Assembly (NCBI GenBank): GCA_016869515.1
Contig: VGDZ01000022.1
Coordinates: 1-43,354 of the forward strand
From: Alphaproteobacteria bacterium
Lineage (GTDB): Bacteria; Pseudomonadota; Alphaproteobacteria; VGDZ01
Length of the DNA: 43,354 nucleotides
Reading direction: 5' to 3'
Under the pieces are notes generated by a model that was given only the letters and a program-made list of their open reading frames with translations, did not search any database and was not told where the DNA came from. This document shows positions 1 through 43,354 of the stretch, in pieces; within the stretch, counting starts at the first letter, position 1, and every line of letters begins with the position of its first letter. The position numbers and the translations under genes are program-made.

Positions 1-210
1 CTGGAACGCCGCCCGGTCCAGAAGCCGCGCCTGGCCGACGAGGACCCGATCCTGTTTTCCAGCCCGTTCGTCGCCCAGTTGCTGGGCCAGGAAGAGGCGC
101 CGGCCGAATCCCCGACAGACCGTGCCCAGGGCCGCACCCATTACGCCGCGCGCGGCGAGCCGTTCCTCAGTTTCATAGCCACCGGACCGCCGCTCGATCT
201 GCGTGTTTAG
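1..210 (+). CDS. C-terminal fragment of an unknown protein
   Basis: An open frame enters at base 1 and ends at TAG 208-210, giving the last 69 residues of a gene that begins outside the window. The fragment is charged and proline-rich, ends in the residues PPLDLRV, and has no motif or membrane segment I recognise. Codon use is strongly GC3-rich like its neighbours, which supports real coding. It runs in the same direction as the P450 gene, 48 bases upstream of it, so the two could be co-transcribed. No function is proposed. Confidence 0.6.
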   Translation: MERRPVQKPRLADEDPILFSSPFVAQLLGQEEAPAESPTDRAQGRTHYAARGEPFLSFIATGPPLDLRV

Positions 211-258
211 GCACGCATCGCTTCTTGTCGCGCGCGCCAGCGCGCGGCAAGATGCGGC

Positions 259-1491
259 ATGGTCCTGGTCTACGATCCTTCCGATCCGGCTCAACTGGCC
301 GATCCGTTCCCGACCTTCCGCGAACTGCGCCAGAGCGCGCCGGTGCATTACAGCCCGCCGCTGCGGGGCTGGGTGGCGGTGCGCTACGAGGAGGTGCGGC
401 AGGCGACGCTGGACCGACGGCTGTCGCCCGACCGGCTGCGGCCGTTCTTCGCCCGCCTGCCCGAAGACCAGCGCGCCCGGGTCAAGAGCCTCGAGACCTA
501 TCTGGCCAGCTGGGCGGTGTTCCGCGACCCGCCCGATCACACCCGCTTGCGCGGGCTGATGAACCGCGCCTTCACCAGCCGCGCCATCGAGGCGGTGCGG
601 CCCAATATCCGCCGCATCGTCGACGATCTGCTGGACGGCGTGGTCGAACGCGGCGAGGCCGATTTCATCGCCGATTTCGCTTATCCGCTGCCGGCCAGCG
701 TGATCATGGACATGCTGGGCGTGCCGCGGGCCGATCTGGCCAAGGTGCGGGCCTGGAGCCGCGACATCGCGCTGTTCATCGGTTCGGCGGTGTCGACGCC
801 GGACAAGTACGACCGCGCCGAGGCTGGCACCGGCGCCATGGCGGAATTCTTCCGCGGCCTCTTGGCCAAGCGCAAGGCGGCGCCGCGCGAGGACCTGATG
901 AGCGCGCTGATCGCCGCCCGCGACGGCGAAGGCAAGCTCTCGGACGACGAGACCGTGGCTTGCTGCATCCTGATGCTGTTCGGCGGGCACGAGACCACCA
1001 CCAATCTGATCGGCAACGGCGTGCTGGCGCTGTTGCGCGATCCGGCGGCGCTGGCGCGGCTCGGCGCCGATCCGGCGCTGGATGCCAGCGCGGTCGAGGA
1101 GTTCCTGCGCTTCGATGGACCCTCGGGCGCGTTGACCCGCGTCGCGCTCGAGGACATCGAACTCGGCGGCCAGGCCATCGCCAAGGGCCAGCGGCTGTTC
1201 GCCATGCTCAACGCCGCCAACCGCGACCCCAAGGTCTTCGCCGATCCCGAGCGGCTGGATCTCGGTCGCGCCGACAATCGCCATCTCGCCTTCGGCCACG
1301 GCGCCCATTTCTGCCTGGGCGCGCCCTTGGCGCGGGCCGAGGCGCTGGTGGCATTCCGCGCCGTGCTGGACCGGCTGCCCGGCCTGGCGCAGGGCGCGGG
1401 CGAACTGCGCTGGATGGATTCCTTCGTTTTTCGCGGCGTCGAGGCGCTGCCGATCGTGTTCCGGCCGACGGCGCGGGTGCAGGCGGCATGA
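259..1491 (+). CDS. Cytochrome P450
   Basis: Soluble bacterial class-I-type cytochrome P450 of 410 residues, a haem monooxygenase that needs a separate ferredoxin and reductase, neither of which is nearby. The haem-binding loop FGHGAHFCLGAPLAR is present with the proximal cysteine at residue 352. The I-helix oxygen-activation segment reads FGGHETTT, with the usual acid-threonine pair. The ExxR motif of the K helix lies in EEFLRF. The start at ATG 259 gives the N-terminus MVLVYDPSDP and the usual family length, without a membrane anchor. Its stop overlaps the next start (ATGA, 1488-1491), so P450, VOC protein and NUDIX hydrolase are translationally coupled. The substrate cannot be read from sequence. 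Confidence 0.95.
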   Translation: MVLVYDPSDPAQLADPFPTFRELRQSAPVHYSPPLRGWVAVRYEEVRQATLDRRLSPDRLRPFFARLPEDQRARVKSLETYLASWAVFRDPPDHTRLRGLMNRAFTSRAIEAVRPNIRRIVDDLLDGVVERGEADFIADFAYPLPASVIMDMLGVPRADLAKVRAWSRDIALFIGSAVSTPDKYDRAEAGTGAMAEFFRGLLAKRKAAPREDLMSALIAARDGEGKLSDDETVACCILMLFGGHETTTNLIGNGVLALLRDPAALARLGADPALDASAVEEFLRFDGPSGALTRVALEDIELGGQAIAKGQRLFAMLNAANRDPKVFADPERLDLGRADNRHLAFGHGAHFCLGAPLARAEALVAFRAVLDRLPGLAQGAGELRWMDSFVFRGVEALPIVFRPTARVQAA

Positions 1492-2297
1492 GCGCGGACG
1501 CGCTGGCTGGGATCGATCATGCGGTGGTGCTGGTGCGCGACCTCGAAGGGGCGCGGACCAGCTTTGCCCGACTGGGATTCACCGCCACGCCGCGCGGCAC
1601 GCACAGCGCGCACATGGGCACGGGCAATCATTGCCTGATGTTCGAGAGCGACTACATCGAGCTGTTGGGCATCCTCAAGCCGACCGATCTCAACGCCGGC
1701 TGGCGCCGCCAGCTCGAACTGCGCGAGGGAGTGGCGGCGCTGGCGCTGGCGACCAGCGACGCCGGACGCAGCTACGAAGCCCTGACCGAGCGCGGGCTGG
1801 AGCCCTCGGACCCGATCGCTTTCTCACGCCCGGTCGATCTGCCCGAAGGCAAGGCCGAGGCCGCCTTCCGCATCGTCCGCCTGCCCGAAGCCGCGGTGCC
1901 GGGCGCGGGCCTATTCGTCTGCGGGCATCTCACGCGCGGCGCGGTGTGGCGGCCGGAATGGCAGGCCCACGCCAACGGCGCCGTCGGCATCGCGCTGGTG
2001 ACAGTGGCGGTGCCCGACCCCGACGCCGCCGCCGGACTCTATCGCCGGGTGTTCGGCCGCGAGCACGTCGCCGAGAGCCGCAACCGGATCCGCATCGATA
2101 CCGGCGGCGCGCCGATCCGCTTGGTGGCGGGCGAAGGCCCGGCGCATGTCTCGGGCCTCAGCCTGGTGGTCGCCGATCTCGGCCGCGCCGAGGCCGCGCT
2201 GGCCGCGGGATCGGTGCCGCGCGAACGCGGCGCGTCGGTCTTGCGTGTCGCCCCCGAGGCCGCCTGCGGCGTCGCCCTGGAGTTCCTGGCCAAATGA
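1488..2297 (+). CDS. VOC / glyoxalase-like domain protein
   Basis: A 269-residue protein whose N-terminal half opens with IDHAVVLVRDLEGA and continues through GTGNHCLMF and DYIELLGI, typical of the glyoxalase-like (VOC, Glyoxalase_3) fold. A second, weaker VOC-like half (about residues 160-265) begins near GIALVTVAVPDPDAA. Such paired modules form metal-binding pockets in glyoxalases, extradiol dioxygenases and related isomerases, but I cannot assign all metal ligands. The start at 1488 overlaps the P450 stop by four bases and the end overlaps the NUDIX start by four. It probably acts on the P450 product or a related small molecule; this is inference from context. Confidence 0.85.
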   Translation: MSADALAGIDHAVVLVRDLEGARTSFARLGFTATPRGTHSAHMGTGNHCLMFESDYIELLGILKPTDLNAGWRRQLELREGVAALALATSDAGRSYEALTERGLEPSDPIAFSRPVDLPEGKAEAAFRIVRLPEAAVPGAGLFVCGHLTRGAVWRPEWQAHANGAVGIALVTVAVPDPDAAAGLYRRVFGREHVAESRNRIRIDTGGAPIRLVAGEGPAHVSGLSLVVADLGRAEAALAAGSVPRERGASVLRVAPEAACGVALEFLAK

Positions 2298-3091
2298 GCG
2301 AAACCCCCGCCCCCCGCCCCGCCGCCACCGTGCTGCCCCTGCGCGACGGTCCCGGCGGCCTCGAAGTCTTCATGCTGGTGCGAGCGCGCGAGATCGACTT
2401 CGCCTCGGGCGCCTGGGTCTTTCCGGGCGGGCGGGTGGATGGCGCCGACACCGCCGAGGCGGCGCGCACGCGCGCCACCGGCGCCGAGGGGCTGTCGCCC
2501 GAGGAACTCGGCTATGCCGTGGCGGCGGCGCGCGAGGCGTTCGAGGAATGCGGCATCCTGCTGGCGCGTCCCGCGGGCGAGAGCCGGCTGGTCGAGGGCG
2601 GGCGCGCGGCCGCGCTGTTCGCCAAATGGCGCGGACCCCTGGTCGAACGCAAGGCCGGGATCGGCGAGGTGCTGGCGGCCGAGAACCTGGTGCTGGCATT
2701 GGACCGGCTGGTGACCTTCGCGCATTGGCTGACGCCGCCGATCCGCGCCAAGCGCTTCGACACCCGCTTTTTCCTGATGCGCGCACCCGAGGACCATGTC
2801 GCGCGGCACGACGGTCACGAATCGATCGACTCGGCCTGGGTCGACGCCGCCAAGGCGGTCAGCGAAGGCGATGCCGGCGCGCGCAAGCTGGTCTTCGCCA
2901 CCCGCCAGAACCTGGATCGCCTGTCGCGCAGCGCATCGGTGGAATCCGCCTTCGCCGCCGCCCGCGCCCAGAAGCTGGTGCCGATCTGCCCCGAGGTGGT
3001 GCAGGGCAAGGACGGCCCGGCGCTGCGGATTCCGGCCGATGCCGGCTATGCCGTGACCGAGATGCCGCTGTCGCGCTTGCCCCGGCCCTGA
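2294..3091 (+). CDS. NUDIX hydrolase (NUDT19-like)
   Basis: A 265-residue NUDIX-superfamily hydrolase. The N-terminal strands (AATVLPLRDG, FMLVRARE) lead into WVFPGGRVDGAD. The catalytic helix reads AAREAFEECGILL, carrying the RExxEE residues that bind the metal. About 30 residues separate the GG element from the helix, longer than the compact 23-residue NUDIX box. That spacing is seen in NUDT19-type acyl-CoA/CoA diphosphatases, so CoA-ester cleavage is the best guess. The start codon at 2294 lies inside the stop overlap of the VOC gene, marking it as the third gene of the P450 operon. The end is convergent with the MFS gene, 23 bases away. Confidence 0.88.
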   Translation: MSETPAPRPAATVLPLRDGPGGLEVFMLVRAREIDFASGAWVFPGGRVDGADTAEAARTRATGAEGLSPEELGYAVAAAREAFEECGILLARPAGESRLVEGGRAAALFAKWRGPLVERKAGIGEVLAAENLVLALDRLVTFAHWLTPPIRAKRFDTRFFLMRAPEDHVARHDGHESIDSAWVDAAKAVSEGDAGARKLVFATRQNLDRLSRSASVESAFAAARAQKLVPICPEVVQGKDGPALRIPADAGYAVTEMPLSRLPRP

Positions 3092-3114
3092 AACGGCGGA
3101 ACCCTCCGCCCGCC

Positions 3115-4587
3115 TTATTTGCGAGCGGCGGCGCCCTCGCGCGGCAACGCAAGCGCCAGACCCGCGGCGCCAAGGCAGACCAGCGCCGACAGGATCGCCG
3201 CCAGGCTGAGGCCGTCGACGAAGGCCGCGCGCGCCTGCGTCAGAACCGAAGCCGGCATGCCCTCGAGCGACACCGCCGCCGCCAGCGACGTCCGCGCCGC
3301 CTCGAATGCGGCGCCGCCCAAGTCGACCCCCGTCAGGGCATGGCGATAGATTGCCGTCGCCAGGCTGCCCAAGAGCGCGATGCCCAGCGCCCCGCCCAGC
3401 TCGGCCGCGGTTTCCGACAGCGCCGATGCGGCGCCGGCGCGCTCGGGCGGGGCCGCGCCCACCACCAGCCCGGTGACCAGCGCCGCCACCGGGCTCGAAC
3501 CGATCGACAGCACAACCGATCCGGCCACGACCAGCCACAATCCGCGATCCGGTACCAACATCGCGAAACCCAGGGCCGCCAGCGCCAGGCCGCCGACGAT
3601 CACCTTCGGCACCGGCCAGCGGCGGGTCAGCAGCGGCGTCATGGGCGAGGCCAAAGCAAACGCCGTCGCCGACACCAACGTGCAGGCGGCCGCTTGCATC
3701 GCGTCCAGGGCGGCAACCAACTGGAAATACAGCGCGATCAGCACGAAGCCTCCGAACAAGCAGAACATCATCGCCAAGTTGATCGCCAGCGCGGCGGAAA
3801 ATGCGGACGATCGAAACAGCGTCAGGTCGATCAGCGGATCGGCCAGCCGTCGCTGGCGATGCACGAACCACGCCACCAGTGCCAGGCCCACCGCCATCGC
3901 CGTCCAGGCCACCGGGTCCGCGCCCTGCTCGGCCGCGCGCTTGATGCCGTAGATAAAGGCCAGCACCGCCGTCAGCGACAGCGCGGAGCTGGTCAGGTCG
4001 ATGCGCCCGGCGCCGGGGTCGCGATATTCCGGCAGCAATCGCGGACCAAGCGCCAGCAACAGCGCCATCACCGGCACGCCGACCAGGAACGCCGCCCCCC
4101 ACCAGAACCATTGGATCAGCAGCCCGCCGACAATGGGACCGACGATGGCGCCGACCGAAAAGCTCGCCACCCACAGCGCGATGGCCAGGCCGCGCTCCTC
4201 GGGATGGCGGAACATGACGGCGATCAGCGACAAGGTCGATGGCGCCAGCGTCGCTCCGGCCACGCCCAGCAGCGCCCGCGCCAGGATCAGCGCCTCGGCG
4301 CTGCCGGCGAAGGCCGCCAACACCGAGGCGGCGCCGAACCCGGCCGCGCCGATCAGCAGCACGCGCCGCCGGCCGATGCGATCGCCCAGCGTGCCCATCG
4401 GGATCAGGAACCCCGCCACCAGGAATCCGTAGATGTCGACGATCCACAACAACTGCGCGGCACTGGGCTTGAGATCGGCGGCCAAGGCCGGCACCGCCAG
4501 GTTCAGCACCGTCAAGTCCATCGAATAGAGCATGCAAGGCAGGGCCAGCACGCCCAGCCCGATCCAGGCGCGGCGCGGGGCGCGCAT
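3115..4587 (-). CDS. MFS transporter, DHA2 (14-TM) drug:H+ antiporter family
   Basis: A 490-residue integral membrane protein with about 14 hydrophobic segments. The N-terminal part has the DHA2 pattern: MDLTVLNLAVPALAADL in the first helix, then WIVDIYGFLVAGFLIPMGTLGDRIGRRR carrying motif A in the first cytoplasmic loop. Proton-driven export of drugs or small organic molecules is the known family role. The ATG at 4587 shares one base with the stop of the acyl-CoA ligase upstream (TGATG), so it is the last gene of the importer/ligase operon and may export a by-product or toxic aromatic. Downstream it converges on the NUDIX gene. Substrate unknown. Confidence 0.93.
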   Translation of the reverse strand: MRAPRRAWIGLGVLALPCMLYSMDLTVLNLAVPALAADLKPSAAQLLWIVDIYGFLVAGFLIPMGTLGDRIGRRRVLLIGAAGFGAASVLAAFAGSAEALILARALLGVAGATLAPSTLSLIAVMFRHPEERGLAIALWVASFSVGAIVGPIVGGLLIQWFWWGAAFLVGVPVMALLLALGPRLLPEYRDPGAGRIDLTSSALSLTAVLAFIYGIKRAAEQGADPVAWTAMAVGLALVAWFVHRQRRLADPLIDLTLFRSSAFSAALAINLAMMFCLFGGFVLIALYFQLVAALDAMQAAACTLVSATAFALASPMTPLLTRRWPVPKVIVGGLALAALGFAMLVPDRGLWLVVAGSVVLSIGSSPVAALVTGLVVGAAPPERAGAASALSETAAELGGALGIALLGSLATAIYRHALTGVDLGGAAFEAARTSLAAAVSLEGMPASVLTQARAAFVDGLSLAAILSALVCLGAAGLALALPREGAAARK

Positions 4588-6419
4588 CAAAGGCGGATGA
4601 CGGCGGGGCCGGGCGGTTCGGCGTAGAGCGCGGCGACCTCGGCGGCGCGGCGTTCCAGCGTCGCCAACTGGTTGATGTAGCCCTTGTCGGTGATTTCGTT
4701 GGCGTCGATCGAGGGCGGCTCGGCCAAGAGCAGCACCCGGCCGATGCGCATCGAGCCGCCCGACTGGGCGGCGTTGTGCGCGGCCAGGGTCTTGCGGACA
4801 TGGTCGCGCACCGCTTCGTGCGCGATCAGCGCCGCGGGCGGCGCGTCCGCCGGCAAATCCCTGGCCAGCGCGCGACAGGCGGCAAGATTGGGCCAGGCCA
4901 ACAGCCCGATCTCGGCGCGGTCGTGGCCGGTCACCACGGCGTCCTGCAGCGCCGGCGAGGCCGCCGCCAGCGCCGCCACCCGCACCCCGCCAGTCGAGAC
5001 CCAGGTGCCCGAAACCAGCTTGAAATCCTCGGCGACGCGGCCGTCGAAGACGATGCCCTTGGCCGGATCGGCCGGATCGGCGAAGCGGCCGGCATCGCCC
5101 ATGCGATAGAAGCCCTCGTCGTCGAACGCGGCTGCGGTCAGGTCGGGCCGGCCGAGATAGCCGGGAAAGACGTTGGGGCCGCGCACCCGCAACTCGGTCT
5201 TGGCGCCGGCCGGCACCATCTTGACCTCGACCCCCGGCGCCGGCAGGCCGATGACGCCGGCGCGGTCGATCCGCCAATGCACCGTGGTCGCCATCGGCGC
5301 GGTCTCGGTCGAGCCCCAGGACGAGATCATCAGCGGCAGCCGGCCGAGTTCCTGGCGCGCCACCGTCTCCAGCCGCGACCACAGATCCTGCGGCAGCGCG
5401 GCGCCGGCATAGAAGATCATCCCCAGCCGCCGGAAATAGGCCCGCCTCACCTCGGCGTCGCGTTCGAGGAAGGGCAGCAGCATGGCGAAGCCGGCCGGGA
5501 CGTTGAAATGGATGGTGGGCGAGACTTCGCGCAGGTTGGCGACGGTGCGCTCGATCAGCCCCGGCATCGGCCGGCCGGCATCGATGTAAAGCGTGCCGCC
5601 ATGGCGCAGCACCATGTTGAAATTGTGATTGCCGCCGAAGGTGTGGTTCCACGGCAGCCAGTCCAGCAGCACCGGCGGCGTCTCGACCATGAACGGCCAG
5701 CACTGCATCGCCATCTGCTGATTCGCATTGAGCATGCGCTGGGTGTTGATCACGCCCTTGGGCAGGCCGGTCGAGCCCGAGGTGAACAAATATTTGGCGA
5801 CGCTGTCGGGGCCGATCGCGGCGAAGGCGCGTTCGACCGCCGGGGTCGGCCGGGTCGCCAGCAGATCGGCGAAACGAGTCGCGGCGCGGCCTTCGGGCGG
5901 CGCGGCCGAACAGACCAGTTCGATCCCGGGCGCGGCCACGGCTTCGAGGGCGCGGGCGAAGGGCTGCACCGCCGCGACATAGATCATGCCCGGCTTCACC
6001 AGCGCGGCGATGTGCTTGAGCTTGGCGAAATCCTGGCTCATCAGCGAATAGGCCGGCGAGACCGGCGCCACCGGTATCCCGGCCTGCATCGCCCCCAGGG
6101 TCAGCAAGGCCTGGTCGATCGAATTGCCCGACAGGATCATCACCGGCCGCTCGGGCCCGAGGCCGCGATCCAACAGCGCCTGGGCCACGGCATCGGCGCC
6201 CGTGGCGGCCTCGCCATAGCTCAGCCGCCGCCAGGGTCCATCGCCGTTGCGCTCGGCCAGGAAGACGCGATCGGGATCGGTCTTGGCCCAATGCCGCAGC
6301 CGGACGCCGAGATGGCGATCGTATGAGCCCAAGGCCGCGGGCGAGCGCAGCACCAGCGAGCCGTCGGCGCGGCGCTCGACTTCGACCTTGGGCGCCAGCA
6401 TGGCGAGATCCTGGACCAT
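4587..6419 (-). CDS. Feruloyl-CoA synthase-like acyl-CoA synthetase (AMP-forming)
   Basis: A 610-residue ANL-superfamily adenylating enzyme that activates a carboxylic acid with ATP and CoA. The AMP-binding signature [13 protein letters not shown] is near residues 210-222. [10 protein letters not shown] corresponds to the A5 region and RMGDAGRF to the A7 aspartate region. The extended N-terminus ([16 protein letters not shown]) and the segment [17 protein letters not shown] resemble feruloyl-CoA synthases rather than fatty-acid ligases. It lies nine bases after livF and overlaps the MFS gene by one base. Co-transcription with a Liv-type importer fits uptake and CoA activation of a hydroxycinnamate or benzoate-like acid (inference). 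The exact substrate is open. Confidence 0.88.
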
Positions 6420-6428
6420 GGCTCTCTG

Positions 6429-7132
<704 letters not shown>

Positions 7133-7133
<1 letters not shown>

Positions 7134-7864
7134 CAGCCCAGCGCCTCCTCGCCGAGATAGCTTTCCAGCACCTTGGGATGGCGCGTCACCGCCTCGGGCG
7201 TGCCGTCGGCGATGATCTCGCCGTGATGCAGCACGACGATGTGGCGCGACAGCGCCATCACCGCGCGCATGACGTGCTCGATCAAAAGGATGGTGATGCC
7301 GAGGCTGGCGTTGAGCTCCTTGAACACGCCGACCATGACGTCGACCTCGGTCGGGCGCAGACCGGCCATGACCTCGTCCAGCAGCAACAGCCGCGGGCCG
7401 GTGGCCAGCGCCCGCGCCACCTCCAGTCGCTTGCGCTCGGGCAGGGTCAGCGCGCCGGCCAGCTGGTGCCGCTTGGGCTTGAGGCCGAGCCGGTCGAGGA
7501 TCTCGACCGCGCGGCGCTCGGCCGCGTCGATGTCGGGCGCCAGGTTGAGGGCGGCGATGACGACGTTGCGCTGCACGCTGAGGCCGGCGAAGGGCTTGAC
7601 GATCTGGAAGGTGCGGCCGACGCCGGCGCGGCAGACCTGGTCGGGCCGCAGGCCGGCCAAGGAATGCCCGTCCAGCGTCACCGTGCCCGAATCCGCCGCC
7701 ATCACGCCGGCGATCAGGTTGAAGATCGTGGTCTTGCCGGCGCCGTTGGGGCCGATCAGGCCGACGATCTCGCCCGCCGGCACCTCGAAGCTGGCGTTGC
7801 GCACCGCCTTGAGCCCGCGAAAGCTCTTGGACAGATCGCGCACCTCCAGCCGCGCCCCGCTCAC
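7133..7864 (-). CDS. livG: Branched-chain-type ABC importer ATPase LivG
   Basis: A 243-residue ATP-binding subunit with Walker A GLIGPNGAGKT and Walker B LLLLDEVMAGL followed by ILLIEHVM. The signature helix reads LTLPERKRLEVARAL in place of LSGGQ, a divergence common in LivG. I chose the GTG at 7864 because it forms a GTGA overlap with the livM stop and places the ABC fold at residue 4; the frame stays open upstream, but that part is livM sequence in another frame. The C-terminus HPKVLESYLGEEALG is typical of LivG, whose tail contacts the membrane subunits. Confidence 0.94.
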
Positions 7865-8868
7865 GTCCCGTCTCCCGGCGGCCGATCGAGGCCGAGCCGG
7901 CGCGCGATCCACGGCCACAGCCCGCCCGGCAGGAAGACCACGATCAGCACCACGCACAGCCCGTAGACGAAATGCTTGATGCCGATCAGGGCGTGGCGCT
8001 CGGTCAGCGCCGACAACAGCTCCGACAAGGGCGTCAGCACGAAGGCGCCCAAGATCGGGCCGATCAGCGTGCCCAGCCCGCCGATGATCGGCCCCAGCAG
8101 CAATTCGATCGACAGGTTGATGTTGAAGATCTGCTCGGGGAACATGTTGTTGAAGTAGAAGGCGTAGAACACGCCGCCCAGCGAGGTCATCGCCGCCGAC
8201 AGCACCACCGCCGCCATCTTGGCGCGGAACACGTCGATGCCCAGCGCCTGCGCCGCCTCCTGGTCCTCGCGGATGGCAAGCCAGCGATGGCCCAGCCGCC
8301 CGGCCAGCAACAAGCGCGACAGCGCCAGCGCGGCCACGCTCAACCCCAGCGCCAGGTAATAGAACATCTCGGGCGTGCCGCGCAGATGCACCAGGTCGTT
8401 GACGGTGCGGTTGTCGACCGGGATGAACAGGCCCGAGGAGCCGCCGACCCAGGTGAAATGGTCGAACAGGATGCGGATGAACTCGGCGAAGGCGATGGTC
8501 AGCAGAGCGAAATAGACTCCCTGGATCGAGAAGCGGAAGCCGAGAAAGCCGATCGCGGCGCCGACCAGCGCCGCCAGCGCCATCGCCGGGAACAGCCCGA
8601 TCACGGGCGGCAGTCCGAAATGCACGAACAGCGCGCCGGCGACGTAGGCGCCGAGGCCGACGAACATGGCGTGCCCGAGCGACAGCAGGCCGGCGAAGCC
8701 CATCATCACGTTCCAGGACTGGCCGAGATAGGCGAAGAACAGCGACTGGGTCAGCACCGTCAGCAGATAGTCGTCGACCATGGCGGGCGCCGCCAGCAGC
8801 ACCAGCGCCGCCAGTCCGAGCGCGATCCGCGCCCGCGTCCCGGCCTCGCCCAACAACCGCCCGATCAC
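7861..8868 (-). CDS. livM: Branched-chain-type ABC importer permease LivM
   Basis: A 335-residue inner-membrane permease with around nine hydrophobic segments. Diagnostic stretches are YLGQSWNVMMGFAGLLSLGHA near the N-terminus and the coupling region GHRWLAIREDQEAAQALGID. The GTG at 8868 starts in a GTGA overlap with the livH stop. The frame is open further upstream, but that sequence is livH read in another frame. LivM forms the channel with LivH and docks on LivG/LivF. Translational coupling on both sides keeps the subunits in step. Confidence 0.94.
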   Translation of the reverse strand: MIGRLLGEAGTRARIALGLAALVLLAAPAMVDDYLLTVLTQSLFFAYLGQSWNVMMGFAGLLSLGHAMFVGLGAYVAGALFVHFGLPPVIGLFPAMALAALVGAAIGFLGFRFSIQGVYFALLTIAFAEFIRILFDHFTWVGGSSGLFIPVDNRTVNDLVHLRGTPEMFYYLALGLSVAALALSRLLLAGRLGHRWLAIREDQEAAQALGIDVFRAKMAAVVLSAAMTSLGGVFYAFYFNNMFPEQIFNINLSIELLLGPIIGGLGTLIGPILGAFVLTPLSELLSALTERHALIGIKHFVYGLCVVLIVVFLPGGLWPWIARRLGLDRPPGDGT

Positions 8869-9734
8869 GACCGCCGGCCCAACAGCCCCTCGGGCCTCAG
8901 GATCAGCACCAGGATCAGCAGGCCGAAGGAGAACATCGACTTGAGCGAAGGCTGCAGCAACAGGCCGGCCAGCGCCTCGGATACGCCCACCAGCAACCCG
9001 CCCAACAGCGCGCCCGACAGGCTGCCCATGCCGCCGATGATGACGACGACGAAGGCCAACAGCGTATAGGTGTTGGCGAGATAGGGATGGACATCGACCA
9101 GCATCAGGATGATGCAGCCGGCGGCGCCGATGCAGGCCGAGCCGATGCCGAAGGTCAGCGCGAACAGCCGCTTGACGTTGAGGCCGACCACCGCCGCCCC
9201 GGTCAGGTTGTCGGCGCAGGCGCGGATCGCCTTGCCCAGCGGGTGATAGCGGAAGAAGACGAACAGCAGCCCCGCCACCGCGATCGCGGCGATGCCGGCA
9301 TAGACCCGATGCGCGTCCAAGATCAGCACCCCGATCTCGACCGAATCGTAGGCCGATTCCAGGGTCACGTTCTGGGCGTTGGGCCCGAACGCCATCAGGC
9401 ACAGCGCCACCAGCATGATCGCCAGCGCCGCCATCAAGAGGAACTGCATGTGCTCGGGCGCGTGCAGCAGGCGGTTGACCAAGCCCGCCTGCAGCGCATA
9501 GCCGATGGCGAACAGCGCCGCGCCGACGATCGGGATCGCCCACAACGGCGCCAGGCCGAAATGCTGGAACAACAGCAGCGCGCCGTACATGCCGATCACC
9601 ATCAACTCGCCATGGGCGAAGTTGACGATGCGCGTCACGCCGAAGATCGCCGACAGCCCCAGCGCCGACAGGCCATAGACCAGCCCGGTCAACAGCCCGG
9701 CGGTGGCGATATTGGCGATCGCATCGAGCGGCAT
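8865..9734 (-). CDS. livH: Branched-chain-type ABC importer permease LivH
   Basis: A 289-residue inner-membrane permease. LTGLVYGLSALGLSAIFGVTRIVNFAHGE is spread over the first two helices (residues about 15-43), and GMGSLSGALLGGLLVG lies near the end, both hallmarks of LivH. Roughly eight membrane segments are visible. It is the first permease gene after the binding-protein gene and is separated from it by 63 bases that contain a strong hairpin. It ends in the GTGA overlap with livM. Confidence 0.95.
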   Translation of the reverse strand: MPLDAIANIATAGLLTGLVYGLSALGLSAIFGVTRIVNFAHGELMVIGMYGALLLFQHFGLAPLWAIPIVGAALFAIGYALQAGLVNRLLHAPEHMQFLLMAALAIMLVALCLMAFGPNAQNVTLESAYDSVEIGVLILDAHRVYAGIAAIAVAGLLFVFFRYHPLGKAIRACADNLTGAAVVGLNVKRLFALTFGIGSACIGAAGCIILMLVDVHPYLANTYTLLAFVVVIIGGMGSLSGALLGGLLVGVSEALAGLLLQPSLKSMFSFGLLILVLILRPEGLLGRRS

Positions 9735-9743
9735 GGCGGCGTC

Positions 9744-9765
9744 GCGCGTCCGCGGACGGACGCGC
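9744..9765 (-). promoter_or_regulatory. Intercistronic hairpin between binding protein and livH
   Basis: A perfect 9-bp stem (GCGCGTCCG pairing with CGGACGCGC) closes a 4-base loop. It sits ten bases before the livH start, in the only sizeable gap of the operon. There is no T-run, so it is not a classical terminator. Comparable REP-like hairpins after binding-protein genes in other importers protect the 3' end of the upstream message and give an excess of binding protein; that role here is inference. Confidence 0.55.
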
Positions 9766-9797
9766 GCCTCGCTTTGGCGGTCGGGAGCGTCAGCCGA

Positions 9798-11027
9798 TCA
9801 GGCGCGCTTGTCCCAGGCCGGCATCGGATAGACCGGCTCGGAATCGGCATAGGCCCGCGGCACCACCACCTTGAGCTTGCCGCCGCGGTTCTGGATGCCG
9901 GCATTGCCGAGGCCGCCATTGTGGCCCTTGGCGTCAAAGGCGATGCCGGGGCCGATCGAGACGTTGTTCTTGATATTGGTCGCGGCCAGCGCGTCGCGCA
10001 GCTTGCCCGGATCGGCCGAACCCGCGCGCTTGAAGGCATCGGCGCAGATCAGCGCCGCCTCGAAGCTGTAGACGTGGTTGGTGTCGATGTTGATGCCGGG
10101 ATAGGCCTTGGCGCCGCGTTCGAGCAGATAGCGGGTCAAGGGCTTGGAGGGGTCGTACCAAGGCACCAACGAGATGATGTGGTCGCCGTTCTTGCCCAGG
10201 GTCTTGAGGTACTGGTCCTCGTAGAAGCCGGGACCGGACGAGACCACCGCCTTGGGCGACCAGCGCTGCTTGATCAGCTCGCGGGTCAGCAGCATGGCGT
10301 CGTTGAGCCGCGACACCGTCCACAGCAGCTCGGCGCCGGTGGCCTTGGCCTTGGCGATCTCGACCGAGAGGTCGCGGGCGTTGGGGTCGTAGGCGATGAC
10401 GTCGGCGAACTTGTAGGGCATCTCGATGCGCTGCATCAGCCCGAGCAGGCCGGCCTTGAGCGATTCGCCGAAGGTGTCGTTGACGTGCAGCAGCACCGCC
10501 GATTTGGGCGCGTCCTTCTTGTACTCGTAGAGCTCGCGCTGCAGGTTGAGCGCGTCCTGGGCGATGCGCACGCCGTTGGGGAAGTTGCGGAACACGAACT
10601 TGTAGCCCTGTTCGGTGATCGGCGGTGCGGCGGCGATGTTGATCACCAGCGGCACGCCCTTCTGCTCGCAGACCTGGGCCAGCGCGGTGGTGGCGCCGGA
10701 ATCGAACGCGCCGGTGACGATCTGGGCGCCGTCCTGGATCACCTTTTCGGTCACGGCGCGGGCGCGCTGGACGTTGGTCTCGGTGTCGACCGGCATGTAC
10801 TGGATTTCGGGATAGCCCAGTTCCTTGAGGATCGGCAGCGCCAGGTCGTAGCCCTGCTGGCAGGACTGGCCGATTTTGCCCTGCGGGCCCGAGCGCGGCA
10901 GCACCACGCCGACCTTGAGCGGCGCGCCCTGGGCGCGGGCGATCGCAAACGGCTGGGCAAAGGCCAGGCCGGCGGCGCCGGCGATGACCGCGCGACGGCT
11001 GGGACGGCGGTTCTTGGTGGTGGGCAT
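9798..11027 (-). CDS. Periplasmic substrate-binding protein of Liv-type ABC importer (Tat-exported)
   Basis: A 409-residue type-I periplasmic binding protein (Peripla_BP_6, LivK-like). The N-terminus has a twin-arginine signal: SRRAVIAGAAGLAFA, with cleavage expected after about AIARAQ. The mature part begins APLKVGVVLPRSGPQG, the usual first strand and ligand loop. I prefer ATG 11027 to the ATG at 11051 because GGGGAG lies 9 bases upstream of 11027, while the longer form would bury that site in coding sequence. It is the promoter-proximal gene of the importer operon. Ligand unknown; aromatic acids fit the downstream CoA ligase, amino acids remain possible. Confidence 0.93.
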   Translation of the reverse strand: MPTTKNRRPSRRAVIAGAAGLAFAQPFAIARAQGAPLKVGVVLPRSGPQGKIGQSCQQGYDLALPILKELGYPEIQYMPVDTETNVQRARAVTEKVIQDGAQIVTGAFDSGATTALAQVCEQKGVPLVINIAAAPPITEQGYKFVFRNFPNGVRIAQDALNLQRELYEYKKDAPKSAVLLHVNDTFGESLKAGLLGLMQRIEMPYKFADVIAYDPNARDLSVEIAKAKATGAELLWTVSRLNDAMLLTRELIKQRWSPKAVVSSGPGFYEDQYLKTLGKNGDHIISLVPWYDPSKPLTRYLLERGAKAYPGINIDTNHVYSFEAALICADAFKRAGSADPGKLRDALAATNIKNNVSIGPGIAFDAKGHNGGLGNAGIQNRGGKLKVVVPRAYADSEPVYPMPAWDKRA

Positions 11028-11094
11028 GGACGTGTTCTCCCCGGATTTCATGGGGGATTCTCTAGCATGACCCTCGCTGCGGCTCTAGGCCCAA

Positions 11095-11229
11095 GGGCAT
11101 GATCGATCTGTCTTGAACCGGACGCTTCAAGACAGATCGTGAATCAAGCCCTCGTATTCCGCTTTGGACCGCGATTCGCGGTTCGCCTGGAAAAGGGTCT
11201 GCGATTTCATGCGAACCGATCGCGGTCCA
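11095..11229 (+). repeat. Dispersed two-hairpin repeat, copy 1 (long form)
   Basis: Begins GGGCATGATCGATC. The first hairpin has arms 11105-11117 and 11126-11138 (GATCTGTCTTGAA and its complement). The linker CTCGTATTCCGCTTT follows. The second hairpin has outer arms GGACCGCGAT (11166-11175) and ATCGCGGTCC (11219-11228), extended by GGTTCGC/GCGAACC. It lies in the divergent gap between the importer operon and the ABC-like gene. Copies 2-4 are at 20533, 27550 and 42251. Confidence 0.85.
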
Positions 11230-11296
11230 GGGGGCCAGTTTCCTGATGCGCGGTGCCCGTCTGTCGGCTTAGAGTGGCGGCCGGAACCGGGCCCGC

Positions 11297-14011
11297 ATGG
11301 ACAAAAGCGTCTTCGCCTATATCTGGCGCCACAGCAAGGCCGAGCAGATCGTCATTCTCGGCCTGGTCCTGGTCAGCCAGTTCCTCTATTTCATCTCGCT
11401 GACGATCCCCAAGACCATCGTCAACGACGGCATCGAGGGCAAGGCCTTCAAGAAGGCGCCCGAGATTCCGTTCCTGAAGTTCGACCTGCCGCTGCCGGGC
11501 TGGCTGTTCGACCAGGGCTCGCTGCGGCTGTTCGACGGCTTCATGCTGGCGCAGTGGCCCTACCTGGTGGCGATGAGCCTGCTGTTCCTGACCATGGTCA
11601 CCGTCAACGGCCTGTTCAAGATGCAGATCAACACGCTCAAGGGCCGCATGGGCGAGCGCATGCTGCGCCGCCTGCGCTTCGAGCTTTACGACCGCATGCT
11701 GCGCTTCCCGCTGCCGCATTTCCGCAAGGTCAAGGCGGCCGAGATGGCCGGCATGGTCAATAACGAGGTCGAGCCGCTGGGCGGCTTCATCAGCGAGGCC
11801 TTCATCCAGCCGGCCTATCTCGGCGGGCAGGCCCTGACCGCGTTGTTGTTCATCATGCTGCAAAGCCTGGCGATGGGGGTGATCGTCATCGTCGTGCTGG
11901 CGGTGCAGGCCTTCGTCATCCCGCAACTGCGCAAGCGCATCCTGGTGCTGTCCAAGCAGCGCCAGCTTCAGACCCGGGCGCTGTCGGGCCGCATCGCCGA
12001 GACCGTCGACGGCAGCCAGGAGATCCACCTCAACGCCACCTCGAACTACGAACGCGCCGACATCGGCCGCCGGCTGGGCCAGATCTTCGTGGTGCGCTTC
12101 GAGCTGTTCAAGCGCAAGTTCCTGGCCAAGTTCCTCAACAACCTGCTGTCGCAGACCACGCCCTTCACCATCTTCCTGATCGGCGGCTACGGCGTGCTGT
12201 TCGGCGACATGCAGATCGGCAGCGTGGTCGGCGTGCTGCTGGCCTACAAGGACTTGCCGGGGCCGGTCAAGGAACTGATCGATTGGGACCAGCATCGCAC
12301 CGAGGTCCAGCAGAAATACGAGCAGGTGATCGAGCAGTTCGCGCCCGAGGGCATGATGGACCCGACGTTGCAGGCGCTGCCCGAGGGGCCGGTGCCGGCG
12401 CTTGCCGGCGATCTCGAGACGGTCGGCCTGACGCTGGCCGACGAGGGCGGGGCCAAGCCGTTGGACGCCCTGGCGTTGTCGCTGCCGTTGGGCACCAAGT
12501 TGGCGCTGGTCGGCCCGGCCACCGGCGGCCGCGACGTGCTGGCCCAGGTCTTGGCCCGCATCCTCCCGCCCACCGCCGGCAGCGCCAAGATCGGCGGCAG
12601 CGACCTGCTGGCGCTGCCGGAATCGACCGTCGGCGCGCGGCTGGCCTATGTCGGGCCCGATGTCTACCTGTTCCCGCTGTCGATCCGCGACAACCTGCTC
12701 TATGCGTTGAAGCGCCGGCCGATGACCAAGGCGCGCTACGCCGAGGCCGCTCTGGCCCAGCACGAGGCCGAACGCGCCGAGACCAGGCGCGCCGGCAACC
12801 CGGATCTCGATCCGACCGACGACTGGATCGACCGCGAGGCGGCCGGCGCGGTCGACAATGCCGGGTTGACGGCGCGGCTGGTGGCGATGCTGAAGGTGGT
12901 CGAGTTGGAGGAGGACGTCTACACCCTCGGCCTGCGCGGCACGATCGACCCCAAGGTCAAGCCCGACGTCGCCGCCGCCATCCTCGGCGCGCGCAACGCG
13001 CTGCACGAGACGCTGGCGGACCCGTCGCTGGCATCGCTGGTCGAGCCGTTCGACGCCAGCCGCTACAACCGCAACATGTCGCTGGCCGGGAATTTGCTGT
13101 TCGGCACCCCGGTCGGCAACGTCTTCAATCCCGACAATCTCGGCCGCCATCCGCTGGTGCTGGCGGCGCTGCGCCAGGCCGGGCTGGAGGCCGGCATTCT
13201 CGCCATGGGCGTCAAGATCGCCGAGACCATGGTCGAGCTGTTCGCCGACCTGGCGCCGGACAATCCGTTCTTCGAGCAGTACAGCTTCATCTCGGCGGAG
13301 GACCTGCCCGAATACCGCGGCCTGCTGCAGCGCCTGGCCGGCCGCGATCCTTCGCAACTGGGCGAGGACGAGCAGGCGCGCTTCACGGCGCTGCCGTTCC
13401 GCTATGTCGAGGCGCGTCACCGCTTGGGCCTGATCGACGCCGCGATGGAGGAACGCGTGCTGGCGGCCCGGCGCGCCTTCGCCGAAGCGCTGCCGCTGGA
13501 ACTGCGCGGCGCGGTCGCGTTCTACGACCATGCCGCCTACAATTCCGCCGCCACGCTGCAGGACAACATCCTGTTCGGCCGGCCGGTCTACGGCCAGGCG
13601 CGCAGCGCCGAGCGCGTCGGCCAGTTGATCAACGAGGTACTGGACGGGCTCGGCCTGCGCTCGCGGGTGATCGAGGTCGGGCTCGACTACAACGTCGGCA
13701 TCGCCGGCAAGCGGCTGGCGCCGGCCCAACGCCAGAAGATCGGCCTGGCGCGGGCGCTGATCAAGCGCTCCGACCTGCTGATCCTCAACGAGCCGACCTC
13801 GGCGCTCGACGCCGCGGCGCAAGTCCGCATCCGCGACAAGGTGCTGGCGGCGGCCGAGGGGCGGGGCGTGATCTGGTCGCTGGGCCGTCCGGCGCTGGCC
13901 GACGCCTTCGAGCAGGTGGCGCTGCTGCAGGGCGGCAAGCTTACGGCGCGCGGCACGCCGGCCGAGATCGCCGCCAATCCGCTCTACGCCGAATTCGCGG
14001 CCGCCAACTAG
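11297..14011 (+). CDS. ABC-exporter-like membrane protein with degenerate, expanded nucleotide-binding domain
   Basis: A 904-residue protein with an N-terminal type-IV exporter-like membrane domain (about six hydrophobic segments within residues 10-330) and a C-terminal ABC domain. The ABC domain is abnormal. The Walker A position reads GPATGGRD (residues 406-413), lacking the lysine and following Ser/Thr. The signature is LAPAQ, not LSGGQ. Walker B ends LILNEPTSALD, with Asn831 in place of Asp but Glu832 kept. The H-loop region GVIWSLGRP has no histidine. Between the Q-loop region and the signature lie about 300 extra residues. These repeat a DN(I/L)L(F/Y)G-like motif at residues 465, 599 and 756, normally present once. 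ATP hydrolysis is doubtful. The next gene, 21 bases on, is a cyclic-nucleotide-binding protein. Confidence 0.85.
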   Translation: MDKSVFAYIWRHSKAEQIVILGLVLVSQFLYFISLTIPKTIVNDGIEGKAFKKAPEIPFLKFDLPLPGWLFDQGSLRLFDGFMLAQWPYLVAMSLLFLTMVTVNGLFKMQINTLKGRMGERMLRRLRFELYDRMLRFPLPHFRKVKAAEMAGMVNNEVEPLGGFISEAFIQPAYLGGQALTALLFIMLQSLAMGVIVIVVLAVQAFVIPQLRKRILVLSKQRQLQTRALSGRIAETVDGSQEIHLNATSNYERADIGRRLGQIFVVRFELFKRKFLAKFLNNLLSQTTPFTIFLIGGYGVLFGDMQIGSVVGVLLAYKDLPGPVKELIDWDQHRTEVQQKYEQVIEQFAPEGMMDPTLQALPEGPVPALAGDLETVGLTLADEGGAKPLDALALSLPLGTKLALVGPATGGRDVLAQVLARILPPTAGSAKIGGSDLLALPESTVGARLAYVGPDVYLFPLSIRDNLLYALKRRPMTKARYAEAALAQHEAERAETRRAGNPDLDPTDDWIDREAAGAVDNAGLTARLVAMLKVVELEEDVYTLGLRGTIDPKVKPDVAAAILGARNALHETLADPSLASLVEPFDASRYNRNMSLAGNLLFGTPVGNVFNPDNLGRHPLVLAALRQAGLEAGILAMGVKIAETMVELFADLAPDNPFFEQYSFISAEDLPEYRGLLQRLAGRDPSQLGEDEQARFTALPFRYVEARHRLGLIDAAMEERVLAARRAFAEALPLELRGAVAFYDHAAYNSAATLQDNILFGRPVYGQARSAERVGQLINEVLDGLGLRSRVIEVGLDYNVGIAGKRLAPAQRQKIGLARALIKRSDLLILNEPTSALDAAAQVRIRDKVLAAAEGRGVIWSLGRPALADAFEQVALLQGGKLTARGTPAEIAANPLYAEFAAAN

Positions 14012-14032
14012 ACGGCCGCGGGGAGACCGACC

Positions 14033-14488
14033 ATGAGCCTGAACGAAGAAGTCGAGCTGCTGCGGCGGATCACGCTGTTCGCCAAGATCGAGCCTTCCAA
14101 GCTCAAGCTGTTGGCCTTCACCTCCGAGCGCGTCATCTACGAGGCCGGCCAGGAGCTGTTCCGCCAGGGCGATGCCGGCGATTCGGCCTATGTCGTGATG
14201 GAGGGCCAGGCCGACGTGCTGGTCGACACCCCCAAGGGACCGCTGACCGTGGCGACGCTGGGCGTCAACGACATCGTCGGCGAGATCGCCATTCTCTGCG
14301 ACGTGCCGCGCACCGCCACGGTCAAGGCCAAGTCGCGGCTGGTGACGCTGCGCATCGCCAAGGACCTGTTCTTCCGCATGGTCACCGAGTTCCCGCAGAT
14401 GGCGATCGAGATCATGCGCGAACTGGCGCACCGGCTGGACCAGACCAACCGCAAGCTGCGCGAGGCCGCGGCCAAGCGCGCCGATTGA
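14033..14488 (+). CDS. Stand-alone cyclic-nucleotide-binding domain protein
   Basis: A 151-residue protein that is almost entirely one CNMP-binding domain of the CRP/PKA type. The phosphate-binding cassette VGEIAILCDVPRTATV is intact, including the Glu and the Pro-Arg-x-Ala that bind the cyclic phosphate and ribose. A short C-terminal helix rich in charged residues (RLDQTNRKLREAAAKRAD) follows. There is no helix-turn-helix, so it is not a transcription factor; it more likely senses a nucleotide and contacts a partner. It sits 21 bases after the ABC-like gene and shares its stop with the TTG start of the methyltransferase, so the partner may be the ABC-like protein (inference). Confidence 0.9.
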   Translation: MSLNEEVELLRRITLFAKIEPSKLKLLAFTSERVIYEAGQELFRQGDAGDSAYVVMEGQADVLVDTPKGPLTVATLGVNDIVGEIAILCDVPRTATVKAKSRLVTLRIAKDLFFRMVTEFPQMAIEIMRELAHRLDQTNRKLREAAAKRAD

Positions 14489-14976
14489 GCCGGCTCGATT
14501 CCTTCATCCGCCGGCTGGAGGCGCAGCGCGCCTGCCTCGATCACGTCGTCGGCCTGATTGCCGGGCGCGACGGTCCGGCGCTGGAGATCGGGCTGGGCAA
14601 CGGCCGCACCTACGACCATCTGCGCGCGCGCCTGGGCGACCGCGCGCTTTACGCCTTCGATCGCGAGCTCAAGGCCCATCCCGATTGCGTGCCGCCGGCC
14701 GAGTTCCTGATCCTGGGCGATTTTCGCGACGGCTTTCGGCTTGCATCGGTGCGGATCGGCCGGCCGGCGGTGCTGGCGCATTGCGATTTCGGCTCGGGCG
14801 ATCGCGCCGCCACCGCGGCGCTGGCGGCGTGGCTGGGGCCCGCGCTCAAGCCGCTGCTGGCGCCGGGCGCGATCGTGCTGTCCGACCAGGCGCTGGACGG
14901 CTTTCGCCCGCTGCCCTTGCCGGCGGGCGTGGCCGAAGGACGCTATTTCCTCTATCGCCACGGCGATGGCGGCTGA
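14485..14976 (+). CDS. Small class I SAM-dependent methyltransferase-like protein
   Basis: A 163-residue protein with the SAM-binding loop ALEIGLGNGRTYDHL (motif I) near residue 31 and an acidic turn at ALYAFDRELKAHPDC. The fold is short and lacks an obvious substrate domain. The start is TTG at 14485 in a TTGA overlap with the preceding stop; the N-terminus MSRLDSFIRRLEAQRACLDH then reads directly into the fold, and no better ATG exists in frame. It is coupled to the cNMP protein upstream and lies six bases before the reductive dehalogenase. Substrate unknown. Confidence 0.85.
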   Translation: MSRLDSFIRRLEAQRACLDHVVGLIAGRDGPALEIGLGNGRTYDHLRARLGDRALYAFDRELKAHPDCVPPAEFLILGDFRDGFRLASVRIGRPAVLAHCDFGSGDRAATAALAAWLGPALKPLLAPGAIVLSDQALDGFRPLPLPAGVAEGRYFLYRHGDGG

Positions 14977-14982
14977 GCCGCC

Positions 14983-17175
14983 ATGTTGCTGCGGCCTCGC
15001 TCCCATGATCGGCCCTTCCATCTCGGCCCGCATGCGCTCGAGACCCTTGCGCGCGACGCCGGCCCGATCGCGCGCGAATCCGCGCTTCCGCCCGCAACCT
15101 CTACCGCTCCTCCGCCGGCCGATACCGACGCGCTCGGCCGCGCCCTCGCCCGCTATCGCGCCGTGCTGGCCGGGTTTCTCAAGGGGGAAAAAGCGCAAAC
15201 CCAGGCCCCCTTGCCGGCCGACCTCGCGCTGCGTGCGGCCGATCTCAAGGGCGGGGCCTATTTTCTCGACGCCGACGGCGCCGGCATCTGCGCCCTGCCC
15301 GAGAACGCTTGGTTGGCGGACAAGTCTCCGCCGGCGCATGGCCACGCGCTCGTCGTGCTGGTCGAATATCCGCGCCGGCCCGAACCGGGCAATCCCGCCC
15401 ATGACTGGGTCGGCCAGGATTTGACGGCCGCCGCCGCCGATCTGCGCGCGGTCGAAATCGCCGCCTGCCTGTCCGAGTATCTTCGCCGCCTCGGCTTCGA
15501 TGCCCGCGGCCATGTCGCCGGCCAAAGCCTGCTCGATCTCGACCGCCTCGCGGTTCTCGCCGGCCTGGCGGTGCGCGCGGGCGAGCGGCTGGTCCATCCC
15601 GTCATCGGCGCGGATTTCGCGCTGGCCGCGGTCTCGACCGATTGCGCGCTGGCGGTCGATCTGCCGCTGCGCGCCGATGTTGCCAGGCTCGGCGGCCTTC
15701 GCCAGTGGTGGGGCATCGCCGGCGCGCGCTCGGGCCGCGAGCGCGCCCGCCGCGCCCGCCGCGCGACCCATCTTTCGCCGCATGCGATGGAGCGGGTCAA
15801 GCGCGTCGACCGCCCGACCACGCTGATCCTCGACGACCAGATCCCGCGCGTGCCCAAGCGCGCCGCCTTTTTCCAGCGCGCTTTCCACGGCGATCTCGGC
15901 GACAAGGCCCGGCGCGAACGCACCCGCTTCGCCTTCAAGACCCCGTTCTCCTTCGCCCTGCTGCAGATCATCCGCGCGCTGGTGCCGCTGCAGGACGGGC
16001 CGGTGGCGACGCCCGCGCAAGCTCCCAAGGACGACCCAGCGGCGCTGGCCCGCGCCGTCAAGTCGCTGTCCCATCTGCTCGGTTCCGACCTCACCGGGAT
16101 TTGCCGCGTGCCGCGCTATGCCTGGTTCTCGCACAAGGAAGACGGCAGCCCGATCGCGCCCTATCACCGCAACGCCGCCGTGATGCTGATCGACCAGGGC
16201 TACGACACCATGGAAGGCGCCAGCGGCGACGACTGGATCTCGGGCGCGCAGTCGATGCGGGCCTATCTGCGCGGCGCGCTGATCGCGGGTGTGATGGGCG
16301 AGTTCCTGCGCGCCTGCGGCCATCCGGCGCGGGCGCAGACCAATGCCGACAGCGACGTGCTGCAGATTCCGCTGATCCTGTGGGCGGGCCTGGGCGAGAT
16401 GAGCCGGATCGGCGAGCTGGTGCTCAATCCCTTCGTCGGCCCGCGCTTCAAGTCGGTGGTGCTGACCACCGATCTCGATTTGGCGCCCGACCGGCCGATC
16501 GATTTCGGGCTGCAGCGGTTCTGCGGCGAGTGCCGCAAATGCGCCCGCGAATGTCCCTGCGATGCCATCCCCGCCGGCGGCAAGGTGATGTTCAACGGCT
16601 ACGAGACCTGGAAGCCCGACGTCGAGCGCTGCACGCGCTATCGCCTGACCAATCCCAAGGGCTCGGCCTGCGGGCGCTGCATGAAGGCCTGTCCGCTCAA
16701 CAAGACGGTCGACGCCGACGGCGCGCTGGCGATCCGGCTGTGGAGCCGGCTGGGCATCGCCGCCGGCTGGCTGAAGCCGATCCTGGTGCCGGTGGCGACG
16801 CGGCTGGACGATTGGCTGGGCAATGGGCGGATCAACCCGATCAAGCGCTGGTGGCTGGATTACGAGTTGATCGCGGGCAAGGCGGTCGAGCCGCGCGGCA
16901 CCAACCGCCGCCAGCTCGATCCCGGCCGCAGGCTCGATCCGGCGACGCAGAAGCTGGCGCTGTTTCCGGCGGCGCTGATGCCGCCGCCCGACCGCCAGGC
17001 GGCGATGCCGCTCGCGCGCAAGGCCGGGCTGGCAGCGGCCGAACGCGCCGAAAGCCCCGAGGCCGCGCGCCGGCGCATCCAAGCCGGCGGCGCGCCGCCC
17101 GAAGACTGGCGCCCAACCCCGCCCGAGGGCGGCGCCCCAACTCAAGCCGCGATCGGCAATCCCTACCGACGCTGA
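14983..17175 (+). CDS. Cytoplasmic reductive dehalogenase (NpRdhA-type, cobalamin and two 4Fe-4S)
   Basis: A 730-residue RdhA-family protein without a Tat or Sec signal, so cytoplasmic like the catabolic enzyme NpRdhA. A degenerate copy of the B12-binding fold (about residues 87-230) precedes the catalytic copy (about 345-510). Paired motifs are DGAGICALPENAW against SDLTGICRVPRYAW, and HDWVGQDLTAAAADLRA against DDWISGAQSMRAYLRG. The iron-sulphur module follows: CGECRKCARECP with cysteines 514, 517, 520 and 524, then Cys550 and CGRCMKACP with 563, 566 and 570. Tyr428 and Lys490 fall where NpRdhA has Tyr426 and Lys488 (recalled from the literature), so reductive removal of halide is plausible. 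No dedicated electron-transfer gene is adjacent. ATG 14983 is six bases after the methyltransferase stop. Confidence 0.85.
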   Translation: MLLRPRSHDRPFHLGPHALETLARDAGPIARESALPPATSTAPPPADTDALGRALARYRAVLAGFLKGEKAQTQAPLPADLALRAADLKGGAYFLDADGAGICALPENAWLADKSPPAHGHALVVLVEYPRRPEPGNPAHDWVGQDLTAAAADLRAVEIAACLSEYLRRLGFDARGHVAGQSLLDLDRLAVLAGLAVRAGERLVHPVIGADFALAAVSTDCALAVDLPLRADVARLGGLRQWWGIAGARSGRERARRARRATHLSPHAMERVKRVDRPTTLILDDQIPRVPKRAAFFQRAFHGDLGDKARRERTRFAFKTPFSFALLQIIRALVPLQDGPVATPAQAPKDDPAALARAVKSLSHLLGSDLTGICRVPRYAWFSHKEDGSPIAPYHRNAAVMLIDQGYDTMEGASGDDWISGAQSMRAYLRGALIAGVMGEFLRACGHPARAQTNADSDVLQIPLILWAGLGEMSRIGELVLNPFVGPRFKSVVLTTDLDLAPDRPIDFGLQRFCGECRKCARECPCDAIPAGGKVMFNGYETWKPDVERCTRYRLTNPKGSACGRCMKACPLNKTVDADGALAIRLWSRLGIAAGWLKPILVPVATRLDDWLGNGRINPIKRWWLDYELIAGKAVEPRGTNRRQLDPGRRLDPATQKLALFPAALMPPPDRQAAMPLARKAGLAAAERAESPEAARRRIQAGGAPPEDWRPTPPEGGAPTQAAIGNPYRR

Positions 17176-17287
17176 GGCTGCGCCCGACGACGCCCGCGCT
17201 GCCCTTCAAGCGCGCCGAGGATCTGGCGCGTTTCGTCGCCGGCCCGCGCAAGGCCGGGCTGGCCGGTTGAGGCGAAATCGCGCCGCC

Positions 17288-17302
17288 TTAACCGCCGGTT
17301 AA
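17288..17302. promoter_or_regulatory. Candidate CtrA box upstream of the CHAT gene
   Basis: TTAACCGCCGGTTAA matches the TTAA-N7-TTAA pattern bound by the alphaproteobacterial cell-cycle regulator CtrA and is also a perfect inverted repeat with a 3-base centre. It lies 60 bases before the start of the CHAT lipoprotein gene, a sensible promoter position. No clear -35/-10 pair is visible next to it. The call rests on one site. Confidence 0.4.
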
Positions 17303-17362
17303 TCATTTCCGCTTAGTCTGATCTCGGCCGCGGCAGAACCCGGCCGTAAGGACGCGCGCGCC

Positions 17363-20300
17363 ATGAGCCCGGAACGGCCGAGGGCAGGTTTCGTCGCTGC
17401 GGTCTGGCTGGCGCTTGGCGCTTGCCAGGCCGGAGATGCGCTCGGGCCGGCGCCGGCCGATCCGCCCTTGGCGATGGCCTCGCGCATCGGCGTGCCGCCG
17501 CGCGGCATCGCGGATGTCCTCGGGCCGATCGGCCACGCCCTGGCCCAACCCACCCTGCCCGACACCGAGAGCGAACGACTCGATCCGTCGCGCTGGACGC
17601 GCAATTTCGAGACCACAAGGCAATTGGCCTGGCGCGCCCGCGGCCGCGGCGACGTGCAGGGCCAGATCGCGTTCCTCGAACAGTTCCTGGGCTCGGGCTC
17701 GCTCAACGAAAACGGCGTCGCCATGGTCGGGATCGACCTGGCGGCATCCTATGCCGTTCTGGGCGACATGGACCGCGCGCGGGTGCGGCTGGCGGCCGCG
17801 CTGGACATCGCCGAGCGCAACCAGTTCGTCGAGGTGCAGGTGCTGGCGCATCAGGCCGAATGCCTGATCCGGACCCAGCTCGGCCTCCCGGCCGAGGCCG
17901 AGACTAGCCTGGCCAAGGCACGGGCCGGCATCCGCGTCATCCGCCGCAGCAGCGACAAGACCCGCAGCGACGTGCTTTCGATCTACCAATTCTTCCTGCC
18001 CTATTTCGAGGCCCAGAGCGAACGCTGCCTGGCCGAGTTGGCGCGCGTCCGCGGCCGACCGGCCGAGGCCGAGACGCATGCCCGCGCCGCACTGGATTGG
18101 ATGCTGACCCAGCGCGAACGCTGGCCGGCGCGCATCGCCTGGCAGGCAAACCCCGGCATCTGGGCGCCGATCCGCGGCGGCGGCAGCCACCGCGATTCGG
18201 TGACGCTGGACCGGCTGCTGATCGAGACCGACGACGCCCGCATCGCCCTGGCCGATAGCTTGCGCGTCCAGGGCAAGCTGGCCGAGGCCGAGACTGCTTT
18301 GCGCGAGACCGTGCGCGCGGTGACGGCGCGCGCCGGCGCCGCCAGCATCGAAAGCGCGACGCGGTTGTTGCCGCTGGGCGCGCTGCTGGCCGAGCGCGGC
18401 CGCTTCGCCGATGCCCGCCGCCTGGCGCGCGCGGCGTTGGCGATCCATGCCCGCCACGGCACGCCCCAACGCCATTGGAGCGTGGTCGAGGCGCGGTTGC
18501 TGGAGATCGAGACTCTGGCGGCGCAGAAGCGCTGGCCGCAGGCGGGCGAACTCTGGGCGCGGCTCGAATCCGATCTTGCGGCCGATCCGATCGGCCGCGT
18601 CCGCTTCGTCGAACGCAATCCGGTGCGCATCGCGCTGGCGCTCGAAACCGGACGCGCGGGCGAGGCGCTGGCCTGGGCCACGGCCGCCCGGCGCGAGGCC
18701 GAGGCCGCTTTCGGCGCATTGCATCCCGCCAGCATCGAAGCGGCGATGCTGGAAGGTCTGGCGCTGGCGGCGAACGGCGATCCGCGCGCCGCGCTCGAAC
18801 GGCTCGATGCGGCGCTGCCGCTGCTGCTCGAGCGCCTGGCCGAGGTCGACGACGAAAGCGGCCGTTACGGTGCCGCCGCGCGCCGCCAACGGCGGCTGAT
18901 CGAAGGCACCATGCTGGTGGCGGCGGCCGATCCGGCTCGCGCCGAGGCGCTGTTCGTGCTGGCCGAACGGGTCAAGGCCAAGGCGACCGATCGCGCCATC
19001 GCCCAGGGTACGGCGCGGCTGGCCGCGCGCTCGGACCGGCTGGGCGCGCTGATCCGCAGCGAACAGGACATCCGCCGCCAGGCCCGCGCCGCCGAGACCG
19101 CGCTGGCGCGGCTGGCCGGTACCGAAGACTTCGCGCAACGCGCGCCGGCGCTGCGCGCCGGAATCGAGCGTCTCCAGGGCGAGGCCGCGATGCGGCGGGC
19201 CGAGATCGAGCGTGGCTTCCCGCGCTATGCCGAGTTGATGTCGCCGCGGCCGCCGGGCTTTGCCCAGGTCCAAGCGATGTTGCGATCGGACGAAGCCATG
19301 ATCGCGTTTTATTCGGCCCAGCGCTCCACCCTGGTCTGGGCGATTCCCAAGCACGGCCCGGTCCGCTTCGCGCTGGTCGAGTTGGAGGCGGCCGAATTGG
19401 AACGCCGCGTGGCCGAACTCAGGCGCGCGGTCGATTCCGGCGCCGCCACGGTCGGCGCGCTGCCGCCGTTCGATGTCGCCCTGGCGCACGATCTCTATCG
19501 CCGCCTGCTGGCTCCGGTCGAGCCGGGTTGGGGCGCGGCCGAGCGCCTTTCGGTGGCGCCCCATGGCGCGCTGGCCATGCTGCCTTTAGGCCTGCTGCCG
19601 ACCGCTCCCGAAATCGGCACCAAGGGGGCGATGCCGTTCGTCGAGTATCGTTCCGTGGCCTGGCTGGCGCGGCGGGCGGCGATCGCCCAAGTGCCTTCGG
19701 CCACCGCGCTGGCGGCGCTGCGTGCGGTGCCTCCGGCCGAAGGCGAGCGGGCCGACTTCATCGGCCTGGGCGATCCGGCCTTCGACCGTGTCCGCGCCGC
19801 CCAAGCCGAGACCGCCGGCGATCCGGCCCTCCGCTTGGCGCTGCGCGGCGTGCGGGCGGTGGCGGCGGGCGAGGCGGCGCCGGACGGGCGGCTTTCGCGG
19901 CGCTTGGGCGAGCTGGCGCCGCTGCCCGATACCGGCTTCGAATTGACCGAGATCGCGCGCGCGCTGGGAGTCGACCCGGCGCGCGCGGTGCTGACCGGCG
20001 CTGCCGCCCATCCCGGCGTGACTCGGCAGGCCGAATTCGGTCGCCACCGCGTCATCGCCTTCGCCACCCATGGCCTGGTGGCGGGCGACATCGAGGGGCT
20101 GTACGAGCCGGCGCTGGCGCTGAGTCCGGCCGAAGGCGGCGGCTCGGGCGATGGGTTGCTGACTGCCTCGGACGTACTGGATCTCAGACTCGATGCCGAT
20201 TGGGTGGTGCTGTCGGCCTGCAACACCGCCGCCGCGCAAGGCGAAGGCGCCGAGGCGATTTCGGGCCTCGGCCGCGCGTTCTTCTATGCCGGGGCGCGGG

Positions 20301-20536
20301 CGCTGTTGGTTTCGAACTGGGCGGTCGAAACGGTTTCGGCGCGGCAGTTGACCACGACCCTATTCCGCGCCCAGGCCGCGAATCCGGGTCTGGGGCGCGA
20401 TCGCGCCCTGCGCCGCGCGATGCTGGACATGATCGAGCGCGGCGAGGGTCATGATCCGGCCAAGGGCCGCGCCGCCTATGCCTTGGCCCATCCCCTGTTC
20501 TGGGCGCCGTTCGCGCTGATCGGCGACGGCGGCTAG
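17363..20536 (+). CDS. Large TPR-like/CHAT-domain caspase-type protease, predicted lipoprotein
   Basis: A 1057-residue protein. A short signal ends in the lipobox LGAC with the acylated cysteine at residue 21, so export and lipid anchoring are predicted. Residues about 80-560 are alpha-helical with TPR-like repeats (for example GEALAWATAARREAEAAFG). Residues about 560-640 are charged helix. The C-terminal 330 residues form a CHAT (caspase HetF-associated with TPR) domain. The catalytic pair is intact: His903 in IAFATHGL and Cys953 in VVLSACNTA, followed by GLGRAFFYAGARALLVSNW. The family cleaves proteins; the substrate is unknown and no obvious partner is adjacent. The TAG stop lies inside repeat copy 2. 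Confidence 0.92.
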   Translation: MSPERPRAGFVAAVWLALGACQAGDALGPAPADPPLAMASRIGVPPRGIADVLGPIGHALAQPTLPDTESERLDPSRWTRNFETTRQLAWRARGRGDVQGQIAFLEQFLGSGSLNENGVAMVGIDLAASYAVLGDMDRARVRLAAALDIAERNQFVEVQVLAHQAECLIRTQLGLPAEAETSLAKARAGIRVIRRSSDKTRSDVLSIYQFFLPYFEAQSERCLAELARVRGRPAEAETHARAALDWMLTQRERWPARIAWQANPGIWAPIRGGGSHRDSVTLDRLLIETDDARIALADSLRVQGKLAEAETALRETVRAVTARAGAASIESATRLLPLGALLAERGRFADARRLARAALAIHARHGTPQRHWSVVEARLLEIETLAAQKRWPQAGELWARLESDLAADPIGRVRFVERNPVRIALALETGRAGEALAWATAARREAEAAFGALHPASIEAAMLEGLALAANGDPRAALERLDAALPLLLERLAEVDDESGRYGAAARRQRRLIEGTMLVAAADPARAEALFVLAERVKAKATDRAIAQGTARLAARSDRLGALIRSEQDIRRQARAAETALARLAGTEDFAQRAPALRAGIERLQGEAAMRRAEIERGFPRYAELMSPRPPGFAQVQAMLRSDEAMIAFYSAQRSTLVWAIPKHGPVRFALVELEAAELERRVAELRRAVDSGAATVGALPPFDVALAHDLYRRLLAPVEPGWGAAERLSVAPHGALAMLPLGLLPTAPEIGTKGAMPFVEYRSVAWLARRAAIAQVPSATALAALRAVPPAEGERADFIGLGDPAFDRVRAAQAETAGDPALRLALRGVRAVAAGEAAPDGRLSRRLGELAPLPDTGFELTEIARALGVDPARAVLTGAAAHPGVTRQAEFGRHRVIAFATHGLVAGDIEGLYEPALALSPAEGGGSGDGLLTASDVLDLRLDADWVVLSACNTAAAQGEGAEAISGLGRAFFYAGARALLVSNWAVETVSARQLTTTLFRAQAANPGLGRDRALRRAMLDMIERGEGHDPAKGRAAYALAHPLFWAPFALIGDGG

Positions 20537-20635
20537 ACCGCGATCGGTTCATAGGGAATCGCGGTCCAGAGCAGGATACGAGGGCATGATCGATCAGTCT
20601 TGAATTCTATGGTTCAAGACAGATCGATCATGCCC
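20533..20635 (-). repeat. Dispersed two-hairpin repeat, copy 2 (short form, reversed)
   Basis: Read on the minus strand it starts GGGCATGATCGATC with a 54-base hairpin (20582-20635), then CTCGTATCCTGCTC, then a shortened second hairpin with arms GACCGCGAT and ATCGCGGTC. One internal A:A mismatch is present in the first stem. The element fills the convergent gap between the CHAT and hydrolase genes: its terminal CTAG contains the CHAT stop, and the hydrolase stop begins five bases from its other end. Bidirectional termination is possible. Confidence 0.85.
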
Positions 20636-20639
20636 TTGA

Positions 20640-21449
20640 TCAGCGCCGGACCCGATCCAGCCAGGCGGTGACGGTCGGCAGCGCCACTTGGACCACGCCG
20701 ATATGGCTGCCGGTCAAGGTCTCGAAGCGGCCAAGCGGATGCGGAGGCGCCAGGCGCAGGGACTGGCGCTTGACCTGAGCCGCCATCTGGCTTTCGCCGC
20801 TGGCGGCGATCCAGAGATTGGCTAGCGGCTTTTTCCAATTGGCGACGCAGTCGGGCAGGTTGATCGGCGAGTCCGGCCGGTTGAAGTCGTGAAAGCCGAT
20901 GGCGGTGGCGATGACGCCGAGCGGGCCGCCGCCATCGGCCAAGTAGGTGTAGTTGGCGCGTTCGGCGCCCTTGCCGGCGGCGACGGCTTCGGCGGCGCGG
21001 CCGACCGACTGGCCGACCACCGCCTGCCAATAGCCGCCCGAAGGATTCCACGCCGCCGCCATCAGCAGCACGGCATCGGCCGGCGGCCGCTGCGCGGTGT
21101 GGCAGGCGGTCATGGCGCCGCCCAGGCTGTGCCCGGCCAGCACCGTCAGCTTGGCGCCGTCGGCGCGCAGCCGCGCCAAGGCGGCGTCGATCTCGTCGAG
21201 CGAACCGGCGACGTCCCTATCCCAGGCGCGCTGGCGCGACCACGACATTTCGGGCGTCAGCACGCGATAGCCCAGCCCGCGCAGATCGGCCGCCAGCCGC
21301 TGCAGGTAGGACGGCATACCCAGCCGACCATGCAGGATGACGATGCCGACCTCGCTGGGCTCGTATTTGGCCGGACCCAACGCCGCCGGCGGCGGCGCCT
21401 CGGTGCAGGCGGCAAGCAGCAGAGACAGCAAGAGCGCAATACGCCTCAT
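20640..21449 (-). CDS. Lipoprotein alpha/beta hydrolase (DUF3530-like)
   Basis: A 269-residue predicted lipoprotein: the signal MRRIALLLSLLLAACTEA carries the lipobox LAAC. The mature part is an alpha/beta hydrolase with the early oxyanion segment IVILHGRLGMPS and the nucleophile elbow VLAGHSLGGAM. A late histidine in LTGSHIGV could complete the triad. It resembles envelope-located esterase/lipase-like DUF3530 proteins whose substrates are mostly unknown. The ATG at 21449 overlaps the MFS stop (ATGA), so the two are coupled. It ends almost at the boundary of repeat copy 2. Confidence 0.85.
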   Translation of the reverse strand: MRRIALLLSLLLAACTEAPPPAALGPAKYEPSEVGIVILHGRLGMPSYLQRLAADLRGLGYRVLTPEMSWSRQRAWDRDVAGSLDEIDAALARLRADGAKLTVLAGHSLGGAMTACHTAQRPPADAVLLMAAAWNPSGGYWQAVVGQSVGRAAEAVAAGKGAERANYTYLADGGGPLGVIATAIGFHDFNRPDSPINLPDCVANWKKPLANLWIAASGESQMAAQVKRQSLRLAPPHPLGRFETLTGSHIGVVQVALPTVTAWLDRVRR

Positions 21450-22807
21450 CGCCCTCTCCCCAGTTTCCCCGGCACCAAACGTATCCGACCGGGGCCGGCG
21501 ATCCAAATCGCCGCCGCCGAAAAAGCGCAGCAGACGATCGCGCCCAGGAAGGCCGGGCGATAGCTGCCGGTGGCGTCGTGGATCGCGCCCGCCAGCCACG
21601 GCCCCAGCGCGCCGCCGGCGATCGCCCACATCATCACCGTGCCGAAGATGGTGCCGAAATGCGGCCCCTCGAAGATCTCGACCACGATCGCGCCCATCAC
21701 CGAGGTCAAGGCGTAGCCGAGCGCGCCCTGCGACAGCACCATCGCCCACAGCAGCGCGGGCGAAGGCGCGCTTTCGAGCAGGATCAGCGCCCCATAGCAG
21801 ATGGCGAAACCCAGGCAGCCGGCGCTCCACACCCATTCGCGGCCGATGCGGTCGGACAGCGCCCCCAGCGCGATCTGGCCCGGGATCGCCACCGCGCTGA
21901 CCACGCCCAGCCCCCAGGCGGCGGTGACGGCATCGAAGCCGATCTCGATCAGGTATTTGGTCTGGTGGACCTGCACCGCGTACCACGCCACCAGCGCGCA
22001 GAAGAAGCCGCCGACGATCCACCAGAACCGCGCCGTGGCGAGCGCGCGGCCGAGCGTCCATTCGACCGCGGCCCAGTCGCGATCGACCACGCGCGAGGGT
22101 CCGCGCGCGGCGGCAGCGGCCTCGGTCCGGCTGTCGCCGTCGGGCAGCAATCCCAGATCCTCGGGCCGGCGACGGACCAGAAGGTTGAGCGGCCCCAGCA
22201 CCATCGCCACCAGCGCCGCCATGGCGATGCAGGCCGCCCGCCAGCCCTCGGCCAAGACGATGTTCTGCAGCCAGGGCAACAGCACGATGGCGCCGACGCC
22301 GACGCCGGAGAATGCCAGGCTGATCGCCAGCCCGCGCCGGCGCAGGAACCAGTTGGGCAGGAACTGCGAATGCGCGGTGAAGGTCATCAGATTGGCGCCG
22401 CAGCCGACCGCCAGGCCCAGCGTGAGATAGAGCTGCCAGGGCTCGGCGATCAGGACCGACAGCAATAGGCCCGACGTCACCAGCCCGACGCCGCTTTCGA
22501 TCACCACCAGCGGCCCGCGCCGGTCCATCAGCCGTCCGACCAGCGGGCTGAGCGCGGCCGAGACCAGGAATCCGAACGAGAAGGCCCCGGCCGACAGCCC
22601 GCGCTCCCAGCCGAATTCGTCGATCAAGGGCGGCAGCAGAAGCGAGAACGAAGTCCGCGCCGTGACCGCGATCGCCATGGTGACGAAGGCGACGCCGATC
22701 ACCACCCAGCCGTAGAAGAACGGCAGCCGCGCCTGCCAAGAAGCCGGCCGACCGGCCGGCGACGCGCCTGTGTTGTCCCCGGTCGTGCCCTCGCCGCCCG
22801 CGCTCAT
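21446..22807 (-). CDS. MFS transporter (monocarboxylate/oxalate-formate-like)
   Basis: A 453-residue, 12-segment MFS transporter. The N-terminus has FFYGWVVIGVAFVTMAIAV, the first helix typical of the monocarboxylate/oxalate:formate branch. Motif A-like LVGRLMDRRGP lies between helices 2 and 3, and a large loop around residues 205-235 separates the halves. It probably moves a small organic anion across the inner membrane. It shares four bases with the downstream lipoprotein hydrolase gene, which may process the transported ester. It is divergent from the MCP-globin gene. Confidence 0.92.
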   Translation of the reverse strand: MSAGGEGTTGDNTGASPAGRPASWQARLPFFYGWVVIGVAFVTMAIAVTARTSFSLLLPPLIDEFGWERGLSAGAFSFGFLVSAALSPLVGRLMDRRGPLVVIESGVGLVTSGLLLSVLIAEPWQLYLTLGLAVGCGANLMTFTAHSQFLPNWFLRRRGLAISLAFSGVGVGAIVLLPWLQNIVLAEGWRAACIAMAALVAMVLGPLNLLVRRRPEDLGLLPDGDSRTEAAAAARGPSRVVDRDWAAVEWTLGRALATARFWWIVGGFFCALVAWYAVQVHQTKYLIEIGFDAVTAAWGLGVVSAVAIPGQIALGALSDRIGREWVWSAGCLGFAICYGALILLESAPSPALLWAMVLSQGALGYALTSVMGAIVVEIFEGPHFGTIFGTVMMWAIAGGALGPWLAGAIHDATGSYRPAFLGAIVCCAFSAAAIWIAGPGRIRLVPGKLGRGR

Positions 22808-22901
22808 CGTCGGGGCTTATAGCCCGGATCGGCGACCGATTCAGCGCCAACCGAAAATCGCGCGACGACCGCACCGCCTCGGGCCGTCGCCGCGTTCGAC
22901 T

Positions 22902-22918
22902 CCACAATATCTTTGTGG
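22902..22918. promoter_or_regulatory. Small inverted repeat in the divergent MFS / MCP-globin gap
   Basis: CCACAA and TTGTGG are a perfect 6-bp inverted repeat around TATCT, in a 206-base divergent intergenic stretch that is more AT-rich than its flanks. It is 95 bases upstream of both start codons and could be an operator or a weak hairpin. The rest of the gap (22808-23013) shows no coding potential and no consensus promoter. Confidence 0.25.
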
Positions 22919-23013
22919 TTGTGCCGACAATAATCTGCTCCTATCGCTTGACCGCCGCGCACGAGACTGTATGCGTGGTCGGTTGATCCATTCTTGATAA
23001 GCGGAGTTACTAC

Positions 23014-23802
23014 ATGTCTTACGCTCAATCGGTGTCGGCCGGTGGCCTGCGCGAGGCCATTGGCCAATTGGTGTCCGAGATCGAACTGGTCGGCAAGGTG
23101 GCCCAGCAAATCCAAATCATCGCCAACCAGACCAATCTCTTGGCGCTGAACGCCACCATCGAGGCAGCGCGCGCGGGCGACGCCGGCAAGGGCTTCGCCG
23201 TGGTCGCGGGCGAGGTCAAGACGCTGGCGGGCCAGACCCGCAGCGCCACCGACAGCGTCTTCAAGACGCTCGACAATCTGCGCAACCGCGCCAAGCAGAT
23301 CGAGGCGCTGACGGCTTCGGGCGCGCAGGCCCGCGGCGCGGGCGCGGGTGCGCCGCCGGCCGCGGCGGAGAACGCCTCCAGCCAGGCGCTGAGCGAGCAT
23401 GAATGCCGGCTGGTGCAGGAGACTTTCGCCATGGTCGAGCCGATCGCCGCCCAGGCGGCGGCGATGTTCTACGACCGGCTGTTCGTGCTCAACCCCGATC
23501 TCAAGCGGCTGTTCAGGAGCGATCTCAAGGAACAGGGCCGCAAGCTGATGGCGATGATCAAGACCGCAGTGCGCGGGCTGGACGACCTGAGTAAGCTGGT
23601 GCCGGCGGTGCGCGCGCTCGGGCGGCGCCATGCCGGCTATGGCGTGGTCGCGGCCGATTACGGCACCGTGGCCGAGGCGCTGCTGTGGACGTTGGAGCAA
23701 GGTCTCGGCACAGCCTTCACCGACGAGGTCCGCACCGCCTGGACCAAGACCTACCTCACCCTGGCCGGGGTGATGCGGGAAGGCGCGGCGCAGACGGCAT
23801 GA
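23014..23802 (+). CDS. MCP signalling module fused to a C-terminal globin
   Basis: A 262-residue soluble protein. Residues about 10-100 are the cytoplasmic tip of a methyl-accepting chemotaxis protein; the CheA/CheW-contacting hairpin [20 protein letters not shown] is near residues 39-58. A flexible Ala/Gly/Pro linker (101-125) leads to a single-domain globin (126-262) with proximal histidine His206 in [10 protein letters not shown] and Phe167 of LFRSD near the CD corner. Globin-coupled sensors normally have the globin first and the output last; here the order is reversed and the MCP part lacks membrane segments and most of the coiled coil. It precedes a sensor kinase and response regulator on the same strand. 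Oxygen or redox sensing is inferred. Confidence 0.88.
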
Positions 23803-23830
23803 CGCTCGGGCCCAGGCCGCGACCGGGATC

Positions 23831-25531
23831 ATGACGCCGACGGCCGTCGAGTCCCGAGCTGCTGCCGGCGGCGGCCCGTTCCACCTGATTTGGACGGCGC
23901 ATTTTCTGATTTTGGCCCTATGCACGGCCTGGCTTGTTGCCGACCATTGGCAACAGCGCGAACGGATTCTGGCCGAAGAAAGCCAACGCCTGCTGGCCTC
24001 GATCCGCACCATCGACATCAACCTGGCCAAGACGCTGCACGCCACCAACCGGGCGCTGGAGCAGATGATCGAAGAATACGGCGACCTGGTGCGCAACCCC
24101 GGCACACAGGTTCCCGAATCCTCGCGCCATCGCCTGGCACAACTGAAGGACCTGATCGAAGGCACGTTCACGCTTGGCATGGTCGGCGCGGATGGAGTTT
24201 GGATCGCCTCGAACCGACCCGAAATGATCGGCGAGGAACGCTCCGGCCGCGACTATTTCCGGGTAGCGCGCGAGCGCAACGACCCCGACCTCCTGATCGT
24301 GGCGCCGCCAATCCGGACCCGGGGAGGCGTGATCGCTTTGACGCTGGTGCGTTCGATCCAGGACGCCGGCGGAGCCTTCGCCGGCTTGGCCAACGCCACG
24401 CTCGAACAGGCCTATTTCAGGCCGTTTCTCGATTCCGTGGCCTATGCCGACGACATGGTCAGCACCATTACCCATGAGGACGGAATCCTGTTCCTGCGCA
24501 CGCCGGGCCCGGTCGCGGACCTGACCGATTTGAGCGGCCCGAACACGATCTTCAGCCAGTTCAAGCGGCGCGACCAAAGGGAGGCGGTGCTGGGCGGAGT
24601 TTCGGTCGTCGGCGGCGATCGGCGCCTGGTGGCCCTGCGCAACATTGTCCTCGACCGACTCAAGACCGATCGCGGCCTGACGGTGGGAACCGGCCGCGCC
24701 ATGGACGCGATCCTGGCGACCTGGCGCGAAGATGCGGCGCTGCTGGGCTGGGCGATGGCGGCGCTCTGGCTGCTGTCGTTCATGACCTTCGTCTATTCGC
24801 GGCGGGTGCGGGCGAAAAGCCTCGCCGCGAAAGCCCGCGCGCGCGACGAACGCGATTCGGAACGGCGGCGCCTGTCCGATGCGATCTGGGCGACCGGCGC
24901 CGGCACTTGGGAGTGGGATGTCGGCACCGACGCACTCCGGGTCAATCGGCGCTGGGCCGAGATGCTGGGTTACAGCCTCGAGGAATTGCAGCCGGTGACG
25001 ATCGAGACCTCGCGACAATTCCAGCATCCCGACGATTACCGGCGGCGGATGGCGACTACCGCGCAATATCTCGGCGGGGTGATCGACCAATCCGATTTCG
25101 AGACCCGTTATCGCCACAAGGATGGGCACTGGGTCTGGATGCGGACTTTTGGCAGGGTTTCCAAGCGCGACGCCGCGGGCAAGCCGCTGGTCATCGCCGG
25201 GCTGTGGCTCGACGTCACCGAGCAGGTCCGGGCGCGCGAGGCGCTGCAGCGCGAATATGCCCGCCGCGAGAGCGTCCTCGAAGCCGCCAATGGCGGAACC
25301 TGGGAATGGCATTTGGACGAAGGCAGGTTCGAGTTCGACGAGCGCTGGGCTCGCATGATCGGCTACAGCGTGGCGGAACTTTCTCCCCTGACCATCGACA
25401 AGTTCAGGGAGATGATCCATCCCGACGACCAACGGTCGAATGTCGAGACATCCAGGAAATGCATCGAAGGCGTTACCTCGCATTATCATTGGGAAGGTCG
25501 GGTTCGGCACAAGGACGGACGCTGGATCTGA
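23831..25531 (+). CDS. N-terminal part of a split hybrid histidine kinase (sensor and PAS domains)
   Basis: A 566-codon frame beginning at ATG 23831. A first membrane helix (about residues 18-37), a periplasmic sensor region of some 250 residues of the double-Cache type (GMVGADGVWIASNRP, SGRDYFRVARE), and a second helix near residues 300-320 come first. Then there is a PAS domain ending in RHKDGHWVWMRTFGRVSKRD and a second PAS domain that breaks off at HKDGRWI. The frame is closed by TGA 25529-25531, but continues in the same frame as the rest of the kinase. By itself this piece has no catalytic domain and could at most be a dominant-negative sensor. Confidence 0.85.
   Translation: MTPTAVESRAAAGGGPFHLIWTAHFLILALCTAWLVADHWQQRERILAEESQRLLASIRTIDINLAKTLHATNRALEQMIEEYGDLVRNPGTQVPESSRHRLAQLKDLIEGTFTLGMVGADGVWIASNRPEMIGEERSGRDYFRVARERNDPDLLIVAPPIRTRGGVIALTLVRSIQDAGGAFAGLANATLEQAYFRPFLDSVAYADDMVSTITHEDGILFLRTPGPVADLTDLSGPNTIFSQFKRRDQREAVLGGVSVVGGDRRLVALRNIVLDRLKTDRGLTVGTGRAMDAILATWREDAALLGWAMAALWLLSFMTFVYSRRVRAKSLAAKARARDERDSERRRLSDAIWATGAGTWEWDVGTDALRVNRRWAEMLGYSLEELQPVTIETSRQFQHPDDYRRRMATTAQYLGGVIDQSDFETRYRHKDGHWVWMRTFGRVSKRDAAGKPLVIAGLWLDVTEQVRAREALQREYARRESVLEAANGGTWEWHLDEGRFEFDERWARMIGYSVAELSPLTIDKFREMIHPDDQRSNVETSRKCIEGVTSHYHWEGRVRHKDGRWI
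25529..25531 (+). other. In-frame TGA replacing a conserved Trp codon in the kinase
   Basis: The triplet falls at codon 567 of the reconstructed kinase. The first PAS domain of the same protein has HKDGHWVWMRTFGRVS at the equivalent place, so HKDGRWI-W-ISAFAKVS is expected and the TGA stands for TGG. A single G-to-A change explains it. The reading frame is intact on both sides and no frameshift is needed. Confidence 0.85.
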
Positions 25532-25579
25532 ATATCAGCCTTCGCCAAGGTCTCGAGCTATGGCGAGGACGGCAAGCCT

Positions 25580-27163
25580 TTGGTCATGTCGGGCATCCGG
25601 TTCGACATTTCGGACTCGATGCGCGCCAGGGAAGACAAGAAACGGGCCGAAGCCCAGTTGCTGGCCCTGGTCGCCAACGCACCGGTCTCGATCAACATCC
25701 GCGACGCCGCGGGCCGTTACGTCGTCGCCAGCCCGTTTGCCTCCACGCTGCGCAGGATTCCGTTCCAGGATTGCGTCGGCCGGACCCCGCATCAGATATT
25801 CCCCAAGGATTTCGCCGACAAGGTCTTGGCCGAAGACCGCGAGATCCTGGCCACGAAAAAGACGCTGCGGCAGGAGCAGATTCGGCATGACCAAAACGGC
25901 GAGCGGATTCATGCCGTGGTCAAGTTCCCGATTCTCGACGACGCCGGACAGGCGATCGGAGTCGGCGTCATCAACGAGGACATCACCGAGCGCCGGTCGG
26001 CCGAGGCGCGCATCAACCACCTGCAAAAGCTCGAGGCCGTCGGCCAATTGACCGCCGGCGTGGCGCACGACTTCAACAACCTGCTGACCGTGATCCTGGG
26101 CAATCTGGAACTGATCGACCAATACGGCGTCGACGACAGCTTCAAGGCGCGCATCGGCCGCGCCCTGCTGGCCACCGGCCAGGGCGCCGATCTGACCCAG
26201 AAGCTGTTGGCTTTCGGCCGCAAGATGCCGCTGCTGCCGGTGGTGCTGGACGTCGCCGCGCAGGCGGCCGAGCTGCGGTCGATGCTGGAGCGGACCCTGC
26301 CGGAATCGATCGCCATCGAGCTGCCGCCGCCGACGCTGGCCGCCTGGGTGCGGTGCGACCGCGGGCAGTTGGAGAGCGCGCTGTTGAACCTGGCGATCAA
26401 TGCGCGCGACGCCATGCCCGCGGGCGGCGGGCTGACGATCGGCATTTCCTCGCTGGCGGTCGGCGACGACACCAAGGGCGCGCTCGATCTTGCGCCCGGG
26501 CGCTACGTCGCCATCGCCGTGCGCGACAGCGGCAGCGGCATGAGTCCGGAGGTGCTGGCGCGCGCGTTCGAGCCTTTCTTCACCACCAAGGAAGTCGGCA
26601 GGGGCTCGGGTCTCGGCTTGTCGATGGTCTACGGTTTCTGCAAGCAGTCGGGCGGAACCGCGACCGTGACCAGCGCCCTCGGCCAGGGCACGACGGTGAC
26701 GCTCTATTTGCCCGAGGCCGCGGCGCCGCGACCGGGCGCGGGAAACCAATCCCTTTCCAACAATGCCGCCGAGCCCGGCCGCCGCGAGCGGCGCATCCTG
26801 CTGGTCGAGGACGACGAGAACGTGCGCAACACCGTGGCCGAGCAGATTTCGCACGCGGGCTATGCGGTGACGCCGGCGTCCGATTCGGCCGAGGGGTTGG
26901 CCCTGCTCGGCCAAGGACGACCCTTCGATCTGCTGCTGAGCGACATCGTGCTGCCCGGTCCGATGAACGGGAAGGAGCTGGCCGATCATGCGCGGCGGAC
27001 ATATCCTGGAATCCGGGTGATTTTGATGTCGGGCTATCCTCGGGGCCATGTCGGCGAAGACGGCGCCGCCGCGGCGCGCTATGCTTTTCTTCAGAAGCCC
27101 GTGCAGCGCTACGCCCTGATGGCAGCAATCGAGACGGAGATGCGCACCGATGGCGCCGGATAA
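25580..27163 (+). CDS. C-terminal part of a split hybrid histidine kinase (PAS-HisKA-HATPase-REC)
   Basis: The same frame continues after the TGA. The first usable starts are TTG 25580 and ATG 25586. The rest of the second PAS domain and a third PAS (NAPVSINIRDAAGRYVV) are followed by the HisKA helix LTAGVAHDFNNLLTVI with the phospho-accepting His. The ATPase motifs are LLNLAINARDAMP (N box), RDSGSGMSPEV (G1) and GRGSGLGLSMV (G2). A receiver domain with LLSDIVLPG carries the Asp (residue 1038 of the full reconstruction). All catalytic residues are present. If translated alone it would be a soluble, unsensed kinase. It overlaps the response-regulator gene by 14 bases. Confidence 0.85.
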   Translation: MVMSGIRFDISDSMRAREDKKRAEAQLLALVANAPVSINIRDAAGRYVVASPFASTLRRIPFQDCVGRTPHQIFPKDFADKVLAEDREILATKKTLRQEQIRHDQNGERIHAVVKFPILDDAGQAIGVGVINEDITERRSAEARINHLQKLEAVGQLTAGVAHDFNNLLTVILGNLELIDQYGVDDSFKARIGRALLATGQGADLTQKLLAFGRKMPLLPVVLDVAAQAAELRSMLERTLPESIAIELPPPTLAAWVRCDRGQLESALLNLAINARDAMPAGGGLTIGISSLAVGDDTKGALDLAPGRYVAIAVRDSGSGMSPEVLARAFEPFFTTKEVGRGSGLGLSMVYGFCKQSGGTATVTSALGQGTTVTLYLPEAAAPRPGAGNQSLSNNAAEPGRRERRILLVEDDENVRNTVAEQISHAGYAVTPASDSAEGLALLGQGRPFDLLLSDIVLPGPMNGKELADHARRTYPGIRVILMSGYPRGHVGEDGAAAARYAFLQKPVQRYALMAAIETEMRTDGAG

Positions 27164-27560
27164 AGCCCCCAGCCGCACCCTGATCGTGGTCGACGACGAC
27201 CACAAGATCCGCGCCACCATCCGCGACATCGCCGAATCCGACGGCTGGACGGTGCTGGAAGCCGAGAACGGCAAGCACATGGTCGAGGTCTGCACCAAGG
27301 CCAAGGCCGAGCCCGATTTGGTCCTGCTCGACATGGTGATGCCGGAGGCCGACGGGTTCGAGGCGCTCGAGCGGATCGAGAAGCTGAAATGCCGGGCGCG
27401 GATCGTGATCATGTCGGGCTTCGCGCCGCATCTGGCGGAGGCCGGAGTCACCATCGGACGCGATCGCGGCCTCGACGTGGTCGGCCCCCTGCTCAAGCCG
27501 TTCTCGAACCAGGATTTGCGCGGCGTGCTGACGGGGACGCGGCGTCAGGCTAGGGCATGA
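27150..27560 (+). CDS. Single-domain response regulator (receiver only)
   Basis: A 136-residue CheY-like receiver. The acidic pair is in LIVVDDDHKIRA, the phospho-acceptor Asp in VLLDMVMPEADGF, the conserved Ser in VIMSGFAP and the conserved Lys in LLKPFSN. There is no output domain, so it acts by protein contact or as a phosphorelay intermediate. It overlaps the kinase gene by 14 bases, and is the likely partner of its receiver or HisKA domain. The final codons and TGA stop lie within repeat copy 3, which has thus defined or altered the C-terminus. Confidence 0.92.
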   Translation: MAPDKAPSRTLIVVDDDHKIRATIRDIAESDGWTVLEAENGKHMVEVCTKAKAEPDLVLLDMVMPEADGFEALERIEKLKCRARIVIMSGFAPHLAEAGVTIGRDRGLDVVGPLLKPFSNQDLRGVLTGTRRQARA

Positions 27561-27687
27561 TCGATCTGTCTTGAACCCTAGGGTTCAAGACAGATCGATC
27601 ATGCCCTCGTATCCCGCTCTGGACCGCGATTCACGGTTTGCATGGAATAGCGTCTTTGATTCCAAGCAAACCGATCGCGGTCTAGGG
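27550..27687 (+). repeat. Dispersed two-hairpin repeat, copy 3 (long form, perfect palindrome)
   Basis: Bounded by CTAGGG at 27550 and TCTAGGG ending at 27687. Bases 27553-27606 form a perfect 54-base palindrome (26-bp arms, GGGCATGATCGATCTG at the outer end, CCCTAGGG at the centre). The linker CTCGTATCCCGCTCT leads into a long second hairpin from GGACCGCGAT (27621) to ATCGCGGTC (27682), with inner arms GGTTTGC/GCAAACC. It is the best-preserved copy. It carries the stop codon of the response regulator. Confidence 0.9.
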
Positions 27688-27762
27688 GACAGCTTCGCTC
27701 GGTCCGAAACCTGCCGATCGTCCGCCGTCACCGGGCCCTGATGCGCCCGCGCGCGGCGCCGC

Positions 27763-29109
27763 TCACAAATAGCGCCACCAGACGTAGACATGGCTGATGG
27801 CGATGCTGACCAGCATCATCGGGAAGGCGTATTTCAGGAAGGTCAGGAAGCGGAACGGCACGCCGTTGCGCTCGGCGATGCCGGCCACGGTCAAATTCGC
27901 CGAGGCCCCGATCAGCGAGCCGTTGCCGCCCAGGCACGCCCCCAGCGACAGCGACCACCACAGCGGCATCAGCCCCTCGGGCCCGCCGAAGGCCGGCGCC
28001 ATCTCCTTGATCAGCGGGATCATGGTGGCGACGAAGGGGATGTTGTCGATGATCGCCGAAAGGATGGCCGAGGCCCACAGGATCGCCAGCGCGGTGAGGG
28101 CGAGGTCGCCGCCGGTCGCCGTCAGCATGGCATCGGCCAGGATCTTCAACAGCCCCGCCACCTCGACGCCGCGGATCACCACGAACAGGCCGACGAAGAA
28201 GAAGATCGTGATCCACTCGACCTCGTTGAAGGCGTGGACGGTCTTTTCGGACTGGGTCTCGGGCGGATGGCCGAGCGCGTCCAGCATCATCAGCACCGCC
28301 GCCCCCAGCATGGCGATCGCCCCCGGTTCCTGGTGCAGCTGGCGCTGCGCCACGAAGCCGAGGATGACGACGCCCAGCACCCACAGCGACTTTTTCATCA
28401 GCCGCGGATCGACGATCGCGCTGTGGGCCTTCATCGCCATGATCCGCGCCTTGGCGGCGTCGGAGGCGGCCATCGAGCGGCCCCACAGCAGATGCGTCAT
28501 CGCCAGCTGCACCGCCATCACCACCACCACCACCGGCGTCAGGTTGTAGACGAAATCGTTGAAGCTGAGCCCGACCAGCGAGCCGATCAGGATGTTGGGC
28601 GGATCGCCGATCAGCGTCGCAGTGCCGCCGATGTTGGAGGCGAAGATCTCGGCGAACAGGAAGGGATAGGGCGGGACCTCGAGTTCCTTGCACAGGGCCA
28701 GCGTCACCGGCGCCACCAGCAGCACGGTGGTGACGTTGTCGAGCAGCGCCGAGAACACCGCCGTCACCGTCGACAACAGGATCATGATCATCGCCGGATT
28801 GCCCTTGGACCACTGCGCCGAGACGATGGCGACGTACTGGAACACGCCGCATTTGCGCGTCACCGCCACCAGGATCATCATCCCGGTCAGCAGCGCGATG
28901 GTGTTCCAGTCGATGCCCTTGACGGCCTCGGGGAAGTCGAGCGCGCCCACCAGCAGCACCACGCCGGCGCCGACCAGCGCGGCGATGGCGCGGTTGAGCT
29001 TTTCCGACATGATGGTGGCGTAGACCACCACCAGGATGGCGGTCGAAACCCACAGCGGGTCGAGGCCGAACCAAATATGCGGCTCGAACGGGCCGGCGCT
29101 GCCGTGCAT
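27763..29109 (-). CDS. ArsB/NhaD-family ion transporter
   Basis: A 448-residue inner-membrane protein of the ion transporter superfamily (ArsB/NhaD, CitMHS-like), with 10-12 hydrophobic segments. Marker stretches are DWNTIALLTGMMILVAVTRK, FSALLDNVTTVLLVAPVT and the hairpin SNIGGTATLIGDPPNILIG in the first half, with the matching second-half IDNIPFVATMIPLI and GACLGGNGSLIGASAN. These fit Na+/H+ antiporters or arsenite/organic anion carriers. No arsR, arsC or regulator is nearby, which argues against an arsenic operon. A GGGAG ribosome site precedes the ATG. Exact ion unknown. Confidence 0.9.
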   Translation of the reverse strand: MHGSAGPFEPHIWFGLDPLWVSTAILVVVYATIMSEKLNRAIAALVGAGVVLLVGALDFPEAVKGIDWNTIALLTGMMILVAVTRKCGVFQYVAIVSAQWSKGNPAMIMILLSTVTAVFSALLDNVTTVLLVAPVTLALCKELEVPPYPFLFAEIFASNIGGTATLIGDPPNILIGSLVGLSFNDFVYNLTPVVVVVMAVQLAMTHLLWGRSMAASDAAKARIMAMKAHSAIVDPRLMKKSLWVLGVVILGFVAQRQLHQEPGAIAMLGAAVLMMLDALGHPPETQSEKTVHAFNEVEWITIFFFVGLFVVIRGVEVAGLLKILADAMLTATGGDLALTALAILWASAILSAIIDNIPFVATMIPLIKEMAPAFGGPEGLMPLWWSLSLGACLGGNGSLIGASANLTVAGIAERNGVPFRFLTFLKYAFPMMLVSIAISHVYVWWRYL

Positions 29110-29128
29110 CTAGCGATCTCCCGGATGG

Positions 29129-29148
29129 GGGCGCGGGACCCCGCGCCC
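29129..29148 (-). promoter_or_regulatory. Hairpin just upstream of the ArsB/NhaD-type gene
   Basis: GGGCGCGG and CCGCGCCC form a perfect 8-bp stem around a 4-base loop, ending 20 bases before the start codon at 29109. No T-run follows. It could close the upstream transcript from the island or structure the leader of the transporter message. The remaining gap (29149-29306) shows one copy of the 26-bp direct repeat and no gene. Confidence 0.4.
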
Positions 29149-29199
29149 GAAGAAAGGCGGGCGGAGTGTGCCGCCGTTTCAGGGCCGGGGCAAGAGCGA

Positions 29200-29225
29200 C
29201 GGCGGCTCGGACGGAGCGCCTTGAG
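29200..29225 (+). repeat. 26-bp direct repeat, left copy
   Basis: Identical over 26 bases to 31448-31473 and in the same orientation. The repeat begins CGGCGGCTCGG and ends GCGCCTTGAG. It lies 82 bases beyond the end of the DUF6973-like gene. Together the two copies bracket the three-gene island. Confidence 0.85.
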
Positions 29226-29306
29226 CGGGCGGCGAAGGGGCCTTACTGCTTTCGCCGAAGAACCGAGGCACGTTACCCCGCGCGCCCCGGCCCCCGGCGA
29301 ATCGAA

Positions 29307-30152
29307 TCACCCCGGCGCAGCGCGGGTGTGGGCGCGGACCGCGACCTGGCCGCGGGTATAAGCCCGCACCGCGATCGCCCCGCCGTGGCGCGTCGGCAGA
29401 TCGCGCTTGGGCTTGATGCGGCCCTCGGCGTCGCGCTCGACCGGCCCATCGCCGTAGAAGTGCTGGTGCCAGCCCGAAACCATCTCGCGCACCGCCTGGT
29501 GATCGGGGTCCCAACCCCGCCAATAGGCGTCCGACGCCATCAGCCCGTCGATGTCCCCGGCGGTGAGGGATTCCGGCGCCTGAGCCATGATCCACATCAT
29601 GTCAGCCGGCTCCGGACTATCGCGCCAGTCACGATGGCGATGTTCCTCACCGCCTCTATCGTATTTGCCGTAGTCGGGCTCCTTCCACTGCGGAGGCCAA
29701 TTGCCTTCAGGACTGCTCCAAATTGCGGATGGCGGGATAACAGGTACCCCATCGCCGGTCTCGCCGCGCGCGGCAGCGTCGATGCGTTCGCGGGCCTGAA
29801 CTACGATCTCGTCGAAGGTCTTGGCCTCGCGACCGATCTTGATCCCGATCTCGTTGTTGTGGAGATCCATGGCCTTTTCGTTTGGCGATTGGCTGTAGAG
29901 CTTGTCGCCTTTCCATTCGTTGGCGTCCAGCACGGTACGGGCGGCATTTTCGCCGTGAATGCGGGTCAATTCTGCAGCCCAAAGAACGTGGCGATATGCA
30001 TCGGCCGGCCCATTGTGGACTCCGGGCAAGTCCGATCTCTGCGATTCCAATCGTGCCGCCTGGATCGAAGGCGCCATGCTTTCGATCAGCCGGACGCTCG
30101 GCTTGGGGTGACTGTCTTTGTCGACCGACGGCGACGTCTGATATCCGTCCAT
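29307..30152 (-). CDS. DUF6973-like domain protein, candidate toxin/effector
   Basis: A 281-residue protein with no signal peptide or membrane helix. Residues about 47-107 carry the pattern I associate with DUF6973: NGPADAYRHVLWAAEL, then Glu79, then MDLHNNEIGIKIG (95-107). The invariant-looking Asp51, Arg54, His55, Glu79, Asp96, His98 and two Asn could form an active or metal site. The domain occurs in bacterial toxin-type proteins; the biochemical activity is unknown to me. The tail holds the near-repeat AVRAYTR / AVRAHTR. AAGGAG lies 10 bases before ATG 30152. It is third in a minus-strand operon after two paralogous membrane-anchored proteins. The effector role is inference. Confidence 0.7.
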   Translation of the reverse strand: MDGYQTSPSVDKDSHPKPSVRLIESMAPSIQAARLESQRSDLPGVHNGPADAYRHVLWAAELTRIHGENAARTVLDANEWKGDKLYSQSPNEKAMDLHNNEIGIKIGREAKTFDEIVVQARERIDAAARGETGDGVPVIPPSAIWSSPEGNWPPQWKEPDYGKYDRGGEEHRHRDWRDSPEPADMMWIMAQAPESLTAGDIDGLMASDAYWRGWDPDHQAVREMVSGWHQHFYGDGPVERDAEGRIKPKRDLPTRHGGAIAVRAYTRGQVAVRAHTRAAPG

Positions 30153-30169
30153 GATTCAACTACTCCTTT

Positions 30170-30673
30170 TCAGGTGGCAGGCTTGAGTTGGCTTGGCGCG
30201 AAGTAGGCGCGAATGCATGCGCTGCTTTCGACCGACCCGGGGCCGATCGAAATCCGGAAAAGGCATCGCGGCGCGCCGTCCAGATGACCACCGAAGTCGA
30301 TTGGGTGTCGTTCAGGTGGAGCATCGGCCTGGCGTCGGAAGCTCACCTCGCCCCTGGCCGAAGCCGCATAGATCTCTCCGGTCACCGGCTTCGCCTCGGG
30401 GCCTTTGAACGGATTTAACCCCATGAGCACGGTCGCGGAGCGCGGCTTGAATTGCTCGATTCGGTCGACCACGCCCCCGTTATGACTGATCGCGAGATCG
30501 AACAATGCCTCGCCAGTGCGATTTTCGATCAAGAGAATCGTCTTGAAGTTCTCGATTTCAGACCATCTCGAATATCGCCAACCGCCATAGGCCAAGCCCA
30601 ACAGCAGCGCCAAGCCCGCCAACGACCACAGCGTCCGTTTGAGAATGCGACCGGGGGGCGATGGGCGGATCAT
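30170..30673 (-). CDS. Membrane-anchored paralogue A of the island (candidate immunity protein)
   Basis: A 167-residue protein: short basic N-terminus, one membrane helix (about residues 14-28, WSLAGLALLLGLAYG), then a soluble domain expected in the periplasm. It shares the anchor and several blocks with the next gene: LFDLAISHNG against LFDLTVSHNG, GLNPFKGP against GLNPLKGP, and a late CLFRISI against CLFVIRI. The two are therefore tandem duplicates that have diverged. AGGAG stands nine bases before ATG 30673. The stop is 17 bases before the DUF6973-like start. No known family is recognised. A role as an immunity or accessory protein for the neighbour is inference. Confidence 0.75.
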   Translation of the reverse strand: MIRPSPPGRILKRTLWSLAGLALLLGLAYGGWRYSRWSEIENFKTILLIENRTGEALFDLAISHNGGVVDRIEQFKPRSATVLMGLNPFKGPEAKPVTGEIYAASARGEVSFRRQADAPPERHPIDFGGHLDGAPRCLFRISIGPGSVESSACIRAYFAPSQLKPAT

Positions 30674-30685
30674 TGTCGCGGCTCC

Positions 30686-31177
30686 TTAGCTGCGGGCAGG
30701 GAACGACTGCGGCTCGGCCAGATGCTGAACTACGCATTCGCTGGTCTCGGCCCCGAGCGGACGGATTCGGATAACGAACAAACAGCGGGAGCGACCGCCT
30801 CTCAGATGTCCGCCAACGAACACCTGATGGGCGATGGGAGTGGAGTTCGGTATCGGCGCGTATGCGATCTCGGCGCTCGCCCTGGCTTGATAGACCTCGT
30901 CGGTAACCGGTGCTGCGGACGGCCCCTTGAGCGGATTTAAGCCTCGAATCGCCATGCGTTTATTCGCATCCAAGCGATCTTGCCGATGGACGATTTCGCC
31001 ATTGTGGCTGACGGTCAGGTCGAACAATGCTCGATCGGCCGCATTTTCGATGACCAGGACGGTCGAGAATGTTTCTAGGCTGGCCCGCGCCAAGAAAATC
31101 AGGGTGCCATAGGCTAAGCCCAACAGCAGCGCCAGGCCCGCCAGCGACCACAGCGTCCATTTCACAAAACGGCGCAT
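30686..31177 (-). CDS. Membrane-anchored paralogue B of the island (candidate immunity protein)
   Basis: A 163-residue protein with one N-terminal helix (WSLAGLALLLGLAYG at about residues 9-23) and a soluble domain homologous to the downstream gene. I start it at ATG 31177 because GGGAGG lies seven bases upstream; the frame also has an ATG at 31234, but that codon falls inside the promoter spacer and cannot be transcribed from it. It is the first gene of the island operon, 12 bases before paralogue A. Family unknown. Confidence 0.75.
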   Translation of the reverse strand: MRRFVKWTLWSLAGLALLLGLAYGTLIFLARASLETFSTVLVIENAADRALFDLTVSHNGEIVHRQDRLDANKRMAIRGLNPLKGPSAAPVTDEVYQARASAEIAYAPIPNSTPIAHQVFVGGHLRGGRSRCLFVIRIRPLGAETSECVVQHLAEPQSFPARS

Positions 31178-31220
31178 CGATCTGCCTCCCCTTGCGGTGG
31201 GTTCTCGACGTGTTTCTGTA

Positions 31221-31249
31221 TATATAGTGAACATTGATCCTTATGTCAA
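31221..31249 (-). promoter_or_regulatory. Consensus sigma-70 promoter of the island operon
   Basis: On the minus strand TTGACA (31249-31244) is followed after exactly 17 bases by TATATA (31226-31221). The region is markedly AT-rich compared with the rest of the window. Transcription would begin near 31214, giving a leader of about 37 bases before ATG 31177. A near-perfect housekeeping promoter is unusual in this GC-rich genome and suggests constitutive expression or foreign origin. Confidence 0.75.
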
Positions 31250-31447
31250 GAACACAGATGCAACTTTATAAAAATCCTCTAGAAACCTAGTGCTTTGTTT
31301 TTACAGAGATTTTTGCAACCGGATCGAGCGGGCACACCGGCCCAATGCCGGGCAACAATTCACGCGGCCCGCCTGCATGGCCCGCAATGCCTTCGTGCCG
31401 CCATGCGCGCGGAAGGCGGTCAAGCTCGATATCGACCGCGACAGCAA

Positions 31448-31473
31448 CGGCGGCTCGGACGGAGCGCCTTGAG
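31448..31473 (+). repeat. 26-bp direct repeat, right copy
   Basis: Exact match to 29200-29225, same orientation, 2.25 kb apart. The sequence just outside the two copies differs, so the duplication is confined to the repeat. It is compatible with a recombination or insertion scar at the edges of the island. Confidence 0.85.
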
Positions 31474-31520
31474 TGGTTCCTTCCTTAGAGCTGGATGGCT
31501 AAAGCGACGACAAACCTGCC

Positions 31521-31549
31521 TTGACAAACCGCCTGTTATTCGCTATATG
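31521..31549 (+). promoter_or_regulatory. Orphan consensus promoter
   Basis: TTGACA (31521-31526), a 17-base spacer, and TATATG (31544-31549) followed by TTCTGTTCC. The match is strong but no confident gene lies downstream on this strand before the end of the antisense ubiE. It could drive a small RNA, a transcript antisense to ubiE, or be the remains of a lost gene. Confidence 0.5.
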
Positions 31550-31713
31550 TTCTGTTCCCCAAACTGACCCCCAGCCCCCATGCTGCCGCTCCATAACCCC
31601 ACCCCTGTCCTTCCGGCGGGGGTAGTGGCGTTTTTGGGCCGGAAAACGGCATTGCGCAGCATGTCCTTGCGATTCCTGAATACTATCAACGGACTAGGCC
31701 ATTCCGAATTGGC

Positions 31714-31752
31714 CATTTGCGCGCATTTGCGGCTCGGTTCCGCGCATTTGCG
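31714..31752 (+). repeat. Three phased CATTTGCG motifs
   Basis: CATTTGCG occurs at 31714, 31724 and 31745. The spacings of 10 and 21 bases place all three on the same face of the helix, as in multi-site operators. Two copies sit in the longer context CGCATTTGCG. No bound regulator can be named. Confidence 0.45.
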
Positions 31753-31828
31753 CGCTGATCGTGACCCAACCCGCGCCGAACTGGCCCCGAACCGGACCGT
31801 ATCCGCCGCGTTCCGCGCCGCCTGTGAA

Positions 31829-32650
31829 CTAAATCCGCCAGCCTTGGTGAATGGCGACGATGCCGCCGGCCAGGTTGTCGTAGCCCGTGCGCTCGAACCC
31901 GGCCGCCTGCATCAGCGCCAGCAGCCGCTCCTGGTCGGGAAACTTGCGGATGCTTTCGGCCAGATAGACATAGGCCTCGCGATCGCGGGCGACGCGGGCG
32001 CCGATCTCGGGCAGCACCTCGAACGACCACCAGTCATAGGCGCGCTCCAGCCCCGGCAAAGCGAGGCGGCTGAATTCGAGACAGAAGAACCGTCCGCCCG
32101 GACGCAGCACCCGCCGCATCTCGGCCAGCGCGCGGGGGATGTCGGTCATGTTGCGCAGGCCGAAGGCCACGGTCACGGCATCGACGCTGCGATCCGCCAG
32201 CGGCAGCGCCTCGGCATCGCCGCAGACGTAATCCAGGCCGGCGATGCGGCCGCGATCGGCCGAGCGATCCCGCCCCTCGGCCAGCATGGCGGCGTTGATG
32301 TCGCAGACCGTGACCCGGCTGCCCGCGGGCGCGCGGGCCAGGACGCGCCGCGCCACGTCGGCCGTGCCGCCCGCCACGTCCAGCACAAGCAGCGGCTCGC
32401 GCGGATCGAGCGCGTCCACCAGCGCCTCCTTCCAGCGCCGATGCAGGCCGAGCGACATCAGGTCGTTCATCGCATCGTAGCGCCGCGCCACGCTGTCGAA
32501 CACCTCGCGCACCAGCCGCGCCTTGTCGCCGCGCGCCACCTTGCGAAAGCCGAAATCGACCGCCTCGCTCGCGGCCGCCTCGCCCGCGCTTCCCGTACGC
32601 ACGGCTTCCGCCCGCGGCTCCGTCCGCCTTCTCGCGCCCGCCTTCGCCAT
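31829..32650 (-). CDS. ubiE: Ubiquinone/menaquinone biosynthesis C-methyltransferase UbiE
   Basis: A 273-residue SAM-dependent methyltransferase that methylates the benzoquinone (or demethylmenaquinone) ring during quinone synthesis. The UbiE signatures are YDAMNDLMSLGLHRRWK, the SAM loop LDVAGGTADVA (motif I) and VTVAFGLRNMTD. The C-terminus YDNLAGGIVAIHQGWRI is also typical. ATG 32650 adds a basic N-terminal extension of about 25 residues beyond the usual start; a shorter start is possible. It is divergent from mutM with 46 bases between them, a common alphaproteobacterial arrangement, but the usual downstream ubiB is missing. Confidence 0.95.
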   Translation of the reverse strand: MAKAGARRRTEPRAEAVRTGSAGEAAASEAVDFGFRKVARGDKARLVREVFDSVARRYDAMNDLMSLGLHRRWKEALVDALDPREPLLVLDVAGGTADVARRVLARAPAGSRVTVCDINAAMLAEGRDRSADRGRIAGLDYVCGDAEALPLADRSVDAVTVAFGLRNMTDIPRALAEMRRVLRPGGRFFCLEFSRLALPGLERAYDWWSFEVLPEIGARVARDREAYVYLAESIRKFPDQERLLALMQAAGFERTGYDNLAGGIVAIHQGWRI

Positions 32651-32696
32651 GGCCCGACCATAGCGAAGCCCGGACCGGCAAGCTAGGTTCGCCGCC

Positions 32697-33527
32697 ATGC
32701 CCGAACTGCCCGAGGTCGAAACCGTGTGCCGGGGCCTGCGTCCGCTGCTGGTCGGCCGCCGCATCGCCGCATGCGAGCTTGGCCGGCACGGCCTGCGCAT
32801 TCCCTTCCCCAAGGGCCTGGCCCGCGACCTCGCCGGGTGCCGGATCGAGGCGGTCGAACGCCGCGCCAAATACATTCTGATGCGGCTCGATTCCGGCCGC
32901 ACGCTGATCGCCCATCTCGGCATGTCGGGGCGGATGACCGTGGCCGCGCCGCCGCTGCCGGCGCGCGGCAAGCACGACCATTTCCGGCTGGTGCTGGACG
33001 ACGGCCGCGGCGTGACCCTGAACGATCCGCGGCGCTTCGGCCTTGTCGCCTTGGCCGCCAGCGCCGAACTCAACCGCCATGCGCTGTTCCGCCATCTCGG
33101 GCCCGATCCGCTGACGCCCGAATTCACGCCCAGGCTTTTGGCCGCGCGGCTGGCCGGGCGGCGCACCGCCGTCAAGCTGGCGCTGCTCGATCAGCGCATC
33201 GTCGTCGGCGTCGGCAACATCTACGCCAGCGAGGCGCTGTTCCGCGCCGGGATTTCGCCCAAGCGCGCGGCGGGGCGCTGTCTCGGCGACCGCGCCGCGG
33301 CGCTGGCAGCGGCCATCCGCCAGGTGCTGCGCGATGCCATCGCCGCCGGCGGCTCGTCCTTGCGCGACTACGTCCAGGCCGACGGCGAGCTGGGCTATTT
33401 CCAGCATCGCTTCGCGGTCTACGATCGCGCGGGCCAGCCCTGCCCGGGCTGCGATTGCGGCGGCGCGGTCAAGCGCCTGGTCCAGGGCGGGCGGTCGACC
33501 TTCTATTGCCCGGCGCGGCAGCGATGA
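32697..33527 (+). CDS. mutM: Formamidopyrimidine-DNA glycosylase MutM (Fpg)
   Basis: A 276-residue DNA repair glycosylase/AP lyase that removes 8-oxoguanine and ring-opened purines. The N-terminus MPELPEVETVCRGL supplies the catalytic Pro (after Met removal) and Glu. RRAKYILMRL carries the conserved Lys, and the H2TH region is near VVGVGNIYASEAL. The C-terminal zinc finger is odd: Cys249, Cys252 and Cys271 are in place, but the fourth ligand position is Arg274 (CPAR instead of CPxC), and there is an extra Cys254. GGRSTFYC keeps the DNA-binding Arg. Its TGA overlaps the next ATG. Confidence 0.96.
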   Translation: MPELPEVETVCRGLRPLLVGRRIAACELGRHGLRIPFPKGLARDLAGCRIEAVERRAKYILMRLDSGRTLIAHLGMSGRMTVAAPPLPARGKHDHFRLVLDDGRGVTLNDPRRFGLVALAASAELNRHALFRHLGPDPLTPEFTPRLLAARLAGRRTAVKLALLDQRIVVGVGNIYASEALFRAGISPKRAAGRCLGDRAAALAAAIRQVLRDAIAAGGSSLRDYVQADGELGYFQHRFAVYDRAGQPCPGCDCGGAVKRLVQGGRSTFYCPARQR

Positions 33528-33904
33528 TACTGTCCCGCGCCATGCGCCCCCTTGCCGCGCGCCTTCTGGCGCCGCTTCTCGCGCTCGCTCTCGCCTTGGC
33601 CGCGCCCGCGCGCGCGGCCGAATTCCATTCCGCGATCGAGGACCTGCCGCTGATGCCGGGGCTGATCGAGGACAAGGCGCTGACCCTCAGCTTCGACACG
33701 CCTGCGGGACGGATCGTCGAGGCCGGCGCCTTCGGCCGGCTCGAACGCGCCGCGGTCGAAGGCTTCTATGCCGAGACCCTGCCCGGGCTGGGCTGGCAGG
33801 CGGCGGGGGCGGGCGCCTATCGCCGCGGCGGCGAGACGCTGCGGCTCGATTTCGCCAGCCGCGCCGGCACGCTGACCGTGCGCTTCGCCATCAAGCCGGA
33901 ATGA
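33524..33904 (+). CDS. Small exported protein of unknown function
   Basis: A 126-residue protein with a Sec signal peptide ([19 protein letters not shown], cleavage expected after ARA) and a compact mature domain of about 93 residues with no known motif. The mature part starts [15 protein letters not shown] and has repeated beta-like stretches. ATG 33524 overlaps the mutM stop (ATGA); ATG 33542 is an alternative. It lies 22 bases before the enoyl-CoA hydratase gene. I recall a similar small gene between mutM and echA in other Rhodospirillales, so it is probably a conserved envelope protein. Confidence 0.75.
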
Positions 33905-33926
33905 CGCTTTTTCCTGGAGAACGCCG

Positions 33927-34703
33927 ATGACCTACCAGACCATCAAGGTCGAGACCAAGGGCCGGGTCGGCCTGATCACCCTCGACCGGCCCGAGGCGCT
34001 GAACGCGCTGAACGGGCAGTTGATCGCCGAACTCGAGCGCGCGCTCGACGCCTTCGAGGCCGATGCCGGCATCGGCTGCCTGGTGCTGACCGGCTCGGCC
34101 AAGGCCTTCGCCGCCGGCGCCGACATCAAGGAGATGCAGGCGCGCTCCTTCGTCGACGTCTACAAGAGCGATTTCATCACCCAGGGCTGGGAACGCGTCG
34201 GCCGCTGCCGCAAGCCGGTGATCGCCGCGGTGGCGGGCTATGCGCTGGGCGGCGGCTGCGAGATCGCGATGATGTGCGACTTCATCATCGCCGCCGACAG
34301 CGCCAAGTTCGGCCAGCCCGAGATCCAGCTCGGCACCATCCCCGGCTCGGGCGGCACTCAGCGCCTGACCCGCTTCGTCGGCAAGTCGAAGGCGATGGAG
34401 ATGTGCCTGACCGGGCGGATGATGGACGCGGCCGAGGCCGAGCGCGCCGGCCTGGTCAGCCGCGTCGTGCCGGCCGACCAGCTGCTCGAGGACGCGCTCA
34501 AGACCGCGGCCCGCATCGCCGAGCTGTCGCTGCCGGCAACGATGATGTGCAAGGAGGCGGTCAACCGCGCCTACGAGACCACGCTGGCCGAGGGCGTCAA
34601 GTTCGAGCGCCGCGTGTTCCATTCCAGCTTCGCCCTGCGCGACAAGGCCGAGGGCATGGCCGCCTTCGTCGAGAAGCGCAAGCCGCGCTTCGCCCACGAA
34701 TGA
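33927..34703 (+). CDS. Enoyl-CoA hydratase (crotonase family)
   Basis: A 258-residue crotonase-fold enzyme that hydrates 2-enoyl-CoA to 3-hydroxyacyl-CoA in beta-oxidation. Oxyanion-hole segments are [12 protein letters not shown] and [11 protein letters not shown]; both catalytic glutamates are present, one in the latter and one in [15 protein letters not shown]. The C-terminal helix ends FVEKRKPRF, as in short-chain enoyl-CoA hydratases. CTGGAGA precedes ATG 33927. The gene is widely found just upstream of rpsT-dnaA in this class. Confidence 0.95.
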
Positions 34704-34719
34704 CCGCCCGCCCCCGGCG

Positions 34720-34748
34720 TTGACGCCCCGGGGCGCCTTGGCTATAAG
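34720..34748 (+). promoter_or_regulatory. Promoter of rpsT
   Basis: TTGACG (34720-34725), 17-base spacer, TATAAG (34743-34748). This gives a leader of about 45 bases before the rpsT ATG, with CCGGAGA at 34781-34787 as the ribosome site. The match is close to the housekeeping consensus, as expected for a ribosomal protein. Confidence 0.7.
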
Positions 34749-34799
34749 CCGGCGCCCGCAAACGCCCCCAGACCCGCGATATCCGGAGACCTCACATCC

Positions 34800-35069
34800 A
34801 TGGCGAACATCCGATCGGCCAAGAAGCGCATCCGCGTCACCGCCCGCCGCACCGAAATCAACCGCGCCCGGCTCAGCCGCGTGCGCACCTTCGTCCGCAA
34901 GCTCGAGGATGCCATCGCCGCCGGCGACAAGACCCAGGCGCAGGGCGCCTTCAAATCGGCCCAGGCCGAAATCATGCGCGGCGTCGGCAAGGGCGTGATG
35001 CACCGCAACGCCGCCGCGCGCAAGATCTCGCGGCTGTCGGCGCGCATCAAGCGCATGGCGGCGAAGTAG
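34800..35069 (+). CDS. rpsT: 30S ribosomal protein S20
   Basis: An 89-residue, highly basic helical protein of the small ribosomal subunit that binds 16S rRNA early in assembly. The N-terminus [17 protein letters not shown] and the C-terminal [17 protein letters not shown] are diagnostic for bS20. It has its own strong promoter at 34720 and lies upstream of dnaA, the order found in many alphaproteobacteria. Tandem hairpins follow 19 bases after the stop. Confidence 0.97.
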
Positions 35070-35087
35070 CGAACGGCGCGGCCCTGA

Positions 35088-35168
35088 CGCGACCATCGGT
35101 CGCGCTGTGGCTTGGCGCGACCATCGGTCGCGCTGTGGCTTGGCGCGACCATCGGTCGCGCTGTGGCT
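35088..35168 (+). repeat. Three tandem 28-base hairpin repeats after rpsT
   Basis: The unit GCGACCATCGGTCGC plus GCTGTGGCTTGGC recurs with period 28 at 35088, 35116 and 35144. Each unit folds into a short hairpin (GCGACC / GGTCGC, longer GCGCGACC / GGTCGCGC in copies 2 and 3, 3-base loop ATC). There is no T-run. They may terminate or protect the rpsT message or insulate dnaA. Confidence 0.8.
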
Positions 35169-35503
35169 TCGCCACCACATTCCGCGCGTGCCGCGAAGAA
35201 TTTTTCCGCAGGTTCGATTCTTCGTGTTGCATGCAATCGGGAAGGCGCGTAACCTTCCTTTCGTCGGGGGGGCATGGCCGGCCTAGACTGCCGGAATTTC
35301 CTGGGAATCCGCGGGTTCCAAAGCCAAGACGAAAATCGCAAGATGGTCTCGGCAAGGACGATTGCGCCCAGGAGGTTCGAAGGTCAGACGGTTGCGGCAA
35401 AGCGTTCAACGACGGCTTTACGGTTCGGGTGTAGCATGGTGAATCGCTTGGGGATTTCAGTCGAGTTCGGACGCCGGGGGCGTTCACGGGTACGGGGCAT
35501 GGC
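35169..35503 (+). promoter_or_regulatory. dnaA leader with three GANTC sites
   Basis: A 335-base non-coding stretch before dnaA. GANTC, the methylation site of the cell-cycle methylase CcrM, occurs at 35215, 35305 and 35441. No clear DnaA boxes (TTATCCACA type) were found, so I do not call an origin here. No convincing -35/-10 pair stands out. In Caulobacter, dnaA transcription is tied to GANTC methylation; the same control is possible here. Confidence 0.4.
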
Positions 35504-36853
35504 ATGAACGCGACGGCGATCTGGGACGAGGTAAGGCAGAAGCTGCGCTCCGAATTCGGCGAGGCGACGTTCAATGCCTGGCTGCGCGGACTCAAGCTGA
35601 TCGAGACCGACAACGGCGCCGTCACGCTGGCGGTGCCGACGCGCTACACCCGCGACTACGTCGTCACCCATCACGTCGATCGCATCCTGGCGCTGTGGCG
35701 CCAGCGCGACGCCAATGTCCACGGCGTCGATCTGGTGGTGCAGCGCAATGCGCAATCGCCCGCGAGCGAACCCGCGATCGAAGCCGCAAGCGCCGAGGCC
35801 GGCGACGCCGCTGGCATGGACACGCCCTCCTCGCCGCTCGACCCGCGCTTCACCTTCGACAATTTCGTGGTCGGCAAGTCGAACGAATTCGCCCACGCCG
35901 CGGCACGGCGCGTCGCGGAATCGCCGGTGGTGCCCTACAATCCGTTGTACCTCTACGGGCCGGTCGGTTTGGGCAAGACCCATCTGATGCACGCCATCGC
36001 CTGGCACATCCGCGCCCGCAATCCCAAGCGCAAGGTGATCTATCTTTCCTCCGAGCGCTTCATGTACCAGTTCATCCGGGCGCTGCGCTTCAAGGACACC
36101 GTCGCCTTCAAGCAGCAATTCCGCTCGGCCGACGTGCTGATGATCGACGACGTCCAGTACATCGCCGGCAAGGAATCGACCCAGGAGGAGTTCTTCCACA
36201 CCTTCAACGCCCTGGTCGACCGCAACCGCCAGATCATCATCTCGGGCGACCGCTCGCCGATCGAGCTCGACGGCATGGAGGAGCGCCTGCGCTCGCGCCT
36301 GGGCTACGGCCTGGTCGCCAACATCCTCCAGGCCGACTACGAACTGCGGCTCGGCATCCTGCAGTCCAAGGTCGAGCAGATGGCGGTCAAGCTCGAGGTG
36401 CCCAAGGGCGTGCTCGAATTCCTCGCCCACAGCTTCACCGCCAGCGTGCGCGAACTCGAAGGCGCCTTCAACCGCCTGATCGCGCACCATCAGCTGGTCG
36501 GCCGGCCGATCAGCCTGGAGATGGCGCAGGAAGTGCTGCGCGACATCCTGCGCACGGTCGAGCGCCGTGTCACCATCGACGACATCCAAAAGCGCGTCGC
36601 CGAGCACTACAACATCCGCCTGGCCGACATGCATTCGCCGCGCCGGGCCCGCGCCGTCGCTCGCCCGCGCCAAGTCGCGATGTGGCTGGCCAAGCAGATG
36701 ACGCCGCGCTCGCTGCCCGAGATCGGCCGCAAATTCGGCGGCCGCGACCACACCACGGTCATGCATGCGGTGCGCAAGGTCGACGAATTGCGGGCCGCCG
36801 ACCGCGCCTTGGCCGAAGACCTCGAGATGCTGCGCCGCATCTTGGAAGGTTAG
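35504..36853 (+). CDS. dnaA: Chromosomal replication initiator DnaA
   Basis: A 449-residue AAA+ initiator that binds DnaA boxes and opens oriC. Domain I (about 1-85) begins [23 protein letters not shown] variable linker (about 85-110) follows. Domain III has Walker [15 protein letters not shown], Walker [11 protein letters not shown] and sensor residues around ISGDRSP. Domain IV carries the DNA-binding signature [15 protein letters not shown] near the end. The ATG at 35504 gives the usual N-terminus [10 protein letters not shown]. The dnaN gene follows after 149 bases. Confidence 0.97.
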
Positions 36854-36927
36854 CCGAATCAATAGCTTATGTGGCATCCCGACCGCCCGCCATCGGCCCG
36901 CGGAAAGTCGGTTGCGCCTGCCCTTTC

Positions 36928-36936
36928 TGCTATACT
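36928..36936 (+). promoter_or_regulatory. Extended -10 promoter before dnaN
   Basis: TGC followed by TATACT is an extended -10 element 66 bases upstream of the dnaN start. No good -35 hexamer is placed correctly, which is tolerated in extended -10 promoters. It would let dnaN-recF-gyrB be expressed separately from dnaA. Confidence 0.5.
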
Positions 36937-37002
36937 GAAGTGCGTCGAATCGTCGCCCACAGCGGCCCCGGCGCGGAATAGAACGCAACCCATGGTTCGG
37001 CC

Positions 37003-41743
<4,741 letters not shown>

Positions 41744-41746
41744 GGG

Positions 41747-42220
41747 TCAGGCCGCGGTCTCTCGCCTCGGCCACCACTCGGCATCGAGAACCTGTTCGAG
41801 CGTGAAAGGGCTCGACGCCGGCAGGCGGCCGGCGCCTTTCGGATCGGCATGGGCCTCGAATGCGTCGGCCGCCGAGGCTCGCGCGATGGCGTAGAGCGCC
41901 TCGAACTGCTCGTCGAGGTCGCGGCGCAGGCTCGGCGTCAGTTTGAACCCGATCGACTGGCGCGCCGCCCTGATTTCCCTCCGCCAACCGGGTACGGGTG
42001 CGGCGGCGCTCGAATGGGCGATCTTCAGGAGATGTTCGAGCACCTGGGTGACCAGGCTGCGGACCGCGTCGCGTTCGCTCTTGCCCAAGTCCTCGACCTC
42101 CTCGGCCAGGCGCTCGCAATCGAGTTCGACATTGACCCGTGCCTCGGCCATGCGCCGCAGGGTCTTCGCCTGCGCGCGTGTCCAAGCCACATAATCCTTG
42201 TCATAGAGCGTTGTCGCCAT
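41747..42220 (-). CDS. DUF29 family protein
   Basis: A 157-residue helical protein. The N-terminus YDKDYVAWTRAQAKTLRR and the centre LAEEVEDLGKSERDAVRSLV with VLEHLLKIAH are the hallmarks of DUF29, a family widespread in cyanobacteria and alphaproteobacteria with no established function. There is no signal or membrane segment. No Shine-Dalgarno sequence stands before ATG 42220, and the start codon lies within an inverted repeat (CCATGGT at 42217-42223 and ACCATGG at 42232-42238), so translation may be leaderless or regulated. It is convergent with gyrB. Confidence 0.88.
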   Translation of the reverse strand: MATTLYDKDYVAWTRAQAKTLRRMAEARVNVELDCERLAEEVEDLGKSERDAVRSLVTQVLEHLLKIAHSSAAAPVPGWRREIRAARQSIGFKLTPSLRRDLDEQFEALYAIARASAADAFEAHADPKGAGRLPASSPFTLEQVLDAEWWPRRETAA

Positions 42221-42250
42221 GGTCGTATTCTACCATGGCCCGGCGGGTGC

Positions 42251-42347
42251 CTAGGGCAAGATCGTTTCGTCATGAACCTGACGGATCGTGACGAAACGTG
42301 AATCCTGCTCTCGTATCCCCCTCGGGGCCGCGATTCGCGGTCTAGGG
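42251..42347 (+). repeat. Dispersed two-hairpin repeat, copy 4 (short form, exchanged arms)
   Basis: Bounded by CTAGGGC at 42251 and TCTAGGG ending at 42347, as in copy 3. The first hairpin uses different arms (CGTTTCGTCA with TGACGAAACG) but sits in the same place, followed by the shared GTGAATC and CTCGTATCCCC. The second hairpin is reduced to CCGCGA-T-TCGCGG. Its 3' boundary contains the stop codon of the alpha/beta hydrolase (TAG on the minus strand, 42342-42344). Confidence 0.8.
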
Positions 42348-43202
42348 ACCCTCGGCCATCAGCCAGTCGGCGGCGGCGCCCCAGGCGGCGATCGGGCCGT
42401 CCGGCCGGAAGAATCCGAAATGGCCCAGCGCTTCGGCGCCGATTTCCGCGGGCGCCAGGTGAATGTGCTGGCGTTCGGCATTGGGGTAGTAGTCGAGCAG
42501 CGCCTCGACCGCGCGGCGGGGCGCGATGCCGTCATCGGCAAAACTCAAGAACCGCAAGGGCACGCGCAGCAGATGGTTGTAGGGCCTAAGCGGCTGGCCG
42601 CGCTCGTCGCTGACGTAATGCGGCGACAGGCACCAGCGGGTCCATTCCGCGCCCACCCGCGGCGGCAGATTGGCCATCCCCACCAGCCGGCCGGCGAAGA
42701 AGCCGAGGGTGGCGATGGAGGCTGGCGAGATCGCCTTCCACAGCAGCAGCAGCAGCGGCCAGCGCCGCCGCGGCCAATGCCGCCAATAGCCGTGCTGGGC
42801 GCCGATCAAGAGCCCGCGCTGCCAGAGCTTGGCGCTGTCCGCCAAGCCCAGGATCTGGCCGCCGAAGGAATGGCCGATCGCCATCGCCCGCGCCCCCGGC
42901 CAGATCGCCTGCAAATGATCGCTGGCACCGGGCGCGTCCAGCGTCGCCCAGTCCAGCATCCGCGCCTTCTCGGCCTTGAGCGACCCGGTCGCCGAATCGC
43001 CGATGCCGCGATAGTCGAACGTCAGGACATGAAAGCCGCGCTTGGCCAGATAGGCCGCGAAGCTGGCATAGAATCGCCGCCGCACGCCGGTGGCGCCGTT
43101 GATCTGCAGCGCGATGCCGTTGCCGGCGCCGCTTGGCCGGAACAAGGTCCCGGCCAAAAGGCGGCCGTCGCGGGCAGGGAAGGTGATGGTCTCGTCGCTC
43201 AT
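42342..43202 (-). CDS. Alpha/beta hydrolase (COG4757-like)
   Basis: A 286-residue cytoplasmic alpha/beta hydrolase. The segment HVLTFDYRGIGDS precedes the nucleophile elbow AIGHSFGGQI. A late Asp in LSFADDGIAPR and His near GHFGFFRP can complete the triad. The closest group I recognise is the predicted hydrolases of COG4757; substrates are not known. I start at ATG 43202 (MSDETITFPARDG) because the longer frame to 43250 is proline-rich, lacks a ribosome site and would overlap the divergent promoter. The stop codon lies in repeat copy 4. Confidence 0.88.
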   Translation of the reverse strand: MSDETITFPARDGRLLAGTLFRPSGAGNGIALQINGATGVRRRFYASFAAYLAKRGFHVLTFDYRGIGDSATGSLKAEKARMLDWATLDAPGASDHLQAIWPGARAMAIGHSFGGQILGLADSAKLWQRGLLIGAQHGYWRHWPRRRWPLLLLLWKAISPASIATLGFFAGRLVGMANLPPRVGAEWTRWCLSPHYVSDERGQPLRPYNHLLRVPLRFLSFADDGIAPRRAVEALLDYYPNAERQHIHLAPAEIGAEALGHFGFFRPDGPIAAWGAAADWLMAEGP

Positions 43203-43220
43203 GGCCCCGGCTTGGCGGGG

Positions 43221-43229
43221 TGGTATAGT
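43221..43229 (+). promoter_or_regulatory. Extended -10 promoter of the last gene
   Basis: TGG followed by TATAGT is an extended -10 element, 20 bases before the ATG at 43250, inside the 47-base divergent gap. No -35 match is seen. The leader would be only about 13 bases. Confidence 0.4.
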
Positions 43230-43249
43230 GGCGTCGGGATGAGTCGGCA

Positions 43250-43354
43250 ATGAAAATTGGCCGCACCGGAGCGGTCGGCACAGGCGGGGGTGCGGGCAAC
43301 GTCACCGGCCCGGCCGGGGCGGCGCGCGCCTATGGCGCGACGCGACCGGGCCGC
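43250..43354 (+). CDS. N-terminal fragment of a Gly/Ala-rich protein (possibly FliX-like)
   Basis: An open frame from ATG 43250 to the window edge (35 codons) beginning MKIGRTGAVGTGGG and rich in Gly and Ala. A start of the type MKI..G followed by a flexible Gly-rich segment recalls alphaproteobacterial FliX flagellar assembly proteins, but 35 residues are too few to decide. It is preceded by an extended -10 element and is divergent from the hydrolase gene. Treat the FliX idea as a weak guess. Confidence 0.45.
   Translation, partial: MKIGRTGAVGTGGGAGNVTGPAGAARAYGATRPGR

Follow-up and report, generated by a model that had tools for sequence, protein, structure and literature searches.

What does an ABC exporter-like protein do once the residues for ATP hydrolysis are altered throughout its family? 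Roughly one third of sampled alphaproteobacterial genomes carry such a family, and databases label its members as ABC transporter ATP-binding proteins, a label that stands although these residues have changed family-wide. The question is raised here by an open reading frame at positions 11297–14011 (+) of the window, by which we mean the whole 43,354-nucleotide stretch of DNA analyzed. The frame encodes a protein of 904 amino acids with the following parts.

11297–12340 (+): ABC-exporter membrane domain, residues 1–348 (Pfam ABC_membrane, AF2 model, Foldseek)
12389–12613 (+): N-terminal half of the ABC domain core, residues 365–439 (Pfam ABC_tran 390–499; model strands 372–380, 389–397 and 401–405)
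12512–12535 (+): degenerate Walker A, GPATGGRD, residues 406–413
12614–12964 (+): helical unit copy 1, comprising the Q-loop segment, the N466 motif and helices to residue 556 (profile matches to canonical exporters and copy 2)
12962–13246 (+): helical unit copy 2, residues 556–650, with the N599 motif (profile matches to copy 3 and canonical exporters)
13247–13438 (+): linker between copies 2 and 3, residues 651–714, with a conserved RHRLG motif (alignment)
13439–13714 (+): helical unit copy 3, residues 715–806, with the N757 motif, immediately before the signature (profile match to canonical exporters; element order like copy 2)
13715–13729 (+): degenerate ABC signature, LAPAQ, residues 807–811
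13775–13792 (+): degenerate Walker B, LLILNE, residues 827–832
13793–14011 (+): C-terminal part of the ABC domain core, with the D-loop, the H-loop position (G863) and the stop codon

The architecture is that of a type IV ABC exporter, with both the ABC_membrane domain and the exporter fold in place. Pfam assigns ABC_membrane to residues 85–313 (whole-protein E 7.3e-13) and ABC_tran to two stretches, the better one at residues 390–499; the corresponding genome-level ABC_tran matches at 12461–12793 and 13535–13801 indicate that the ABC domain is split by an extra segment. The whole-protein AF2 model (pLDDT 85, pTM 0.79) contains long transmembrane/coupling helices, and a Foldseek search with this model returned type IV exporters as the best PDB matches, TmrAB being among the best single-chain ones. 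The protein thus keeps a full membrane domain, as originally predicted. The type IV (B-family) exporters MsbA, TmrAB and P-glycoprotein, which are the best sequence and fold matches, share its membrane-domain fold and the order of elements in the nucleotide-binding domain (NBD). In contrast to these exporters, the family lacks GK[ST], LSGGQ and, mostly, the Walker B Asp, and possesses approximately 297 extra residues that hold two further helical units, as well as a cyclic-nucleotide partner.

A single-sequence search of genome contigs returned ordinary ABC proteins only, and it was a whole-genome search that recovered the family: of 96 alphaproteobacterial genomes, 30, counting that of the window, have full-length relatives at 29–60% identity. 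A profile search placed homologs in 97 of 289 sampled Alphaproteobacteria, usually one per genome, and in a phylum-wide sample every match fell within this class except one partial match in another. The gene lies on plasmid records in Sinorhizobium meliloti (pSymB), R. etli (p42e), Azospirillum and Ruegeria, among others; phage records yielded no match for it. A second split ABC-like match in the window's own genome (contig C2, a 967-aa frame) was rejected as a paralog, being absent from the protein search, and is presumably UvrA.

Motif statistics were compiled from 56 dereplicated family members, with a separate alignment of 30 rows. The motif changes reported for the window protein are present: Walker A reads GPATGGRD, the signature LAPAQ and Walker B LLILNE (N831, E832), and Gly863 occupies the H-loop His column. 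None of the catalytic motifs expected of a type IV exporter, namely Walker A GxxGxGK[ST], LSGGQ, and the Walker B Asp with its catalytic Glu, holds across the 56 members. GK[ST] and LSGGQ occur in 0/56 each, the Walker B Asp is kept in 7/56 (Asn in 30/56) and Glu in 27/56. Canonical homologs, which the original prediction of lost ATPase motifs had named as counter-evidence, were sought by homolog collection and alignment, and 0 of the 56 are canonical. Two details of that prediction need qualification. Loss of the Walker A Lys is true of this protein, which has Arg, but the exchange of Lys for Arg is common in the family (27 Lys and 19 Arg, hence a positive residue in 46/56); more telling is position 413, Ser or Thr in the canonical motif, which is Asp or Glu in 47/56 members, Ser in 2 and Thr in 0. 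Likewise, the H-loop His is absent here but present in 19/56 relatives. The D-loop Asp (D838) is kept in 52/56, and L807 of the signature is invariant.

Judged from these motifs, the family probably no longer works as an ordinary ATP-driven pump; the retained Walker A Lys or Arg, Walker B Glu and H-loop His may be compatible with ATP binding without hydrolysis. A slow or ATP-binding-only exporter of a glycan precursor, regulated by the cyclic-nucleotide subunit, is unlikely in our estimation. The positive residue at the Walker A Lys column and the D-loop Asp would suit such an exporter, as would the glycan context of the loci and the glycosyltransferase co-occurrence described below, but the Mg-binding Ser/Thr position is acidic in 47/56 members, the Walker B Asp is lost in 49/56 and no member has LSGGQ.

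Lost catalytic motifs could also mark a decaying pseudogene of an ABC exporter, a reading to which we attach next to no credence. Frames are intact and full-length in nearly all carriers, the motif pattern is family-wide, and dN/dS is 0.00–0.27 in every region across eight close pairs. Purifying selection is thus strong, and alike in the membrane domain, the NBD and the extra copies, which refutes decay. The N(L/I)LFG motif has an invariant Asn in all three copies (466, 599 and 757), found in 56/56 members, and the membrane domain is strongly conserved, its invariant residues clustering in stretches that include GERMLRRLR...EVEPLGGFI in the alignment. With the catalytic motifs lost and the repeat Asn residues invariant, constraint appears to have moved to the repeated motifs and the membrane domain.

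Closer examination of the extra segment points to a probable origin. Walker A and the signature are separated by 401 residues, versus 104 in a normal exporter from this genome, a difference of approximately 297 residues that agrees with the roughly 300 originally placed between Q-loop and signature. The three DN(I/L)L(F/Y)G-like motifs described there are real (RDNLLYA with N466, AGNLLFG with N599 and QDNILFG with N757) but differ in detail, as the copy 2 motif carries Gly where D/E is expected (E598 in the family consensus) and the copy 1 motif ends in YA, not YG. The copies were compared by profile–profile alignment with 60 column-permuted controls per pair. Copy 3 matches copy 2 with E = 1.2e-17 over 83 columns (best permuted 0.0055). 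Matches with copy 1 span 23–31 columns, at E 7.3e-6 for copy 3 (best permuted 0.016) and 2.3e-5 for copy 2 (best permuted 0.0009), and the helices following the copy 1 motif match copy 2 at E 4.7e-5 (control 0.0049) and copy 3 at 6.2e-4 (control 0.0027). A canonical profile, built from the Q-loop-to-signature region of seven normal exporters of the window's genome, matches copy 1 at E 1.4e-11 (control 0.029), copy 2 at 2e-4 (best permuted 0.0034) and, with the signature excluded, copy 3 at 3.4e-8 (control 0.013). These comparisons, between copies and against canonical exporters, show that the helical unit is present three times, in line with the predicted triplication of a helical-domain motif. 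Modeled alone, copies 2 and 3 (pLDDT 92) show the same element order at an offset of 158–159 residues; a Foldseek search of this isolated model against the PDB gave no significant match (best E 0.57), so that the helical-domain origin rests on the profile comparisons and not on fold. In the linker between them, R707 of the RHRLG motif is invariant and H708, R709 and L710 are each conserved at at least 90% (alignment A1, 30 rows). Parsimoniously read, the Q-loop/helical unit would have been multiplied locally, copies 2 and 3 being the closest pair.

Directly downstream of this gene lie two further genes that recur beside it in other genomes.

14033–14488 (+): cyclic-nucleotide-binding protein, 151 aa, single domain, with the motif VGEIAILCDVPRTATVKA (Pfam cNMP_binding, E 2e-18)
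14485–14976 (+): Methyltransf_17 SAM-dependent methyltransferase, a recurrent neighbor (Pfam PF12692, E 1.8e-52)

The first is a constant partner of the ABC-like protein. It adjoins the ABC-like gene directly downstream, or is fused to it, in 28/29 relatives, and among 20 extended loci it is conserved in 20/20 and is the only gene conserved in all of them. In nearly all partners the phosphate-binding cassette reads GEIAILCDVPRTA or differs from it slightly, its Glu and Arg are preserved and the Arg is followed by Thr; both the cNMP_binding domain and the GE...R(T/S)A cassette of a cyclic-nucleotide-binding protein are therefore present. Thr after the cassette Arg resembles cGMP-binding PKG sites. 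In L050 and L053 a single protein contains the ABC-like part and, at its C-terminus, the cyclic-nucleotide-binding part, and Azospirillum and Ruegeria have fusion-sized single genes whose C-terminus is similar to the partner. The strongest argument that the two proteins act together is their fusion in several lineages. In L070 the fused gene has a cyclase gene as its immediate neighbor, and cyclase genes also occur in the R. etli and Mesorhizobium loci; class III cyclases gave 15 matches in the window's own genome. Adenylate/guanylate cyclase-type genes were observed at L075:1686–3452 and 18883–20223, L099:643–1986 and L070:9663–10934. About half of the loci have the Methyltransf_17 gene next to the partner, with two tandem copies in L058 and L068.

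The partner genes bear on another possibility, that the protein is the degenerate half of a heterodimeric exporter in which a normal ABC half-transporter encoded elsewhere supplies the ATP site, as in TmrAB or TM287/288. TmrAB is among the best single-chain Foldseek matches, seven other ABC_membrane proteins are encoded in the window's genome, and the family resembles heterodimeric exporters with a degenerate site in its non-consensus signature, Walker B and H-loop. Known degenerate partners of such exporters, however, keep Walker A, whereas with 0/56 GK[ST] this family has lost both halves of the ATP site. Moreover, the cyclic-nucleotide-binding gene alone is conserved throughout the 20 loci, and no canonical ABC partner subunit is conserved across these loci, a comparison that covers genes within the loci and not distant ones. 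We consider this arrangement quite unlikely.

The original prediction missed both this partner and the surface-polysaccharide context described below, which are new here. Its proposal of a repurposed, regulated NBD that is not a pump fits with a conserved and sometimes fused predicted cyclic-nucleotide-binding partner; its specific suggestion of a channel or receptor is conjectural. CFTR and SUR are repurposed ABC proteins in which the ABC scaffold serves regulated, non-pump functions, and we propose them as analogs. The window protein differs from them as a bacterial half-size homolog with a triplicated helical unit, whose proposed control is by a cyclic-nucleotide-binding subunit and not by an R domain or Kir subunits. 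SbmA/BacA peptide transporters have an exporter-like membrane fold that works without ABC ATP hydrolysis and have no NBD; the present family, in contrast, keeps an NBD, altered and enlarged.

The surroundings of the pair point to surface sugars. Glycosyltransferase genes lie beside it in 16/20 loci, often with a histidine phosphatase. Across 289 genomes, co-occurrence of the ABC-like gene with a marker glycosyltransferase is near-perfect: 90 have both, 7 the ABC-like gene alone, 2 the glycosyltransferase alone and 190 neither (Fisher p 1.4e-63, genomes being counted as independent despite their relatedness). In 26 of the 90 genomes with both, the marker was not found as a neighbor, so that co-occurrence is not a matter of linkage alone. 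The window's own genome (97% complete assembly, 166 contigs) is one of the 7 and yielded no marker glycosyltransferase; the association with the glycan cluster discussed next thus holds at the family level and fails in this genome. In Rhizobium, Sinorhizobium and Azospirillum, genes for a YejABEF-like importer accompany those for the glycosyltransferases and the ABC-like protein (L099:643–8113, L100:13254–19347, L102:1–5196).

A regulatory scaffold or receptor without transport, in which a membrane anchor relays cyclic-nucleotide signals to the glycosyltransferases or the YejABEF-like importer, would draw on the adjacency of YejABEF-like genes to the ABC-like gene in several lineages and on glycosyltransferase genes that co-occur even when unlinked. 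The strong conservation of the membrane domain, including GERMLRRLR...EVEPLGGFI, suggests more than an anchor, and we regard a scaffold as very improbable.

An uncharacterized surface polysaccharide of S. meliloti, PPP, protects against phazolicin and requires nine genes located between smb21252 and smb21271 (PMC10128002). A mutant of the smb21265 glycosyltransferase is reported to have an 8-fold lower phazolicin MIC, 0.18 vs 1.47 µg/mL, and insertions in the adenylate cyclase gene cyaA are depleted as well (PMC10128002). The LacI regulator of this region is SM_b21272 (PMC11387232). Locus L074 on pSymB has a LacI-type gene after one for an FkbM-type methyltransferase; if this LacI-type gene is SMb21272, counting back gives the partner as SMb21270, the ABC-like protein as SMb21269 and the first glycosyltransferase as SMb21265. 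By this count the PPP cluster would contain the homolog and its partner, inside the smb21252–smb21271 interval, which does not imply membership among the nine PPP genes. The PPP study treats the cluster as one for glycan biosynthesis (PMC10128002). Searches of the open literature found no paper naming SMb21269 or SMb21270 or discussing the ABC-like gene or its partner, and a search on R. etli locus tags returned nothing. As the S. meliloti gene, msbA2/SMb21191 (PMC3687685) was rejected, since its position on pSymB is near 938 kb and that of the homolog is 841.7–844.4 kb.

The co-occurring glycosyltransferases and the PPP locus probably point to glycan assembly or export, with the substrate deduced from this company. 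Altered motifs, a tripled helical unit, a constant partner and co-occurrence with surface-sugar genes together suggest that the protein is probably a signal-controlled part of polysaccharide assembly and not an ordinary pump. Our preferred explanation, to which we would give about an even chance of being right, is that the protein is an ABC-fold component of surface-glycan assembly or export, degenerate as an ATPase and controlled by cyclic nucleotides. On this explanation, a family with the type IV exporter fold would have abandoned ATP-driven pumping, as its motif drift suggests, and the three Q-loop/helical units would enlarge its cytoplasmic face. Control would enter through the single-domain cyclic-nucleotide-binding protein, adjacent or fused at the C-terminus. 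Binding of cAMP or cGMP, the presumed ligands, would change how this partner docks on the enlarged helical platform, its putative docking site, and the altered docking might in turn switch the conformation of the membrane domain and so gate it. The co-occurring glycosyltransferases would make a surface glycan or its lipid-linked precursor, whose passage or assembly would be the output, PPP being the candidate in S. meliloti. A narrower version, possible but doubtful, is an ABC-fold permease or flippase that provides a path for surface-glycan precursors and is gated by cAMP or cGMP on the added subunit, docked to the triplicated helical domain, in place of ATP hydrolysis.

The triplicated helical unit and constant partner offer a test case for the rewiring of an ABC machine from ATP-driven to signal-controlled operation. 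The family may also be an overlooked point at which cyclic nucleotides control a surface polysaccharide with ties to antimicrobial-peptide tolerance and, probably, to symbiosis in rhizobia.

Elsewhere in the window, 14983–17175 (+) encodes a protein of 730 aa that weakly matches double 4Fe-4S cluster domains and that we take to be a reductive-dehalogenase-type iron-sulfur protein, and 17363–20536 (+) encodes a 1057-aa TPR and CHAT (caspase-like protease) protein. Finally, dnaA and gyrB lie within 35504–41743, placing the window close to a dnaA/gyrB origin-type region.
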